Assembly: GCF_000420405.1 (NCBI RefSeq)
Contig: NZ_ATUW01000003.1
Span: 62,001-126,000, forward strand
DNA length: 64,000 nt
From: Winkia neuii subsp. neuii DSM 8576
GTDB taxonomy: Bacteria > Actinomycetota > Actinomycetes > Actinomycetales > Actinomycetaceae
Direction: 5' to 3'
Within the stretch, counting starts at the first letter, position 1, and the number at the start of each line of letters is the position of its first letter. The notes below the pieces were generated by a model. It was not told the DNA's origin. It saw only the letters and a program-made list of their open reading frames with translations, and did not search any database. Position numbers and translations under genes: made by a program. Of this stretch, positions 1-64,000 are shown in pieces.

Positions 1-1
1 T

Positions 2-880
2 GCCTGCCGTATAAGAGGGCTGACTGATGCCCAACGCGCCTACCTTTTCAGTTTGGCTTCCACTCCCACTGGTACTAAACGCCGCAGGTCGTTACCCGAG
101 GCCGAATACAACGAGATTTGGCAGCTGCTCAAAGAGGCCAATCTGGTGTGGGATAGCCACGCTCGCCCCGATGGGCCGGATCAGGAATGGTGGGCTCGGC
201 AAACCGGCAGTTTTAAAGGAGTAAAGGACCGTGCCTACCTGCGCACCCGTGTCGAGGGCCTGCCCACTTTGGGAGCCCAAATTTGCCTGCTACTCTCACA
301 GGCAGGTTTTCTGCGCATAGATCCGCGTGATCCTACCGCGGTTACCGATAAGGACATTGGGCTATTCTACAATTCCCACGACGGCGGCAAGCCCCGCGAA
401 CAGGCGGTGCGCCAGCATCTTGAAGGCCATTCCCGCAGCTTTCGGGGGCCAGCTAATCTGGCCATAATTGTTGCCTCCCCCGCCGTGCCGGCGGATCGCG
501 TATTAGGCTACATGTTCGATGGCATAGCCCACCTAATAGTCACCGTCCTCGATTCGTCGATCCAGGTTGGACCACTGGTACTGCCCTCGGTGAGTGCATG
601 TACCAACTGCGTGGATATTGCTCGTCAAAGAACCGATCCCTACTGGGCTAACTTGCAGTGCATGCTCAACAAAACAGCCCCTCACCAGGCAGAATCTATA
701 CTCACCCAGACTGTGGCCGCCTTTGTGGCGCGACAGGCGGCTGATTTAGCCCGCGGGCACACACCTGCCACGGTGGGAGCCACGTGGACCTTTTCGGCCT
801 CGAGCCCTTTGCCTACTTACGACCGCTGGCATTTAGAGCCCGCCTGCGGCTGCTGCCCTAATCTGCCGCCAAATCAATAA
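2..880 (+). CDS. ThiF/TOMM cyclodehydratase-like protein, truncated at left edge
   Basis: The frame is open from base 2 with no stop, so the 5' end lies outside the window. A TTG at 53 is possible but probably not the real start. The visible part (about 290 residues) has a CTNC motif followed by a DPYW/LQCML segment, and ends with a Cys-rich CGCC tail. This layout resembles the C-terminal half of the ThiF-like (bacteriocin-cyclodehydratase-type) proteins that many actinobacteria carry beside uvrD2. The nucleotide-binding part is not fully visible and no precursor peptide is present, so an actual RiPP role is not supported. Its last 23 bp overlap the convergent uvrD2 gene. The family call rests on remembered similarity plus context; the biochemical role is unknown. 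Confidence 0.55.
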   Translation, partial: ACRIRGLTDAQRAYLFSLASTPTGTKRRRSLPEAEYNEIWQLLKEANLVWDSHARPDGPDQEWWARQTGSFKGVKDRAYLRTRVEGLPTLGAQICLLLSQAGFLRIDPRDPTAVTDKDIGLFYNSHDGGKPREQAVRQHLEGHSRSFRGPANLAIIVASPAVPADRVLGYMFDGIAHLIVTVLDSSIQVGPLVLPSVSACTNCVDIARQRTDPYWANLQCMLNKTAPHQAESILTQTVAAFVARQAADLARGHTPATVGATWTFSASSPLPTYDRWHLEPACGCCPNLPPNQ

Positions 881-2918
881 ATTCCCGCAACGTTTTAGCC
901 GCCAAGCGCTCTGGATCTTCCCCACGCACAATTCCCAAAATGGCAGCGCCGTACTGATCAAGTTTTACCCTTCCGATGCCGCGGATAAGCGAGAGCTGCT
1001 TTACCGTAGCCGGGCGTACTATGGCGGTGTCACGCAGTGTCACATCAGTTAGCACGGTGAAAGCTGGCTTCGACAGTCCTGCCGCTACTAGCTTCCGCCA
1101 GGCACGCAGTTTCTGGAATAACTCCTTCTGCTCTGCGCTAGCCTCCTGGTCAAATTCTTTTGCTGCAGCTCTGCCACCGGCCCGCACTGCGGGAGGATTC
1201 TTGACGGTGTCCGCAGGCCAGATCCCGTCGAAGAAGCGCGAGGGCTTGCGCGAGGCACGCCGCCCTTCAGAGCGGGCCTTGGCGTAGGAAACATATAGGT
1301 AGTCGCGGGCGCGCGTGGCACCCACGTAGGCAAGGCGCTGTTCTTCAGCAATCTGCTCGGGCGTATCCGCCTGCGAAATAGGAAATAGCCCTTCGCTAAC
1401 CCCCACGAAAAATACCGCCGCCCATTCGAGTCCCTTTGCCGCATGCACGGAAGACAGGGTAACCCCGTTAATTTGAGGCGCATTCGCCGATTGTGCCCGC
1501 TCTTCTAGTTCAGCGACAAAATCGCGCAACCCCATTCCTTTTTCGGCTCGGTCTTCGCCAAGGCGCACTAGTGCGTCTAAAGCATCCCAGCGTTCGCGAA
1601 CTGCTCCGGTACCAGCTGGAGGTTTCGCAGTCCACCCCACCGACGAGGCAGCGTCGGCAACCGCCTGAGTCAGCGCAACCGGTGAGCCGGCCTTTGCCAT
1701 AGAACGGATTAGGACCATGGCTTTGCGTATTTCTTGGCGGTTGAAATAGCGCTCGGCCCCGCGCACCACGTAACCGATTCCGGCCTCGGAAAGAGCCTGT
1801 TCGAAAGCCTGCGACTGGGCGTTGGTACGGTACAAGATCGCCTGGTCGGCCAGCGCTACGCCACGTTCGCGCAACTTATTTATGTGCCTTACCACGCCCT
1901 GTGCCTCGGCTTGGTCGTCGCTATAGGCGGTATAGCTGACTGCCTGGCCCATTTCGCGCTGAGTCTGGAGGCGCACCGCCCCCGCCAGCGGCTTGCGCTT
2001 ACTGCCCATGTTGCTGACTAGCCTATTGGCCAGCGAAACGATCTGCGGAGACGACCTGTAGTTGCGCACTAGCTCAACTTCACCCGCCCCTGGAAAACGC
2101 TTGGTGAAATTCACCAAATACTTCGAAGTGGCCCCGGTGAAGGAATAAATGGTCTGAGCCACGTCGCCCACCACACATACGTCGTTGCGTCCGCCAATCC
2201 ACTGGTTTAACAGTTCCTGTTGCAGCGGCGAAACATCCTGGTATTCGTCCACCACAAAATGTTTGTATTGGGCGCGTACCCGGGCCGCAATATCGTCGCG
2301 CTCGGCGAGCATTCCGACCGTCAGCAGCAGAACGTCCTCGAAATCTATTACCCCGCGTTCGCTCTTTACGTCCTGGTAGATGCTGAGTAAGCGCGCCCCC
2401 TGCTGCGGAGTGAGTTCAGCTGGAATGTCGCGCCCCAGTTGTTCCACAGTCTGGGCATAGTCTGCAGGGCTAATCAAAGAAACCTTGGCCCACTCTATTT
2501 CGGAGGCCAAATCGCGAACCGTAGTTTTGTCGGCTCGCAACCCCAATCTAGTAGCCGCAGCCGCAACCAAGGGGGCCTTGTGATCTAGAAGATTAGGAAC
2601 CGGCCCCCCAACGGCAGTAGGCCAAAAATAGCGCAACTGCCTAAGGGCAGCCGAGTGGAAAGTGCGGGCTTGTACCCCCGGAACCCCCAAAGCACGCAGC
2701 CTAGCGGACATCTCCGAGGCCGCCCTTGTAGTAAACGTAACGGCTAGGACATCGTGGGTGGAATACACCCCCGAAGCCACCGCGTAGGCAATTTTGTAAG
2801 TGATAGCCCGCGTCTTGCCGGTGCCCGCCCCCGCACGAACCACTAGCGGCCCCGTGACCTGCTGGGCCACCCGTCGTTGTTCCGGGTCGAGGGCATCGAG
2901 TAACTTCGCAGGTTCCAT
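858..2918 (-). CDS. uvrD2: ATP-dependent DNA helicase UvrD2
   Basis: Superfamily 1A 3'-5' DNA helicase of 686 residues. The Walker A motif AGAGTGKT is at residues 29-36, the DEYQD motif II and a GDVAQTIYSF motif III follow, and the later helicase motifs include VTLSSVHAAKGLEW. The last ~80 residues form an HRDC domain, which with the UvrD core defines UvrD2, an essential DNA-repair helicase in mycobacteria. Unusually, the linker between the motor and HRDC (around residues 575-610) has no cysteine, so the tetracysteine module of mycobacterial UvrD2 is absent. nudC lies 35 bp upstream on the same strand, so the two are probably co-transcribed. The start is ATG 2918, with a weak AGGAG about 13 nt upstream. 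Confidence 0.93.
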   Translation of the reverse strand: MEPAKLLDALDPEQRRVAQQVTGPLVVRAGAGTGKTRAITYKIAYAVASGVYSTHDVLAVTFTTRAASEMSARLRALGVPGVQARTFHSAALRQLRYFWPTAVGGPVPNLLDHKAPLVAAAATRLGLRADKTTVRDLASEIEWAKVSLISPADYAQTVEQLGRDIPAELTPQQGARLLSIYQDVKSERGVIDFEDVLLLTVGMLAERDDIAARVRAQYKHFVVDEYQDVSPLQQELLNQWIGGRNDVCVVGDVAQTIYSFTGATSKYLVNFTKRFPGAGEVELVRNYRSSPQIVSLANRLVSNMGSKRKPLAGAVRLQTQREMGQAVSYTAYSDDQAEAQGVVRHINKLRERGVALADQAILYRTNAQSQAFEQALSEAGIGYVVRGAERYFNRQEIRKAMVLIRSMAKAGSPVALTQAVADAASSVGWTAKPPAGTGAVRERWDALDALVRLGEDRAEKGMGLRDFVAELEERAQSANAPQINGVTLSSVHAAKGLEWAAVFFVGVSEGLFPISQADTPEQIAEEQRLAYVGATRARDYLYVSYAKARSEGRRASRKPSRFFDGIWPADTVKNPPAVRAGGRAAAKEFDQEASAEQKELFQKLRAWRKLVAAGLSKPAFTVLTDVTLRDTAIVRPATVKQLSLIRGIGRVKLDQYGAAILGIVRGEDPERLAAKTLREFIDLAAD

Positions 2919-2953
2919 ATCTATAGTTTGACTCCTACCACTGACAGATGAGA

Positions 2954-3883
2954 CTAGCAGCTGGCCACCCGCGGGAGAGGCTCACCCAGCCAACGCTCGA
3001 TCATGCTAGCAGCGATAGTCGCCTGGGAGGGAAGAATTATCTTCCGATTCATAGCTAGCGAAATAAAATCCGTGCGGGAAACAAACTTGGCCCAACCGAT
3101 TTCGTCCTCCTGCAAAACTAGATCGCTATCTTGGGCTGTGGTTTCGGCGGTGAACGCCAGCATTAAAGATCTGGGGAACGGCCAGGCCTGCGAATACAGG
3201 TAGCGCACGCAAGTAACTTCAATGCCCACTTCTTCGGCGATCTCGCGGTGGACCGTTTCTTCTGCTGCCTCGCCCGCCTCGACGTAGCCGGCTAGGACCG
3301 AGATACGTCTGGGAGCCCAGGCTACGTTGTGAGCGATTAGCAGACGCTCCTGGGGGTCGGTAACCGCGCAAATAATCGACGGATCGGTACGGGGATATTC
3401 CACGCACTGGCAGCCTGTGCAACGCCGCTCCCACCCGGCAGCCTGCGCATAGGTAGAGGATCCGCACCGAGCGCAGTAGCCCGCCCTCGAATGCCATGTT
3501 GCGAGCGCTAGCGCCGCAGAGGCGAGCGACGAATCGGAGGGGCTGAGCTTGTGTGCCACCTCGCGGATGGGGACCCCTGCGCGCCCAGGTAACTTATCGA
3601 GGTCGGCGAAGTAGGCGCCCAGCACTACCCTGCCGTCCACTTTACCTAAGAAGAAAATTCGCCCGGCTGCCACCGCCTGGGAAAGCTGCGGAAATTCACG
3701 CGCTATCTCCGGGCACGAAAGTCCACCCAAAGTAGGGGGTTGCTGCTTTGAGAGCAGCACTTGACGCCGCAAATCTACCGCTACCACCCGAGCGGTAGTA
3801 CACAGGGCGGCAAGGTCTAGATCGGAGCGCAGGGCACAGGCGGCATCAATTCCGCCACGAGCTAGGGGAAGTTTTTGCACCAT
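2954..3883 (-). CDS. nudC: NAD(+)/NADH pyrophosphatase NudC (Nudix hydrolase)
   Basis: Hydrolyses NADH to NMNH and AMP, and can remove NAD caps from RNA in the known family. The protein has 309 residues. A four-Cys zinc ribbon (CARC and CTGC, about 14 residues apart) precedes a full Nudix box of the form GxxxxxEx7REUxEExGU (GYVEAGE followed by REIAEEVGI). The zinc ribbon plus Nudix order is diagnostic of NudC. It lies just upstream of uvrD2, the usual actinobacterial arrangement, and is divergent from rph. The start ATG 3883 has no Shine-Dalgarno sequence. Instead a TAGTGT hexamer ends 6 nt before it, suggesting a leaderless mRNA. Confidence 0.93.
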
Positions 3884-3941
3884 AGCTTTACACTATTGCT
3901 TTGACAGCCGGAGCGCCCGCCGACGGCTGTATTGTAAAGGT
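3884..3941. promoter_or_regulatory. Divergent nudC/rph promoter region
   Basis: A 58-bp spacer separates two divergent starts. On the minus strand TAGTGT ends 6 nt before the nudC ATG. On the plus strand TATTGT ends 6 nt before the rph ATG. Both fit the actinobacterial -10 pattern TANNNT placed for leaderless transcription. The rph start also has AAAGG directly before it, which could serve as a weak ribosome-binding site. A TTGACA at 3901-3906 is 23 bp from TATTGT, too far for a standard -35 element. Confidence 0.45.
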
Positions 3942-4673
3942 ATGACTAATAGAGCTGACGGACGCAAGGTTGACGAACTACGCGAAGTAAAAATTAAGCG
4001 CAACTGGCTGCAAGAGGGCGAAGGCAACGTCCTCGTATCCTTCGGAAACACCACGGTACTTTGCGTGGCTTCCCTAACCGAAGGGGTACCGCGCTGGCTA
4101 AAGGGGCAGGGACGCGGCTGGGTAACTGCCGAATATTCGATGTTGCCGCGCGCCACCGCCACCCGTTCTCAGCGCGAATCCCGCAAGGGCAAAGTTGGGG
4201 GTCGCACCCACGAAATCTCGCGGCTAATTGGCCGCTCTCTGCGCGCCATTATCGACACCGAGGCACTTGGGGAGAACACGATTGTCCTCGACTGCGACGT
4301 ACTCCAAGCAGACGGGGGCACTCGCACCGCTTCAATTACCGGAGCCTACGTAGCACTGGTGGACGCAGTTCGCTACGGACAGAGCAAAGGTCTAATCCGA
4401 ACTGAAGGGGCGCCGGTACTTACCGATTCTGTATCTGCAATCTCGGTGGGCATTATCGACGGCGAACCACGCCTTGACCTACCTTACGAAGAGGACGTGC
4501 GCGCCGAAACTGACATGAACGTGGTCATGACCGGTTCAGGCAAATTTGTCGAGGTTCAAGGTACGGCGGAAGGGGCCCCCTTCGACCGCACCGAACTGGG
4601 CAATTTACTAGACTTGGCGGCCTCAGGCTGCGACGAACTGGCTAAGGCGCAAAAGGAAGCTCTAAATGGCTGA
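3942..4673 (+). CDS. rph: Ribonuclease PH
   Basis: Phosphorolytic 3'-5' exoribonuclease that trims tRNA 3' ends. At 243 residues it has the normal length. The N-terminus ([14 protein letters not shown]) gives the family start, [15 protein letters not shown] and RSLRA segments match the phosphate-binding core, and the [19 protein letters not shown] block is the signature region with the conserved catalytic aspartates. Its end overlaps rdgB by 8 bp, so the two are translationally coupled, as in many bacteria where both act on nucleotides or RNA ends. Divergent from nudC. Confidence 0.96.
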
Positions 4674-5289
4674 GTTGCCGCAGCACACTAAACTCATTTT
4701 CGCCACCCACAATCCCCACAAGCTCACTGAGCTACGCCAGATTTTGAGCCAGGAAGTCGAGGCCTTCACACCCGAGTCGCTGGTTTCCGCCGCTGGGATT
4801 GGGGCTCCCGAACCGGTCGAGGACGGCGCCACCTTCGCCGAAAATGCGCTCATCAAGGCACGGGCAATCGTGCAGGCAACTGGCATCGCCGCGATCGCCG
4901 ACGATTCGGGTATTTGTGTAGACATTTTAGGCGGAGCGCCGGGCATTTTTTCTGCCCGTTGGGCAGGCCGCCACGGCGATGACGAGGCGAATTTGGACCT
5001 GCTATTAAACCAGCTGGCCGACGTCCCTCAAAAGAACAGGGGGGCTGCCTTCGTCAGTGCCGCTGCCCTGGTGAGCCCCGATGGTACGGAAACAGTACGA
5101 ACGGGCAAGGTCCGCGGCCAACTGCTTACTGCCCGCCGCGGGCACGGCGGATTCGGCTACGACCCAATCTTTTTGCCCGCCGGCTACCAGCTGACCACGG
5201 CAGAAATGAGTGCGGAGCAAAAGAACCAGATCAGCCACCGCGGCATAGCATTTAGGTCTCTAGCACCCCTAATTGCCGAGTTGCTCTAG
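4666..5289 (+). CDS. rdgB: dITP/XTP pyrophosphatase (RdgB/HAM1 family)
   Basis: Removes non-canonical purine nucleoside triphosphates (ITP, XTP) from the pool and so prevents their incorporation into DNA. The protein has 207 residues. It opens with the family motif [15 protein letters not shown], carries [14 protein letters not shown] and [21 protein letters not shown] in the middle, and has [10 protein letters not shown] near the C-terminus. All key motifs are present. Its ATG lies inside the end of rph. It ends 4 bp before the convergent MBL-fold gene, inside a small hairpin that holds both stop codons. Confidence 0.96.
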
Positions 5290-5301
5290 CAGGCTAGAGC
5301 A
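5282..5301. terminator. Short hairpin containing both convergent stop codons
   Basis: A perfect inverted repeat, TGCTCTAGC and GCTAGAGCA separated by AG, spans the end of rdgB and the end of the convergent MBL gene. Both stop codons fall within the repeat. There is no T-run on either side, so it may weakly block read-through in both directions or be a by-product of packing two convergent ends. Function is inferred. Confidence 0.35.
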
Positions 5302-6097
5302 GATAGGTTTGGCCGTCCTCGGCAAGGTCTACCCCGGCATCCAACAGCTGGGCCGACCCTGCTAAGGCGGCCCCTTCTGCTGAAGTCAAAAATTCTTCGG
5401 CCTCACCTAGGCACACCTTAGACTCGGTCCAGGGCTGGATGTGAGTCAGCAGGAGTTTGTGGGCCCCAGCTCGAGCCGCCACAGCAGCAGCTTGAGCCCC
5501 ATTCAGGTGGATGCCGCGGGCCGTGTCCGCCTTAGTGAAACCACATTCACAAAGGAACAGATCTACTCCCGCAGCCGCCTGAACAATTCCCTCGCATTCG
5601 TCAGTGTCGCCACTGTAGCAGAGGGAAACCTGGCCCCCCGTGCGCCCGGGACCGGTCACGGTTAGCGCATAGGCTTCCACAGAGTGATACACCGGCGTGG
5701 CTCGAACCTTCAGGTCCCCCACCACGACGTCGCAGGGAAGAGGGCGAAATTCGAACACGTCAGAGTAATCTTCGGCCAGGTCGGAGTTGCCTTCTATACC
5801 GCGTACGCGTTCCAGCACCCCTTCGGGGGCGTACACGGGTACCGGCGAAAGCTTCCCCTCGGGATGCCAACGCCTGTAAACCTGCATGGACAAAATGTCT
5901 GTACAGTGATCGGCGTGCAAATGCGACAAGAAGATGCCGTCTAGGCTCGCCGGGTTGGCGTGCCGCAGCAAAGCCCCGAACGATCCTGGTCCCATGTCTA
6001 AAACAATCTGCGAACTTCCAGCCGAGATCAGATAGCCAGAAGCGGCAGAATCGGGGCCAGACATGGATCCTGATGCGCCAAGAACGGTGAGCTTCAC
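5294..6097 (-). CDS. MBL-fold metallohydrolase, Rv1339-like class II cAMP phosphodiesterase
   Basis: A 267-residue metallo-beta-lactamase-fold hydrolase. The metal-binding motif HxHxDH is present (LSHLHADHCTD near residue 60), with later ligand regions YSGDTDE and LLTHIQPW. The order clpS, DUF2017, murI, MBL, next to convergent rdgB and rph, matches the mycobacterial Rv1331-Rv1341 region, where Rv1339 has been reported as an atypical cAMP phosphodiesterase. The general MBL call is firm. Specificity for cyclic nucleotides is inferred from synteny. It is the last gene of the clpS-DUF2017-murI-MBL operon, 10 bp after murI. Confidence 0.8.
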   Translation of the reverse strand: MKLTVLGASGSMSGPDSAASGYLISAGSSQIVLDMGPGSFGALLRHANPASLDGIFLSHLHADHCTDILSMQVYRRWHPEGKLSPVPVYAPEGVLERVRGIEGNSDLAEDYSDVFEFRPLPCDVVVGDLKVRATPVYHSVEAYALTVTGPGRTGGQVSLCYSGDTDECEGIVQAAAGVDLFLCECGFTKADTARGIHLNGAQAAAVAARAGAHKLLLTHIQPWTESKVCLGEAEEFLTSAEGAALAGSAQLLDAGVDLAEDGQTYLL

Positions 6098-6107
6098 TTA
6101 GTCACTC

Positions 6108-6911
6108 CTATGTGCTTGCTGGAATTACGGGAACGGCCGGGCCCATGATCCTCTTCGCAAGCGAGAGGAACGGTTCTGACGGCCCGGTACAAGTAAATCT
6201 GTGTTTTGGAGGGGTGGGTCCCGCCTCTAGGTCCCCCCCTACAAGTTCGCGGTAGACATCTGCCGCCGTCTCGTCGGAGGACGAAACTAGAGTCACTTTT
6301 GGCCCCATCACGTAGCTGATAGCGCCCTGCAGGAGCGGATAATGGGTGCATCCCAAAATCAGCGTGTCCACGCCCGCAGCTTTTATGGGTTCCAGATAGG
6401 AGCGGGAGACTTTCAGCACTTCTGCGCCGGTAGTAATGCCGGATTCTACGAATTCCACGAAACGGGGGCAGGCCTGCTGAGTAATTTGCAGCCCGGGCAC
6501 GGCCGCCAGTGCGTCCACGTAGGCTCCCGACCTGACGGTTGCTCTGGTGCCAATTACTCCGATGCGGTTGTTGCGGGTAGCTTCGACAGCACGCCTGGCA
6601 GCGGGGCGAATCACTTCCACGACCGGGATGCCCGCTTTGGCAGTGTAGCGTTCGCGGGCGTCGTGCAGGACAGCGGCGGTAGCCGTGTTACAGGCAATCA
6701 CAAGCATCTTTACGCCGCGTTTGGACACCAGATCGTCCATTACCGCGAGGGCGAGTTCGCGTACCTCGGCGATAGATTTTTCGCCGTAAGGAGTATTGGC
6801 AGTGTCGCCGACATAGTAGATAGATTCGTGCGGCAATTGGTCAATAACTGCGCGGGCTACGGTTAGCCCGCCTAGTCCAGAATCAAATATTCCAATCGGC
6901 GCGTCGTTCAC
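6108..6911 (-). CDS. murI: Glutamate racemase
   Basis: Converts L-glutamate to D-glutamate for peptidoglycan synthesis. It has 267 residues. The N-terminal [16 protein letters not shown] motif is intact, and the two catalytic cysteines lie in the expected contexts ACNTATAA (Cys74) and GCTHYPLL (Cys188). It is co-oriented with DUF2017 upstream (9-bp gap) and the MBL gene downstream. This is a highly conserved actinobacterial gene order. Confidence 0.96.
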
Positions 6912-6920
6912 CGTTCCAGA

Positions 6921-7520
6921 CTACGATGGTTCAGCGCCAGCCTCCATGCGCTCTATCAGTGAAGTCTGCCACCACCCCAGGGCAGAGTAGACGGAGGCCA
7001 CAAAAACGTTGCGCTGTTCTTCAGTTGGGTCACATTTTTGGGCTTCAAATTGTTCGCGCACGTCTGCTAGCGAAACCCCGCCGGGATTATCCCCATGAAT
7101 TCCCAAGGCTCCCGCGATGGATAGGCGCAGATCGTTTATTCCGGCCAACCACTGCCACAACTGGCTATGGGGAACAAATATTTGCCCTTGCGGGCCTGAT
7201 GGCTCGGCCAGCTCTTTTTCCATCACCTGCAGCCGCTCAGTCTTTACCGTGCGCAAGGAATCCTCGGTCAGAGCCCGCAGTTGCGCAGCCACCCTCGGAT
7301 TCTCGGACAGCGGTGGCAGCAGCCGCCGCAACGACAGCGAATTTGGCTGTTCGCGTTCTTCTTCTGGTTCTAATGCCCCCAGAGCGCCCACCAACTCTAG
7401 GTGCGCTAGCGGCGCATCCAAAGCCCTTATCACTTCTTGAACGGCCTGCAGCAGAATGCGTCTTTCCCCCCGGCTTATTCTTGCCAGGTACCCGCCGGGA
7501 ACGCTTGTGAACGCCTGCAT
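6921..7520 (-). CDS. DUF2017 family protein
   Basis: A 199-residue protein of unknown function that in actinobacteria follows clpS almost invariably. It is rich in Glu, Arg and Leu and predicted to be mostly helical, with no membrane segment or catalytic motif that I can identify. Its ATG overlaps the clpS stop by one base (TGATG), so translation is coupled, hinting at a link to ClpS-dependent proteolysis. That link is inference from context only. Confidence 0.8.
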   Translation of the reverse strand: MQAFTSVPGGYLARISRGERRILLQAVQEVIRALDAPLAHLELVGALGALEPEEEREQPNSLSLRRLLPPLSENPRVAAQLRALTEDSLRTVKTERLQVMEKELAEPSGPQGQIFVPHSQLWQWLAGINDLRLSIAGALGIHGDNPGGVSLADVREQFEAQKCDPTEEQRNVFVASVYSALGWWQTSLIERMEAGAEPS

Positions 7521-7801
7521 CAGCTGTCCCCATCCGCCGCTACCGTGGCGCCTATCCCGTATTCGTGCAGGGCGGCCGCGATGGCTTCGGCACGCTCGCG
7601 CGGGCAGGTAGCTACACTGATACTTCCGTGCCGGTGCAGCTGGTCAACTTTTTGGATAGCGACCCCACGCGTTAGCCCAAATTGTTTTATGAGTACCCGG
7701 GTCAAATACGGGTCCAGAGTAACTGGATCTTCCCAAATTCGCACCAGCCAGCGGGCGCAGGTACGCCCCGATTGACTCCGACTAGGCGAACTAAAGCTCA
7801 T
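7520..7801 (-). CDS. clpS: ATP-dependent Clp protease adaptor ClpS
   Basis: Small adaptor (93 residues) that delivers N-degron substrates to ClpAP or ClpCP. Visible family features are the WLVRIWEDPVT stretch (the usual xxxDDPVNxxxY region, here with Glu for the first Asp), a helix with VLIKQFG, and the C-terminal RERAEAIAAALHEYG helix. The frame is open further upstream, but ATG 7801 gives the normal length. A TACCCT hexamer ends 6 nt before it with no ribosome-binding site, consistent with a leaderless transcript. It is the first gene of a four-gene operon and is divergent from pncB. Confidence 0.85.
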   Translation of the reverse strand: MSFSSPSRSQSGRTCARWLVRIWEDPVTLDPYLTRVLIKQFGLTRGVAIQKVDQLHRHGSISVATCPRERAEAIAAALHEYGIGATVAADGDS

Positions 7802-7919
7802 GCCACTAGGGTAGATGGTTTTGAGGCCGAAATATTGGCAAATGAGACGCCTTAGTTGCGAAGGGCGTAAAAATCGTTTTTTCGGGGCGGTATGCCTCCT
7901 TTGAAAGTAGACTAAACCT
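7802..7919. promoter_or_regulatory. Divergent clpS/pncB promoter region
   Basis: On the plus strand TAGACT (7908-7913) ends 6 nt before the pncB ATG. On the minus strand TACCCT (7813-7808) ends 6 nt before the clpS ATG. Neither start has a convincing Shine-Dalgarno sequence, so both promoters are placed as for leaderless mRNAs. No clear -35 elements or operator were found. Confidence 0.45.
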
Positions 7920-9278
7920 ATGACTGCATCACCAGTAACGTCACTATTGACGGACATGTACGAATTGACCATGATCGATGCAACCTTGAAGAGCGGCATT
8001 GCGCAAAGACGTTCAGTGTTCGAGCTCTTCGGACGCAAATTGCCTGCCAAGCGCCGGTTTGGGGTGGTTGCGGGCACCGCTCGCATTCTGGAAGCCCTCC
8101 AGCGTTTCCATTTCGAGGACGAACAAATCGATTACTTAGCCAAGCAGAAGATCGTTTCCGACGAGTGCTTGGACTTTTTAAAAGGCTTCAAGTTTTCTGG
8201 CGACATCATTGGCTATCCCGAGGGCGAATGCTATTTTTCCGGCTCTCCCCTGCTCACGGTCGAATCCACTTTTGCCGAGGCGGTAGTGCTCGAGACTTTG
8301 GCACTGTCAATTTTGAATCACGACTGTGCTGTGGCCTCCGCGGCCTCACGTATGACCATCGCTGCCCACGGCCGTCCCTGCATGGATATGGGGGCCCGGC
8401 GCACCCACGAACGAGCTGCTATTTCTGCCGCTCGGGCCGCTATTATCGGTGGTTTCAAAGGCACTTCTGATCTGGAAGCTGCAAAGCGCTACGGGATCCC
8501 CGCCATTGGTACCGCCGCCCACTCGTTCACGCTTATCCACGACAGTGAAGAGGACGCCTTCGCCGCCCAGATTAATTCGCTCGGCACAGACACGACCCTG
8601 CTGGTAGATACCTTCAACGTAGAAAAAGGGGTGGAACGGGCCGTCCAAGCCGCACGCAACGCTGGCGGGGAGCTTGGAACAGTACGCCTCGACTCAGGCG
8701 ACCTGGTAGCGCAGGCCTTCACTGTTCGGGGCCAACTGGATTCGCTAGGCGCCACAGACACCAAGATCACGGTAACTTCCGACCTCGACGAATATCAGAT
8801 CGCCGCGCTGGGGGCTGCCCCCGTCGATTCCTACGGAGTGGGCACCCGCCTGGTTACGGGCTCCGGGATCCCCACTGCCGCCCTCGTCTACAAGCTGGTA
8901 GAACACGATGGCCCCGACGGCAAGCCGGTTCCGGTAGCCAAAAAGTCCTCTTCCAAAGCTACCGTGGGCGGCAAAAAGTGGGCGGGGCGCATACGCAACG
9001 AAGAGGGCTACTCTGCCGAAGAATTGCTAGTCATGGCGGACTCCGAGGAAGAGGCACTAGCAGAATTGTCCAAGCGGGGAGCCCGCCCTCTGCAAGTCAC
9101 CTACGTAAAAGACGGGGAAATCAACGAATCCTTCATGGGCCCGGCCGCCCTGGCCGAGGCCGCTGAACGGCACGTAACCTCACGCAACGAACTCCCCTAC
9201 CAGGCATGGCGCCTGTCCGAGGGCGATCCGGCCATAGGCACCACCTACGTGGACATATCCTCGAAGGGGAAGGCCTAA
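7920..9278 (+). CDS. pncB: Nicotinate phosphoribosyltransferase
   Basis: Catalyses nicotinate plus PRPP to nicotinate mononucleotide, the first step of NAD salvage. At 452 residues it fits the family. It contains the N-terminal LLTDMYELTM motif, the core DMGARRTHERAA, the GTAAHSF segment, VDTFNVEKG and the RLDSGDL phosphate-binding motif, and a Lys-rich linker near KKSSSK. The neighbouring clpS gene is the same partner seen in mycobacteria (pncB1 next to clpS). The following minus-strand gene abuts its stop codon with no spacer. Confidence 0.95.
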   Translation: MTASPVTSLLTDMYELTMIDATLKSGIAQRRSVFELFGRKLPAKRRFGVVAGTARILEALQRFHFEDEQIDYLAKQKIVSDECLDFLKGFKFSGDIIGYPEGECYFSGSPLLTVESTFAEAVVLETLALSILNHDCAVASAASRMTIAAHGRPCMDMGARRTHERAAISAARAAIIGGFKGTSDLEAAKRYGIPAIGTAAHSFTLIHDSEEDAFAAQINSLGTDTTLLVDTFNVEKGVERAVQAARNAGGELGTVRLDSGDLVAQAFTVRGQLDSLGATDTKITVTSDLDEYQIAALGAAPVDSYGVGTRLVTGSGIPTAALVYKLVEHDGPDGKPVPVAKKSSSKATVGGKKWAGRIRNEEGYSAEELLVMADSEEEALAELSKRGARPLQVTYVKDGEINESFMGPAALAEAAERHVTSRNELPYQAWRLSEGDPAIGTTYVDISSKGKA

Positions 9279-10025
9279 CTAACGGGAAAGTAGGGCGGCG
9301 AGGGACGAAAGCTCTTCGCCGCCCTTCACGTCTGCTAGCCCGCTCAGAGCAATAATGCCCGCAAAGGAATCATCCCTGAGTCGAGCCAACAAGTCGTCTA
9401 AATACTTGCCGTGTTCTAGCACTTTAGACCCGGGATCCAAGTGCAGACGCACATAGGAGGTGCGGCCTATAACCTGCGTGTAGGCCGCCCCCAGGGGTGC
9501 CACCTGACATTGCAAATAGCTGATGGGGTCGAACACTAGCGAAAATTCGTCCTCAGTAAAGCATTCCACCAGGTCCAACACTCGGGTGGGCACGTCGCCA
9601 AAGTAACCCGGCGCATTCTCGTGTAGGTAGGACATGTCGGCGCGCGCCACCACCTGAATGATTTTCCCTATCCGGTCAATAACCTCGCCTTTGTAGCGAT
9701 CCGGATTATGCCCGGCCGGAATCTTAAAGGAGTAGCCGCAGATACGCTGACAACCCAATATGCCTGCCACCTCGGTTGCCCTGTAGACCCGGTCCAAGGT
9801 GTAATCGTCCTCTACTGACCCGGTGGCTAAATCGGTGCCCAGGGCAACTGCCTGCAAGCCGTAGCGGTCAAGATCTGCTTTCAGCTCCCAGACCTGGCGA
9901 TCTTCTAAATCCAAAATAGATGTTCCACCGACACTCCTGAGCTCAACTCCAGGCACATGGATGCTAGCCAAATTCTTGAGTTGAGTAGCAGGCGAGTGCG
10001 TGAGTAGGCCCGCAACTTGCCACAT
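9279..10025 (-). CDS. Sugar phosphate isomerase/epimerase-like TIM-barrel protein
   Basis: A 248-residue protein with features of the xylose isomerase-like TIM barrel (AP_endonuc_2) family: an early VELRSVGG segment, YLHENAPG where metal-binding His/Glu are expected, a FDPISYLQC strand, and a C-terminal FAGIIALSG strand. The substrate cannot be deduced. ATG 10025 is chosen over an upstream TTG because GGGAG sits 6 nt before it. It ends exactly where convergent pncB ends. No operon partner is evident; the helicase gene upstream lies 51 bp away on the same strand. Confidence 0.68.
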   Translation of the reverse strand: MWQVAGLLTHSPATQLKNLASIHVPGVELRSVGGTSILDLEDRQVWELKADLDRYGLQAVALGTDLATGSVEDDYTLDRVYRATEVAGILGCQRICGYSFKIPAGHNPDRYKGEVIDRIGKIIQVVARADMSYLHENAPGYFGDVPTRVLDLVECFTEDEFSLVFDPISYLQCQVAPLGAAYTQVIGRTSYVRLHLDPGSKVLEHGKYLDDLLARLRDDSFAGIIALSGLADVKGGEELSSLAALLSR

Positions 10026-10076
10026 AGATGCTCCCTGATTCAAAACGCACGTGCATTAGCTTTGCACGCCGCCATT

Positions 10077-11879
10077 TTACCGTTTTCCTACAAACCAGTC
10101 TTGGAGTTTCGAAATACGAGCATGAATTTGCTCAGTAGTTGCCTCGGCTACGGGTGGCCCCCCACAAATTCGCCGCAGTTTCGCGTGAATCGTGGAATGG
10201 GCCTGCCCTGAAGAACGCGCCCATTTCGCCACCAAGCGGGAAAGTTCCTTACGCATTTGAGCTCTGGCACGATGGTCAGAGAGGCCGGAATTCTGTGCTC
10301 GAGTCATAGCAGCAGCCTGTGCTTTCCGCTGCTGCGCCATCTGCTTAGTTTGGCGCTCGTGCAACAGTGAAACCACCTGATCCGGTTCCAGCAGCCCGGG
10401 AATGCCCAAGAATTCTTGTTCTTCAACCGAACCGACCTCGGCAACAGTGCCAAAATCAGAGCCGTCGAACAACACCCCCGCAAATTCGGCGCCCGAATCT
10501 ATAGCCTCAAATCCACCCAGCAAATCCGCCGAGGCGTTTTCCGTTTTGTTAGCCATAGCGAGGGCGCGTTCTTCAGCACTCATCTGCCCTTCCTCTTCAG
10601 CGGAAGGCTTATTCAAGGCGTGGTCGCGCTCAACTTCCAAAGACGCAGCCAGCTCGAGCAGCGGTTCCACGGAGGGCAAAAACACCGAGGCGGTCTCACC
10701 CCGCTTGCGAGCGCGCACAAAACGCCCAATAGCCTGCGCGAAATAGAGCGGAGTAGAGGCAGAAGTAGCATAAACCCCCACGGCGAGGCGGGGTACGTCC
10801 ACGCCCTCGGACACCATGCGCACAGCCACCATCCACCGGTCCGAAGAATTTTGGAACTTGTCTATCTCCTCGGAGGCCCCGTCGTCGTCAGAAAGTACCA
10901 CCACGGGCGACTTCCCTGTAATGCGCGCCAGGTGGCCTGCATAGGCTCTGGCACGGGTCTGATCGGAGGCAATGACTAACCCAGCAGCATCTGGAATCTG
11001 CCTACGCACCAGGTCAAGACGCTGATTAGCTGCCGCCAGCACCTCCTGAATCCACTTCCCATTCGGGTCGAGGGCGGTGCGCCAGGCCTGCTTAGTCATG
11101 TCCTTAGTGAGCGGTTCGCCAAGCCGAGCCGATATCTCGTCCCCAGCGCTAGTGCGCCAGTGCATTGAGCCCGAATAAGACAAGAAAATCACCGGGCGCA
11201 CCACCCCGTCGCGCAGCGCATTGCCGTAGCCATACGTGTAGTCAGCACGCGAACGTTTGATGCCCTGCTCGTCCTCGGCGTAACGCACAAACGGGATCGG
11301 CGAAGTATCCGAACGGAAGGGAGTACCGGTCAGGGCCAGCCTGCGCGTCGCACTTTCGAACGCAACCCGGATCCCCTCACCCCACGTTTTAGCGTCACCC
11401 GCATGGTGAATCTCGTCGAGAATTACCAGCGTTTTGAACGCCTGGGTACGGACCTGGTGTACTCGCGGATTGGCGGCCACTTGAGCGTAAGTTACCGCAA
11501 CCCCGTCAAAGTGGGATCCGGCCCTCCCCTGCGAGTTCTGGAAGGAAGGATCAATATGTATGCCCACCCGCGCAGCCGCATCAGCCCACTGGGCCTTTAG
11601 ATGCTCTGTAGGGCACACAACTGTCATCTTGTCTACCACCCCAGAACCTATCAATTCGGTAGCCACGCGCAGCGCGAACGTGGTCTTGCCCGCCCCGGGA
11701 GTAGCTACCGCCAAGAAGTCTTGGGGAGACTGTTCCAGATACTGTTTTAAAGCAGCGGCCTGCCAAGCGCGCAACGACCCCGCAGTGCCCCAGGCCGCCC
11801 TCTTCGGGTAAGCCGGAGACAGCTGCTCTGCTGCGAATATAGAAACTTGTTGGGGTTGGCGCTGATGTTCCGCGCTCAC
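10077..11879 (-). CDS. Superfamily 2 DEAD/DEAH-box helicase (actinobacterial DUF3039-linked)
   Basis: A 600-residue SF2 helicase. It shows Walker A (TPGAGKTTFAL), the DEIH box (LDEIHHAG), motif III LTGTPFRSD, and motif VI AIGRFVRARKRG, followed by a charged, Ala/Arg-rich C-terminal region of ~150 residues. These architectures resemble bacterial DEAD/DEAH helicases related to restriction-type and XPB-like motors, but no nuclease domain is visible. The start is GTG 11879, which overlaps the DUF3039 stop as GTGA; the frame also extends upstream across DUF3039. This translational coupling is strong evidence that the two proteins work together, though the role is unknown. Confidence 0.85.
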   Translation of the reverse strand: MSAEHQRQPQQVSIFAAEQLSPAYPKRAAWGTAGSLRAWQAAALKQYLEQSPQDFLAVATPGAGKTTFALRVATELIGSGVVDKMTVVCPTEHLKAQWADAAARVGIHIDPSFQNSQGRAGSHFDGVAVTYAQVAANPRVHQVRTQAFKTLVILDEIHHAGDAKTWGEGIRVAFESATRRLALTGTPFRSDTSPIPFVRYAEDEQGIKRSRADYTYGYGNALRDGVVRPVIFLSYSGSMHWRTSAGDEISARLGEPLTKDMTKQAWRTALDPNGKWIQEVLAAANQRLDLVRRQIPDAAGLVIASDQTRARAYAGHLARITGKSPVVVLSDDDGASEEIDKFQNSSDRWMVAVRMVSEGVDVPRLAVGVYATSASTPLYFAQAIGRFVRARKRGETASVFLPSVEPLLELAASLEVERDHALNKPSAEEEGQMSAEERALAMANKTENASADLLGGFEAIDSGAEFAGVLFDGSDFGTVAEVGSVEEQEFLGIPGLLEPDQVVSLLHERQTKQMAQQRKAQAAAMTRAQNSGLSDHRARAQMRKELSRLVAKWARSSGQAHSTIHAKLRRICGGPPVAEATTEQIHARISKLQDWFVGKR

Positions 11880-12184
11880 TCGCCGTCCGCCCCGAAAGGC
11901 CAATTGGGGCCGAAGTTTTTCATCTGTTCGTGGATCGCCTTGCATTTGGGGCAAACGGGGAATCCACTTGGGTCGCGAAGCGGCACCCATACTTTGCCGC
12001 ACAGGGCCACCACCGGCGAACCCGTTACGGCCGAGGCCGTAGCCTTATCTTTTCGGACGTAGTGGGCGAAACGCTCGTTGTCGCCGTCGTCCTTACTTGG
12101 CTTCACTTCTGTCTGGGTGCGTTCCAGCACCGAGGTCGACGAGTCAGGCTGACCGGCCATGTTCCGCATTCCAGAAATGATCAT
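11876..12184 (-). CDS. DUF3039 zinc-ribbon-like protein
   Basis: A 102-residue actinobacterial protein of unknown function. The family signature is present: STSVLERT near the N-terminus, NERFAHYVRK, then a VALCGKVWVP segment with CPKC further on, giving three cysteines and nearby histidines that could bind zinc. Start choice is uncertain among ATGs at 12184, 12169 and 12160. I prefer 12184 because a TAAACT hexamer ends 6 nt before it, the leaderless spacing seen elsewhere in the window. The stop overlaps the helicase start. Confidence 0.8.
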   Translation of the reverse strand: MIISGMRNMAGQPDSSTSVLERTQTEVKPSKDDGDNERFAHYVRKDKATASAVTGSPVVALCGKVWVPLRDPSGFPVCPKCKAIHEQMKNFGPNWPFGADGE

Positions 12185-12294
12185 GCCCCCAGTTTAGCTA
12201 TACGTTTACTGCCGAGCCTGCCTAAGGGAACACATTTTCGCTATTTGCGCAGCCAGGAGCGTTTTGTGCATCGTGTCCATCTGGGCGTTGGCTT

Positions 12295-12333
12295 AAAAAA
12301 TTGAAGAGGCCGAGCAGAGCCCGCCCTCTTCAA
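12295..12333 (-). terminator. Rho-independent terminator of the HU gene
   Basis: On the minus strand the stem TTGAAGAGG / CCTCTTCAA encloses a GC-rich loop of 15 nt and is followed by TTTTTT. It starts about 20 bp after the HU stop codon, so it fits as the HU terminator. Confidence 0.85.
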
Positions 12334-12353
12334 AAGCTTAGAAAAAAGCCTGT

Positions 12354-12638
12354 TTACTTCTTGCCAACAGCCTTCTTCAAGGTGGAACCAGCGGAGATGC
12401 GAACGCCATAGCCTGCAGGAATCTGGATTTCTTCCTTAGTGCGAGGGTTGCGGCCGGTGCGTGCAGCGCGCTCGACGCGCTCAACCGACATTAGACCAGT
12501 GATCTTTACCGGTTCGCCCTTGGACAGGTTTTCGATAAGAATCTCTTGAAATGCGGCCAGGGCGGAATCTGCCTGGGCCTTGGTCAGGGATGCGCGGTCA
12601 GCAATGCTCGCGACGAGCTCGGTACGATTTACGGACAT
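12354..12638 (-). CDS. hup: DNA-binding protein HU
   Basis: Nucleoid-associated histone-like protein of 94 residues, the short HU form without the long Lys/Ala-rich tail seen in mycobacterial and streptomycete HupB/HupS. It starts MSVNRTELVASIADRA, has the GEPVKITG turn, and carries the DNA-binding arm segment RTGRNPRTKEEI followed by the conserved IPAGYGVRISAGSTLKKAV end. The start ATG 12638 has a good GAGAGGAAA ribosome-binding site. The frame extends upstream, but that part is not HU-like. It is probably monocistronic, with its own terminator. Confidence 0.95.
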   Translation of the reverse strand: MSVNRTELVASIADRASLTKAQADSALAAFQEILIENLSKGEPVKITGLMSVERVERAARTGRNPRTKEEIQIPAGYGVRISAGSTLKKAVGKK

Positions 12639-13289
12639 TATTTTCCTCTCGTGTAGATAAAGAGTTAGGCACCCGCAGGGCCTACTGTTCAACAGTTCCG
12701 ACCTTATCGTATAGCCAAAACGGCAACCTAAGCCTGGCATTTAGGCCCAAAACTACCGTTTTGCCATCTTTTCCGAAATCTAGGATCAGATTGCCGGAAC
12801 TTGTTGTACGGGGTCCCATGATACCCCTATTTCCCACATTTTTCGCAAGAGAATAAGGTTTTCTGCCCCCGCACTTGCCGGGGACTGGACTCAACGCCCA
12901 CCTCTAGCAGACGCCTAACAGGTACCGCAAATTTCTCGCCTGGAAAAATACACTCGCAATTAGAAATTAACCTTCCCTAAATTATTTGTTTAAATTTCTA
13001 CACTGCTAAATATTTTCCGGAAAATTCACAGTCAATTTGACCGGGTGATAAATGCGTAACGCAGGCGGCCTCAACTGCCTGCGAGGTGTACTCGCCGAAC
13101 GGGAAAAGGCACTACCGCGGGCAGCCACTTCCGCCCCTAAAACGTTTTAGAGGCACCGAAAAGAGCAACATTTGGCCAGGCGCTGCCATTTTTCGTGCGA
13201 TTAGCGTGCCAAATTGAACACTAAAACAGGCTAACAGGGACTAACTCAGACTAAAAGCACCCTCGAGCTTTTCCGCGCCATTGCAATGG
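12639..13289. other. Gene-free, palindrome-rich intergenic block
   Basis: About 650 bp with no credible gene. It holds the HU promoter side (TATACGAT at about 12703-12712 on the minus strand). Further in are perfect palindromes ATTTTCCGGAAAAT (13012-13025), CTAAAACGTTTTAG (13137-13150) and CCATTGCAATGG (13278-13289), plus a stem-loop with 7-bp arms CGCAGGC/GCCTGCG (13060-13083). The part from 12940 to 13030 is strongly AT-rich. A small RNA or regulatory function is possible but unproven. Confidence 0.4.
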
Positions 13290-13320
13290 AAAACCCCGCC
13301 ATTCCAACGGAAGAGCGGGG
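13290..13320 (-). terminator. Rho-independent terminator of tmRNA
   Basis: On the minus strand CCCCGC / GCGGGG encloses an inner TTCC-GTT-GGAA stem and is followed by TTTT. It begins 7 bp after the tmRNA 3' end, so it is the ssrA terminator. Confidence 0.85.
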
Positions 13321-13326
13321 TAATAG

Positions 13327-13692
13327 TGGAGATGCGGGGAATCGAACCCCGGTCCGGCGGCCGGCCCTTAGAGCTTCTCCGGGCGCAGTCTGCGAATGAT
13401 TTTCTTGGCCCTATGCGCTCTTGCAGACAAGACACATAACAGGCCCAGCCATCAAAGTGTCGTTATCTAGCCGATGGCGAGCTAGACAACCAGTGGCCTC
13501 CTAAACGACGCCAGTTCCAGGTCGAAGGCAACCCCTGGGCTGACGGATTTGCCTCGCGCTTAGGCAGCGAGAGCGAAATCGGTGCGATTGTGTTCGGCAC
13601 CTATTGTTTTGTGAAGAGCGTTATCGAGTGGACTCCACGTCCTCGGCCCGCTTCCTCTAAACCGACGACCACCGTCGAAACCGATCATCCCC
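13327..13692 (-). ncRNA. ssrA: tmRNA (transfer-messenger RNA)
   Basis: Rescues stalled ribosomes by tagging nascent proteins for degradation. The 5' end GGGGATGATCGG and the 3' end (T-loop GGTTCGATTCC, then CATCTCC) pair into a seven-base tRNA-Ala-like acceptor stem with one G-U pair. The tag reading frame is at 13598-13560 on the minus strand: GCC GAA CAC AAT CGC ACC GAT TTC GCT CTC GCT GCC TAA in pieces, giving AEHNRTDFALAA after the charged alanine. CCA is not encoded; the template continues CTA after the discriminator A. smpB lies just upstream on the same strand. Confidence 0.96.
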
Positions 13693-13760
13693 TGTGTAGT
13701 TTTTAAACAGCAAAACTGCGAAAAACGATGGTAGCACGCTCCCGCCGCTGCGGCAAGAGC

Positions 13761-14291
13761 TCATTCCCAGCTACCGGTCCGCTCGTATTCGCGCATAGCT
13801 CGCAGTGATTCTCGCTTATCCTGTGCCTCCCGCAGCGCCTGGCGCTTGTCCCAATCCTGCTTACCGCGAGCTAAAGCAATCTGCACCTTAACTCGCCCTC
13901 GAACGAAGTAAAGCTCGAGCGGAACCACCGTGTATCCCTTCGCTTGAACTTCCATTGCAAGCTTTTGGATCTGCCGCTTGTGCAATAGGAGCTTCCGCTT
14001 GCGACGAGGGGAATGGTTGGTCCACGACCCCGACAGGTACTCGGGAATCATAGCCCCCTGCAACCAGGCTTCTCCGCGATCCAGTTCCACCCACGCCTCG
14101 GCTATCGAGGCGCGCCCCATGCGCAGCGCCTTCACCTCAGTTCCCATGAGCGATAAGCCCGCTTCGTAAGTATCCTCGATGAAGTAGTCATGCTTAGCTT
14201 TCTTATTGCGCGCAATAACCTTCACCGCATCCGCCTCGGCCTTAGCCTTCTGAGCGGCGGACTGCTTGTTTTTCTTCCATTCCTTAGCCAT
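13761..14291 (-). CDS. smpB: SsrA-binding protein SmpB
   Basis: Binds tmRNA and guides it into the ribosome for trans-translation. The protein has 176 residues: an N-terminal basic extension of ~25 residues, then the OB-fold core starting at VIARNKKAKHDYFI. It carries GLSLMGTEVKALRMGR, and the C-terminal tail KQDWDKRQAL enters the mRNA channel in known structures. The ribosome-binding site GGGGGTGAAG is good. It sits between the M23 gene and ssrA on the same strand, the standard arrangement. Confidence 0.96.
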   Translation of the reverse strand: MAKEWKKNKQSAAQKAKAEADAVKVIARNKKAKHDYFIEDTYEAGLSLMGTEVKALRMGRASIAEAWVELDRGEAWLQGAMIPEYLSGSWTNHSPRRKRKLLLHKRQIQKLAMEVQAKGYTVVPLELYFVRGRVKVQIALARGKQDWDKRQALREAQDKRESLRAMREYERTGSWE

Positions 14292-14332
14292 ACTTCACCC
14301 CCAAAAAGTGCGATAGCTATTGTACACGCCCG

Positions 14333-15580
14333 TCAGAAACCGGGAAGAGACATGGGGTCTATAGTCTGCCCATTTTGGTGCACTTCGTAGTGGGCATGGC
14401 AGCCGGTCACACGCCCAGTGGCACCCGTGTAACCAATCAGCTGGCCCTGCTTGACGTGCTGTCCGGGACCCACCACATACTGCTGAAGATGCAAGTGCAT
14501 AGTGACCCACGAACTACCACCGATTACGCCGTGGTTGATCATTACCCCGTTCCCGCCGGTATCGTAGTCGCCTACCTCTGCAACGGTGCCGTCAGCCGTG
14601 GCATATTGCGGGGTGCCGCAGGCATTGCCGAGGTCGACGCCCTCGTGCAAGATTGCGGTCCCCAAGATCGGGTGAGTGCGATACCCCCACGGGGAAGTAA
14701 CGATTAGCGGACCCGCTACGGGATGGATGAAGATACCCCCGGTGGGAGCTGGCGCCCCTGCTCCCCCAGCCAGATTCTTCTGATCCAGCTCGTTGATCTT
14801 GCCCTGATATTTGGCAACGTCTTTCGAGGCGGCATCCAGGTCTTTTTGAGCCTCCCCCTTGCGAGCGTTCAATTCTTTAGAAAGTGCCTCATTTTTTTGT
14901 TTGAGCGCACCCAGATCTTCGAGCCGCTTCTGCTGGGCTTTGGCCGCTGACTCAGCCGCCTGAGCAGTCTTCCTGGCCTCCGCTTCCAGACCCGCAATTT
15001 GCTGGGTCAGCGCATTCTGGCGGTCCTCGGCATTGCGGGTGTTCGCAAGCTCTGCTTCCACATTCGCTAAATTCGCGGACTCGGCCCGCGACACCTGGTC
15101 TGCCGCCGCGCTGGCCTTCGAAAACTGCTCGGTGGTGGCAGAAGTCATTGCCAGACGCAACGTTGCCGAACGCCCATTTTGCCGGTACGCCTTGGCAGCT
15201 ACCGCAGCAATTTTGGCTGCAGTAGCGTCGGCCTCTTTCTTTGAAGAGTCAATCTTGTCCACTAGCCGCTGCTGCTCGGCCTTAGCCACGTCGAGTTGGT
15301 CGGCCACCTGCTGATGTTTGCGCTGGGCCGCGCCGAACTGACTTTGAGCGTCAGCCAAAGACTTTTGTGCCCCGGGCAAAGCCGCATTCACCTTATCCAG
15401 TTCCAAAGCAGACTTTGAAAGATCCGCGTTTATGCCCTCTAGAGCACTGCGAGCCTTGGCCTCGCGCTGGGCGGCACTATCGCGTTTATTCACCGCGTCC
15501 CCGCGTTCGTCAGCAAAAGCTGAAGTCGCAAAACTTGCACTCAAGAGAACTGCCATAGATGCAGCCAGAAACTTTTTCAT
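14333..15580 (-). CDS. Secreted coiled-coil M23 (LytM) peptidoglycan peptidase
   Basis: A 415-residue envelope protein. It has a signal peptide (MKKFLAASMAVLL to about ADE at 25), a long Ala/Gln/Glu/Lys-rich coiled coil from ~30 to 260, and a C-terminal LytM domain from ~290. The zinc and catalytic residues of M23 are present: H312 and D316 (HEGVD) and the HAH at 395-397, plus HLHL near 362. It follows ftsX with its ATG directly abutting the ftsX stop. This matches the EnvC/RipC scheme, in which FtsEX controls a coiled-coil amidase activator or hydrolase. Since metal ligands are kept, it is probably an active endopeptidase. Role inferred from context. Confidence 0.88.
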   Translation of the reverse strand: MKKFLAASMAVLLSASFATSAFADERGDAVNKRDSAAQREAKARSALEGINADLSKSALELDKVNAALPGAQKSLADAQSQFGAAQRKHQQVADQLDVAKAEQQRLVDKIDSSKKEADATAAKIAAVAAKAYRQNGRSATLRLAMTSATTEQFSKASAAADQVSRAESANLANVEAELANTRNAEDRQNALTQQIAGLEAEARKTAQAAESAAKAQQKRLEDLGALKQKNEALSKELNARKGEAQKDLDAASKDVAKYQGKINELDQKNLAGGAGAPAPTGGIFIHPVAGPLIVTSPWGYRTHPILGTAILHEGVDLGNACGTPQYATADGTVAEVGDYDTGGNGVMINHGVIGGSSWVTMHLHLQQYVVGPGQHVKQGQLIGYTGATGRVTGCHAHYEVHQNGQTIDPMSLPGF

Positions 15581-16495
15581 TTAAATCCTCGTATACCTCG
15601 CGAGCGAACCCAGCGACGCTAGAACCGTAACCACGATGGCCGACAAGAGTAGCCACGGGGAAATCCACAGCACGTCGGAGGTAGTAATCAGATCTACCCA
15701 CCTGAAAGACGAACGCAACCAACCTTGGATAAAGAACTTCACTCCAGCCGCGAGCGCGCCCACGGCTAGCACAGCCCCAATGATCGCGGCGATTGCGCCC
15801 TCGAGCATGAAGGGCAGTTGGATGAATAGGTTCGACGCCCCCACTAGGCGCATAATCTCGGTGCGTTTTTGCCGCAGCAAGGCACTAACCCGAATGGTGG
15901 TGGCAATGAGCAGCACAGCAGCCAGCGACATAATTCCGGCCAGCCCCCACGACAAAATCGTGGCCTTATTGAGCACGTTGAACAAAGGCTCTACTACCTG
16001 GCGCTGGTCCTGGACGGACTGCACCCCGTTCTGACCGGTAAGCTCGTCGGCAATCACCTGGTACTGGCGCGGATCCTTGAGCTTTACGCGGAACGACACA
16101 GGCAGCATGTCGGCAGTAGTGGCCTCGCCAAGCGGAGTATCCCCTAGCTGCTCACGAAATTCCTTGAGCGCCTGCTTCTGGTCGACAAAGTCGACCTTTT
16201 GGATGAGCTTGGCAAGTTCTGGGCTGCGCAGGCGAGCCTTTACCTTTTCTATCTGCTCCTCCGAGGCCGCCTGCCCTCCACAAGAGTCAGAGGTATCGGA
16301 CTGAGCACACATGGAAACGGTGACTTCTACCTTGGAATACCACTGCTTAGACATGCGGTTCACCTGAACCTGCGAAAGAGCCCCAGCCCCCACGAAAAGC
16401 AGCGACACAAACGTCACCAAGATAACCGAAACCGTCATCACCCAGTTGCGGAAGATGCCCTTGAACGCCTCAGAAACTACTAACCAAAAACGCAT
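15581..16495 (-). CDS. ftsX: Cell-division ABC transporter permease FtsX
   Basis: Membrane partner of FtsE that transmits the ATP cycle to periplasmic or extracellular cell-wall hydrolases. The 304 residues show a first membrane segment at ~20-42, a large extracellular loop to ~175 containing a CGG cysteine pair region, and three C-terminal membrane segments (GLAGIMSLAAVLLIATT, LEGAIAAIIGAVLAVGAL, WLLLSAIVVTVLASLGSL). Between them lies RQKRTEIMRLVGAS, the typical FtsX loop. It starts 3 bp after ftsE with a GAGGT ribosome-binding site in the end of ftsE. Confidence 0.94.
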   Translation of the reverse strand: MRFWLVVSEAFKGIFRNWVMTVSVILVTFVSLLFVGAGALSQVQVNRMSKQWYSKVEVTVSMCAQSDTSDSCGGQAASEEQIEKVKARLRSPELAKLIQKVDFVDQKQALKEFREQLGDTPLGEATTADMLPVSFRVKLKDPRQYQVIADELTGQNGVQSVQDQRQVVEPLFNVLNKATILSWGLAGIMSLAAVLLIATTIRVSALLRQKRTEIMRLVGASNLFIQLPFMLEGAIAAIIGAVLAVGALAAGVKFFIQGWLRSSFRWVDLITTSDVLWISPWLLLSAIVVTVLASLGSLARYTRI

Positions 16496-16498
16496 TAT

Positions 16499-17188
16499 TT
16501 ACCTCGTAGCCCCGTAGACGCCGTGTAGTTGGTCTCGCGAAATCTTCCCGTCAACGAGCTCAATAACTCGTTTGCGCAACGCGTCCACGATCTCGTCGTC
16601 GTGTGTTGCCATTACCACGGTCGTGCCAGTCCTGTTGATGCGATCGAGCAGCCGCATAATCCCGATCGACGTAGTGGGATCCAGGTTGCCAGTTGGCTCA
16701 TCAGCCAACAACAACTGAGGACGGTTCACCATCGCCCTCGCAATAGCTACACGCTGCTGTTCGCCACCAGAAAGCTGGTGAGGATAGCGCTTGCCCTTAC
16801 CTTCCAAGCCCACCATCTGCAGAACTTCGGGGACCTCAGTTTTGACTGTGTGCCGCGGCTTGCCAATTACTTGCAGCGCCAGGGCCACGTTGTCAAAGAC
16901 AGTCTTATTATCCAAGAGCGCAAAATCTTGAAAGACGGTGCCGATCTTGCGGCGCAACTGAGGCACCCGCCAAGAAGAAAGCGCAGTCACATCTTTGCCG
17001 GCTACAAATAGGTGCCCGGCCGTGGGCCGCAAAGACCGCAACACCAGGTTCAAAAACGTGGATTTTCCCGACCCAGATTGCCCCACCAGGAACACAAACT
17101 CGCCCTTGTCGATCTGGACCGAGATGTCATCCAAAGCCGGCCTAGCGCCCCGCTTGTAGACCATCGAAACATTGTCGAAGGTAATCAT
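16499..17188 (-). CDS. ftsE: Cell-division ATP-binding protein FtsE
   Basis: ABC ATPase of 229 residues. Walker A is GQSGSGKS, the signature is [14 protein letters not shown], Walker B is LLLADEPTG, and the H-loop is MATHD. FtsE with FtsX regulates septal peptidoglycan hydrolysis. ATG 17188 is chosen because it has GGAG 8 nt upstream and gives the standard length; the frame extends 16 codons further without family similarity. It heads an ftsE-ftsX-M23-smpB gene series. Confidence 0.95.
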
Positions 17189-17223
17189 CGTTCTCCGGTT
17201 CCTAGACATGACTGACGCATCTA

Positions 17224-17251
17224 GGCTAAAGCGCAACCGCCGCTTTAGGCC
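17224..17251 (-). terminator. Stem-loop between prfB and ftsE
   Basis: An inverted repeat CTAAAGCG / CGCTTTAG with a 7-nt loop lies in the 108-bp gap between the prfB stop and the ftsE start. On the minus strand it would follow prfB. There is no T-run, so a partial terminator or processing hairpin is more likely than a strong terminator. Confidence 0.4.
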
Positions 17252-17296
17252 TTAGACACGCAGGTAATGCCAATTACGCCAGAGAAGGGCACGCCC

Positions 17297-18412
17297 TCAT
17301 TCGGCCTGCGCGCCCTTGCGCCAGCGGATGCCAGCGTCGATAAAGCCGTCCAGGTCCCCGTCGAAAACTGCGCTCGGATTACCGGATTCAAAGTTGGTAC
17401 GCAGATCCTTCACCATCTGGAACGGCTGCAACACGTAAGAGCGCATCTGGTCTCCCCAAGAGGCCTTCACGTCGCCCTTCAACTCGTCGCGTTTCGCCTT
17501 TTCCTCTTCCTGCCGCAGGGCCAACAGCCTAGACTGCAGCACCCGCAACGCCGAGGCCCTATTTTGAATCTGCGATTTTTCGTCTTGCATGGATACCACA
17601 ATCCCGGTGGGAAGGTGTGTCATTCGCACCGCCGAATCCGTAGTGTTCACCGACTGGCCACCAGGCCCAGAAGACCGGAAAACGTCGATTTTCAGATCAG
17701 AATCGGGAATTTCTATGTGATCTGTAGATTCAATTAGCGGAATCACTTCCACCGCCGCAAACGACGTCTGCCTGCGGCCCTGATTGTCAAACGGAGAAAT
17801 ACGCACCAACCTGTGCGTGCCGCCCTCGACAGACAACCGCCCGTAGGCGTAAGGCTCATTGACCTGGAACGTAGCCGACTTTATGCCCGCCTCTTCCGCA
17901 TAAGAGGTATCCATTACCTTATAGGAGTAGCCGTGCCGTTCCGCCCACCTGGTGTACATCCGAAGCAACATCTGCGCAAAGTCGGCAGCATCAACCCCGC
18001 CCGCTCCCGAGCGGATCGTGACCACAGCGGAGCGTTCGTCGTACTCACCCGACATTAGAGTGCGGATTTCTAGCTCCCCTAAATCTTTGCCGAGGGCGGC
18101 CAAGTCTGAAGCAGCCTCGGCTTGCAGCATTTCCTTTTCCTCGCCCTCAGATTCTTCAGCTAGCTCAAACAGTGCCTGCGTGTCAGCAAGACGGTGCTCC
18201 ATCTTCTGAACCCGCTCAAGTTCAGACTGGGCATGCGAAAGCTTAGAGGTAACTGCCTGAGCTTTCTCCTGATCATCCCAAAGGTCGGGGGCCGCAGCCT
18301 GCTTGGAAAGGTCAGCGATTTTGGCGCGCAGGGACTCCAAGTCGGTAACTGCCTCAATCTGACCTAATTTGTGCCGCAGTGTTTCGAGTTCTTCAGAATA
18401 ATCAATAGCCAC
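17297..18412 (-). CDS. prfB: Peptide chain release factor 2
   Basis: Recognises UGA and UAA stop codons. The frame is continuous, so the programmed frameshift of enteric RF2 is absent, as usual in actinobacteria. The SPF stop-codon recognition tripeptide ([10 protein letters not shown]) and the catalytic GGQ ([10 protein letters not shown]) are both present. The start is uncertain: GTG 18412 fits family length (371 aa), but the GGAGGG ribosome-binding site directly touches it. GTG 18430 is the next alternative upstream. It lies just downstream of the Tad pilus operon on the same strand. Confidence 0.94.
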
Positions 18413-18448
18413 CCCTCCAGGGTAAAGCACAACTGCCAAAAAGCAGCA

Positions 18449-18895
18449 TCAATCAGATGCCATCCTCGCTGTCGAGACCGCCCTCAGCTGAACCGTGGGG
18501 GCAATCTGCGAAAGAGCTGGGGGCAAAAAGCGAAGTTCCCCACGTGCGGTGAGCTCCACTCGGGCAAGCTCCGGCTCAGGCAAGCTCACTCGCACCACGC
18601 GCGGGCTGGCCAACCGCTCACGCTGCCTAAATTCGCTAACGGCCTGTTCACGAACCCGCTGCTTTGCCTTTTGCACCGCAAGCACAGGCCGCCCCGAAGT
18701 AGCACCCACATAGTAGGAGTTAGTCGAAATGCCTCGGGTAGCCCCGGTTGCCAGCGTGTCGGCGGCAGCCACCAGCTGCTTCTGCTGCAAGTACAAGCTG
18801 GCAACTGAAGCTGCTCCAAAAATAACCAGCAGAATCAGCACAGCAAACCCTAGGGACAAAATCAGGATCCGCCCCTCCTCGTGCCCGTTTTTCAT
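18449..18895 (-). CDS. TadG-like pilus/secretion-neighbourhood protein
   Basis: A 148-residue protein with one N-terminal membrane segment (ILILSLGFAVLILLVIFG) and a QQKQLVAAADTLATGATRG stretch typical of the Rv3654c-like TadE/TadG group. The Glu expected five residues after the cleavage glycine is not present (G8-RILIL). It is the last gene of the Tad operon, overlapping the preceding TadE gene as ATGA. In the family such proteins act as pseudopilins or anchors for the pilus. The detailed role is unknown. Confidence 0.7.
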   Translation of the reverse strand: MKNGHEEGRILILSLGFAVLILLVIFGAASVASLYLQQKQLVAAADTLATGATRGISTNSYYVGATSGRPVLAVQKAKQRVREQAVSEFRQRERLASPRVVRVSLPEPELARVELTARGELRFLPPALSQIAPTVQLRAVSTARMASD

Positions 18896-19299
18896 GAAGC
18901 CTGCCTGTAGAGGGGTACGCTCCCACTAGAGGTAACTAAGACTTTGGTGTCTACAGCTTTTCCAACAATTGCGGGCACGCCCGGCAAAGTGACCCGCGCA
19001 CTAACTCTCAAGCTGGCAGTCTGCCCCGGTTTACAAGGGCCGCTCTTACAGGAGACGCGCACCTTGGGAACAGCTTCAATCCCCTGATCAGCAAAGGACA
19101 TCTTTGCGATCTGTTCGAGCTGGGACGTATCTGCCCTGCCAGAAGCCAAGACGCGGGAAACCTCGCGCACCCCAGATTCGGCTGCGAACGAAGCCCCCTC
19201 CAAGGTGGCAATGATCAAGATCAGCTGCACTAGAGGCAACAGCAACACCAAGGTGACACCAATAAATTCGATTGTCACATCCCCGCGTTCAGAATGCAC
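18892..19299 (-). CDS. TadE-like pseudopilin
   Basis: A 135-residue pseudopilin. The N-terminus VHSERGDVTIEF carries a prepilin-type cleavage site (G6 before D7) and the Glu at mature position +5, followed by a hydrophobic helix LVLLLPLVQLILIIAT. Three cysteines sit in a SCKSGPCKPG loop. The start is GTG 19299, supported by GAGGAG 7 nt upstream; it overlaps the preceding gene by 11 bp. The frame stays open further upstream, but that part looks unrelated. Confidence 0.78.
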   Translation of the reverse strand: MHSERGDVTIEFIGVTLVLLLPLVQLILIIATLEGASFAAESGVREVSRVLASGRADTSQLEQIAKMSFADQGIEAVPKVRVSCKSGPCKPGQTASLRVSARVTLPGVPAIVGKAVDTKVLVTSSGSVPLYRQAS

Positions 19300-19690
19300 G
19301 AACTGGCTCCTCAACCAATGAACGGCCCGAAAGCTCCAACTTATTTGGAATGCCCCAGGGGCCAATTAGCGGCAAATCCACCCTGACCCTGGCTACGATC
19401 ATTCGCCTCCCTCTGACGGGGCTAGGTTGTTCGGTAAAACTGACCTTACCCACGTGAAGGCCGGGCGCACCCGTATGAATCATCTGCTTGACTCGAGCAC
19501 TCCCCTCGGCCTGGGAAGCACCGTAAAGACCGGCTCGGCGGGCCCCCTCGCCAGCGGCGTCAATACCTATTGCGCGCACATGCAGTATGAGTGCCAGCTG
19601 CAACAAAGCAAATACCACCGCCAGCAAAAGGGCGCTAATCATTACAAACGAGGCAATGGCCGAGCCGTCCTCGCGGACTTTACTAACCAA
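19289..19690 (-). CDS. TadE-like protein, degenerate prepilin site
   Basis: A 133-residue protein with an N-terminal hydrophobic helix (FVMISALLLAVVFALLQLALIL) and the family motif AIGIDAAGEGARRAGLYG. The prepilin region EDGSAIASF lacks the +5 Glu. It lies between the pilin gene (8-bp overlap) and the canonical TadE gene, so this operon has two TadE-type genes where the mycobacterial locus has one. Part of the Tad operon; minor pilin or anchor by inference. Confidence 0.7.
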   Translation of the reverse strand: MVSKVREDGSAIASFVMISALLLAVVFALLQLALILHVRAIGIDAAGEGARRAGLYGASQAEGSARVKQMIHTGAPGLHVGKVSFTEQPSPVRGRRMIVARVRVDLPLIGPWGIPNKLELSGRSLVEEPVRAF

Positions 19691-19859
19691 TTGTGATCAT
19701 CGAGATGGCGCGTTCGAACAGCCCCTTGAGCTGAGGGCCAGCCAGCGCCCAAATCATCATTACCAGCCCGGCCGTCATGACGGTAACCATTACCCATCCG
19801 GGCACGTCACCCCGTTCGCTAGGCCTACAAAGCAAATTTTTTAATCTTTGAATCTTCAT
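19683..19859 (-). CDS. Flp-type pilin, small DVPGW variant
   Basis: A 58-residue pilin-like protein at the Flp position of the operon, directly after tadC (2-bp gap) and overlapping the next gene by 8 bp. After a short basic leader (MKIQRLKNLLCRPSERG) comes DVPGWVMVTVMTAGLVMMIW, one hydrophobic helix, then an amphipathic end. Taking G17 as the cleavage site, mature position +5 is Trp22 where class IV pilins have Glu. The upstream frame is longer but ATG 19859 fits the spacing. It is likely the major subunit or a pilin relative. Confidence 0.68.
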   Translation of the reverse strand: MKIQRLKNLLCRPSERGDVPGWVMVTVMTAGLVMMIWALAGPQLKGLFERAISMITIG

Positions 19860-19861
19860 TT

Positions 19862-20746
19862 CTATTCCAATCTGAGTGCTAGTAGCCCCGGGTAGAGGGC
19901 AAACAGGACAACTTGGGGCAAAATCACGAACACTACCGGCAGGAGCATTGCAATTTCGCGTTTTCCGCCCTCTTCCAGCAACATTTTCCTGGTTTGGGCG
20001 CGACAATCTGCAGCTTGAGCGCGCAAAACTGGGGCGAGCGGGGTACCACGTTCCACAGCGGTCACGGTGGCGTCTACCAGGCGGGCAAGCGGCGGACAGT
20101 CGTTGGCCGCAGACACTTGAGTCAATGATCTAGACAGGGGCAGCCCGGCTTTCAGGGAGCGCGTTGCCCGCCCGAATTCTTCACCAATTATTCCCGAGGC
20201 CGAATCCGCCACCCGTTCCAGGGCAGCTGCCAGACCTTCCCCAGCACCTACCGCAAGCGCTAGCAGTTCTGCGGCATCGGGCAGTTGTGTGCTTAGCAAG
20301 CGCTGATGCCTTTTTGCCTGAGTAGTGAGGTACTGATCGCGTCCCAGCCCGCCGCCGAGGGCACCGAAGGCCACAAACAGCAGGGCAAATACGATTGGCA
20401 TTCCCCGGAGTGACATCGCGGCAATGGCCGCTACCACCGCCACTGCAGCTCCGCAGGCGGCCCAAAGCGCCTGGCTACGCCTAAATTCGCCAAGACTAAC
20501 GTGTCCTCCGGCTTGGCGGAGGCGCCGTTGCACAGATTGGTTAGTGGAACCGGCTGTATTGAGCACCGAACGAGCCCACTTCGATACTTGGAAGATCAGC
20601 TGCGCGAGGAGGGACTGACGTTTTTGCGAGGGCGAAAGGTAGGCGCTAACGCGCGAGGCCAGGGTATTGCGTCCGGCCCATATCCACCACAGCACACAGA
20701 GGATACCCAGGCCGAAGGCAAACCCCACGATTGCACCCCAGCTCAT
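19862..20746 (-). CDS. tadC: Tad pilus inner-membrane platform protein TadC
   Basis: A 294-residue type II secretion F-domain protein. Membrane segments occur at the N-terminus (IVGFAFGLGILCVLWWIWAG), around 100-150 and at the C-terminus (AMLLPVVFVILPQVVLFALYPG), with the cytoplasmic F domain between, marked by LPDAAELLALAVGAGEGLAAALERVA. TadB and TadC form the platform for the pilus. The start ATG 20746 overlaps the tadB stop as ATGA, which rules out the much longer upstream frame. Confidence 0.85.
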   Translation of the reverse strand: MSWGAIVGFAFGLGILCVLWWIWAGRNTLASRVSAYLSPSQKRQSLLAQLIFQVSKWARSVLNTAGSTNQSVQRRLRQAGGHVSLGEFRRSQALWAACGAAVAVVAAIAAMSLRGMPIVFALLFVAFGALGGGLGRDQYLTTQAKRHQRLLSTQLPDAAELLALAVGAGEGLAAALERVADSASGIIGEEFGRATRSLKAGLPLSRSLTQVSAANDCPPLARLVDATVTAVERGTPLAPVLRAQAADCRAQTRKMLLEEGGKREIAMLLPVVFVILPQVVLFALYPGLLALRLE

Positions 20747-21594
20747 GCCAGAGTCCTCTGGTCTTTGGGCAGCGCCGCAATTTTGACCATCGCCCAGTAG
20801 GCCAGCGCAGACATCACTGCCCCTGCCACCAAGACGGCTGCCCCTTTGGCACTTTGATAGGCTCGGGCGGCAGAAGGCTCCAGGCACATTAGAGCCACCA
20901 CGATCCACGGCGCTATTACTGCTAGACGAGCTCCATTTACTGTCCAAGATTGACGCGCTTCCAACTCTCCACGAGTGCGCGCATCTTCCCGCAGCAGGTG
21001 CGCCAGTGACCGCAGCAGTTCCGACAAGTCGGTGCCGCCAACGGTGTGCGAAATGCGCAGTGCCTCGACTATGCGGTCGCCAACCGGATCTGCCAGACGC
21101 TCTTTTAATTTAGTGAGCGCCTGGTCAAACTTCCCACTGGCCGCTAGATCGGAAGCAAAGGCCCGCATGTGCGGGCGCAATACCGCCGGCCCTTTTTGCC
21201 CCAGAGCAATAAGAGTGTCCGGCAGCGCCATGCCCGCACTTATACCCGATATCATGTCGTCTATAACGTCGGGCCACACCTGCCGCCTGGCTGCATAAAT
21301 ACGCTTCCTACGCATGTGAAGTAGGAATGTTGGCAGCCCCGCCACTCCAGCCCCAATAATGAGGGCAACCACTAAGGTTTGCGTGAGCGCAGCAACTAGC
21401 GCAAGCGTTGCAATGCCAGCGAAGGCACAGGCAAGCACATACTGGGTGGGACTAATGGAACTAACTTCGGCCGTGCGCAGCAGGTGTGCAACTTTGGAAG
21501 GGCCCCTAAATCTGCGCGGGGGCGGGGTGGTTTGCGACCGGTAAACCAGAACTATTCCCACACCTAGGAAGAAACCTATTGTCAACCCCATCAC
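20743..21594 (-). CDS. tadB: Tad pilus inner-membrane platform protein TadB
   Basis: A 283-residue F-domain membrane protein, paralogous to TadC. It has an N-terminal membrane anchor, two central segments (YVLACAFAGIATLALVAAL, LVVALIIGAGVAGL), the F-domain region DVIDDMISGISAGMALPDTL, and C-terminal segments. Its ATG overlaps the tadA stop (ATGA), and its stop overlaps the tadC start, so tadA-B-C are translationally coupled. Confidence 0.85.
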   Translation of the reverse strand: MMGLTIGFFLGVGIVLVYRSQTTPPPRRFRGPSKVAHLLRTAEVSSISPTQYVLACAFAGIATLALVAALTQTLVVALIIGAGVAGLPTFLLHMRRKRIYAARRQVWPDVIDDMISGISAGMALPDTLIALGQKGPAVLRPHMRAFASDLAASGKFDQALTKLKERLADPVGDRIVEALRISHTVGGTDLSELLRSLAHLLREDARTRGELEARQSWTVNGARLAVIAPWIVVALMCLEPSAARAYQSAKGAAVLVAGAVMSALAYWAMVKIAALPKDQRTLA

Positions 21595-22796
21595 GCCACC
21601 GCCAGCAGCTTTGCCAAGTCTAGCCCCACAGCTCTAAAACGCTCGTGGGCGTCGAGTGAACCACTGTCGCGCACCAGGCGACCATTGCGCGAGCTAAACA
21701 GCGTAGCCGCTTCCACTACGCCGCCCTCGACCCGCCCAGTTACGGCATTGACGTGATCAATGCGCCTAAACCCGCGCGCATCCATGCTCACGTGGACAAC
21801 TAGATCTAGTGCCTTGGCTACCGTGGGCACTACGAACCCCTCAGTAACGTTGGGGCCAGCAAGCAACGGCAGCACCGTTAGCTTCGACAAAGCCTCGCGC
21901 GCGGAGTTGGCGTGGATGGTGCACATGCCCGGGATACCTGAATTCAAGGCGATGAGGAGGTCGAGGGCCTCAGCAGAGCGAACCTCGCCGATAATCAAAT
22001 TAGAGGGGCGCATTCGCAAGGCTTCCTTTACCAGGTGCCGTAGCGTCACTTCGCCGCTTCCGTCCAAATTTGCCGGGCGAGTTTGCATCGCCACACAGTC
22101 GCGCGCAGACAGGTCCAGTTCAAAGACTTCCTCGCAAGTGACCACGCGCGCGGAGGCAGCAATAGCTCCCGCCAACGCTCGCAGCAGTGTGGTTTTCCCC
22201 GCCCCCACCGCACCGGAAACCAAAACATTGAGCCCAGCTAGTACCGCGGCGTCCAAAAACTGCGCCACCTGCGGGGTCAGCATGCCCAATTTCACCAACT
22301 CATTTAGCCGCCTAGCTTTAGCTACATGCTTCCTTATGTTTACCGACCAGTGGTGCGCAGCCACGGGTGGGATTACGGCGTGCAGGCGCTCGCCCGAAGC
22401 TAGCTGTGCGTCCACGAAAGGCGAGGACAAATCTAGGCGTCGCCCAGAGGCTCGAAGCATGCGTTCTACCAGTTCACGTACCTGAGTGTCAGTTAAAATC
22501 GCCGTTGTCAGCTGCGCTCTGCCGTCTTTTGCAACAAAAACTCGTGAGGGGGAATCAATCCATATTTCTTCTATAGTGGGATCGTCCAGGTATTTTTGTA
22601 ACGGCCCCAATCCACACACGTTGTCTACCAGTTGAAGAATGATTTCGTCGCGTTCTTCCGCCCGCAGGCTCTGGAAATTGTCTACCTGCGCTTCAATTAT
22701 TTTGCGGGCAGCCTCTGAATCGTTGGTGGGATCTACCGCCGAGTCGGATAAGGCTTGCTGCACCTGGGACGTGAGCGCAGCTGGCATCGTTGTCAA
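21591..22796 (-). CDS. tadA: Tad pilus assembly ATPase TadA/CpaF
   Basis: Secretion ATPase of 401 residues that powers pilus polymerisation. It has the Walker A motif SGAVGAGKTTLLRA, the Asp box CEEVFELDL, Walker B LIIGEVRSAEA and the His-box region MCTIHANSA, all in CpaF order. It is the first gene of the seven-gene operon. The TTG at 22796 or the ATG at 22787 could be the start; neither has a strong ribosome-binding site. The CpaE/Ssd-type MinD-like protein usually upstream is absent here. Confidence 0.92.
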   Translation of the reverse strand: MTTMPAALTSQVQQALSDSAVDPTNDSEAARKIIEAQVDNFQSLRAEERDEIILQLVDNVCGLGPLQKYLDDPTIEEIWIDSPSRVFVAKDGRAQLTTAILTDTQVRELVERMLRASGRRLDLSSPFVDAQLASGERLHAVIPPVAAHHWSVNIRKHVAKARRLNELVKLGMLTPQVAQFLDAAVLAGLNVLVSGAVGAGKTTLLRALAGAIAASARVVTCEEVFELDLSARDCVAMQTRPANLDGSGEVTLRHLVKEALRMRPSNLIIGEVRSAEALDLLIALNSGIPGMCTIHANSAREALSKLTVLPLLAGPNVTEGFVVPTVAKALDLVVHVSMDARGFRRIDHVNAVTGRVEGGVVEAATLFSSRNGRLVRDSGSLDAHERFRAVGLDLAKLLAVA

Positions 22797-23036
22797 CTTG
22801 AACTCAATTCTGTTGTCGAGGGGTTACGCTCAGAGAATACTTGACGCTTGCTAATTTTTCAGCAATGTAGCAAAAATTGTGGATAACTTTTTCTATTTAA
22901 TGCTTAATATTTTTTAATATTTCTCCTCCATAATTCTCATTTTATTTTCATAATTCGAGTTCCTGACGCTTTGCCACCTTCGCTCTTCCCCGTTTCACTC
23001 GGCGCTCTTGCCCACTTCGTCCCTTAGGCTTAAAGA
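22797..23036. other. AT-rich divergent spacer upstream of the Tad operon
   Basis: A 240-bp gap between tadA and the divergent kinase-fold gene. The stretch 22890-22960 is very AT-rich (TTTAATGCTTAATATT-type sequence), unlike the rest of the window, and probably holds the Tad promoter. On the plus strand TAGGCT (23025-23030) ends 6 nt before the GTG of the next gene. No operator was recognised. Confidence 0.35.
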
Positions 23037-24191
23037 GTGAACGATCGAGACAGGCTAACCCTTGCTGCGTTAGCGACGGCTGCCCTCCCCGAGCGCGAAT
23101 TTGTTGGCGTCAGCGGGCAGGCCATATCTAGCGGGGACGTAACCCGGGTGGACGTAGTGGATTCGACCGGCAAAAAGTGGACAGTAGCGCGCCCGGATTC
23201 CGAAGCAGCAGGAGCCGAGATCATCGGACAACTTTCAGTATTGCAGCTGCTTCTCAACTTCTCCAAAGAAGGAAAGATATCTTTCCAGGTTCCCACTCCG
23301 GCAGGGTGGGCGCCTCTATTGGAGGGCGGCAGAGCTGCCGTTTATCCTGCGCTCGAGGGCGCAAGCGCGGACGTCGAAGCCATGACGCCGGCATTGGCGA
23401 CTTCGTTTGCCGAAGGCATGTGCCAGCTGCACACGTTGCCTACAACCGCCTTTTCTGCACAGGGCGTACCCACTTTCACAGCTGAGGAATGCCGCAACCG
23501 ACTGCTGGCAGATTTAGATGAAGCCGCTCCCGCTCGCGTAATTCCCAAGCGGCTCTGGCAGCGTTGGGAGGAAATGCTCGAGAATGTGTCCTGGTGGCGT
23601 TTCAACCCGCGGTTTGTTCACGGCGCCATATCTGCCGACTCCGTCCTCTTCAAGGCCGGCCGGCTAAGCGCGCTACACGACTTTTCTAGCTGCCATATTG
23701 GCGATCCTGCCCGCGATCTTTCTTGGCTTATGGCGATTGCTTCTCCTGAGGCAATCGAAGCGGCCCTGCAAGCCTACTCCCCTGCTAAGCCAGACCCGCA
23801 CCTTGCCGAACGCGCCGAGCTCGATTCTGAACTTGCCTTAGTTCGCTGGCTCTTGCATGGGATGCACCGCAAGGACTTGCAAATCATAGAAGATGCCAGG
23901 CAAATGCTACGCGACTTAGCTGACCTGGTACTCGACAATCCCAACCCACGCGAATCGGTTTCGGCGGCCTTCCAGAGTGCCTCCCCCGTACTCGGCACCC
24001 CGGTGGGGGACTCTACGGCAGTCAACACTTCTGCGCAACCAAGTAGCGACGAGTCTAGCTCTACTCCGAGCAATGGCGAACCTGAGCAGAAGCGGGCCGG
24101 CGAGGCGGATTCTGAAGCTGTCACCACCGTTATCCCATTTGAACAGCTGGTTGCCGAGGGACACGCCGAACCCGAAAGTGACGAAAACTAA
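23037..24191 (+). CDS. APH-fold protein with lost catalytic residues
   Basis: A 384-residue protein with the aminoglycoside phosphotransferase/choline kinase fold. The C-lobe shows FVHGAISADSVLF where active enzymes have HGDxxxxNVL, so the catalytic Asp is Ala and the metal-binding Asn is Ser. The second motif is LHDFSSCHIGDPARDLSW, keeping the Asp and the GDPxxDL signature. The last ~75 residues are a low-complexity Ser/Thr/Glu tail. It lies upstream of the AdnAB helicase genes; a similar phosphotransferase is found in this region in other actinobacteria. The start is GTG with a TAGGCT hexamer 6 nt upstream. It probably does not phosphorylate substrates, so a binding role is more likely. Confidence 0.72.
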   Translation: MNDRDRLTLAALATAALPEREFVGVSGQAISSGDVTRVDVVDSTGKKWTVARPDSEAAGAEIIGQLSVLQLLLNFSKEGKISFQVPTPAGWAPLLEGGRAAVYPALEGASADVEAMTPALATSFAEGMCQLHTLPTTAFSAQGVPTFTAEECRNRLLADLDEAAPARVIPKRLWQRWEEMLENVSWWRFNPRFVHGAISADSVLFKAGRLSALHDFSSCHIGDPARDLSWLMAIASPEAIEAALQAYSPAKPDPHLAERAELDSELALVRWLLHGMHRKDLQIIEDARQMLRDLADLVLDNPNPRESVSAAFQSASPVLGTPVGDSTAVNTSAQPSSDESSSTPSNGEPEQKRAGEADSEAVTTVIPFEQLVAEGHAEPESDEN

Positions 24192-24202
24192 ACTCCGTCA
24201 CC

Positions 24203-24232
24203 TTGACACTGCAAAACTAACTTGCCTATAGT
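24203..24232 (+). promoter_or_regulatory. Strong sigma-A-type promoter
   Basis: TTGACA (24203-24208) and TATAGT (24227-24232) are separated by 18 bp, close to the vegetative consensus and the best promoter match I found in the window. It directs transcription of the small gene at 24324 through a leader of about 85 nt. Confidence 0.75.
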
Positions 24233-24241
24233 AAGCTTTTT

Positions 24242-24297
24242 GTGGTTGGGCAGAGGCTCAACCAGGAAGTTCCGGCCCAAACAGCGTGGCCCCTTCC
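24242..24297 (+). promoter_or_regulatory. Two-hairpin structured 5' leader
   Basis: Hairpin 1: TGGTTG (24243-24248) pairs with CAACCA (24259-24264). Hairpin 2: GGAAG (24265-24269) and GGCC (24274-24277) pair with GGCC (24288-24291) and CTTCC (24293-24297). The ribosome-binding site AGAGGAG follows about 12 nt later. No known riboswitch class was recognised. Confidence 0.45.
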
Positions 24298-24323
24298 GAA
24301 TATAGGAAAGAGGAGTATCAAAA

Positions 24324-24530
24324 TTGAATAAGTTCTACAACATTCGCGATTTGCAAGGATCCCGCCAGGCCAACTACCTGCGTCTGGATCGCCTTGCCGA
24401 CGCCGTTCGGCCCTGGTTTGCCGACACGGCAGATGCTAAGACCATGCAGGCTATTGCACTGTTGACTGACGATTCTAAGCGCGAAGCGGCATTGTCTTAC
24501 TTGGGATTGCAGCTTTCTAAAGCCGCCTAA
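24324..24530 (+). CDS. Small protein of unknown function (68 aa)
   Basis: I do not recognise this family. The 68-residue product is hydrophilic and predicted helical, begins MNKFYNIRDLQGSRQANYLR, has no Cys, no membrane segment and no signal peptide, and ends LSYLGLQLSKAA. The start is TTG 24324 with a good AGAGGAG site ~8 nt upstream. It is preceded by a near-consensus promoter and a structured leader, which suggests high or regulated expression. The last 14 bp overlap the convergent adnB gene. It lies between an APH-like gene and the AdnAB helicase, but any functional link is speculative. Confidence 0.7.
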   Translation: MNKFYNIRDLQGSRQANYLRLDRLADAVRPWFADTADAKTMQAIALLTDDSKREAALSYLGLQLSKAA

Positions 24531-27500
24531 ATATCCCTTCGACCTGTTTGCCAGTCCAGGCAGCAGTGTCCAATGTAACCCACGTGGAGCTGCCAACATA
24601 GACCAATGAGGCGTCGATGTTGGCAGCTTCTATACCTTCGGATTTCGCCCAGGCTAACCTATACAGTTCCAGCTGCACTTTAGCCGACTCCAAATCCTGG
24701 CCTACCGGAACGCGCCCGGTCTTCCAATCCATAATGTGCACGCGCCCAGTTTCTTTGGCACGCATTACGGCGTCTATACGCGCTATTATGCGCACCCCGG
24801 CAGCAATTATGTCGCGCTCGGCTTCAACTTCGAGAACCTGATATTTCTCCAACAAGCGCATGTCTAGCCAGTTTTGCTGCCACTTTTTCAGTCTCCGCGC
24901 TGCAGCCGGCTCCAGAGTTTCCGCCTGTTGTTCGTCTCTGCCGGTTAGGTGTCTCTCGACCCAGGAATGGAACACGGTACCCAAATATGCAGAATCCGAC
25001 GGCTCTGCTGGCACCGGCCTGCGCAATTGCATGGCCAACTCAGGCCCCAGATGCTGCACGGTGGTTGCAGCCATATGCCTAGGAAGGACAACCTGCGGGT
25101 GAGGTTTCTCCTTGGCCTCCGCCACTAGGAGCTTAGCCCAATGCAGATCTTCTTTAGATAAACGCTCTGCCGGATTATCCTGCGCTAGCTTAACTACCTG
25201 AGAGGCGACTTCTTGCAGCGCCAAATTCTGCTCGCTGGGTTCACCTGGCCAGCTCACTTCAACGTCTGGGGACGGAGCTGCCTCTACTAGCTGGGCAAGC
25301 TCAGCTTTATCTGGAAACGGTACTTCCACCCCCGGCAGAGGCCCAACCAAACCGGCTCTTACGGACTCGTCAAAAAACACCGAAGGCGCGGCAGGCCTGG
25401 AATTTCCCCCGCGTAGTGCCGCCCCTGTGAGCAACAAATTTTGCTTTGCCCTGGTGAACGCTACGTAGGCGAGCCTGCGATCTTCGATCAAATCGGCAAT
25501 GCCGTTGGCCTCTCGCAAGGCCGCAATAGCTTGGTCTACATCCTTGTGGGTGGGGGCAGGGCCGATCTGCAAATCCGGCAAAGTGAGCGCATCTGCCCGC
25601 ATCGAAGCGGGCAGCTCAGATTCGTCGGTGAGCCACCGAGAAGACGTACGCGTTCCTCCCTTTCGGGGGGCAGTAGAGGGCAACACCCCCTCGCTGAGAG
25701 CAACTACCGCTACCGAATCCCATTCGAGCCCCTTCGCGGCGTGAATAGTTAGAATTTGCACCACCCCAACTTGGGTGGGCACCTCCGGCATAGAAATACC
25801 GCGTTCCTCGGTGGCAGCGGCCTCGAGCCAGGCCAAAAAATCTTGTAGATCGCCCCCGCGAGAGGCGAAGTCGGACCCTACCGCTAAAAATTGCTCCAAC
25901 GCTAGGGAGGCCGTGGATTCGTTCCCCGCCAAGGCGGAATCCAAATCTAAATCCAATATCTGGATTGCCTTGCGCAGCAATACGGTCAGTGGCCCTGACA
26001 GCAAAGCACGGATTTCAGCCAGTTCGCGCCCTAGCTTTGCAACACGTTTTTTCCCCAACGCCGACAGCTGCTGCGGAATCCGCCCTAAACGTACGGCCTC
26101 GACGGCCTCAGCTAAGAAGGCATCCACGTGGCCTTCGCCGCCCTCGCTGGCAATGTCACGCGCCTGGTGCCACAGTGCGCTTATGTCGGTAGCCCCTAAC
26201 TTGGCCTTATTGAGCAGGCGCATCAGGCAATCGCCCCGCCCAGCATCAAAAGCTACCGTGAGTGCCGCAATCAAATCTGCCACCGCAGGTGATTCAATAA
26301 GCCCTCCAGCTCCCACTATGGCAGCCGGAACCTGTGCGCCTGCGAGGGCTTCGTAAATAGGTGCCATGGAGGCGCGGTTGCGGCAAAGCACGGCAGCTGT
26401 GCCCGAACGGTTCCAGTGATTCGCAAACCAGTTTGCGACCGCCTGCGCCTCCTGGACATCGGTGGCAAAATAGGCCCCCAGAACGGCCCCGGGTTGCGCC
26501 GACGGAGCCAAGGTCAATTTGGGAAGGTTTACCGGCGAATACGGGTTTTGAGGTAAGTGCGTGTTGGGCCTAGCTAGTTGATCGACCTGGACATTTGCCA
26601 CTTCCAACACAGCAGCAGAGTTTCGCCAGGCGGTGGTTAGTGGCTTGATATCTGCATCCTCGTTGGGTGCAAAACGTTCGGTGAACGAATCCAAAGCCAG
26701 GCGTGAGGCTCCTCGCCATTCGTAAATTGCCTGGTTGGGATCGCCTACAGCAGTGACGGGGTGATCGGCAAAAAGGGCAGACAAAAAATCGATCTGGTTG
26801 GCCGACGTGTCCTGAAATTCATCCAAAAAAACTTTCTGGTATTGCAGCCGCAACGTGTCGCGTACATCCGGGCAGCGGGAAATAATCTGGCGCGCGCCCC
26901 CAATTTGGTCGGCAAAATCAATCAGTGAGTTGGCCTGTTTGAAATCCATGTAGGCCTTCACTAGATCCATGTATTCGGCTCGCACGCGCAGCGACTCGGC
27001 TAAGTCTTGGGCGGCCTTGTAGGGAGTTTTTTTTCGCGGTACTGGGGCCGAGTCCAATATGTCGGCAGCGTTCGCCTGTAGCTCCGCCTTCACTTGTTCA
27101 ACGAACAGGGAATTGTCGGTCAGTTTCCCTGCTAGCGCTAGGACGGCACTAACTACCGAGGACGGACGTTTCTTGGTGCGCAGCGGCTCTTGCCAGTCCA
27201 TAACGATCTGGTTCATTATTTGCCAACGTTCCGCCTCGGTTATGAGCCGAGCGTCCGGATCTATGCCCACACGCAAACCGTAGTCGCGGCATATCTTACC
27301 CGCGAAGGCATTGTAGGTAGTGACTGTGGGCGGGTTCGTCTGTAACGCCCTCAGCTCCTCTTCGAAACCGGCGCTCTTGGCGTTCTGAAGAAACCGCCCC
27401 AACAAAGTCACAATCCGCGAGCGCATCTCTTGGGCAGCTTTGCGAGTAAAGGTCAATCCCAAAATGTTGCCCGGCCGCACAGCTTTGTTGGCTGCCAGAT

Positions 27501-27657
27501 AAACAGCTCTGGCTGCAATAGTTGCTGTTTTCCCAGCCCCCGCCCCAGCCACAACTAGTAGAGGAGTCATGGGGTGGCAGATTATGGATTCTTGCTGGGC
27601 AGCAGGGGCAAAACTAGTTCCAGACAGGGCGGCAACTTGGGCGGCTGTATAACTCAT
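24517..27657 (-). CDS. adnB: AdnB-like helicase-nuclease subunit
   Basis: Second subunit of the actinobacterial AdnAB end-resection machine, which processes DNA double-strand breaks. The 1046 residues contain a complete UvrD-type motor: Walker A GAGAGKT (38-44), motif Ia LTFTRKAAQEM, motif II LDEFQD, motif III GDPNQAIYEWRG, motif V TIHAAKGLEWDSV and motif VI YVAFTRAKQNL. A C-terminal RecB-type nuclease follows with FHSWVERHL (His), ARIDAV (Asp) and MDWKTGR (Asp-x-Lys). No Fe-S cysteine cluster is seen at the C-terminus. The start overlaps the adnA stop as ATGA. Confidence 0.9.
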   Translation of the reverse strand: MSYTAAQVAALSGTSFAPAAQQESIICHPMTPLLVVAGAGAGKTATIAARAVYLAANKAVRPGNILGLTFTRKAAQEMRSRIVTLLGRFLQNAKSAGFEEELRALQTNPPTVTTYNAFAGKICRDYGLRVGIDPDARLITEAERWQIMNQIVMDWQEPLRTKKRPSSVVSAVLALAGKLTDNSLFVEQVKAELQANAADILDSAPVPRKKTPYKAAQDLAESLRVRAEYMDLVKAYMDFKQANSLIDFADQIGGARQIISRCPDVRDTLRLQYQKVFLDEFQDTSANQIDFLSALFADHPVTAVGDPNQAIYEWRGASRLALDSFTERFAPNEDADIKPLTTAWRNSAAVLEVANVQVDQLARPNTHLPQNPYSPVNLPKLTLAPSAQPGAVLGAYFATDVQEAQAVANWFANHWNRSGTAAVLCRNRASMAPIYEALAGAQVPAAIVGAGGLIESPAVADLIAALTVAFDAGRGDCLMRLLNKAKLGATDISALWHQARDIASEGGEGHVDAFLAEAVEAVRLGRIPQQLSALGKKRVAKLGRELAEIRALLSGPLTVLLRKAIQILDLDLDSALAGNESTASLALEQFLAVGSDFASRGGDLQDFLAWLEAAATEERGISMPEVPTQVGVVQILTIHAAKGLEWDSVAVVALSEGVLPSTAPRKGGTRTSSRWLTDESELPASMRADALTLPDLQIGPAPTHKDVDQAIAALREANGIADLIEDRRLAYVAFTRAKQNLLLTGAALRGGNSRPAAPSVFFDESVRAGLVGPLPGVEVPFPDKAELAQLVEAAPSPDVEVSWPGEPSEQNLALQEVASQVVKLAQDNPAERLSKEDLHWAKLLVAEAKEKPHPQVVLPRHMAATTVQHLGPELAMQLRRPVPAEPSDSAYLGTVFHSWVERHLTGRDEQQAETLEPAAARRLKKWQQNWLDMRLLEKYQVLEVEAERDIIAAGVRIIARIDAVMRAKETGRVHIMDWKTGRVPVGQDLESAKVQLELYRLAWAKSEGIEAANIDASLVYVGSSTWVTLDTAAWTGKQVEGIFRRL

Positions 27658-30600
27658 ATTAGGGTGGCTCCTTCAGCAAGGGCGGGGCAAGAAGAACGTA
27701 CGGGGCACGTGCGACATGTGCTTTGGGTATGCGCCAGAAAAGTGGGCCCGCGCATGCCTTTTGCGCCCTCTCGTACTAGTTCGTGAGCGAACCCTTCGTT
27801 TTGACTGCCGATGCCCTCTTGCGCCAAAGCTTTGAAATTGTCAGGCTTGACTCCCAGATACACGAGCTCCGCACTTTCAATGTTGGCACCTTCCTGGCCC
27901 TGGTAAGCCACCTGGTAGGCAGCCAGTTGGGGATTTTCTTTGACCTGGTTAGCAGTTTTCGCGTTGCGCCCCGTTTTGAAATCCACTATGGCTATGTTGC
28001 CGTCTTCAGTTAATTCGACCCGATCGATGCTTCCCTTTAGGCGCACCTGATCGACTACCAAGTTAAAGGTAGCCTCGCTGGCCAAAACTTTGCGCCCCCC
28101 CACGTACCAGCGGGCCAAGTTCCGGACCATATTTAGTGCCCGCTCTTCCTCCTGTCTGCCCCAAAAGGTATTGGGAATTTGCAACTCGTGCAGGCGCTCT
28201 TTGAGGGCCTCTTCTAAGGTATGCATGTCTGCCTTGGGATACTGTTTGGCAAGCGCGTGAATCAAGGTACCGATCTGTTGCATTCCTGTAGCAGGGGGAT
28301 TGCCGCCGTGCTGGGTAAAAAACCACTTCAGGGGGCAATCGAGCGCCGCCTCAAGCGCAGAAGGTGAAACCGTTACCAACTGGCCGGGCAGCACCAGTGG
28401 GGTGTCCGTGGAAATCGGGCCACCTGACCAGTTTTGAGGATTCGCGATTTGGATGTGTTGGCCCATTAGGTAGGCCAAGATTGCTACCGAGTCCTTGTCC
28501 CCAGCGGCGGCTTTGGCACGTACCCGCCCCACATATCCGCGCATGTCTAAAGCGTAGGGGGCATCTTGGTCCGAGCTCGGGCGTGTGGTAGCGCCTGCAG
28601 TTTCCAAAGTGGTGAAGAAGGCAGAGGGCTGGTTGTCACTATCCTGGCTAGAGGTGACCAAAACATACCTGCTGGCCCGGGTGAGGGCGCAAGCAAACAT
28701 TCGCGCTTCGTCGTGGCGGACGGAGGTAAACGGGTCGGGGTCAGCTACAACGGCCCCCTGCGCCGTAAGGCTTGCCCTTCCCTTGGCGAGGTCGGCGAGC
28801 AGGGTAGCCCCTAGGAAGGAATCGCGCACCCTCATATCGGGCCAGACATCTTGACTCACCTGAACTAGTGCGACTACCTCAAAATGCTTACCTGCAGCGG
28901 AAGCGGGGGTAAGTACCTGTACCCCGTGTGGACGCTGACCTGCCACAGCCAGGTGGTCTGTGGGTAAGGTTTGAGTGAGGACTTCCTGGATAAAGTCTTC
29001 GGGTTCACTATCGAGGTTGCGCTGCGACCACACGTCTGCAAAACGAAACAGTGCAAGCGCCCCGTCCAGGTAGTCGTCGTATTTCGAATCTGAGAGGGCA
29101 GCCCGAGCCCACTTGTCGGCAACGTCCATTCCCTGCCACGCTGCCCACAACATCGTGTTGATATTCTGCTGGCCTTTTACCGCCGCAACAGCACGAGCAA
29201 GTCGCACTAGCGGCTGGCAGTGTTGGTGTGCCCCGGTATTTTCGAGGGCAGTGGCAAAAGAAGCGGCCTTTAATGGGTCGGCAATCAGGCAAACTAGACC
29301 CTTTTCGGGTTCCTCACCCAGGTGTCGGGATAGGGCCACCCACGCTAGCGAATCCATGTCAAGCAGCGGAGAGCGCAACACGGAAAGGCAAATCTCAGCT
29401 TGCTCGGCCAGCAGGGCTTCCGGTTCCTCAGCAGGGTGTGCACTAAGGCGCAGTCCAAGAAGTACAATGCGAGTCAGATTTGCCGTTACGGGGTCAAGCC
29501 CCAAAGCCAGAGGACGCGAAGTTGCAGCTAGCGGGATGTTCCTCCCCGCCAAATAGGAACGCCATGATTGGGCCAAAGCTTCGGAGCGGCAGATGACTGC
29601 CATGTGCTGCCAGTTCACCCCGTTTAATAGATGCTCTGTGCGCAAGAGGTTTGCCACCTGCAGCGCCTCCTGCCCTGGCGAGGATGTGACCGCCAGGTCG
29701 ATTCCGCTGTGCAGCTTGCCGGTGTAGGCAGACCGTTCGCTGGCGCGCCCTAACGTACCGGCGGTGCCGATCGATTCTATGAACTTGCCACCCACCCCAT
29801 TTACCGGCGCCTCCCTAAAGAATTGCTCAGTCAGCTGATATTTACGAAGCTCCAGTTTTTCACTTAACAGGTGGGGAAGACGGTAGTCGCCGCCGCGGTA
29901 AGATTCCACCGCAGAGTCGGGATTGGCGAAAAGCGCTATCGTTGCCCCCCGTTTTGCCAAAGCACTGAGCAACGCCCCACTGGCGTGAGTGAAATCTTGA
30001 CAGTCGTCGGCAATCACCAGCTCGTAAGGGCTACCTTCAGCCGCAACCAGCTGCGCCGCCCGCTGCTGGGCACGAGCCGAATCTACTAAACCCAACTCCC
30101 CTAGCCGCGCCTCGTAGCGTTCGAGCAGTTCCGCCAACGTGGGCCACAAGGGGTTTGCCCGCCACTTACGAATTTGGGTAGCTGAGATATTGAATTCGCC
30201 TGCGCGCGCCAAAAAGTTGCGCACTTCCGTGTGGAAAGCATCCAAAACTACCGATTCGGCAGGCACTATCTTGGGCCAAGCAGTGCTGGCTACAAGTTCG
30301 GCCACGAGTGCCTGTTCGTCAGACCCAGTCAGCAGGGTTGGGCCGCCGTCTGCAGATAGCAGTGAAAAAGCCAAAGACGCTGGCGTCCGCACAGGACGCA
30401 CCCCCTGCGCAGAGATGGCTGTGGCACCGTCTAGGAGCTGATCTGCACGCGCTCTAGTTGGGGTAAGGAATACCGCCTTGCCGGCGCCCTGAAAATCTGC
30501 CAACGCCTGCAAAGCAGTGCGCGATTTGCCAGTTCCAGCTGCCCCGAACACCGCCAGAGAATTGCCCGCGTCTATAGCCGTAAGCACCTGGCTTTGAGCG

Positions 30601-30674
30601 GGGCTGGGCTGGTAATTGTCAATATGCCGGGAGGGCAAGACAAGCTGGGGCATTTGTTCCATACCGATTACCAT
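27654..30674 (-). CDS. adnA: AdnA-like helicase-nuclease subunit with Fe-S nuclease
   Basis: First subunit of AdnAB, about 1006 residues. The motor has Walker A GAAGTGKS (44-51), but motif II is ADDCQDF instead of DExQ and motif III is weak (ANPDSAVESYRGG), suggesting a secondary motor. The C-terminal RecB-like nuclease has GTLIHALAK, GSIDRVEL and VDFKTGR. Four cysteines, DCPLKWF upstream and CRTCPVRSSC at the end, form an AddB-type iron-sulfur site. ATG 30674 is chosen because AGAGG lies upstream; ATGs at 30692 and 30662 and a TTG at 30710 are alternatives. Divergent from the DUF3107 gene. Confidence 0.88.
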   Translation of the reverse strand: MVIGMEQMPQLVLPSRHIDNYQPSPAQSQVLTAIDAGNSLAVFGAAGTGKSRTALQALADFQGAGKAVFLTPTRARADQLLDGATAISAQGVRPVRTPASLAFSLLSADGGPTLLTGSDEQALVAELVASTAWPKIVPAESVVLDAFHTEVRNFLARAGEFNISATQIRKWRANPLWPTLAELLERYEARLGELGLVDSARAQQRAAQLVAAEGSPYELVIADDCQDFTHASGALLSALAKRGATIALFANPDSAVESYRGGDYRLPHLLSEKLELRKYQLTEQFFREAPVNGVGGKFIESIGTAGTLGRASERSAYTGKLHSGIDLAVTSSPGQEALQVANLLRTEHLLNGVNWQHMAVICRSEALAQSWRSYLAGRNIPLAATSRPLALGLDPVTANLTRIVLLGLRLSAHPAEEPEALLAEQAEICLSVLRSPLLDMDSLAWVALSRHLGEEPEKGLVCLIADPLKAASFATALENTGAHQHCQPLVRLARAVAAVKGQQNINTMLWAAWQGMDVADKWARAALSDSKYDDYLDGALALFRFADVWSQRNLDSEPEDFIQEVLTQTLPTDHLAVAGQRPHGVQVLTPASAAGKHFEVVALVQVSQDVWPDMRVRDSFLGATLLADLAKGRASLTAQGAVVADPDPFTSVRHDEARMFACALTRASRYVLVTSSQDSDNQPSAFFTTLETAGATTRPSSDQDAPYALDMRGYVGRVRAKAAAGDKDSVAILAYLMGQHIQIANPQNWSGGPISTDTPLVLPGQLVTVSPSALEAALDCPLKWFFTQHGGNPPATGMQQIGTLIHALAKQYPKADMHTLEEALKERLHELQIPNTFWGRQEEERALNMVRNLARWYVGGRKVLASEATFNLVVDQVRLKGSIDRVELTEDGNIAIVDFKTGRNAKTANQVKENPQLAAYQVAYQGQEGANIESAELVYLGVKPDNFKALAQEGIGSQNEGFAHELVREGAKGMRGPTFLAHTQSTCRTCPVRSSCPALAEGATLI

Positions 30675-30773
30675 ATAGCTCGCCTCTGTCATCTGATGGC
30701 GAACTTGCAACCTTGCGGATTTTCCTGAGGAATTAACCCGCTATTGTGTACTACGAAGCTGATAAGGAGAGCC

Positions 30774-30995
30774 ATGAAGATAAAAATTGGGTTGCGCCAG
30801 AACTCACAAGAGTTGGTTGTAGAAACTGAAAAGGATGCCCAGGCACTGGCACAGCAGGTTTCGGCTGCCGCAAAAGAGCTGCAAACCTTAGTGTTTGAAT
30901 CCGAAAAACACGGCACCGTGCTAGTGCCCGCTAATGGGATCGCCTACCTTCAGGTGGTAACCGACGAACCTCGCAAAGTGGGGTTCGGCCTCTAA
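30774..30995 (+). CDS. DUF3107 family protein
   Basis: A 73-residue actinobacterial protein (TB9.4/Rv3208A-like). It begins MKIKIGLRQNSQELVVET and ends LQVVTDEPRKVGFG, both typical of the family. Function is unknown. The ATG 30774 has an AAGGAGAG site. It is divergent from adnA and converges on the ferritin-like gene with a 4-bp CTAA overlap. DUF3107, a ferritin-like protein and RhlE together near AdnAB match the mycobacterial Rv3201c-Rv3211 region. Confidence 0.85.
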   Translation: MKIKIGLRQNSQELVVETEKDAQALAQQVSAAAKELQTLVFESEKHGTVLVPANGIAYLQVVTDEPRKVGFGL

Positions 30996-31609
30996 GCTTT
31001 CAACCCCGCCTTGGCCATGCGCTGGCCATGGCGGGCCAACAGCGGATGCAGACCCGCAGCACTAGCTATATCCAGGTCCAATTGTTCGTCGTAGATCTTG
31101 GCGACCTGTCGAGCAACACCCAGGGCTTCCCCTACTACCCTGCGCCCCCATAGCGAGAGCCTAGATTCCAATTGCGGGTCAGCTTGGGCGGCCTGGCGCA
31201 CTATCGCCGCAGCCCACTCGCCGTGCCCACCGTCGTAGTTTTCAGCCCCTATTTCCCGGAGCAGTTCCGGGGCGTGCAGGCGCGATATCTCGACGGAAAG
31301 ATCCGAAAGTACCCCAATCAGAATGAATGACTTCACCAGTCGCTCCCACCAATCCCCCGGACGCAGCCTGGCTTCCAAATCGTCCACTATGGAAATGGTT
31401 GGCTCCATGAGCTGAGCCATCTGAGAATCGTCTATTCCCGAAATAGATTCAATCTTGCGGAACATACCGTACGCTCCGGCGCTCATTGCTGCCAAGGCGA
31501 CTTTTTGCTTCATGTTCGGGGCAAGCGTCATGTCTTTACCCAGTCTTCCTTGCCTGGACAGCGCGAGCGAACCAACTAGAGAAACGATGCGAGGATCAGA
31601 GGTAGTCAT
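30992..31609 (-). CDS. Ferritin-like fold protein (MiaE_2-like)
   Basis: A 205-residue helical protein that starts MTTSDPRIVSLVGSLALSRQGRLGKDM. Its position between DUF3107 and rhlE, together with helices carrying Glu, Tyr and His (for example EARLRPGDWWERLVKSFI and ENYDGGHGEWAAA), fits the actinobacterial ferritin-like domain family related to tRNA hydroxylase MiaE. Metal ligands cannot be assigned confidently. The frame continues upstream of ATG 31609 but the extra part overlaps the rhlE promoter. It is divergent from rhlE. Confidence 0.65.
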   Translation of the reverse strand: MTTSDPRIVSLVGSLALSRQGRLGKDMTLAPNMKQKVALAAMSAGAYGMFRKIESISGIDDSQMAQLMEPTISIVDDLEARLRPGDWWERLVKSFILIGVLSDLSVEISRLHAPELLREIGAENYDGGHGEWAAAIVRQAAQADPQLESRLSLWGRRVVGEALGVARQVAKIYDEQLDLDIASAAGLHPLLARHGQRMAKAGLKA

Positions 31610-31777
31610 GAATCCCACTTTATCGCGACTGCCCTTAAAGTATGCGCTGGAAGTCCTAGCGGCTACACTAAAAGGAGCCGCCGCCTGGACAGTAAGTTTT
31701 GCGGAAGGTTTCCGCCTCTCGTCACGATCGGCTGGAAGGCGTCGAGGCACCCGCCTCCGCCGCAAAGAAAGGCTAAT

Positions 31778-33292
31778 ATGACTGACTCTGCTGCAGTAGT
31801 AAAACTCGAGGATGCGATCGCGCCTACCGAGGATGTTCAAGCTGACATTACCGACGAGGGCGAAGCTCTCGAACTGCACAAAAAAACTTTCGCCGATTTT
31901 GGCGTTTCTGCCCCCATCTGTGAGGCTCTGGCAGGGGAAGGAATCACCCATCCCTTCCCTATTCAGGCACTGACTCTTCCCGTCGCGCTCAAAGGTAACG
32001 ACATCATTGGGCAGGCAAAGACGGGTACTGGCAAGACTTTAGGCTTTGGTATCCCGGCCTTAGAGACAATCAAGGGACCGGGCGAGGACGGCTACGACGC
32101 CCTGCTGAACCCCGGCAAACCACAGGCTCTAATTATTCTCCCCACGCGCGAATTGGCCAAGCAGGTTGCGCGCGACTTGAAGGTGGCCGCTAGCAAGCGC
32201 AGCGTGCGCATTACTCAGATTTATGGCGGGGTGGCTTTTGACCCTCAACTCAAGGCCCTTGAAAAGGGAACAGACCTGGTGGTGGGCACTCCCGGGCGCC
32301 TGATCGACCTTATGAAACACGGCAAGTTGACCTTATCTGGGGTAAAGGTAGTGGTTTTGGACGAGGCTGACGAGATGCTCGACCTAGGCTTCCTACCTGA
32401 CGTGGAAACCCTCCTGGCGCGCACCCCGAGCGGGCGGCACACCATGCTGTTCAGTGCTACTATGCCCGGGGAAGTGATCGCCCTAGCGCGCCGGTACATG
32501 TCCCATCCCACCCATATAAGGGCACAGGACCCGGCAGACCAACACGCCACGGTGAACTCGGTAAAACAGGTGATTTACCGCTGCCACTCGATGAATAAGC
32601 TCGAGGTGGTGGCGCGCATTCTGCAGGCCAAAGGGCGCGGGCTGTGCATTATCTTCACCCGTACCAAGCGCACGGCGGCACGTCTGGCAGACGATTTGGC
32701 TGAGCGCGGTTTTGCCTCCGCTGCCTTGCATGGTGATCTTGGTCAGGGCGCACGCGAACAGGCAATGAGGGCGTTCCGCAACGGCAAGGTGGACGTGTTA
32801 GTTGCAACAGATGTGGCTGCCCGCGGTATCGACGTCGACGACGTGACCCACGTGATCAACTATCAGTGCCCGGAGGACGAAAAGATTTATTTGCATCGCA
32901 TCGGCCGCACTGGCAGGGCGGGGGCGTCAGGTACCGCCATTACCTTTGTGGATTGGGATGACGTTCCCAGGTGGAAGCTGATTTCTAAGGCCCTCAACTT
33001 AGGGGTAGACGAGCCTTTGGAGACCTATCACACTTCCCCGCACCTTTATACAGATCTAGATATTGCTCCCGAAGCCACCGGGCGTCTGCCGCGTTCGCAG
33101 CGCACCCGCGCCGGGCTCAAAGCAGAAAAGGTCGAGGATCTAGGTGAAACCGGGCCCCGCAGCCGCCGCTCGGGGCGCCGCCGCAGGTCGCGCACATCCG
33201 TTTCTTCTAGCTCACAGGCTGGCTCCGGTAAGTCTGGCGGGCGCAGGCGGCGTCGGCGCAACCGTTCTAGGTCCAGGCGCCAAGGTAGCTAA
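31778..33292 (+). CDS. rhlE: DEAD-box RNA helicase, RhlE/CsdA-type
   Basis: ATP-dependent RNA helicase of 504 residues for RNA remodelling, degradation or ribosome assembly. It has a Q-motif region (FADFGV near 38 and FPIQ at 60-63), AKTGTGKT (80-87), PTRELA, VLDEADEMLD, FSATMP, and the C-domain motifs ATDVAARGID and HRIGRTGR. The last ~60 residues are Arg/Ser/Gly-rich, a likely RNA-binding tail. An acidic N-terminal extension of ~35 residues precedes the core. It ends 3 bp before the convergent PHP gene. Confidence 0.93.
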   Translation: MTDSAAVVKLEDAIAPTEDVQADITDEGEALELHKKTFADFGVSAPICEALAGEGITHPFPIQALTLPVALKGNDIIGQAKTGTGKTLGFGIPALETIKGPGEDGYDALLNPGKPQALIILPTRELAKQVARDLKVAASKRSVRITQIYGGVAFDPQLKALEKGTDLVVGTPGRLIDLMKHGKLTLSGVKVVVLDEADEMLDLGFLPDVETLLARTPSGRHTMLFSATMPGEVIALARRYMSHPTHIRAQDPADQHATVNSVKQVIYRCHSMNKLEVVARILQAKGRGLCIIFTRTKRTAARLADDLAERGFASAALHGDLGQGAREQAMRAFRNGKVDVLVATDVAARGIDVDDVTHVINYQCPEDEKIYLHRIGRTGRAGASGTAITFVDWDDVPRWKLISKALNLGVDEPLETYHTSPHLYTDLDIAPEATGRLPRSQRTRAGLKAEKVEDLGETGPRSRRSGRRRRSRTSVSSSSQAGSGKSGGRRRRRRNRSRSRRQGS

Positions 33293-33295
33293 CGG

Positions 33296-34138
33296 CTAGG
33301 GGCGCACCAGCTGCAGGGCTGCCTGCGCCTCTATTTTTTCAAGTACCCGCTCACTGGTCAGATTTTCTCCTAGCAGATTTGGTTTTCCGGTGCCGTGATA
33401 ATCGGAAGAGCCTGTTACTTCCAGGCCGTAGTGCGCAGCCATGGTTAGCACTGCCTGACGCATTTCTGCACTGTGGTCTCGGTGGTTAGCTTCCAGCCCA
33501 AAGAGGCCGGCGTCCACCATCTTCGCTAGCACTGTGGTGGGTACCAGGCGCTGGCGCGAAGTGGCACGCGGGTGCGCCCACACCGGTACTCCCCCGGCTG
33601 CGCGCACCGCCGCCGTAGCTTCAACCGGATCCGGTGCCCAATGGCGAACGTAGTACTTGTGGGAGGGGTGCAATACCTTCTGAAACACTTCGCTACGATT
33701 TGCAAACGCCCCGTTTGCTACCAGGGCGTCAGCTATGTGAGGGCGCCCCACCACGGTGGCTGAGGGGCTGAAGCGGCATACTTCATCCCAGGTAATTGGG
33801 TAGTCTACGGCAAGCTTTTCCACCATTTTCTTCGCCCTCACTAGGCGAGAGGCGCGACATTTTTCAAAAAATCCCTGCAGCACCTGATTCGAGGGGTCGA
33901 ACAGGTAAGCAAGCAGGTGAACAGTTCTGCCCTGAGCAGCGCAGCTTATTTCAGTTCCCCGCAGTAGCGCCACCCCCGTTAGGGATACCGCCGCTGCCGC
34001 TTCGGCCCAACCCGCTTGAGTATCGTGGTCTGTAAGACCCAATACGGACAGGTTAGCCTCTGCCGCTTTTTGCATTAGTTCACTTGGTGTGTCTGTGCCG
34101 TCTGAACACGCAGAATGGGTGTGTGGATCGATCTTCAT
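33296..34138 (-). CDS. PHP-domain phosphoesterase
   Basis: A 280-residue metal-dependent phosphoesterase. The first PHP motif DPHTHSACSDGT is at the N-terminus, then TDHDT, the GRPHIADAL region, WAHPRATS, LEANHRDHS and GSSDYHG, giving the full set of His/Asp metal ligands. Related proteins include 3',5'-nucleoside bisphosphate phosphatases and RNase AM (YciV/TrpH). The substrate is therefore probably a nucleotide or RNA end, but this is inferred. The ATG has a TAGTCT hexamer 6 nt upstream and no ribosome-binding site. Divergent from pepP. Confidence 0.85.
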   Translation of the reverse strand: MKIDPHTHSACSDGTDTPSELMQKAAEANLSVLGLTDHDTQAGWAEAAAAVSLTGVALLRGTEISCAAQGRTVHLLAYLFDPSNQVLQGFFEKCRASRLVRAKKMVEKLAVDYPITWDEVCRFSPSATVVGRPHIADALVANGAFANRSEVFQKVLHPSHKYYVRHWAPDPVEATAAVRAAGGVPVWAHPRATSRQRLVPTTVLAKMVDAGLFGLEANHRDHSAEMRQAVLTMAAHYGLEVTGSSDYHGTGKPNLLGENLTSERVLEKIEAQAALQLVRP

Positions 34139-34188
34139 AGTTTCAGACTATCCTTCGCCAAAACTATCGCGCGTGGCACAATGAAGTT

Positions 34189-35769
34189 ATGACCGAAACA
34201 GAGCATGTAGAAAAAGAAGAACCGCAAGAATTGTCTGATCGTGTCAACAACCGGTCCAGGCGTGCAGATTCACAGGCCTTCCGCGCCTTCATTGGAACTA
34301 ACTGGGCGCCGCGCTCTAGCGAGCTGCCCGCTAGGGGTGGGGCGGCCGATTACTTGCCTGCCAGGCACACCAAGATCGGCAAGTATTTTCCGGGCGAACG
34401 CCTGGTAATCCCGGCTGGCCAATACAAGGTTCGCAACAACGACTGCGACTATCGCTTCCGCGCTCATTCGGCATTTGCCCACCTAACCGGTTTGGGCGGG
34501 GAACGCGAACCAGACGCGGTATTCGTGCTGGAACCGCTCACTGACAAAGACGGCAACCTACTACCTGGCAGAAAAATTCCCGCCGGCTATCCCAAGGATG
34601 CCACTCACGTGGGGATCTTGTATTTCAAGCCCAGGGCACCCCGCACCTCCGAGGAGTTCTATGCCGATTCGCGCTATGGCGAGTTCTGGGTTGGGGCCCG
34701 TCCTTCTTTAGAGGACATGGAGGCTCTAACTGGTTTGCAGTGCGCCCACATCGATTCTTTCCCCGACGCATTGGCAAAGGATGCTGGGCAGATCTCACTG
34801 CGAGTTATTGCCGGCCAGGACGCCAACGTCGACGCCCAGGTCGCTGCGGTCCGGCAGAGTGCTTCCCTCCCGCAGGGTGACGAGGCCAAACAGGCCGACG
34901 AGGCACTCGAAGAGGCGGCCTCCACCATCCGCCTCCAGAAGGATCCCTACGAACTCGACGAATTGCGCCACTCTATAGCAATGACCAAGCGTGGTTTCGA
35001 GCAGATAATCAAGTCGCTGCCGCGCGCTAGCGAACACTGGCGTGGGGAGCGTGTTATCGAGGGCGCTTTTGGGGCTGTGGCACGTGAGGAGGGCAACGGG
35101 CTCGGCTATGACACTATTGCCGCTGCTGGCAACCACGCCAACACCTTGCACTGGATTGACAATGACGGCAAGGTAAACCCAGGCGAATTGGTGCTTGTGG
35201 ACGCAGGTATAGAAGCTGATTCGCTCTACACCGCAGACATTACGCGTACTCTACCGGTTTCGGGCAAGTTCACCGACGCGCAAGCCAAGGTGTACAACGC
35301 CGTGTTAGATGCCTGTGAAGCTGCCCTGGCGAAGGCCAACGAGCCCGGCGCTCGCTTCCGCGACGTACACGACGCAGCTATGGAGGTGCTAGCCAATCAC
35401 CTCGACGAGTGGGGCATGCTACCTGTTTCCGTCGCCGAGGCGATGTCCGAGGACGGCCAGCAGCACCGCCGCTGGATGCCGCACGGCACCAGTCACCACC
35501 TAGGCCTAGACGTGCACGATTGCGCACAGGCTAAGAAAGAGCTTTACTTGGATGCCGAGTTGGAACCGGGCATGGTGTTCACTATAGAACCCGGTCTCTA
35601 CTTCAACCAGGACGATTTGGCTGTTCCCGAAGAGTTGCGCGGAATCGGAGTGCGTATCGAGGACGACGTGGTTATCACCGAAGAGGGCAAGGCCGTCCGA
35701 CTGAGCGAGGACATTCCCCGCACTGTCGAGGACGTAGAGACATGGATCAGTCAGGTACAGGGCAAATGA
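34189..35769 (+). CDS. pepP: Xaa-Pro aminopeptidase (aminopeptidase P)
   Basis: Manganese-dependent cytosolic exopeptidase that removes N-terminal residues preceding proline. It has 526 residues: an N-terminal AMP_N domain (FIGTNWAPRSSELPARGG, then GQYKVRNNDCDYRFR), and a C-terminal creatinase-fold M24 domain with LVDAGIE, YTADITRTLP, HGTSHHLGLDVHD, TIEPGLYF and GIRIEDD-like VRIEDDVV, covering the five metal ligands. A long insertion around 195-240 is rich in Asp, Ala and Gln. It sits beside the oligopeptide importer, convergent across a large palindrome; both could serve peptide use. Confidence 0.93.
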   Translation: MTETEHVEKEEPQELSDRVNNRSRRADSQAFRAFIGTNWAPRSSELPARGGAADYLPARHTKIGKYFPGERLVIPAGQYKVRNNDCDYRFRAHSAFAHLTGLGGEREPDAVFVLEPLTDKDGNLLPGRKIPAGYPKDATHVGILYFKPRAPRTSEEFYADSRYGEFWVGARPSLEDMEALTGLQCAHIDSFPDALAKDAGQISLRVIAGQDANVDAQVAAVRQSASLPQGDEAKQADEALEEAASTIRLQKDPYELDELRHSIAMTKRGFEQIIKSLPRASEHWRGERVIEGAFGAVAREEGNGLGYDTIAAAGNHANTLHWIDNDGKVNPGELVLVDAGIEADSLYTADITRTLPVSGKFTDAQAKVYNAVLDACEAALAKANEPGARFRDVHDAAMEVLANHLDEWGMLPVSVAEAMSEDGQQHRRWMPHGTSHHLGLDVHDCAQAKKELYLDAELEPGMVFTIEPGLYFNQDDLAVPEELRGIGVRIEDDVVITEEGKAVRLSEDIPRTVEDVETWISQVQGK

Positions 35770-35779
35770 TATAGCTTCT

Positions 35780-35831
35780 AGCTTTAAATGGTTGTGGCCC
35801 AGGCGAGCCTGGGCCACAACCATTTAAAGCT
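35780..35831. repeat. Perfect palindrome with 25-bp arms between convergent genes
   Basis: The arms start AGCTTTAAATGG and end CCATTTAAAGCT, match over 25 bases without error, and are separated by only GA. The repeat lies between the pepP stop and the stop of the dipeptide ABC ATPase, one base from the latter. It would form a very stable hairpin in RNA from either strand. There is no T-run on either side, so it is best called a bidirectional terminator or transcript insulator of the U-less type; a cruciform is possible in DNA. Confidence 0.85.
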
Positions 35832-35832
35832 G

Positions 35833-37572
35833 TCAGTGCTTTACCACAGCCTCCACGTAGTCAGTGCGTCCAGCCAGCAGGGAGCCACCTGGGACGGCCT
35901 CGATCAACTCACGCGTGTAATCTGTGGCCGGGTGGTCGAAAATGTCGTCTGCGCGGCCGTGTTCTACCACTTTGCCGGATTCCATCACAACTATGTCGTC
36001 GGCATTTTCACGAACTACCGCCAAGTCATGGGTGATAAACAGGTAGGTCAAATTCATCTGTGCCTGCAGGTCGTTGAGCAGGTGCAAGATTTGGTCTTGC
36101 ACAAGCACGTCCAGCGCAGACACTGCCTCGTCTAACACCACAACTTCCGGTTGCAGAGCCAGTGCCCTGGCGATTGCCACGCGCTGGCGTTGCCCTCCGG
36201 AGAGCTCGTTGGGGTACCTACGCATCGCGGATTTGGGCAGCGCAACTAGATCCAGCAGACGCGCCACCCGCGCTTCCCTCTCTTTGCGGTTGCCCATGCT
36301 GTGCGTGATTAGCGGTTCTTCTATGCAGCGGTACACCGAGTACATGGGATCTAGCGAACCGTAGGGGTTCTGGAACACCACCGCGAGTTTGCGGCGCATT
36401 TCGAAGAGCTCTTTGCGTCCCAGGGTAGAAAGGTCGGTGCCCTTGTAGTACACCTTGCCTTCAGTAGGGTCGATCAGATTCAAGATAATGTTGGCTACCG
36501 TCGACTTGCCGGACCCAGATTCGCCCACCACCGCCAAGGTGGTGCCTCGGCGGACGCCAAAGCTGACGTTGTCTACAGCTTTGAGGGTCTTGTTGGCTCC
36601 CTTCGCCCCCCGCACGTCAAAGATCTTGGTTAGATTTTCGACCCGGATTACCTCTTCGTCGGCACTTGCCCCAGCATGGGCTCCCAGCAGTTCTTCTTCA
36701 GAATCGTGCCCAGCGGCGTGCGCACTCTGAATGCGGTGCGAGGCCAGCGAAGGAGCAGCCTTTACCAGGCGGCGAGTATAGGGATGCTTCGGGTCGGAAA
36801 GGATCTCCCGGCTCGGACCTGATTCGACTACCCTACCTCGATGCATTACCACCAGGTGGCTGGCGCGTTCGGCCGCCAGTCCCAGATCGTGGGTGATGAA
36901 TAGTACCGCAGTGCCAAAATCGTGGGTTAGCTTTTCCAAGTGATCCAAAATTCTGGCTTGCACCGTCACGTCCAGGGCGGACGTCGGTTCGTCTGCAATC
37001 AGCAGTTTTGGTTCGGAAGCCAAACCTATGCCAATCAGGGCGCGTTGACGCATGCCCCCAGAGAATTCATGGGGGTACTGGCCGGCTCGCCTTGCAGCAT
37101 CCGAAAGGCCTGCCTGTTCGAGGATTTCGACTGTGCGCGCCTTTATGTCCTTGCCAGGGACTGTTTTGTTGGCGTGCAATCCTTCGGCCACCTGGGTGCC
37201 TATGCGCCACACCGGGTTGAGGTTGGACATGGGGTCTTGGGGAACCATACCAATTTCTGAACCGCGCAGTTTCACCAGTTCTTTCTCGGAAAGATTGGTG
37301 ATGTCCCGCCCATCGAACTCGATGGTCCCGCCCGTGATCTTGCCGCTTCCGGGCAGCAGCCCGATGATTGAAGCAGCAGTGGTGGATTTGCCGGAGCCAG
37401 ATTCGCCCACGATCGCAACGGACTGGCCAGGGTATATGGTCAGGTTGGCTTTGCGCACTGCCGGTACCATGCCTGTCGAGGATTGGAAGGCAACCTCCAG
37501 GTTGCTGACGCGCAGCAGGGGCTGGCCTTCGCCGCCGGTGGTGGGCGTGAATTGGACTTTAGAGCTGCTCAT
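35833..37572 (-). CDS. Dipeptide/oligopeptide ABC transporter, fused ATPase (DppD-DppF)
   Basis: A 579-residue protein with two complete ABC modules in one chain. Each has Walker A GESGSGKST, the signature (SGGMRQRALIG in the first, SGGQRQRVAIA in the second), Walker B (LLIADEPTS and VVLDEAVS) and the H-loop (FITHDLGL, FITHDLAV). The C-terminal part after each module is the OppD/F type region. It energises import of peptides through DppB and DppC. The start overlaps the dppC stop by one base (TAATG). It is the last gene of the substrate-binding protein-dppB-dppC-dppDF operon. Confidence 0.92.
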   Translation of the reverse strand: MSSSKVQFTPTTGGEGQPLLRVSNLEVAFQSSTGMVPAVRKANLTIYPGQSVAIVGESGSGKSTTAASIIGLLPGSGKITGGTIEFDGRDITNLSEKELVKLRGSEIGMVPQDPMSNLNPVWRIGTQVAEGLHANKTVPGKDIKARTVEILEQAGLSDAARRAGQYPHEFSGGMRQRALIGIGLASEPKLLIADEPTSALDVTVQARILDHLEKLTHDFGTAVLFITHDLGLAAERASHLVVMHRGRVVESGPSREILSDPKHPYTRRLVKAAPSLASHRIQSAHAAGHDSEEELLGAHAGASADEEVIRVENLTKIFDVRGAKGANKTLKAVDNVSFGVRRGTTLAVVGESGSGKSTVANIILNLIDPTEGKVYYKGTDLSTLGRKELFEMRRKLAVVFQNPYGSLDPMYSVYRCIEEPLITHSMGNRKEREARVARLLDLVALPKSAMRRYPNELSGGQRQRVAIARALALQPEVVVLDEAVSALDVLVQDQILHLLNDLQAQMNLTYLFITHDLAVVRENADDIVVMESGKVVEHGRADDIFDHPATDYTRELIEAVPGGSLLAGRTDYVEAVVKH

Positions 37573-38513
37573 TACTTCCTCGCCTTCGGGTCAAGGGCAT
37601 CGCGTACTACGTCGCCCATCATTATGAAGGACAAAACAGTTACTGCCAGGGCAATTGATGGGTAGAACAAGATCATCGGGTCAGAACGCAGGGACATTTG
37701 TGCTTTAGCTATGTCGCCACCCCAGGAAACTACCGAGGTGGGAAGTCCGACTCCCAAAAATGACAGGGTTGCCTCACTGACGATAAAGGTGCCTAGCGCT
37801 ACGGTTGCGTAGACGATAACGGGCGCGGCGGAGTTGGGCAAAATATGCTGGGTGAGAATCTTCCACCCGGGTACTCCGAGCGAACGCGCGGCGGTTACGA
37901 ATTCTTCGTTTTTGACCGTCATGACCGACCCGCGCGTGATGCGAGCGATCTGCGGCCACCCGAATGCGGCCAGGATCATTACTACCATCCACACCGTGCG
38001 GTGTTCCTTGAACAGCTGCATGATAACGATGGCAGCCAGGATGAAGGGGATGGCGAAGAAGATGTCGGTGACGCGCGAGAGGATTGTGTCTAGCCAACCC
38101 CCAAAATAGCCTGCGAGAGCCCCAAAAGCCACCCCAATGAGCGAGACTACGATGGTGGTTAGCACACCTACCAGCACAGAGGTGCGGGCCCCGTGAATTA
38201 CGCGTGAGTAGACGTCGCAGCCCTGCCTGTCAAAGCCGAAGGGGTGGCCGGAGGAGGCCCCCGCCGAGGACTTCGACAGTTCACAGAAGTTTGGATCCAC
38301 AGACGAGAACAGGCCGGGGAAGGCCGCAACGATCACTACTGCTGCAATGATCACTGCGGATATCCAGAAGAGGGGACGTTTGCGCAGGTAGCGCCACGCT
38401 TCGCCCCACATCGACGAGGGCGCGCTCTCGTCTGCGACCGCGTCTACGGCACCGAGCCCGGTTTCGTCGATCTCGCTTACGAAGTGTTCCTGCAAAGGGT
38501 AAGTATTAGACAT
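37572..38513 (-). CDS. dppC: Dipeptide ABC transporter permease DppC
   Basis: A 313-residue inner-membrane permease of the OppC type. It has a cytoplasmic N-terminus, a first membrane segment WISAVIIAAVVIVAAFPGLF, and an OppC-type extracellular Phe/Cys-containing loop. The BPD_transp_1 core carries the EAA-like motif RITRGSVMTVKNEEFVTAA and a later LGVPGWKIL. It overlaps dppB by 8 bp. Specificity for peptides is inferred from the binding protein and family type. Confidence 0.92.
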   Translation of the reverse strand: MSNTYPLQEHFVSEIDETGLGAVDAVADESAPSSMWGEAWRYLRKRPLFWISAVIIAAVVIVAAFPGLFSSVDPNFCELSKSSAGASSGHPFGFDRQGCDVYSRVIHGARTSVLVGVLTTIVVSLIGVAFGALAGYFGGWLDTILSRVTDIFFAIPFILAAIVIMQLFKEHRTVWMVVMILAAFGWPQIARITRGSVMTVKNEEFVTAARSLGVPGWKILTQHILPNSAAPVIVYATVALGTFIVSEATLSFLGVGLPTSVVSWGGDIAKAQMSLRSDPMILFYPSIALAVTVLSFIMMGDVVRDALDPKARK

Positions 38514-39432
38514 AGCGAATCCTGGGATCTAGGGCTGCGTACAGAAGGTCAACGAGTAGGTTGGCCACGATGTAGACCAGTACGAGCACGGTGGTAAATG
38601 AGACAACTGTCGAGGGCTCGCCCTTGATGATCGCCTGGTAGAGTGTGCCGCCAACACCGTTAATTGCGAAGATGCCTTCGGTAACGATTGCGCCGCCCAT
38701 CAGGGATCCGAGGTCGGCACCTAAGAAGGTCACCACGGGAATTAGCGAATTGCGCAGGATGTGCCTGCGCATAACAGTGCCCTTGTCCAGGCCTTTGGCG
38801 CGAGCAGTGCGCACGTAGTCAGCACTCAGGTGTTCACTCACTGACTGGCGAGTTAGGCGCAGCACATAGGCGAAAGACACGGCCCCTAGCACGATCGCCG
38901 GAAGCAGCAGTGAAGTAAAGGATACGTTGGAACCTACGGTAATGGGTAAAAGGCCATACTTGACACCAAAGATGAACTGCAAAACGAACCCAATTACGAA
39001 GGTGGGTACCGAGATGACGATCAGCGACAGCACCAGCACGGTGGAGTCGAAGAAACCCCCACGGCGGATTCCGGCGATGACACCGAAGCCAATGCCCAAA
39101 ACCGCCTCGAATACTAGCGCCATGAGTGCTAGCTGAATAGTTACAGGGAAGGCACCGGCCATCACGTCGAGGACGGGGCGTCCCGAGAAGGTGGTACCGA
39201 AGTCTAAGGTGAGGATCCCCTTGAGGTACAGCAGGTACTGCACAATCAGGGGCTTATCTAGATTGTAATCTGCGCGAATTTGCGCAGCGATAGCCGGGTT
39301 GAGGCCGCGGTCGCCACCGAGGGCGGCTACCGGATCGCCCGGCATCAAAAAGACCATGGCGTATATGAGTAGCGTGGCGCCAAAGAAAACAGGGATCGCC
39401 TGGAGCAGACGCCTAAGTATGTATTTGCCCAT
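38506..39432 (-). CDS. dppB: Dipeptide ABC transporter permease DppB
   Basis: A 308-residue OppB-type permease. It begins MGKYILRRLLQAIPVFFGATLL, the classic start of the family, and has an AGIRRGGFFDSTVLVLSLI region and the EAA loop SADYVRTARAKGLDKGTV. The end RIRYV is also typical. ATG 39432 has GAGGA 5 nt upstream; the longer frame is not family-like. The gene lies 64 bp after the binding-protein gene, separated by a strong hairpin. Confidence 0.92.
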   Translation of the reverse strand: MGKYILRRLLQAIPVFFGATLLIYAMVFLMPGDPVAALGGDRGLNPAIAAQIRADYNLDKPLIVQYLLYLKGILTLDFGTTFSGRPVLDVMAGAFPVTIQLALMALVFEAVLGIGFGVIAGIRRGGFFDSTVLVLSLIVISVPTFVIGFVLQFIFGVKYGLLPITVGSNVSFTSLLLPAIVLGAVSFAYVLRLTRQSVSEHLSADYVRTARAKGLDKGTVMRRHILRNSLIPVVTFLGADLGSLMGGAIVTEGIFAINGVGGTLYQAIIKGEPSTVVSFTTVLVLVYIVANLLVDLLYAALDPRIRYV

Positions 39433-39455
39433 TGTGTTCCTCGAATAGCAGGCAG

Positions 39456-39480
39456 ATGCGGGGCCTGGACGGCCCCGCAT
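39456..39480 (-). terminator. Attenuating stem-loop between binding protein and permease genes
   Basis: A perfect inverted repeat ATGCGGGGCC / GGCCCCGCAT with a 5-nt loop, and no T-run after it. Such hairpins between a substrate-binding protein gene and its permeases usually protect the 5' message from decay or partly stop transcription, so that the binding protein is made in excess. Confidence 0.65.
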
Positions 39481-39496
39481 CAAACCATCAGATTCG

Positions 39497-41137
39497 TTAC
39501 TTCTTCTCGATCTGGTAGTACAGCGGGAAGGAGTCCCAACCGAAATCGACGTTCTTCACCTTGGTGGAGTAGCCGCCGTTTACGTTTGCGTACCAGAGAG
39601 GAATGTACGGCAGATCCTTGAAGAGGACCTCCTGCGCTTCCTTGTACTTAGCGTTGGCCTTTGCCTTGTCGGTCTGGACAGCGCCCTCGTCAACTAGGCG
39701 ATCGAACTCGGTGTTGGAGTAGCGAGCGTCGTTAGAAGGAGCGTTGGTCTTGTACAGGGGTGCAAGGAAGTTGAAGACGCCCGGGTAGTCAGCCTGCCAG
39801 CCAGTGCGGAAGCCCGACTGGAGGGCGTGCTTGGTGACGTCGTCACGCATGGACTTGAAGTCTGGGTAGGCTTTGCCCTGTGCCTTTATGCCAAGGTTAT
39901 TCTTGAGCTGGTTGCAAACTGCGTCCACCCAAGCCTGGTGGCCTCCGTCGGAGTTGTAGGCAATTTCGAAGGTGCCATCGTACTTGCTGATAGCATCCGC
40001 CTTGGTCCACAGCTCCTTAGCCTTCTTGGCGTTGAACTTCAGCACGTCATTTCCGGGGACGTCCTTGGAGTAGCCGTCAACGGTAGGCGAGGTGAAATCG
40101 TCAGCCGGGGTACGAGTGCCCTTGAAGATGGTGTCGGTGACCTCTTTGCGGTCGATGGCCTGCGAGAGAGCTGCCCTGCGCAGGCGGCCTTCCTCGTCCA
40201 TCCCAAAGTGGGGGGCCTTCACGTCGATAGCGAAGGACTGGAATACGGCCGCAGGCTGGTTGATTGCCCGCTCACCAAGATCCTTCTTGTAGGTTTCGAA
40301 GGCAGAATCTGGCAGGCCATCTAGGACGTCCAGGTCGTCACTCAGAAGCTTCTGGTAGGCAGCCTCGGGCTGGGCGTAGATCTGGAATTCAATACCAGCA
40401 TTCTTGGCCTTGCGCGGGCCGTTGTAGTGCTCGTTGGGAACCAGGGTAATTTTTTCGTTGTGTACCCAGCCATCCTTGTCAGCCAACTTGTAAGGACCGG
40501 ACGAGACAGGCTTTTGCCCGTATGCCTTCATATCCTTGTAAGCCGATTCGGGTAGCGGAGCATATGCCTGGTGGCCCAAACGGTCGGCAAAGTCGGGGGC
40601 CGAGGAATTCAGTTCCACGGTAAAGGTAGTGTCGTCCACTACCTTTAGGCCTTCCATCTTGGGAACGTCGGGCGCTGTGGCGCCTTCATCTGCCGGAGCT
40701 TCGGTGTAGCCCTTGATGGCCTCGAAGAAGGGGGCCTGAGTCTGCGCGTTCTTCGGGTTAGCTGCCCAGTTCCAGGCATCTACGAAGTTCTGTGCCTTGA
40801 GGTCGGAGCCGTCAGAGAACTTGAGCCCCTTCTTGAGTTTGAAGGTGAACTTGGTGAAGTCATCGTTGTGCTCGATGGAATCAGCAAGCTCGTTTTGAGT
40901 CTTCCCATCCTTGGTGTAGTAAACCAGTCCAGAGTTGATGCTGGTAAGGATTCGTCCGCCACCAACTTCGTTTGTGGCAGAGGGAATTAGAGGATTCTGC
41001 GGTTCAGTATTGACTGCAGTAATGGTCTTTGCTTCGTCGCCACCGGCGCTTGAACCGGACCCCGACCCTCCGCAAGCGGAAAGGGTAAAGGTTAATGCGG
41101 CGGCGGAAACTACGGCAAGGATGCGCTTAGTTTTCAC
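39497..41137 (-). CDS. Oligopeptide-binding lipoprotein of the Dpp/Opp ABC system
   Basis: Extracellular solute-binding protein family 5, 546 residues. The signal peptide ends in the lipobox LSAC (Cys22), followed by a Gly/Ser-rich linker, so it is a lipoprotein anchored outside. Family features include NTEPQNPLIPSATNEVGGG, LKFSDGSDLKAQNFVDAWNW and a C-terminal PLYYQI. It captures peptides for DppBC-DF. The start is GTG with GGAGGAAAC upstream. It is the first gene of the operon, and its promoter must lie in the 41138-41560 region. Confidence 0.92.
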   Translation of the reverse strand: MKTKRILAVVSAAALTFTLSACGGSGSGSSAGGDEAKTITAVNTEPQNPLIPSATNEVGGGRILTSINSGLVYYTKDGKTQNELADSIEHNDDFTKFTFKLKKGLKFSDGSDLKAQNFVDAWNWAANPKNAQTQAPFFEAIKGYTEAPADEGATAPDVPKMEGLKVVDDTTFTVELNSSAPDFADRLGHQAYAPLPESAYKDMKAYGQKPVSSGPYKLADKDGWVHNEKITLVPNEHYNGPRKAKNAGIEFQIYAQPEAAYQKLLSDDLDVLDGLPDSAFETYKKDLGERAINQPAAVFQSFAIDVKAPHFGMDEEGRLRRAALSQAIDRKEVTDTIFKGTRTPADDFTSPTVDGYSKDVPGNDVLKFNAKKAKELWTKADAISKYDGTFEIAYNSDGGHQAWVDAVCNQLKNNLGIKAQGKAYPDFKSMRDDVTKHALQSGFRTGWQADYPGVFNFLAPLYKTNAPSNDARYSNTEFDRLVDEGAVQTDKAKANAKYKEAQEVLFKDLPYIPLWYANVNGGYSTKVKNVDFGWDSFPLYYQIEKK

Positions 41138-41563
41138 TGTTTCCTCCGGGTTAGGCCGGAACGCCCCTGCAAGTAAGACAAAGGGATTTTTGCTCTACCG
41201 GGGACTTCCGTTGGCTCATTCTAATAAGAAAGGTAAAGCTTTAACCAAATAGAGATTGGAGTTCTCCAATGTTCCCGACGGCGAAAAGGTTGATTTTCCG
41301 GCGCGAACAGGCATTTAAGCGCTGTCCACTATGTGGACATTTTCTTCTCAACCTTATTTTTTATAGTCTTTTCCCCAATTCTTCCTAAATTTTGCTTTAC
41401 AGTTTCTTGACCTTTGCGGAGCCGTACTCTACGAACCGCGCGATTGGGGCTGAATGCCCCAAGAGACCCGCGCCAACTCAAACGTCCCTGAAATTACAAA
41501 AAGAACTCGGCGAAACCGACGCCAGCTATCCTCCGGATGTAGATTCCGCCAAGGCCAATTAAA
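41138..41563. other. Intergenic region with operator-like inverted repeats
   Basis: About 425 bp without a credible gene, upstream of the peptide-binding lipoprotein. Two short perfect inverted repeats are visible: ATTGGAG-TT-CTCCAAT (41255-41270) and TGTCCAC-TAT-GTGGACA (41323-41339). On the minus strand TTGGTT followed 16 bp later by TATTAG (about 41250 to 41225) could be the operon promoter, with the first repeat just upstream. The area 41340-41400 is AT-rich. Regulation is inferred, and no repressor was assigned. Confidence 0.4.
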
Positions 41564-41596
41564 TAGCAGTGGCGGGGCCCTTCCCCGCCACTGCTA
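41564..41596 (-). terminator. Rho-independent terminator of the LysP-type permease gene
   Basis: A perfect inverted repeat with 14-bp arms, TAGCAGTGGCGGGG and its complement, and a 5-nt loop. On the minus strand it is followed by TTTAATT. It starts 8 bp after the permease stop codon. Confidence 0.85.
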
Positions 41597-41603
41597 CTAA
41601 AAG

Positions 41604-43070
41604 CTAGTGCTCCGGCCTCGATAGGTCGGCCTCTGCTGGCTTTACCGCCGGCGCCCTAGTTACCAACTTGTGAATTCCCCACACTGCGAAGAACAACGGC
41701 AGCCCGATGTAGCTAGTGGCCAGGGTGGTAAAGTCGCTGCGGCCCAAAAGCGCCTCGTAATTTTGTCCCAAGATAACCACGATGCACATGACAAGCGCGA
41801 CAATTGGCCCTAGAGGGAAGAAAGAGGCCTTGTAGGGTAGCTCCTCCAAGGAATGCCCCTGGGCCACGAACGCCTTGCGGAAGCGCAAGTGCGACCAGGC
41901 CACCGCCACCCACGTGATGAAGCCAGCTAGCCCTGAAGCATTTACAAGCCAGGTGTAGGCTCCCCCGTCGCCAATCAGAGAGGTGAGGAAGCAGGCAGCA
42001 CCCACCAAGGTGGTAGCGACCAGCGCTGGCACCGGCACCCCGTGAGCGGAGGTAGAAGCAAACACGCGCGGGGCCTTGCCCGATTTGGCCAAAGCGTAGA
42101 GCATGCGCGTAGAGGCGTACAGTCCGGAGTTGCCTGCCGAGAGCACGGAGGTCAAAATTACCGCATTCATGACGGCTGCAGCAGCGGCTATGCCGGCATT
42201 GTGGAAGACCAGCGTAAACGGACTGACCGAAATGTTGTCCACGTCAGCGTTCAAAAGGTCCGGACTAGTGTACGGAATTAGGAATCCTATGACCGCAATT
42301 GCGCCTATGTAGAACAGCAAGATGCGCCAGAAAATAGTGCGAATGGCTCGGGGGATGGTCTCGCTAGGATTTTCCGCTTCCCCGGCCGCGACCCCGACCA
42401 GCTCGGTACCTTGGAACGAGAAGCCGGCGATCATAAATACGGAGAGCACCCCCATTCCGCCATTTACGAAGGGCGCATCCCCCACCGTCCAGTTTTTAAA
42501 ACCCGGGGATCCGGAGCCCAAAATGCCGACAATCATGGCTACACCTAGCGCCAAGAAGACGCACACGGTAACCACCTTGATGGTGGCAAACCAAAATTCG
42601 CCCTCACCATATGCACGTGCCGACACCGCGTTGAGAGCAACCAACAGCGCTAAAAAGAGCGCAGACCATATCCAAGAGGGTACGGAAGGAGCCCAGTACT
42701 TCATTACCAGGGCCGCAGCTACTAGTTCGGCGGCCACCGTAATTGCCCAGTTGTACCAGTAGTTCCAACCCACTGCGAATCCGAAAGAGGGCGAAATAAA
42801 GCGGGTTCCGTAGTCTTCGAAGGAACCCGCTGAAGGTATGTAGGTAGCCATTTCGCCCAGTGACTGCATGAGCAGATACACCATGATCCCGATCAATCCG
42901 TAGGCGAGCAGAGCGCCTCCGGGTCCGGCGTCAGAGATGGTCGCGCCCGATGCCACGAACAGGCCGGTGCCGATGGCGCCGCCAATAGCGATCATATTTA
43001 GGTGTCGTGCTCTGAGGGATCGGTGCAAGTTGTTGTCCGCATCGTGTGCAGCCACGTCAATGTCCGCCAT
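41604..43070 (-). CDS. Amino acid permease, LysP-like (APC superfamily)
   Basis: A 488-residue, 12-segment permease. The N-terminal LRARHLNMIAIGGAIGTGLF, the WNYWYNWAITVAAELVAAALV stretch, SFQGTELVGVAAGEAENP, and SVSPFTLVFHNAGIAAAAA match enterobacterial LysP closely from memory, so proton-coupled lysine uptake is likely, although related permeases carry other cationic or neutral amino acids. The start ATG 43070 has GAGGT 6 nt upstream. It is monocistronic, with its own terminator. Confidence 0.87.
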   Translation of the reverse strand: MADIDVAAHDADNNLHRSLRARHLNMIAIGGAIGTGLFVASGATISDAGPGGALLAYGLIGIMVYLLMQSLGEMATYIPSAGSFEDYGTRFISPSFGFAVGWNYWYNWAITVAAELVAAALVMKYWAPSVPSWIWSALFLALLVALNAVSARAYGEGEFWFATIKVVTVCVFLALGVAMIVGILGSGSPGFKNWTVGDAPFVNGGMGVLSVFMIAGFSFQGTELVGVAAGEAENPSETIPRAIRTIFWRILLFYIGAIAVIGFLIPYTSPDLLNADVDNISVSPFTLVFHNAGIAAAAAVMNAVILTSVLSAGNSGLYASTRMLYALAKSGKAPRVFASTSAHGVPVPALVATTLVGAACFLTSLIGDGGAYTWLVNASGLAGFITWVAVAWSHLRFRKAFVAQGHSLEELPYKASFFPLGPIVALVMCIVVILGQNYEALLGRSDFTTLATSYIGLPLFFAVWGIHKLVTRAPAVKPAEADLSRPEH

Positions 43071-43216
43071 GTTGTACCTCAAAACAATAAATTAACGTTT
43101 CCGATTCAATCGAGCATAAGAGCATTTTTCAATAGATTCAAAGTATACGTCTTGGCCGCCGCCAAACTGAGACATATCTTCCACTTGTAAGTATTCCCAG
43201 TTGGGGGCTGGAACGG

Positions 43217-44218
43217 CTATTTACTGCGGCTGGCCAGCTTCCACACCAGCTCAGCCGTGGGCCTATCGCACACCAGATCCGTCATTACCCCAGCATTCAA
43301 CGCCGCAAGTAGGGCCTCCGCTTTAGCTGGCCCTGCCACCACGCAGAGGCGCCTGGGGATGCGCGCCAGCACAGCCGGATTTGGCCCGGAGGCGCGTTTG
43401 TTCAACTCAATGTTGCGCCAGGTGCCATCCTTTTTTAGGAGTACCGTACACACGTCGCCTACCACGCCGGCCTTCGAGAGGGCGTAGAGTTCCTTGGTTG
43501 ACAGGTACCCGGCGGAGTAGACGTGAGAGGGCATTTCTCCCCTGAAGGCTCCTACCCCAAAGACGGCGACGTTTACTTTGCGCTGATATTCGAGTACGCG
43601 TTTTACGGCACTTTCTTGCCACATGGCTTTTTTGGTTTCGGCTTTGTCAAAAAAGGCCGGCACTGGGAAGTGAATTACGTTGGCGTTCCACCGTTCGGCT
43701 GCTTGAGAGAGGATAAAGCCCACGTGCGCGCTTCCTGAAGAGGTCGTGGACACCGCTCCGTTTAGCTGTACTACGGACACCCCCCCGGTGTCGCGGGCGG
43801 GCAGGTGTTGAACCACTTCCGAGGTAGTGTTACCCCACGCGATGCCCACTGTGTCGCCGCTTTGGACCATTTGATCCAAGGTGCCCGCGGCCACCTTGGA
43901 AACCACCTGCAGGAGCCGGTTCTGGCTGAGTGAAGCTTCGACGTCGACTACCTGCACATCCACCCTGAAACGCTGTTTGAGCTTCATCGTGAGCACAGAC
44001 TCCGTGGCAAAGGGCGGCCTTATAGTTATTTGCACGATGCCGGCCTGGCGCGCGTAGGCAAGCAGGCGGGACACCGTAGAGCGGGAAACGCCCAATTTTT
44101 TCGATATCGCTGCCATTGTCTGGGACTCGGCGTAGTAAAGGACGGCGGCTTTGCGGGCCGCCTCTACTTTCTGGCTGTCCTGAGACGTTAATGCATACTG
44201 ACCAGACATTTTACTCAT
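43217..44218 (-). CDS. SorC/DeoR-family sugar-binding transcriptional regulator
   Basis: A 333-residue regulator. The N-terminal helix-turn-helix is AAISKKLGVSRSTVSRLL, and the C-terminal ~270 residues form the SorC sugar-binding domain, with GIAWGNTTSEVV, VVQLNGAV and a GVGAF loop characteristic of phosphosugar binding. It is divergent from glpD, with palindromic TGCACA half-sites between the two, so it probably regulates glycerol genes and itself. Its ligand may be a glycerol- or triose-phosphate, by inference. ATG 44218 has TATACT 7 nt upstream; ATG 44209 is an alternative. Confidence 0.85.
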   Translation of the reverse strand: MSKMSGQYALTSQDSQKVEAARKAAVLYYAESQTMAAISKKLGVSRSTVSRLLAYARQAGIVQITIRPPFATESVLTMKLKQRFRVDVQVVDVEASLSQNRLLQVVSKVAAGTLDQMVQSGDTVGIAWGNTTSEVVQHLPARDTGGVSVVQLNGAVSTTSSGSAHVGFILSQAAERWNANVIHFPVPAFFDKAETKKAMWQESAVKRVLEYQRKVNVAVFGVGAFRGEMPSHVYSAGYLSTKELYALSKAGVVGDVCTVLLKKDGTWRNIELNKRASGPNPAVLARIPRRLCVVAGPAKAEALLAALNAGVMTDLVCDRPTAELVWKLASRSK

Positions 44219-44225
44219 AACCCAA

Positions 44226-44260
44226 AGTATAACTGCACATTTGTGCAATTCGATTGCACA
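44226..44260. promoter_or_regulatory. Operator with three TGCACA half-sites between regulator and glpD
   Basis: TGCACA (44234-44239), TGTGCA (44242-44247) and TGCACA (44255-44260) create two overlapping inverted repeats: TGCACA-TT-TGTGCA and TGTGCAA-TTCGA-TTGCACA. The repeats lie just upstream of the minus-strand -10 TATACT (44231-44226) of the regulator gene and upstream of glpD, so binding would likely repress the regulator and control glpD. The assignment to the SorC-type regulator is inference from position. Confidence 0.65.
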
Positions 44261-44327
44261 TATGACCTTGGTCCGAAACAATGTAGACAATGCTGCAATA
44301 GTGACAGGTCCAACAAAGGAGTTTGTA

Positions 44328-46070
44328 ATGACAGAAGGTGCACTAAATCCTGAACACCGCCGCGCGGCCCTGCAGGAAATGGCAAACGGCGAAGAACTAG
44401 ACATCTTAGTATTGGGCGGCGGCGTAACTGGTGCCGGCATTGCATACGATGCAGCGCTGCGCGGGCTGCGCGTTGGTATTGTCGAGGCCCAGGACTGGGC
44501 CTCAGGTACGTCCTCGCGTTCTTCTAAACTTGTCCACGGCGGCCTGCGCTACCTCTACCAGCTGGACTTCAAACTGGTTCACGAGGCTCTGACCGAGCGC
44601 GGCCTGCTGCTCGAGACCACCGCCCCCCACCTGGTTAAGAAACTGCCGCTGCTGTGGCCTTTCAAGACTCCCGTGATCGAGCGCGCCTACTCCACCGTTG
44701 GGGTAGGCATGTATGACGCCATGGCTCAGATGGCCCATCGCGGTTCGGTGCCAATTCAGCACCACGTAACCCGCAAGGGCGCCCTCTCGCTAGTTCCCGA
44801 CCTACGTCGTGATTCCCTGATTGGCGCAATGGTCTACTACGATGCCCGCGTCGACGACGCCCGCCTAGTTGTGAACCTAGTTCGCTCGGCAGTCGACTAC
44901 GGCGCCCTGGCGGCTTCGCGCACCATGGTCACAGACATGAGTAAGGATTCCACCGGCCGCGTCACTGGCGCTACTATTCGGGATCTGGAAGATGGTAAGG
45001 AATACCAGGTTCGCGCCCGCACCATTATCAATGCTTCCGGCGTCTGGACCGAGAAAACCGAAGCAATGGGCGGCACTGGCGGCGGCCTAAAGGTACTCGC
45101 TTCTAAGGGGATCCACATCGTTGTTCCCAAGGAGCGCATCAAGGGCAAGACGGGCATGTTCGTGCGCACTGAAAAGTCCGTGCTCTTCATCATTCCGTGG
45201 AAGCGCTACTGGATCATTGGTACTACCGACACCAAGTACGTCGAGGATCTGCGCAATCCCGTAGCTAATAAGACCGACATTGACTACGTGTTGGACCAGG
45301 CCAACAAGGTGCTCAACGATCCGCTCACTCACGACGACATCATTGGCGTTTACGCGGGCCTGCGCCCACTGCTGCAGCCGGGTACCAAAGATGGGGACTC
45401 CGCCAAGTCCACCAAGGTTTCGCGTGAACACACCGTTACCGAGGCCGCTCCCGGACTAGTGGTAATCGCCGGCGGCAAGCTGACCACGTACCGCCCCATG
45501 GCCGAGGACGCAGTGGACTTTGCACTCGGCGACCGCGCCAAGACCTTGAAGTCTCTAACTGCCAAGACCCCGCTGCGTGGCGCCGACGGCTACCATGCCC
45601 TGTGGAACCGCAGGAGGGTTCTAGCCGAGGATTCGGGCCTTTCCGTGGAACACATTGAAGATATGCTCGACCGGTACGGCTCCGACATCGAGCTGCTGCT
45701 CGATTCCATCGCCAAGGATGCCACCTTGGGTGAAGAGCTTGAAGGCGCTCCCGAATATTTGCGTGCCGAGGTTGCCTTCGCAGTCACTCACGAGGGCGCA
45801 ATGCACCTCGAGGACGTTCTCTGCCACCGCATCCGCCTCACCTACGAGCACAAGGATCACGGGCTTTCCGCCCTCGAGGAAATCGCCTCGATCATGGCCT
45901 CCCTGCTCGACTGGAACGATGAAAAGAAGAAATTCGAGATCGATTCCTACACCGCTCGCGTAAAGGCGGAAGATGAAGCTCGCACTGCCACCGACGATGC
46001 CTCTTCGCAGGCAATTCGCGATCACATCGGCGACGTGACTGATTTCTACCCGCTCAAAGGGCAGAACTAA
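44328..46070 (+). CDS. glpD: Aerobic glycerol-3-phosphate dehydrogenase
   Basis: FAD-dependent enzyme oxidising glycerol 3-phosphate to dihydroxyacetone phosphate at the membrane, feeding electrons to quinones. It has 580 residues: an FAD-binding GxGxxG region (LGGGVTGAGIAYDAALRG), SGTSSRSSKLVHGGLRYL, INASGVWTE, and the C-terminal DAO_C domain. ATG 44328 has an AAGGAG site at good spacing; the frame upstream overlaps the operator. It is followed by a strong terminator and then glpK. Confidence 0.95.
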   Translation: MTEGALNPEHRRAALQEMANGEELDILVLGGGVTGAGIAYDAALRGLRVGIVEAQDWASGTSSRSSKLVHGGLRYLYQLDFKLVHEALTERGLLLETTAPHLVKKLPLLWPFKTPVIERAYSTVGVGMYDAMAQMAHRGSVPIQHHVTRKGALSLVPDLRRDSLIGAMVYYDARVDDARLVVNLVRSAVDYGALAASRTMVTDMSKDSTGRVTGATIRDLEDGKEYQVRARTIINASGVWTEKTEAMGGTGGGLKVLASKGIHIVVPKERIKGKTGMFVRTEKSVLFIIPWKRYWIIGTTDTKYVEDLRNPVANKTDIDYVLDQANKVLNDPLTHDDIIGVYAGLRPLLQPGTKDGDSAKSTKVSREHTVTEAAPGLVVIAGGKLTTYRPMAEDAVDFALGDRAKTLKSLTAKTPLRGADGYHALWNRRRVLAEDSGLSVEHIEDMLDRYGSDIELLLDSIAKDATLGEELEGAPEYLRAEVAFAVTHEGAMHLEDVLCHRIRLTYEHKDHGLSALEEIASIMASLLDWNDEKKKFEIDSYTARVKAEDEARTATDDASSQAIRDHIGDVTDFYPLKGQN

Positions 46071-46075
46071 CTAGT

Positions 46076-46130
46076 TGCCCCCGCGCCCTCCGGCTCTTTT
46101 TTAGAGAAGAGCGGGTGCGGGGGCACTTTT
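46076..46130 (+). terminator. Rho-independent terminator after glpD
   Basis: The outer stem TGCCCCCGC / GCGGGGGCA with further inner pairing (CTC/GAG region), followed by TTTT. It starts 6 bp after the glpD stop, so glpK probably has its own promoter or depends on read-through. Confidence 0.8.
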
Positions 46131-46247
46131 GTATGTGTGGCCCGCAGGGTCTGCTGCCGATTCAACGGAGAGCCAGCAGCCGGCCAATCGGGTAGCATTA
46201 CCAAAAGATGCCGGCTGGATCTGGCGAAACTAATTTGGAGGACAATG

Positions 46248-47774
46248 ATGACTGACAAAGATTATGTACTTGCGATCGACCAGGGGACCACTTCCTCTCG
46301 CGCGATTTTGTTTGACCACAGTGGCGACATAGTAGCTTCGGCGCAAAAAGAACACGAGCAGATCTTTCCCAAGCCCGGCTGGGTGGAGCACAATCCCGCC
46401 GAGATTTGGGATGGGGTGCGCTACTGCGTCGCCTCCGCCCTTCAGCAGGCGCAGATCAACCGGCACTCGCTGGCCGCCGTTGGCATTACTAACCAACGCG
46501 AAACAGTCGTGGTGTGGGACAAGCACACTGGCGAACCCGTCTACAACGCCATCGTTTGGCAGGACACGCGTACCTCTAAGATCATCCGCGAGTTAGCAGG
46601 TGAGGACGGCCTTTCTAAGTATCGCGACATCTGCGGCTTGGATCTGTCCACCTACTATTCCGGCCCCGAAATCAAGTGGATTTTAGACAATGTCGAGGGC
46701 GCACGGGAGCGCGCTGAGGCCGGCGACTTGCTGTTTGGCAACACCGACACCTGGGTACTGTGGAACCTGACCGGGGGCATAAACGGCGGTGTGCACAAGA
46801 CCGACGTGACTAATGCTTCGCGCACCATGCTCATGGACATTAGAAGCCTCACCTGGCGCGAAGATATCTGCGAGGATTTCGGGATCCCGATGAGTATGCT
46901 TCCCGAAATTTGTTCGTCCTCCGAGATCTACGGTTACGGTCGTAAGAACGGACTGTTGATCGATACCCCCATTGCCGGCATCTTGGGTGACCAGCAGGCG
47001 GCTACCTTCGGGCAGGCCTGTTTCAAGAAGGGAATGGCCAAGAATACATACGGCACGGGCTGTTTCACTTTGATCAACACAGGCAAGGAACCGGTGTTTT
47101 CAAAGAATGGTCTACTTACTACCGTCGCCTACAAGATTGGCGATCAAGCCCCCTCCTACGCCCTCGAGGGGTCCATTGCGGTTACCGGGTCGCTGATCCA
47201 GTGGCTGCGAGACAACTTGGGCATTATTTCTGCTTCAGACAAGGTCGAAGAGCTCGCGCGCAGCGTTGACGACAATGGCGGGGTTTATTTTGTACCAGCC
47301 TTCTCAGGCCTGTTTGCCCCCTATTGGAAGGATGACGCTCGCGGGGTAATTGTGGGACTCACCCGCTACAACACCAAGGCTCACATTGCTCGCGCGGCTC
47401 TCGAAGCTACAGCCTTCCAGACCCGCGAGGTACTCGAGGCGATGAACGCCGACTCAGGGGTAGACCTGAAGGAACTGCGCGTGGATGGAGGCATGACCAA
47501 CAATAATTTGCTCATGCAGTTCCAAGCCGACCAGTTGGGCTGCAAGATCGTGCGCCCCAAGGTTATGGAGACCACGGCTCTGGGGGCTGCCTATGCTGCT
47601 GGCATCGCAGTCGGTTTTTGGGACGGCGAGGCCGACGTCGAGGCCAATTGGGCCAAGAAGGACGAGTGGGTTCCAGGCGAGGACCGTGAAGAATACGACC
47701 GCACGTACCGCCTTTGGAAGAAGGCAGTCACCCGCACGTTCGAGTGGGTAGACAAGGACGTCGAGACCGCGTAG
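46248..47774 (+). CDS. glpK: Glycerol kinase
   Basis: Phosphorylates glycerol to glycerol 3-phosphate. It is a 508-residue FGGY kinase: [19 protein letters not shown] at the N-terminus, the catalytic region [33 protein letters not shown], and the C-terminal [14 protein letters not shown]. Two tandem ATGs (46245, 46248) follow GGAGG; I chose the second for its 6-nt spacing. It forms the glycerol pathway with glpD. No glpF facilitator is in the window. Confidence 0.95.
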
Positions 47775-47780
47775 GTATTT

Positions 47781-47824
47781 GAAGAACGCTAGCCCGAGGC
47801 ACTGCCTTGGGCTAGCCTTCTTTT
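47781..47824 (+). terminator. Rho-independent terminator after glpK, abutting the plsC start
   Basis: GCTAGCCC (47788-47795) pairs with GGGCTAGC (47809-47816), with an inner AGGC-ACT-GCCT stem, then CTTCTTTT directly before the ATG of the next gene. A GAAG/CTTC pair can extend the base. It would stop glpK transcription and leaves no room for a normal promoter or ribosome-binding site for the following gene. Confidence 0.8.
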
Positions 47825-48439
47825 ATGGCCCAGCTGTTTTCCGGCGGAGTGCGCCGAGCTCTCGCACGCATTGTAGTGGCCCTCTGCAGGGTCCACCTTT
47901 GCGCCGATTCGGCCCGCCCGGACCAGTTTTCCTCACCCACTATCTTCTACGCCAACCACACTTCCCATTTAGATTTTTTGGTGCTGTGGGCAATGTTGCC
48001 GCTGCGCGAGCGCATCCGCCCCGTGGCAGCAAAAGATTACTGGAGTTCTTTTCCGAGGGCGCTGCCAGCTCGCCTATTCCATGCCTATTTGGTTGACCGG
48101 AGTGGAAAGCGAAAAAAGAACCAGATTAAGGGCATGAACGAGGTTCTTACTCGCGGGGAGTCTCTGCTCATTTTTCCCGAGGGCACCCGCGGAGATGGCC
48201 GGGCCCTTGGGCATTTCCACCGAGGGATTTATCTGCTAGCTAAGCAGAATCCGCAGGTGCCGGTGGTACCGGTGCGGCTCCAAGATTTGGGGAAAATTCT
48301 GCCAAAGGGGCACCATTTGCCACTCCCTCATAAATCCTCCGTGTGCTTTTGCAGCCCGTTGTCCTTGCGCCCGGGCGAATCCCAAATTTCGTTTCTAAGG
48401 CGAGCTAGAGCCGCGCTGTTGCCTACTTCTGGCAGTTAG
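47825..48439 (+). CDS. Lysophospholipid/1-acylglycerol-3-phosphate acyltransferase (PlsC-type)
   Basis: Membrane-associated acyltransferase of phospholipid synthesis, 204 residues. The catalytic HxxxxD block is NHTSHLD (His45, Asp50), followed by FPEGTR for glycerol-phosphate binding and an RLQD strand. ATG 47825 directly follows the glpK terminator with no ribosome-binding site; GTG 47849 is an alternative start that would still keep the catalytic block. The glycerol-3-phosphate made by GlpK is the backbone of its lipid substrate. It overlaps convergent nei by 17 bp. Confidence 0.8.
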   Translation: MAQLFSGGVRRALARIVVALCRVHLCADSARPDQFSSPTIFYANHTSHLDFLVLWAMLPLRERIRPVAAKDYWSSFPRALPARLFHAYLVDRSGKRKKNQIKGMNEVLTRGESLLIFPEGTRGDGRALGHFHRGIYLLAKQNPQVPVVPVRLQDLGKILPKGHHLPLPHKSSVCFCSPLSLRPGESQISFLRRARAALLPTSGS

Positions 48440-49193
48440 GGCACCAAAAGAGGCGGCGCCCCTCCAGCAGCGCTTCTTTGACTACGCGCCCGCAACGAGG
48501 GCAGGGTTTGCCAGCGCGGTGATAGACAGCGAAGCGCCTGTCCGTTTCAGAAGCCCCTTCGCGTTTGTAGCAAGTCTGCAGAGTATCTATCACTCCCGTC
48601 CGTAGCCCTTCCCCCATAGCTTCCACCAGGTCTTCCCACAGAGATGCCAGGCGAGAGGCGGCAATATTCTTACCCTTGCGATACGGATTGATTGCCGTGC
48701 GGAAGAGGCATTCTGCCCGGTAGATGTTTCCCGGCCCCGCAACTATGGCTTGATTCATTACTAGTTTGCCGACAGGCACCGCTTTGGCGCGCACCGCACC
48801 AACAAAACGTTCTTTATCCCCGCTGCCGTTTCGAAGCGGATCCGGCCCAAGCCGGCTAAGCACGGCACGTACTCCGCCCTCGTCCAACAATTCGCAGGTG
48901 GTAGGGCCGGAAAGGTAGATGCTGCGTGAACCGTCGCTAAGTCCCAGACGCGCGTTGGGCCCGCTTTTGGCTCGCCAATCCCCGTATAGGCCCAGGTGCA
49001 CGTGTACGTAGGTGCCGGAAAAATCCAAAAAGAGGTGTTTGCCCCAGGCGAATACTTCTTTCAGCACCGTCCCGTCGAGGGTGGCGGCCTCTTTAGCAAA
49101 TCGCCCCTGCGGAGAGGACACCGCGAGCGCCTTGCCCGCAAACGCAGCGGCTAAATACTGCGCTTGCCGGTGGATCTTGTGGCCTTCTGGCAC
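48423..49193 (-). CDS. nei: Endonuclease VIII-like DNA glycosylase (Nei/Fpg family)
   Basis: Bifunctional DNA glycosylase/AP lyase for oxidised bases. It has 256 residues. The N-terminus is PEGHKIHRQA after the initiator, so the catalytic Pro2 and Glu3 are in place. The H2TH region is ADG-type (AVPVGKLVMNQAIVAGPGNIYRAE), and the C-terminal zinc finger is CPRC and CPNC. The start is GTG 49193 with AGGAGG 5 nt upstream, which rules out the TTG at 49211. PEGHxxHRxA indicates the Nei group rather than MutM. Confidence 0.9.
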   Translation of the reverse strand: MPEGHKIHRQAQYLAAAFAGKALAVSSPQGRFAKEAATLDGTVLKEVFAWGKHLFLDFSGTYVHVHLGLYGDWRAKSGPNARLGLSDGSRSIYLSGPTTCELLDEGGVRAVLSRLGPDPLRNGSGDKERFVGAVRAKAVPVGKLVMNQAIVAGPGNIYRAECLFRTAINPYRKGKNIAASRLASLWEDLVEAMGEGLRTGVIDTLQTCYKREGASETDRRFAVYHRAGKPCPRCGRVVKEALLEGRRLFWCPNCQK

Positions 49194-49245
49194 GTTTCCT
49201 CCTAAAGTCAACTATCCTAGTTTAGGCCGGCTGAAAGGGCTTTAT

Positions 49246-50589
49246 ATGCAAGACGAAATCTCGACCGGACGCGTCCGTAAGCTGATCACTGATCGTGACC
49301 TCGCCACACTCGGATCAAGAGTTCGAAAGCTGTCCCAAAATCGCGTGGTAAAACTTCTCTCGGAACTTCCCCTTGACCAGGCGGCAATCGTATTTCGACT
49401 ACTCGAAAAGAACGAATCTTTGGCAGTTTTTGAAGAGCTAGACCAAGATACCCAGGCCGATCTGATCACGGTCCTTTCGCGTTCGCAGGTGCTCGAAATT
49501 TTTCGTTCGCTCGACCCCGAGGAGCAGACGTGGCTGCTTGACGAGATGCCCTCCAAGGTGGCCAAGAAGATCGTGGCGGCGTTGGGGAGCAAAGAGATGG
49601 AGGGAGCGCTCTCTCTGCTGGGGTATCCGCGCGAATCTATTGGCAGGCGCATGTCCCCGCAAGTGCTGCGTTCGCGCCCTACCGAGACGGTAGGCGAATT
49701 GCTGGGGCGGATCCGAGCGAGCAACTCCGACAACGATGTGCTCTCTGAAATTCCAGTGCTCACCAAAGATCGCAAGCTGGTCGGCAAGGTGGAACTGAAG
49801 GCTCTGCTGGAGGCCGAAAAGCACGCTCAGGTAGCGACCCTGATGGAGGCGGATCCCTACTATTCGTTCACCTATGAGGACGACGAAAAGGTTGCGCGCG
49901 AAATTTTGCGCCACGGCGAACTAATTCATCCCATCGTCGATTCTGAGCGCCGACTAGTGGGCATCGTTCCTCTTCTAGATGCTGCGCGTATCGATTACCA
50001 CGCCGCCGAGGAGGACCACGCTCGCGCCGGTGGTGCAGAGCCCCTGCGGAGGCCGTATTTGCTCACCTCTGTGCTGAAAGTTGCGCGCTCGCGCATCGTG
50101 TGGCTTTTGGTACTGGGCATCTCGGCGACGCTGACGGTGCAGGTGCTTGAAATATTTGAAGCGACTCTCTCGCAGAAAATTGCCCTCTCCCTGTTCATTC
50201 CCCTGGTGATCGGCATTGGGGGAAACACCGGATCACAGGCGGCCACTACCGTGACTCGCGCGCTAGCCACGGGGGAAATCGACATCAAGGACGTGGGGCG
50301 GGTGGCTTTCAAGGAGGTGCGCACCGGTTTTGCAGTGGGCTCGCTATTGGCATTGGTGGCACTGGCGATTGCCTCTGCGGTATACGGTTTCGACATAGGC
50401 CTGGTAATCGCCCTCACGCTGGCGCTGAACTGTCCCATAGCCGCGACTGTGGGCGGTGTGATCCCGTTAGTTGCCAAGGCTTGCAAAGTGGATCCGGCGG
50501 TCTTTTCGACTCCATTCATATCTACCTTTTGCGATGCAAGCGGCCTGCTCGTCTACTTCCTAGTTGCTAAGGCTCTTCTTGGCCTATAG
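49246..50589 (+). CDS. mgtE: Magnesium transporter MgtE
   Basis: Mg2+ channel of 447 residues. The N-terminal superhelical N domain (residues 1-130, LLSELPLDQAAIVFRLL) and two CBS domains (~130-250, with VGKVELKALLEA and LVGIVPLLDAARID) sense cytosolic Mg2+. The C-terminal membrane domain follows, with IPLVIGIGGNTGSQAATTVTRALATGEI, NCPIAATVGGVIPL and a C-terminal segment. ATG 49246 has AAAGGG upstream; the frame extends into the divergent nei gene but that part is not MgtE. No Mg riboswitch can fit in the 52-bp gap. Confidence 0.93.
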   Translation: MQDEISTGRVRKLITDRDLATLGSRVRKLSQNRVVKLLSELPLDQAAIVFRLLEKNESLAVFEELDQDTQADLITVLSRSQVLEIFRSLDPEEQTWLLDEMPSKVAKKIVAALGSKEMEGALSLLGYPRESIGRRMSPQVLRSRPTETVGELLGRIRASNSDNDVLSEIPVLTKDRKLVGKVELKALLEAEKHAQVATLMEADPYYSFTYEDDEKVAREILRHGELIHPIVDSERRLVGIVPLLDAARIDYHAAEEDHARAGGAEPLRRPYLLTSVLKVARSRIVWLLVLGISATLTVQVLEIFEATLSQKIALSLFIPLVIGIGGNTGSQAATTVTRALATGEIDIKDVGRVAFKEVRTGFAVGSLLALVALAIASAVYGFDIGLVIALTLALNCPIAATVGGVIPLVAKACKVDPAVFSTPFISTFCDASGLLVYFLVAKALLGL

Positions 50590-51031
50590 TCCTAGGAGAG
50601 CGAGTTGAGCCACATCGCTTATATCTTTTTAATCTTAAGTGAGATATATATCTCTAAATAATGGGGCCGCGAAAAGCGAGAGTAAACAACTTATCCATTA
50701 GGCGCCTTATACATATACCGGCTTTCGTTAGGTAGGACTGAAGCCCCAGATCGAGCTCTTTGAAGCGGCAGCACGTAGTCAAACACAACTGTCTGCTATG
50801 GGCAGAAAGAACGTTAGTCCATTCACACTCGAATCAAAAAGAAAGAAACTTGGATCACAAACTTTAAATATGCGACCTTCCTTTACACCACCCCTATATT
50901 TTTCTTACGTTTTCTTTACTCATTTTTCTTTGTCAAAGTGCCCTTTTTGTCAGATTCGCGGTAGTCTCCATAGGTGCGCTCACCTAGGAGTGAGCAATCG
51001 AAGAAATGTATCCGCCTAGCAAAGGACACCG
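50590..51031. other. AT-rich intergenic region upstream of the serine transporter
   Basis: About 440 bp with no credible gene. It contains a perfect 14-bp palindrome GAGATATATATCTC (50641-50654) 50 bp after mgtE, AT-rich stretches, and near its 3' end two mutually exclusive hairpins (50971-50995). A candidate SD AAAGGA lies 5 nt before the transporter ATG. The promoter for the transporter-dehydratase operon must lie here but could not be fixed. Confidence 0.4.
50971..50995 (+). promoter_or_regulatory. Nested alternative hairpins in the sdaC-like leader
   Basis: Hairpin A is TAGGTG-CGCT-CACCTA (50971-50986). Hairpin B is GCTCAC-CTAGGA-GTGAGC (50978-50995). They share bases 50978-50986, so they cannot form together. 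This resembles an antiterminator/terminator-type switch, but there is no T-run, so translation or protein-binding control is as likely. Not a riboswitch class I recognise. Confidence 0.4.
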
Positions 51032-52318
51032 ATGTCCAACTCAAGAGTTGATTCTCAACCCCATCCCGAGTCCACTAAAGACGTCCAGAAGCCGGGCACC
51101 GGCACAGATATCACCTGGGCAGTCAGCCTATTTGGCACTGCGGTCGGCGCAGGCATTCTGTTCCTACCCATAAACGCCGGCGCGAACGGCCTGTGGCCTC
51201 TACTTATCGTCACGTTCTTAATTGGTCCCATGACCTACTTTGCCCACAGGGCCTTGTCCCACTTTGTTTGTGATTCTCCGCGCAAAGGCGAGGACATCAC
51301 CAAGGTGGCAGAAGGCTACTTTGGCCTTGGCTGGGGCCGTTTTATTACCATTTTGTATTTCATGGCGATCTTCCCGATCGTTTTGATCTACGGCGTTTCC
51401 ATCACCAACACCGTAGACTCCCTGATGGTGCACCAGTTGCACATGAGCCCCTGGCCCCGCTGGCTCCTTTCCGGCGTGTTAATCGGCGCCATGATGCTAG
51501 TTATGGTTTTGGGCCAGAAACTGATGCTCATCGTTACCTCGGCACTGGTTTATCCCCTAATCTTGTGCCTGTTCGGCATTTCGCTCTACCTGATTCCGCA
51601 CTGGAACTTCCAGGGCGGCCTCGGCGCTTTCCCTTCGTTCGGAAACCTGCTGAAGTACATCTGGATCTCGATCCCCGTTTTGGTATTCGCCTTTAACCAC
51701 TCCCCGGCTATCTCGCAGTTCTCGCTCGCAATGCAGCGCATCTACGGAGACCGGGCCACCAAGAAGGCTTCGCGCGTTCTGCTGTACACCGCTGGCATGC
51801 TAGTCGTCTTTACCATGCTGTTTGTTTGGTCTTGCGTGCTCACTTTGGGCGAAAAGGGCCTGGCAGACGCCCGCGAGGCAAACTTGCCCGTACTTTCCCA
51901 CCTAGCTAACGTGCTCCACACCCCGGTAATCGAATACCTCGGGCCGGCCATTGCCATCGCGGCAATCGTCTCCTCGTTCTTCGGACACTATCTGGGGGCT
52001 GCCGAGGGCGCAGTTGGCATCGTTCGGCAGGTTGTCCCCTCCTACGTGGGCCGGGTTGGCGAACGCCGCATTTACGGCTACGTAGCAGTGTTCGTATTCC
52101 TCTTCACCTGGGGAATCGCGATCATCAACCCCTCGATCCTCTCGCTGATCGAATCCCTGTCTGGGCCGGTCATCGCTTCGATCTTGTACCTGATGCCGAT
52201 GGTCGCCTTCTACACGGTGCCTTCGCTAAAGAAGTACCGCAATCGCGTTTCGAACATCTTTGTTATTGTGATGGGACTACTGGCGGTTAGTGCGATCATC
52301 TTCAAACTAGTCGCGTAA
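51032..52318 (+). CDS. Serine/threonine:H+ symporter (SdaC/TdcC family)
   Basis: Hydroxy-aromatic amino acid permease family transporter of 428 residues. It has about 11 membrane segments, starting with ITWAVSLFGTAVGAGILFLPINAGANG, the diagnostic region of SdaC. Others include IWISIPVLVFAFNHSPAISQF and VIASILYLMPMVAFY. It lies 33 bp upstream of the serine dehydratase gene on the same strand, giving a serine uptake-and-degradation unit. ATG has AAAGGA 5 nt upstream. Confidence 0.9.
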   Translation: MSNSRVDSQPHPESTKDVQKPGTGTDITWAVSLFGTAVGAGILFLPINAGANGLWPLLIVTFLIGPMTYFAHRALSHFVCDSPRKGEDITKVAEGYFGLGWGRFITILYFMAIFPIVLIYGVSITNTVDSLMVHQLHMSPWPRWLLSGVLIGAMMLVMVLGQKLMLIVTSALVYPLILCLFGISLYLIPHWNFQGGLGAFPSFGNLLKYIWISIPVLVFAFNHSPAISQFSLAMQRIYGDRATKKASRVLLYTAGMLVVFTMLFVWSCVLTLGEKGLADAREANLPVLSHLANVLHTPVIEYLGPAIAIAAIVSSFFGHYLGAAEGAVGIVRQVVPSYVGRVGERRIYGYVAVFVFLFTWGIAIINPSILSLIESLSGPVIASILYLMPMVAFYTVPSLKKYRNRVSNIFVIVMGLLAVSAIIFKLVA

Positions 52319-52351
52319 GTATAATCAATGCCTTTGGCAGAAAGTTGAATC

Positions 52352-53746
52352 ATGACGGTAAGCGTTTTTGATCTGTTCAGTATCGGTATCGGGCCTTCTT
52401 CGTCCCACACCGTGGGGCCTATGACAGCCGCTGCCGATTTCATCGACAAACTTCGCGAGGACGGGTGCTTGCAAAAGGTGGCCAGCATCCAGGTCGACTT
52501 GTTTGGTTCACTTGCTGCCACCGGCCTCGGCCACGGCACCTTCGGTGCGGTGCTGCTGGGGTTGGAAGGGCATCGTCCTCAAAAGATCGGCCCCGAGACG
52601 GTAGACGGCCGTCTGGCCCAGATCGCAAACGGCTCCCCGCTGTGCCTGGGCGGAGACGGGCCAAAGATTGACTATGGCATCGACGATCTGATCAAGCGGC
52701 CGTTGACCGTGCTTCCCAGGCACGCCAACGGTATGCGCTTCCAGGCCTTCGACAAGGATGGCAATTCCCTCTTCGACCGCTACTCGTATTCGATCGGCGG
52801 CGGCTTCGTAGTCCACGACGGCGAGGATTCTTCCGCCCTCGTCCAGGACGCTGCAGAGCTGCCCTACGAGTACGGTTCTGGGCAGGAGCTTGCCGAGCAC
52901 TGCAAGAAGACCGGCAAGCGCATAAGTCAGATTGGCATGGCCAACGAGTCGGCTCGCTCCTCGGAAGAAGAGGTGCGCGCCAAGCTCCTCGAAATCTGGT
53001 CAGTGATGGACGAATGTGCCAAACACTCGCTCACTCGCACAGGAGTTCTTCCCGGGGGCCTCAAGACTCAGCGGCGCGCTCCCAAGTGGTACGACCGACT
53101 AAAGCGGATCGATCCCAACCACGATATTGGCCACTGGCTCGAATGGGTAAACTTGATTGCCTTGGCCGTGAACGAAGAAAATGCTTCCGGGGGGCGCATC
53201 GTTACCGCTCCCACCAACGGCGCAGCAGGCATCATTCCTGCGGTCCTCTTCTACGCCCTGCACTATACGGACAGGGCAAAGGAAGACACCAAGGAGGCCA
53301 AAGAATCGATCATCTGCGATTTCTTACTCGCTGCCGGTGCGGTGGGTTCAGTTATCAAGGAACAATCCTCAATTTCTGGGGCCGAGGTCGGCTGCCAGGG
53401 CGAGGTCGGTTCGGCCTCTTCTATGGCTGCCGCTGGACTTGCCGAGGTGATGGGGGGCACCCCCACCCAGGTCATGAACGCCGGCGAGATCGCCATGGAG
53501 CACCACCTGGGGCTGACTTGTGATCCGGTGGGCGGCCTAGTTCAGGTCCCCTGCATTGAACGCAATGCCATCGCGGCAGCAACCGCAGTAAATGCCGCCC
53601 GTATGGCCCTCTTTGACGACGGGGATTCTGCCATGGTTTCACTTGACGCAGTAGTGAAGACCATGAAGGAAACAGGCGCCGACATGTCCAACAAATACAA
53701 AGAGACTGCGTTGGGCGGGCTAGCCGTAACGGTAGTGGAATGCTAG
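52352..53746 (+). CDS. sdaA: L-serine ammonia-lyase (Fe-S serine dehydratase)
   Basis: Deaminates L-serine to pyruvate and ammonia. It is a single-chain type (fused beta and alpha domains) of 464 residues: [21 protein letters not shown] at the N-terminus, [24 protein letters not shown], and Fe-S cysteines at about 348 (GCQGEVGS), 390 (LTCDPVGG) and 401 (VPCIERNA). The protein ends in Cys464, matching the type 2 enzymes in which the C-terminal Cys bends into the active site to cap the cluster. Transporter upstream; a strong inverted repeat follows. Confidence 0.95.
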
Positions 53747-53785
53747 CTCTCTTTTAGAAGCTGCCGACTTTGCCCCGAACGTAGC

Positions 53786-53833
53786 GCTCCCCACTAGTAG
53801 GTAACTGATTTTTCATTCCAACTAGTGGGGAGC
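53786..53833. repeat. Inverted repeat with 13-bp arms downstream of sdaA
   Basis: GCTCCCCACTAGT (53786-53798) and its complement (53821-53833) flank a 22-nt AT-rich loop, with a further GG/CC pair inside. There is no T-run. It could end sdaA transcription, or stabilise its mRNA. It lies 73 bp before the DNA methyltransferase. Confidence 0.6.
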
Positions 53834-53906
53834 AGTTCATGCGCAGGTGTCATCTTTTCGCGCTTGCAAAATAGGTTAGGCCCTGCCCGTAGACTAAGGT
53901 TGAGCC

Positions 53907-54761
53907 ATGGAAAAAACTTGGAAGATTACGCAAGACAGTGTGTTTCATGCCAACAACATGGATGTGCTCCCCCACCTGGCCTCGGAATCTTTCCAGCTAA
54001 TCTACATTGATCCCCCCTTCAACACCGGCAAGGTACAGCGTCGCCAATCCCTTCGCACCAAAGCCTCCAAAGAAGGGGGCAGGGTTGGCTTTAAGGGACA
54101 AACCTACGACACCGTGCGCGGACGAGTCTTTTCCTACAACGATTCCTTTGTCGATTACTGGGAGTTCTTGGAGCCGCGCCTCGAACAGGCCTGGCGCCTG
54201 TTATCCCCCACGGGCACGTTCTACCTGCATCTAGACTACAGAGAGGTGCACTACGCGAAAGTGCTCTTGGATTCCCTATTCGGCCGCGAGTGCTTTTTAA
54301 ACGAAATTATCTGGGCCTACGACTACGGGGCTAGAACTAAACGGAAATGGCCTGCCAAACACGACAACATCCTCGTCTATGTAAAAGATCCGCGGCGTTA
54401 CTACTTTGACAGCGCGCGGGTGGACCGCGAACCCTACATGGCCCCGGGGCTAGTGACGCCCGAAAAACGCGAGCGCGGCAAACTCCCCACCGACGTGTGG
54501 TGGCACACCATAGTTTCGCCCACTGGAAAGGAAAAGACAGGCTACGCTACCCAAAAACCGCTGGGGATCTTGAGGCGAATAGTGCAGGCTTCTTCTGCAG
54601 AAGAGGACTGGGTACTGGACTTCTTTGGGGGCTCGGGAACTACCGGGGCGGCCTGCGCTGAGTTAGGACGCCACTTTGTGCTAGTGGACCAAAATCCCGC
54701 CGCAATTGAAACTATGCAAAACCGTTTTAGCGCCCTCGAGGTAGACTATCGCACCGCCTAA
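53907..54761 (+). CDS. Orphan beta-class DNA methyltransferase
   Basis: A 284-residue adenine-N6 or cytosine-N4 DNA methyltransferase. Motif IV DPPF is at residues 35-38 and motif I FGGSGTTG at 240-247, so the motif order IV-(recognition domain)-I is that of the beta class. No restriction enzyme, specificity subunit or phase-variable repeat is nearby, so it is probably solitary and may have a regulatory or replication role. The target sequence cannot be deduced. A TAGACT hexamer lies 11 nt before the ATG. It overlaps the convergent asparagine-synthase-like gene by 4 bp (CTAA). Confidence 0.87.
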   Translation: MEKTWKITQDSVFHANNMDVLPHLASESFQLIYIDPPFNTGKVQRRQSLRTKASKEGGRVGFKGQTYDTVRGRVFSYNDSFVDYWEFLEPRLEQAWRLLSPTGTFYLHLDYREVHYAKVLLDSLFGRECFLNEIIWAYDYGARTKRKWPAKHDNILVYVKDPRRYYFDSARVDREPYMAPGLVTPEKRERGKLPTDVWWHTIVSPTGKEKTGYATQKPLGILRRIVQASSAEEDWVLDFFGGSGTTGAACAELGRHFVLVDQNPAAIETMQNRFSALEVDYRTA

Positions 54762-56338
54762 TCCTGTGCCGAGGGCACGATGTTCCCCCACTCGTTGTGC
54801 ACAAACTCGCTGGCCCACAGCCCCATCTGCGAGGCACCTAAGATGTAGGCACCAACCTGAGCTGGCACTGCCTTTCGGCTAAAAGCCTCGAACGCCATGG
54901 GATGGTTGACCATCGTGCGAATAGAGCGATACTTGGCCAGCAACTTATCGGCTCCAAGCAACCGCATCCCCTTCAGCAGCTGCTGCTTTAGGGCTGGGCT
55001 CATTTGGGTGGATTTGGGGCTAAACAGGCCAAGGTGTTTGCCAGTTTGGCGGTAATATATTTCGTCCGTGTAGCAGGCGTACCAGTCTCGCGTAGCAGTG
55101 AGCTCTTCACTGCCTCGCACCCACACCTGCCACATGGGAAGATCCAGCATGGGCAACGCCCACGAGTATCCGAAGAACTCATACCCGGCCATCGAATTAT
55201 TGATGTATTTAGCCTGCCGTTCAGCAATGTTGAACCACTCAAAATAGGCTTGCAAATCCCGCTCTGTACGCCCGAGGCGCACCTGGTCGGCAAGTTCGCG
55301 GACGGTTTGCAGCCATTCTTCTGCAGAACAAATGCGCCGCGAGCGCCCCTGCTGATTTGCATGGTGAAGAGCGAGAAGCCGATTGAGCTCCTGGCCGCTG
55401 GGGCGACGCTGCAGGACCTGTTCGTCGTGCATATTTCCCACAATCGTGTGTCCGGGCAAGATCACGGCATCAGGATCAATAAGTTCCTTTTGCCGCATCT
55501 GCGTCAAAGCATAATAATCTTGCACGTGCGGCAGCGCGACCCCCTTCCACACGGAAGCCATGAACTCCCGGGCCTGCTCACTAGCCCACTCCTTGCGCAC
55601 CTGGGCCGGATCCAGAGGCACAAACAACCATGGCAAGTGCAGATCGGCAGCTACAGAATGGGAAATCTGCCCCTCCTTAGACCCCTCTTTGCCGTAGGTG
55701 AAAGTCAAAACGTTGGGGGCCCCTAGCTGCTTTAAGAATGCCGCCATGAGCCTAGAGTCAAGCCCTCCCGAGAGCGGAATTACCAGCTGACGCGAGCCAG
55801 CCTGGTTGAGTACCCGCCCCAGGGATTCCTCTAAAGCGGCGGTAAACAGCTGGGCGTATTCCGCCTGATCAGTAACCGGATCTGGGAGGAAACCATACGT
55901 AAAATAGGGGGCGTGAGCCAGTTGGCCGCCCTCGCCGAGTTCGACCCTCGTGCCCGCCTGCAGGGCACGTACGCCCTCGAGCAACGTGCGATCCGACAGC
56001 ACGTAGCCGATATGGGGAAACAGGGCCGCATCTTGCCTGTTCAAGTGCCAAAAAGAACTGCCTTGAAACACGTTTACGTCGTCGGTAACCACCCAGTTCT
56101 TGCCATCGAAGCCATAGCAAAGTGGGTGCGAACGGACCCTGTCGGAGGCCAGTACTAGCGACTGCGAGCGCTGATCGACTATAGTCCACTGCCCCGGCAG
56201 TTGGGCTAAGGTCTGCTGGCTCAGCGGCTGCGCCAAAGCAGCCAGGTCAAATTCGGGCTTCAGCGGCGCCCAAACGTGCAACTTCCCGCTAGAATCACTG
56301 ACCCACCCATCAGAGCGCAACGAAATTTCAAATCCCAT
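54758..56338 (-). CDS. Asparagine-synthase-like amidotransferase of a glycan cluster
   Basis: A 526-residue protein with an asparagine-synthase C-terminal PP-loop ATPase domain (IPLSGGLDSRLMA, SGGLDS at 190-195). The N-terminal ~180 residues resemble the glutaminase fold (GQWTIVDQRSQSLVLASDRV), but the N-terminus is MGFEIS, lacking the essential Cys2. It therefore cannot use glutamine in the usual way, and may use ammonia or an amine. It lies divergent from a flippase and near three glycosyltransferases, so it may amidate a sugar or lipid-linked precursor. Substrate unknown. The ribosome-binding site AAGGAT is good. Confidence 0.75.
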   Translation of the reverse strand: MGFEISLRSDGWVSDSSGKLHVWAPLKPEFDLAALAQPLSQQTLAQLPGQWTIVDQRSQSLVLASDRVRSHPLCYGFDGKNWVVTDDVNVFQGSSFWHLNRQDAALFPHIGYVLSDRTLLEGVRALQAGTRVELGEGGQLAHAPYFTYGFLPDPVTDQAEYAQLFTAALEESLGRVLNQAGSRQLVIPLSGGLDSRLMAAFLKQLGAPNVLTFTYGKEGSKEGQISHSVAADLHLPWLFVPLDPAQVRKEWASEQAREFMASVWKGVALPHVQDYYALTQMRQKELIDPDAVILPGHTIVGNMHDEQVLQRRPSGQELNRLLALHHANQQGRSRRICSAEEWLQTVRELADQVRLGRTERDLQAYFEWFNIAERQAKYINNSMAGYEFFGYSWALPMLDLPMWQVWVRGSEELTATRDWYACYTDEIYYRQTGKHLGLFSPKSTQMSPALKQQLLKGMRLLGADKLLAKYRSIRTMVNHPMAFEAFSRKAVPAQVGAYILGASQMGLWASEFVHNEWGNIVPSAQD

Positions 56339-56464
56339 AGTTATCCTTCAGGGCCGGTTTAGGCGTACAAATATGCGTGTATTCTATCTCTCGGCCCCGC
56401 CCAGACAAACACAGCGACTGGCAGTATAGACTGTGGAATACCCAAACAGGAGGACAAATACAGG

Positions 56465-57751
56465 GTGAGTATCCGCCAGCGCACCAACTACTGGTTGCAA
56501 GCGCAAAAAAAGAAAAGTCCTGTACTTGCCGCTATTTTGACTCTGATGACGGGCACCATGGCCTCGCAGGTAGTCACCTTCATTTTTCAGATCTTCATCA
56601 ACAGGATCTACTCCGACTACGAAAAAGGCCTGTTCGGGGTATACGGGTCTATTACCACTTTCGTAATCGCAGTTGCTGCCCTGCGTTTCGATGTAACCCT
56701 GATTCTTCCTAAAGACAATGTGGTGGCACGCGTACTCAAAAAGCTCGCCACCCGCGCCATCGTGGTTAGCTCATTGGCCACGTCGCTATTTTGCATCATC
56801 TTCTCGTCCCTGCTTACTAAGCACTATCATCACTCCCCCGAGCTAGCTAAGTGGCTAATGATTTCTGGGGTGACCGTATTCCTAGTAGCCGAAATAACCA
56901 ATATTCAATACTGGCTAACGCGCACAGAGCGCTTCGGCGCGTTGGCCTCTAACCGGGTACTGCAAACCGTCTCGGTGGTGGTCCTGCAGCTAATTATGGG
57001 TTTGCTACTACACGGTAGCCTGACCGGGCTAATAGTTGGCACAATGGGCGGTCAGCTAATCGCCTTCGTGGCCATCCACTTGCGCACCCCAGAACTACAC
57101 CGCCCCCTGCCCAAAGATGCCCCCTCCATGCGCTCGCTAATGGTGCGTTACCGAAAAATGCCGCTGCTCAACGGCCCTAACGTGCTAGTGGACTCCGTGC
57201 GCAACATGGGCATCAACCTTCTGATCGGCTCCGTAGCCATCGCCTCGCTCGGACAATTCCAACTTGCCTGGGCGATCATGCAGGTCCCCATCGCGCTGAT
57301 CGCCGGTTCGGTCTCGCAGGTATTCCTAAAAAAACTAGCAATAACCGAACCAGGCCACATGCGAAAACTAGTGCGCTTCACTATCGTTCGCGCAGCCGTA
57401 GTAGCCCTAGTGCCCTTCGCCCTCTTATTTGCCCTAGCCCCCTGGCTATTCCCGTTCCTCTTCGGCGCCCAGTGGGACCAAGCCGGCTACTTTGCCCAAG
57501 CCCTCACTCCCTGGCTCTACATGACGGTGCTAACCTCACCGATTTCAAACATCTTCGTAGTCACCGAAAATCAGCGCCAGATGCTGATCTTCGCTATCTT
57601 TTACTGCGTGCTGCCCCTACTGTGGCTCTGGCTCTCGCCGCTGGAGCTGCTGCCCACCATCTTCTTACTCGGCGCCCTGATGGCCGCCTTGCTCCTAATC
57701 CAGCTGGCAATGGCCTTCGCCTGCGCCCGCACCTACGACAGACTCGACTAA
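56465..57751 (+). CDS. Polysaccharide flippase (Wzx/MATE-type)
   Basis: A 428-residue polytopic membrane protein with 12 or so hydrophobic segments, beginning LAAILTLMTGTMASQVVTFIFQIFINRIY. A Pro/Asp pattern FDVTLILPK near 75-85 follows, typical of PST-family O-antigen/teichoic exporters. It likely moves lipid-linked glycan units across the membrane. GTG 56465 is preceded by AGGAGG at about 11 nt, slightly far. A TATAGACT hexamer lies ~35 bp upstream in the divergent spacer. It ends in a CTAA overlap with the convergent glycosyltransferase. Confidence 0.83.
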   Translation: MSIRQRTNYWLQAQKKKSPVLAAILTLMTGTMASQVVTFIFQIFINRIYSDYEKGLFGVYGSITTFVIAVAALRFDVTLILPKDNVVARVLKKLATRAIVVSSLATSLFCIIFSSLLTKHYHHSPELAKWLMISGVTVFLVAEITNIQYWLTRTERFGALASNRVLQTVSVVVLQLIMGLLLHGSLTGLIVGTMGGQLIAFVAIHLRTPELHRPLPKDAPSMRSLMVRYRKMPLLNGPNVLVDSVRNMGINLLIGSVAIASLGQFQLAWAIMQVPIALIAGSVSQVFLKKLAITEPGHMRKLVRFTIVRAAVVALVPFALLFALAPWLFPFLFGAQWDQAGYFAQALTPWLYMTVLTSPISNIFVVTENQRQMLIFAIFYCVLPLLWLWLSPLELLPTIFLLGALMAALLLIQLAMAFACARTYDRLD

Positions 57752-58896
57752 CTAGAAAGTGTCCTGCAATAAAGCTGGCGGGTGTCACGCACGAAGGTCT
57801 GCTCGCTAAAGCGCTCGCGGCCCCGCTGGCGAATTTGGGCTCGGTCGAAGCGGCCAGGCCTTGCCACCTCGCCCAAAGCCCCCGCCAACGCCTGTACGTC
57901 ATCAACGGGAACGGTAATCCCCGTGTCCTCTTCCACCATGAACCGGCCCGCCCAAGTTTCAGTGGCCACGCAGGGCAGACCAACCGCTTGTGCCTCAGCC
58001 AACACCGTACCTCCGGCCTCGACAGCGCTGGGCAGCACAAAGGCGTCCGCCCTAGAAAGCTGGGCAAAAACCTGCTGGCGATCCAGCGCTCCCAAGAATT
58101 CGACGCCCTCTTCTACGCCCAGGCTGCGCGCTAGCGCCGATAGCGCCTGCAATTCGCCTGCAGCCCCCGCTCCCACTATGCGAAGGTGCAGATTGGGGGT
58201 GTTCTGGCGAGCTTTGGCAAACGCTCTAAGCAGCATCTTCGGGCGTTTGTTGTTACCTAAATGTGACACGTGCAAGATAGTGAATTGTTCCGTTACTGGG
58301 GCGAACGGAAGCGCAAAAGCCGCCTCGGGTACGGGCAGGGCGATTACCTGCCAGGGTGGGGTGTCATAGTAGCGCTGCAGTACCTCGGCAAAGGGCTTAG
58401 ACACTGTGGCCCTGCCCGCCGCCTGCCTTACCTCGGCGCGGATATGTTTGCCACGTCCCACGCTCAGGTCCCGCTCGGTAGAGGACGGGCGGTGCTCGGT
58501 CAGGCAGTAGGGCACCTGCCAAGAGTGAGCCGCCTGAGATGCAACCGTTATTGCGGGGTAAACAGAGTGGGCGTGGACCAGCTGCGGGATTCCCTCAGCT
58601 TTGGCGTAGGTTGCCAGAGCCCGCCTACAGGCAAAACGGAAGAGTTCGCCCTCGAACGGCAACTTTTCGTGGGGCATGCCGGGCACACTCCCGCGCACCA
58701 CCGTAATGCCCTCCTCGCTGCTCACACGCAGCTTGGGACTGTATTGCCACGGTTTTACAGCATTTAGGGCCACCACTCCGACTTTCATGCCAGCTCGCCG
58801 GAGCATCTGTACCTGCTCGCGAAAGAACGAACCGTTCAGTGGGTTGTTAGTGTCCGGGTACCACGACGGTACCCAGAGAACGTGTAGAGGACGCAC
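57748..58896 (-). CDS. Family GT4 glycosyltransferase
   Basis: A 382-residue GT-B-fold glycosyltransferase. It has an N-terminal WVPSWYPDTNNPLNGSFFREQ acceptor-side region and the GT4 signature EAGGTVLAEAQAVGLPCVA (Glu-x7-Glu) near residue 310, which binds the nucleotide-sugar donor. Retaining mechanism by family. The donor and acceptor are unknown. The start is GTG 58896 with GGAGG 8 nt upstream. It is isolated on the minus strand between the flippase and two plus-strand glycosyltransferases. Confidence 0.86.
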   Translation of the reverse strand: MRPLHVLWVPSWYPDTNNPLNGSFFREQVQMLRRAGMKVGVVALNAVKPWQYSPKLRVSSEEGITVVRGSVPGMPHEKLPFEGELFRFACRRALATYAKAEGIPQLVHAHSVYPAITVASQAAHSWQVPYCLTEHRPSSTERDLSVGRGKHIRAEVRQAAGRATVSKPFAEVLQRYYDTPPWQVIALPVPEAAFALPFAPVTEQFTILHVSHLGNNKRPKMLLRAFAKARQNTPNLHLRIVGAGAAGELQALSALARSLGVEEGVEFLGALDRQQVFAQLSRADAFVLPSAVEAGGTVLAEAQAVGLPCVATETWAGRFMVEEDTGITVPVDDVQALAGALGEVARPGRFDRAQIRQRGRERFSEQTFVRDTRQLYCRTLSS

Positions 58897-59169
58897 CTAT
58901 ACTTCCTCCAGATCGGTTGGTCTAGCGTGTGGAAATTTCAGTTTTGTCTGCCTGCCGGTACAAAAGGTAAAGCGAAAGGCGCCTAGTTGCACACTTGCCT
59001 TCTGAAAATGAGCCGCAAACTGCGCCCGGGCGCCTCCAACTGAAACAACACGCACAGGTAGATGGTATAACAGGGCCCCGTCGACCTGCCCTTTAAGAGC
59101 CAAGTTCCAGCGTTATCCCCTCGTGCACTAGAATCGGAGCTGACTTCTTTTCAACCCGCGAGGTGGCAC
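58897..59169. other. Divergent spacer between two glycosyltransferases
   Basis: A 273-bp gap. It holds the ribosome-binding site of the GT at 58896 and presumably both promoters, for example TTATAC at about 59065 on the minus strand. A small minus-strand open frame (about 68 codons) reaches the GT start, but it lacks a ribosome-binding site and looks unlike a real protein. No operator or repeat was recognised. Confidence 0.3.
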
Positions 59170-60261
59170 TTGACTCCGACTATGATCTTCCACGCTCCGT
59201 ACCCCATGGAGCCCAATCCCACCTCTGCCTCGCGACTACGCCCGCTGCGCATGAGGGAGGCCTTCAAAGCGGCCGGCTACCAGGTAATCGATCTTTCCGG
59301 CACTACGCCACAGCGCAGGACTGGGTACAGGCGATTGAAGGAGCAGCTTGCCGCCGGAGTGAAACCGGCGTTTTTGTACAGTGAAAATTCCACTCAGCCA
59401 AATATCTTTGCCACTTCCATCCGCGACGGACTAGCCCCGCTGCTTGACACCTCTATCATGGCTACGGCCCATAGAGCAGGCATCCCAGTTGGGGTGTTTT
59501 ACCGCGACGTGTACTGGCGTTTCAGCTCGTTTCGGGCTAAATCTGTCACCGGGCGGCTGGCGCCAGCATTTCACCGCTTAGATTTGCGCGGTTATTTAGC
59601 TGCTAAGGCACATTTTTTCTTCCCCTCTACGGCTATGAGCCCCTACCTCGGCTTGCCTGAAGGCACGTCCTATTCTGCGCTGCCACCCGCGGGAGCTGCC
59701 GGCCAGACACTGCCTCTGCCGGAAGGGCCGCTAACACTCGTTTATGTAGGGGGGCTCGGCAACCACTACGTACTTACCGAGTTGGCGCAGGCCTTAAAGG
59801 CCACCAGCTCAGTCCACTTGAACATGGTGGTTCGCCAGCGCGAATGGGAAAATTCTGCAGGCGAGTTCGCCACTTTGAGTTCTGCAAACGTTCACCCGCA
59901 CCACCTGAACGCGAATCAGCTCGACGGGGTCTACGCCCGTAGCCACATCGGGGTACTAACTGTAAAGCCCTCCGAGTATTGGCAGTTCGCGGTGCCTGCA
60001 AAGCTCTACGAATATCTTTCCAAGGGGCGGCCCATATTGGTAACCGAAGGCACCGAGGCCGCCCGCATCGTTGGCGAGCTAGGTTGCGGCTGGCAGGTCC
60101 CCTACGACGGGAAGACACTAGCCAGGACTTTGCGCCACCTTGCCAACCACCCCGAAGAAGTGCAGCAAAAAGCTCACCAGACCCGGGCTGCTGCCGCGGT
60201 AAATACTTGGCAAGACCGTGCTCTGCAGGTGGCCACCACCCTTACCGGGAAGGCATTATGA
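59170..60261 (+). CDS. GT-B-fold glycosyltransferase
   Basis: A 363-residue protein with a Rossmann-like N-terminal domain (FHAPYPMEPNPTSASRLRPLRM) and a C-terminal donor-binding domain with VYVGGLGNHY, HIGVLTVKPSEYW and AKLYEYLSKGRPILV. It looks like a GT4-type enzyme with a shorter acceptor domain. The start is TTG 59170 with GAGGTGG 5 nt upstream; ATG 59182 is an alternative without such a site. The end overlaps the next glycosyltransferase as ATGA. Confidence 0.78.
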   Translation: MTPTMIFHAPYPMEPNPTSASRLRPLRMREAFKAAGYQVIDLSGTTPQRRTGYRRLKEQLAAGVKPAFLYSENSTQPNIFATSIRDGLAPLLDTSIMATAHRAGIPVGVFYRDVYWRFSSFRAKSVTGRLAPAFHRLDLRGYLAAKAHFFFPSTAMSPYLGLPEGTSYSALPPAGAAGQTLPLPEGPLTLVYVGGLGNHYVLTELAQALKATSSVHLNMVVRQREWENSAGEFATLSSANVHPHHLNANQLDGVYARSHIGVLTVKPSEYWQFAVPAKLYEYLSKGRPILVTEGTEAARIVGELGCGWQVPYDGKTLARTLRHLANHPEEVQQKAHQTRAAAAVNTWQDRALQVATTLTGKAL

Positions 60262-61367
60262 GGATCGCCTATTCGATTGGCATTGCTAAGGTACCGCCCA
60301 CCTATTTCGCGGTTGCCCATGCCGAGGCCATGGCCAATACCTGCGCCCTGTTCGGGTTGGTCTTAGAAAAGAACGATCCTACCCTAAAGACCCCTTTTTA
60401 CCCTGCCGTGCCTTCGTTTGGAGGGCGGGCTACGTTCAGGCAGCGCGAGTATTTAGAGCCGCTCCACCTGGGCCGCCTTTCCAGGATGATCAGAAAGTTC
60501 CACCCCGAGCTGATCCACCACCATTTTGCCGTGTGGACTCTGCCCGCAGTCCGGGCCGCCAGAATTGAGGGCGTTCCACTGGTGCTGACTATGCACGGCT
60601 TCGACGTGTTTACACACCTTTCGCGTCCTTCCACGTGGATGCAGCGCTGGCACTACCTGAATTTCGAGCGCGCGGTCGACCAGGCCAGCGAGGTACTTGC
60701 CGTCAGCAAGTTCTTGGCCGGAAAGGCCCGTGAAGGTGGTGTTCCCCAGCGCAAACTGCAGGTGCACTACCAGGGAATAGACACCAATTTCTTTACCCCC
60801 GCCCGCCCCACTGAAAATGAGCGTCCGGTGCTCTTACACGTGGGCGCACTCAAAGAAAACAAGGGAATCGCCTCCTTACTCGAGGCCTCTGTGCGTCTGG
60901 CAGACCATTACCCCCACCAGCTGCAACTGGTGGGCACCGGCCCACTCGAACCCCTGGTGCGCGAGGCCGCCAGGGCGCACCCGCACATCCACTATCTAGG
61001 CCCTACGAGCCGCGAGGGCGTGCGTGCGGCAATGCGGAAAGCCGACATTTTTGTGCTCGCCTGTCAGAAAGTTGACTCCCGCGAAGAGGCAGCCGGCCTG
61101 GTAGCCCTAGAGGCCCAAAGTTGCGCCACCCCGGTGTTAGTTAACCGTTCTGGCGGAGCACCCGAAATGCTTGTAGAAGGCGAAACGGGCCTCATTGCCG
61201 AGCGCGGCAATACCGACTCGCTTACCCGCGTCCTGGCACAGTTTTTGGCCATGGCACCGGCCGAGCGCGCCGAGATGGGACAGCGAGGCCGCCAGTTCGT
61301 GGTAAAGGAACGTTCGCTCGCCAACTCTTGCAGGCAGCTTGACCAGATTTATTCGCATCTGCTCTAA
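60258..61367 (+). CDS. Family GT4 glycosyltransferase
   Basis: A 369-residue GT4 enzyme. Motifs are TMHGFDV and LAVSKFLAGK in the acceptor half, LLHVGALKENKGI, LVGTGPLEPLV, and the donor signature EAAGLVALEAQSCATPVL, then NRSGGAPEMLVEGETGLI. It overlaps the upstream glycosyltransferase by 4 bp, so the two are coupled and likely add consecutive sugars to the same glycan. ATG 60258 fits the overlap; the longer upstream frame is spurious. Confidence 0.87.
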   Translation: MRIAYSIGIAKVPPTYFAVAHAEAMANTCALFGLVLEKNDPTLKTPFYPAVPSFGGRATFRQREYLEPLHLGRLSRMIRKFHPELIHHHFAVWTLPAVRAARIEGVPLVLTMHGFDVFTHLSRPSTWMQRWHYLNFERAVDQASEVLAVSKFLAGKAREGGVPQRKLQVHYQGIDTNFFTPARPTENERPVLLHVGALKENKGIASLLEASVRLADHYPHQLQLVGTGPLEPLVREAARAHPHIHYLGPTSREGVRAAMRKADIFVLACQKVDSREEAAGLVALEAQSCATPVLVNRSGGAPEMLVEGETGLIAERGNTDSLTRVLAQFLAMAPAERAEMGQRGRQFVVKERSLANSCRQLDQIYSHLL

Positions 61368-61492
61368 CGTATCCCTTGCCTCCGAAAGACCCGGATCTAA
61401 CACAAGTACCGAAGCACTCTAACTCATACACTTGCGCACAATCTGTCTTATGATGTTTTCGAAGCCAATTCCTACAACGCTTAGGAAGCGAT

Positions 61493-62506
61493 ATGGAAAA
61501 GCTAGTAACGGTAGAAGAGCACCTCACCTTCGAAGACATATTTGCGTCGGTCCGCAAGCTAGATCCGGCCCGCCCAACTCGCACCGACCCTGAACTGGCG
61601 AAGTTCCTGGGCAGTTATTTCGAATCTGTCCAGGGCTGGGACCAGCTTCTTGGGAAACGCTTAGAACTCATGGACGCCGAAGGCGTAGACGTGCAGGTAG
61701 TCTCACATGGGCACGGTTCCCCCGGTCAACTTGCCCACCCCGCCGCCGTGGACATGTGCAAGGAAGTAAATGATCGCCTCGCCAAGATGATTAGCGAGGT
61801 GCCGGACCGTTTCGCCGGTTTTGCCACCCTGCCGCTCGTAGATCCGCAGGCTGCAGTCGACGAGTTGCACCGGTGTGTGCACGAACTGGGATTTCACGGC
61901 TCTTTAGTACTGGGGCGCTACCAGGACATCTTTTTAGACCACCCACGTTTTCGCCCTCTTTTGAAAGCTCATGCCGAGCTGGGGGTGCCGCTGTACATCC
62001 ACCCGGGCCCGATCCTAGACTCCGTGGCTAACGCCTACTATTGCGGCGGCGACTGGCCCGCCTCGGTCGAGTACATGCTAGCTTCCTCGGGTTTCGGCTG
62101 GCACGCTGAAGCAGGTGTGCAAGTTTTGCGGCTGATCGCCGCGGGCGTGTTCGATGAACTGCCCGATCTAAAGATCCTGTCTGGGCACTGGGGCGAAACC
62201 CTTCCAGCATATTTGGAACGTTTCGACGACCAGATCGGCATTGCCGCCACCTACTTGGAACGCTCCTTCTCGCAAACTTATAGGGACCAGGTGTGGATTA
62301 CGCCCTCGGGAATACTAACGCCCGGGCAGCTGAACTTGGCGCTCACCCAGGTGGGCGCCGACCACATTTTGTGGAGCGAAGATATCCCCTACCTGAAGTG
62401 CAAGAACATTCGTTCCTTCCTGCAGGAGGCCGATTTGTCCGAGGAAGATCGAAACAAGATTGCTTCCTCCAACGCGGTCTCTTTGCTGGGGTTGTCCCTG
62501 GCATAA
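61493..62506 (+). CDS. Amidohydrolase-family protein, resorcylate decarboxylase-like
   Basis: A 337-residue amidohydrolase 2 (PF04909) TIM-barrel. It opens with VEEH (Glu8/Glu9, His10), keeps YIHPGP and SGHWGE histidines, and has a WSEDIPY acidic motif near the end, the pattern of gamma-resorcylate and dihydroxybenzoate decarboxylases. Those enzymes act on hydroxybenzoates; the substrate here is not known. An AGGAAGCG ribosome-binding site precedes ATG. A DJ-1/PfpI gene follows 48 bp downstream. Confidence 0.8.
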   Translation: MEKLVTVEEHLTFEDIFASVRKLDPARPTRTDPELAKFLGSYFESVQGWDQLLGKRLELMDAEGVDVQVVSHGHGSPGQLAHPAAVDMCKEVNDRLAKMISEVPDRFAGFATLPLVDPQAAVDELHRCVHELGFHGSLVLGRYQDIFLDHPRFRPLLKAHAELGVPLYIHPGPILDSVANAYYCGGDWPASVEYMLASSGFGWHAEAGVQVLRLIAAGVFDELPDLKILSGHWGETLPAYLERFDDQIGIAATYLERSFSQTYRDQVWITPSGILTPGQLNLALTQVGADHILWSEDIPYLKCKNIRSFLQEADLSEEDRNKIASSNAVSLLGLSLA

Positions 62507-62554
62507 AAACAGCCCACTTGTTAGCGTGAGGTTGCAGCCAACGAAAGGAAAGAA

Positions 62555-63088
62555 ATGGCCGAGCTAAACGGAAAGACTATAGCCATCATTGCTACCGATG
62601 GTTTCGAGGATTCAGAACTTACTTCCCCGCTTCAGGCTGTGAAAGAGGCCGGAGCAGACGTGGTTGTGCTAGCTCCGGAAGCTGGCCAAATTGAGGGCAA
62701 GAAGGGCACCAAGGTCGATGTCGACACCACCACTGCCGAGTCGGCGGAGAAATGCTTTGACGGCATCATTTTGCCTGGCGGCACCACTAACGCCGATCAT
62801 CTTCGGCTAGACGATTCTGCCGTCGCCATTGTGAAGAAGCATGTAGAGGCCGGAATGCCGCTAGGGGCTATCTGCCACGGAGCTTGGATTCTTACCGACG
62901 CCGACGTGCTGAACGAACGCACTTTGACCTCATACCCGTCTCTCAAGACCGATCTGATCAATGCCGGGGCGATTTGGACCGACCAGGAAGTGGTTTGCGA
63001 CCAGGGGCTGGTCTCCTCTAGGACCCCAGCCGACCTGCCGGCGTTCAACGCCAAGATTGTAGAAGAATTTGCCGAGGGCAAACACTAA
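62555..63088 (+). CDS. DJ-1/PfpI-family protein (class I glutamine amidotransferase fold)
   Basis: A 177-residue DJ-1/PfpI protein. The nucleophile elbow is GAICHGAW with Cys108 and adjacent His109, and an acidic residue (Glu19 in FEDSEL) can complete the site. Related proteins are reported as deglycases, glyoxalases or chaperone-like stress proteins. It has a strong AAAGGAAAG ribosome-binding site, lies after the amidohydrolase on the same strand, and is followed by a clear terminator. Confidence 0.88.
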   Translation: MAELNGKTIAIIATDGFEDSELTSPLQAVKEAGADVVVLAPEAGQIEGKKGTKVDVDTTTAESAEKCFDGIILPGGTTNADHLRLDDSAVAIVKKHVEAGMPLGAICHGAWILTDADVLNERTLTSYPSLKTDLINAGAIWTDQEVVCDQGLVSSRTPADLPAFNAKIVEEFAEGKH

Positions 63089-63101
63089 TCCAGGTTCCTT
63101 T

Positions 63102-63131
63102 AGGTGGCCGGGCGCACCCCGGCCACCTTTT
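63102..63131 (+). terminator. Rho-independent terminator after the PfpI gene
   Basis: AGGTGGCCGGG / CCCGGCCACCT with a 5-nt loop, ending in TTTT. The arms are perfect over 11 bp. It ends the amidohydrolase-PfpI transcription unit. Confidence 0.85.
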
Positions 63132-63181
63132 GATTTGGTCTCGAAAGATATACCCCAGTATCGTGGCCGGTGGGAGGGCAA

Positions 63182-63628
63182 ATGCTCAAGTTATCTCCGA
63201 GGCGGCGGCGAATAGTATATTCACTTAGCTACGAGGTCATAGCTGTTTTTGCCACCGCCGCCTTTTTGTTGGTTTTTAATTTTGATGCGGCCGGTTCCCT
63301 GCTCATGGGAATCATTTCTTCGACTGTAGCGGTGATTTGGAACTACCTGTGGAACCTGCTGCTGGAAACTTGGGAAAAGCGTACTGACGCGGGCCCGCGC
63401 ACCCCGTTGCGGCGGGCGGTTCAGGCCGTAGGTTTCGAGGGCGGTCTCGCCCTGTGGCTAACTCCCATAGAAGCTTGGATTCTGGACGTATCTTTACTTA
63501 CCGCCTTGGCTTTAGAGGCCGGACAACTCGTGTTTTTCTTGTTCTACACCTACCTGTTTTCTTGGGTTTTCGACCGCTACGTGTGCGCTCCTCCGGTAGA
63601 ACAGGCCGCGAGCGCCGCCTCGCAGTGA
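63182..63628 (+). CDS. PACE-family efflux transporter (AceI-like)
   Basis: A 148-residue membrane protein with four helices, made of two bacterial-transmembrane-pair repeats. The first repeat has SLSYEVIAVFATAAFLL and the NYLWNLLLETWEKR signature; the second has VGFEGGLALWLTPIEAWI and TYLFSWVFDRYV. PACE proteins export biocides such as chlorhexidine and short polyamines in known cases. ATG 63182 has GGGAGGG 3-4 nt upstream; a GTG at 63170 is an alternative start. Substrate unknown. Confidence 0.87.
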   Translation: MLKLSPRRRRIVYSLSYEVIAVFATAAFLLVFNFDAAGSLLMGIISSTVAVIWNYLWNLLLETWEKRTDAGPRTPLRRAVQAVGFEGGLALWLTPIEAWILDVSLLTALALEAGQLVFFLFYTYLFSWVFDRYVCAPPVEQAASAASQ

Positions 63629-63720
63629 GACACATTACTTAATGGCTCCACCTGGGCTTATAACCTTCTGTTCACCATCTGCAAGCCTCTACTTCACCTG
63701 TGCCATCTACTTTCTTTCCT

Positions 63721-64000
63721 ATGAAGGAAGGTACGTCTAAACCGCGCAGGTCAGATCGACCCGACTCACGCGAGTGGCTCCTAGCTCTCCTCCTGCTAGC
63801 GCCAAATCTGGCCCTACTTGCCGTATTTACGTACAGGCCCCTTTTCGACAACATCCGCCTGTCGTTCACCGATTGGAACATTTCTGCCCCCACAGCCCAT
63901 TTCGTGGGCCTAGACAACTACGCCGAGTGGTTCACCAGTGCCGATTCTTGGAAGATAGTTGCCAACACAGCTATTTTTACCCTAGCTACCGTGCTCGGTT
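63721..64000 (+). CDS. Sugar or glycerol-phosphate ABC transporter permease (UgpA/MalF-type), cut by the right edge
   Basis: A frame from ATG 63721 to the window end without a stop, 93 codons visible. The translation has a first membrane segment (LLALLLLAPNLALLAVFTY), then RPLFDNIRLSFTDWN and FVGLDNYAEWF, the typical N-terminal pattern of the UgpA/MalF permease family, and a second hydrophobic start. A TACTTT hexamer ends 7 nt before the ATG and there is no ribosome-binding site, so it may be leaderless. The rest of the transporter operon should lie to the right. A glycerol-phosphate role is possible, but other sugars are as likely. Confidence 0.8.
   Translation, partial: MKEGTSKPRRSDRPDSREWLLALLLLAPNLALLAVFTYRPLFDNIRLSFTDWNISAPTAHFVGLDNYAEWFTSADSWKIVANTAIFTLATVLG

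Follow-up and report, generated by a model that had tools for sequence, protein, structure and literature searches.

What does a 68-codon gene that stands under its own promoter and behind a structured leader encode, and what is that leader for? Neither the small proteins of human- and animal-associated Actinomycetaceae nor their control by RNA has been well charted. In the window (the whole analyzed stretch of 64,000 nucleotides from Winkia neuii subsp. neuii DSM 8576), a motif scan of positions 23500-25200 yielded a single promoter match, a sigma-70-type promoter on the plus strand, TTGACA-18 bp-TATAGT (24203-24232; -35 box at 24203-24208, -10 box at 24227-24232), with 11 of 12 consensus matches, compared to a mean of 0.8 promoter matches scoring at least 9 in shuffled versions of the same region. 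The promoter is nearly identical in the nearest relative, genome G001 (TTGACG-18-TATAGT), despite the diverged spacer sequence. From a putative start about 7 nt past the -10 box, placed from the sequence, a 5' leader of approximately 85 nt (24239-24323, plus strand) would be transcribed, with two hairpins on the same strand: hairpin 1 (GGUUGGGC-AGAG-GCUCAACC; 24244-24263), delineated by folding and by comparison with G001, and hairpin 2 (24265-24297). The ribosome-binding site AGGAG (24311-24315, plus strand) is spaced by 8 nt from the TTG start codon (24324) of the small gene (24324-24530, plus strand; TAA stop at 24528-24530). The near-consensus promoter, the two-hairpin leader and the clear ribosome-binding site that had been proposed in the initial annotation were thus all recovered. 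The small gene and the adnA-like gene (24517-27657) are convergent and share the final 14 nt of the former (24517-24530), as many nucleotides as in G001; in G002, a third species of the genus of the window, 33 nt separate the two genes.

Between the window gene and its G001 counterpart, 22 codon changes are synonymous and 6 are non-synonymous, with third positions taking 21 of the 31 base changes; by these codon-level measures, therefore, the small gene behaves like one that is translated. When 59 related genomes were searched with the protein, 21 gave matches at E <=1, 11 of them at E <0.001 (a second match in G035 was taken as chance), and a family-wide search of 213 Actinomycetaceae genomes using an 11-row profile (E 0.01 cut-off) matched 70. 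After one of these 70 was dropped as a chance hit (G024, E 0.009, within a 696-aa frame), the family comprised a single-copy gene in 69 of the 213 genomes and in 10 of 36 genera (here as in all genome counts, related genomes are treated as separate); a lack of homologues, which the initial annotation had named as evidence against the gene, is not what was found. Among the named relatives are Schaalia, Gleimia europaea, Actinomyces urinae and Nanchangia anserum. Outside the family, no convincing homologue was detected in samples of 297 genomes of the order (some Actinomycetaceae among them) and 197 genomes of the class, which gave a single weak partial match (E 0.008, in a 371-aa frame). When the presence of the gene is mapped on a 36-row Pyk tree, 13 rows of which have the gene (the G001 row is omitted), 2 changes are required, vs a mean of 10.8 after shuffling; this agrees with a single gain and a single loss and comes close to one origin. 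As judged from this distribution, the gene is inherited vertically within one branch of the Actinomycetaceae. Thirteen genomes from genera lacking a match were also screened at the pyk locus, where no family-like frame that could represent a hidden homologue was seen by eye and no hairpin passed the filter; this screen also took in three genomes of the genus of the window. A phage origin was considered as well and abandoned, as tblastn with one family member as the query gave no match in 50,697 phage records.

The protein falls outside every family in the libraries searched, as had been anticipated: when 36 members were scanned singly, there was no significant match in Pfam, NCBIfam, PHROGs or PADLOC, the best E per library ranging from 0.014 to 0.059, each in one or two members, and the family profile matched no PDB sequence (best E 0.29). 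The initial description of the protein as helical and Cys-free holds in part. AlphaFold2, run with the window protein and 18 relatives, predicted a bb-aaa-b fold (pLDDT 94.5, pTM 0.79), with strands at residues 5-9, 15-19 and 62-66 in addition to helices at 21-32, 38-48 and 53-60; cysteine is absent from the window protein and present in 14 of the 65 homologues. A second modelled member has the same order of elements (pLDDT 85). In the first alignment, A16, P30, W31, F32, A43, L47, L60 and G61 are invariant and R53 is nearly so. For the two models, Foldseek found no structural match in the PDB at E 0.001, and the best VIA-align score among 354 chains was Z 2.3; neither comparison linked the protein to a known RNA-binding domain. 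Pieces of glycyl-tRNA synthetase that topped the PDB fold lists (E 0.45 and higher) and AcrVA3 as a fold neighbour (Z 2.3) were not trusted. The Pectobacterium phage PP101 protein A0A1J0MFG6, one of several uncharacterised phage proteins in BFVD, is like the small protein in size (Foldseek E 0.03, TM 0.62 by query length), but for none of these phage proteins is the sequence or fold match significant, so the likeness is weak evidence. Taken together, the searches and the models describe a family without a match among described families and with a confidently predicted fold.

Folded as a whole, the window leader is barely more stable than expected by chance (z -1.72; 13 of 200 shuffles equally good), and the main support for its structure is therefore comparative. 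The surroundings were fetched for 65 of the 69 gene-bearing genomes (the other four are not included), and these constitute the 65 loci and leaders analyzed here. A shared motif first became visible in the leaders of 64 homologues. It consists of a stem P1, an internal loop in which U[G/A]CC faces a single base, a stem P2 of 5 bp and an end loop of 7 nt, and is located about 50 nt ahead of the start codon, immediately 5' of a purine-rich ribosome-binding region. The internal loop reads TGCC in 33 and TACC in 19 of 60 leaders (52 together), and the end loop has the consensus RACCNAN, the RACC-like letters being kept while the stem pairs vary freely. Covariation was evaluated on an alignment of 42 of the 61 distinct leader segments, from which 3 segments of the genus of the window, 4 poorly placed or weak ones (L031, L090, L097, L099) and 12 near-duplicates were left out. 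In this alignment, 90% of the pair cells are paired, all 11 pairs show double, compensated changes, and the covariation score is 0.666 vs 0.259 for shuffled alignments, with none of 500 shuffles reaching the observed value; sliding the structure along the alignment cuts the pairing to 24-54%.

Because the motif locator itself sought pairing (it missed L094), a control count with all 65 leaders was added: 55 leaders reached a score of at least 12, compared to 5 of 1300 shuffles (0.4%) and 6 of 511 upstream regions of other genes, and all but one of the 55 elements that passed lie 44-82 nt before the start codon. Below this score are the window leader (WIN) and L024, L026, L031, L083, L088, L097, L099, L102 and L104. 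Promoter-like pairs with at least 9 matches occur in 27 of the 65 upstream stretches of homologues vs 102 of 1300 shuffles, and therefore a promoter of its own seems to be common across the small-gene family. The last 30 nt ahead of the start codon are on average 77% purine (maximum 97%) in the 65 leaders, with GAAGAAG repeats between the hairpin and the start codon. A pseudoknot involving the 7-base loop and its flanks was rejected, the longest complement being 4.2 vs 4.1 in shuffled sequence downstream and 4.2 vs 4.2 upstream. No Rfam covariance model matched over the element in the window stretch and 22 relative loci, where the scans gave tRNA and weak matches that lay elsewhere or scored far short of the gathering score, and nothing on either the gene or the element appeared among the papers that searches of the open-licence literature listed.

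A covariance model of the element, R1, matched 64 of the 213 genomes at E 0.05, in 59 of them at the small gene, i.e., in 59 of the 69 gene-bearing genomes, under strict filters that missed known copies such as that of G021, whose segment is in the model. Seven other matches were detected, in G009 (35.8 bits), G149, G152, G214 and G227 and as second matches in G177 and G231; by eye, no family-like frame lies behind any of the seven. As far as these scans indicate, the element is found with this gene and marks no other gene.

In the window, the region 24265-24297, folded alone, gives exactly the family architecture plus a bulge: P1 at 24265-24269/24293-24297, a UUCC internal loop (24270-24273) opposite C24292, and P2 at 24274-24278/24286-24291 with a bulged U24287, closed by the loop AAACAGC (24279-24285), which fits R-A-N-C. 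R1 gives no significant score on this copy (its best, 5.9 bits, is elsewhere in the leader). The G001 copy, with UCCC and a bulged A, has the same architecture and is too divergent for R1, and the copy of G002, which was held out of the model, scores 21.2 bits. On the strength of the matching architecture and the G002 score, we therefore hold hairpin 2 to be a diverged copy of the element, a judgement that comes from comparison and not from an R1 score of its own. Hairpin 1 folds well in the window, where its region has z -2.3, and there is one compensated change in G001 (a G-C pair replaced by A-U), but across the family it has no conserved sequence and only a weak folding tendency (z below -1 in 33 of 62).

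An element tied to one gene, with kept loop letters and freely changing stems and positioned between promoter and ribosome-binding site, fits a site that some partner recognizes; the small protein itself, present wherever the site is present, would be the simplest candidate. We tentatively favour, with confidence somewhat short of even, a reading in which the small protein is specific to this clade and its leader provides a dedicated site of post-transcriptional control that the protein itself most probably binds. Under this scheme, the element would act ahead of the ribosome-binding region; abundant protein would bind the internal loop and the end loop of its own hairpin, and such binding would limit translation or shorten the life of the mRNA, so that the protein would keep its own level constant. 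Ribosomal proteins and some RNA-binding proteins control their own level in this manner, via their own mRNA. As in such autogenous leaders, the element here is specific to the gene, the leader contains conserved paired RNA, and the protein is small and conserved; unlike those cases, the protein has no known family and the self-binding is putative. Against self-binding stands the median pI of the family, 5.1 (9.2 for the window protein), which is unusual for an RNA-binding protein; the missing likeness to known RNA-binding domains and the divergence of the window and G001 copies from R1 also count against this reading. Furthermore, pairing between the 3' strand of the hairpin and the ribosome-binding site is not general (mean -3.7 vs -4.6 kcal/mol in shuffled sequence); therefore the route from binding to a translation block is not evident, and a general anti-Shine-Dalgarno switch is not supported, given the lack of excess pairing. 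A bolder version, in which a new small fold recognises a new class of hairpins (U[G/A]CC and a RACCNAN loop) in its own mRNA, was born once in the ancestor of the branch and has been kept since, and possibly acts on further RNAs in trans, appears doubtful.

Letters kept in the internal loop and the end loop amid freely changing stems, together with the purine-rich (77%) ribosome-binding region behind the element, would also be expected if the leader were a receptor for a small molecule or ion (a riboswitch) or for another RNA-binding protein, with the small protein as the output. Known sensors usually control several genes, whereas this element is tied to a single one; no Rfam class was matched, and a riboswitch made of one 11-bp hairpin would be small, so that we consider a receptor possible and rather unlikely. 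In many bacteria, mRNA is protected by 5'-terminal hairpins, and a passive stability or translation-standby element acting without any ligand would agree with the lack of conserved sequence and the weak folding signal of hairpin 1 (z below -1 in 33 of 62), but the conserved letters of the internal loop and the end loop would then be needless, which makes this explanation improbable. A bistable leader confined to the genus of the window, in which hairpin 1 is extended and P1 opened such that CCUUCC covers the ribosome-binding site, is suggested by an alternative fold that is 2.8 kcal/mol lower than the enforced hairpin 2 in the window and 0.9 lower in G001; these differences are within model error, and 60 other leaders show no excess pairing, so we give this fold little credence. 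Although every hairpin also reads as an inverted repeat in DNA, an operator for a transcription factor is very improbable, since changes in the stems are compensated pair by pair, the internal loop has unequal sides (4 bases vs 1) and the element sits downstream of the promoter.

Across the 65 loci, lgt (57 loci) and pyk (55) lie upstream of the small gene and an ANTAR-type response regulator (48) and polA (45) downstream, the usual setting outside the genus of the window being lgt-pyk-ANTAR regulator-polA; pyk and/or the regulator are present at 59 loci, and these neighbours are all missing from one locus, which lies near a contig end. ANTAR targets, as described in PMC8164766, consist of two stem-loops with six-base loops carrying A1 and G4, and like the element here they are leader hairpins near a ribosome-binding site in actinobacteria. 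That the element is a target of the neighbouring regulator is nevertheless barely credible, because the P2 loop has seven bases rather than an A1/G4 six-base loop pair, such a hexaloop is not enriched (10 of 65 leaders vs 17% of shuffles) and two of them occur in none of the 65 leaders vs 1.4% of shuffles. With regard to other RNAs, the name of the Actinomyces-1 motif suggests hosts related to those analyzed here, and this motif contains a kink-turn according to PMC8191799, whereas the element has U[G/A]CC opposite one base and no kink-turn pattern that could be recognized by eye in its consensus; according to PMC7160235, an ncRNA-66 precedes genes for hypothetical proteins in Actinomyces and Rothia.

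The link to AdnAB and DNA-break repair that was originally suggested for the small gene did not survive this comparison: a kinase-like and an adnA-like gene adjoin it in only 3 of the 65 loci, all from the genus of the window. Comparison of the loci indicates that in this genus the small gene sits at another place and that the leader has moved along with it. An unnamed protein family and an unnamed covarying RNA element come as one heritable unit, and comparing leaders makes a gene testable that seems isolated when only one genome is viewed. The upstream kinase-like neighbour (23037-24191), initially called dead-kinase-like, matches Pfam APH above the cut-off (E 9.5e-18). It has a long acidic Ser/Thr-rich C-terminal tail, and in each of the three examined genomes of the genus it is a neighbour of the adnA-like gene. 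A tRNA-Leu (CAA) is located near the small gene in 9 of the 10 pyk-locus relatives scanned (e.g., L028, 4669-4744). Elsewhere in the window, the minus-strand frames at 19683-22796 resemble what we take to be a Tad/Flp pilus export set, with an ATPase and two membrane proteins.
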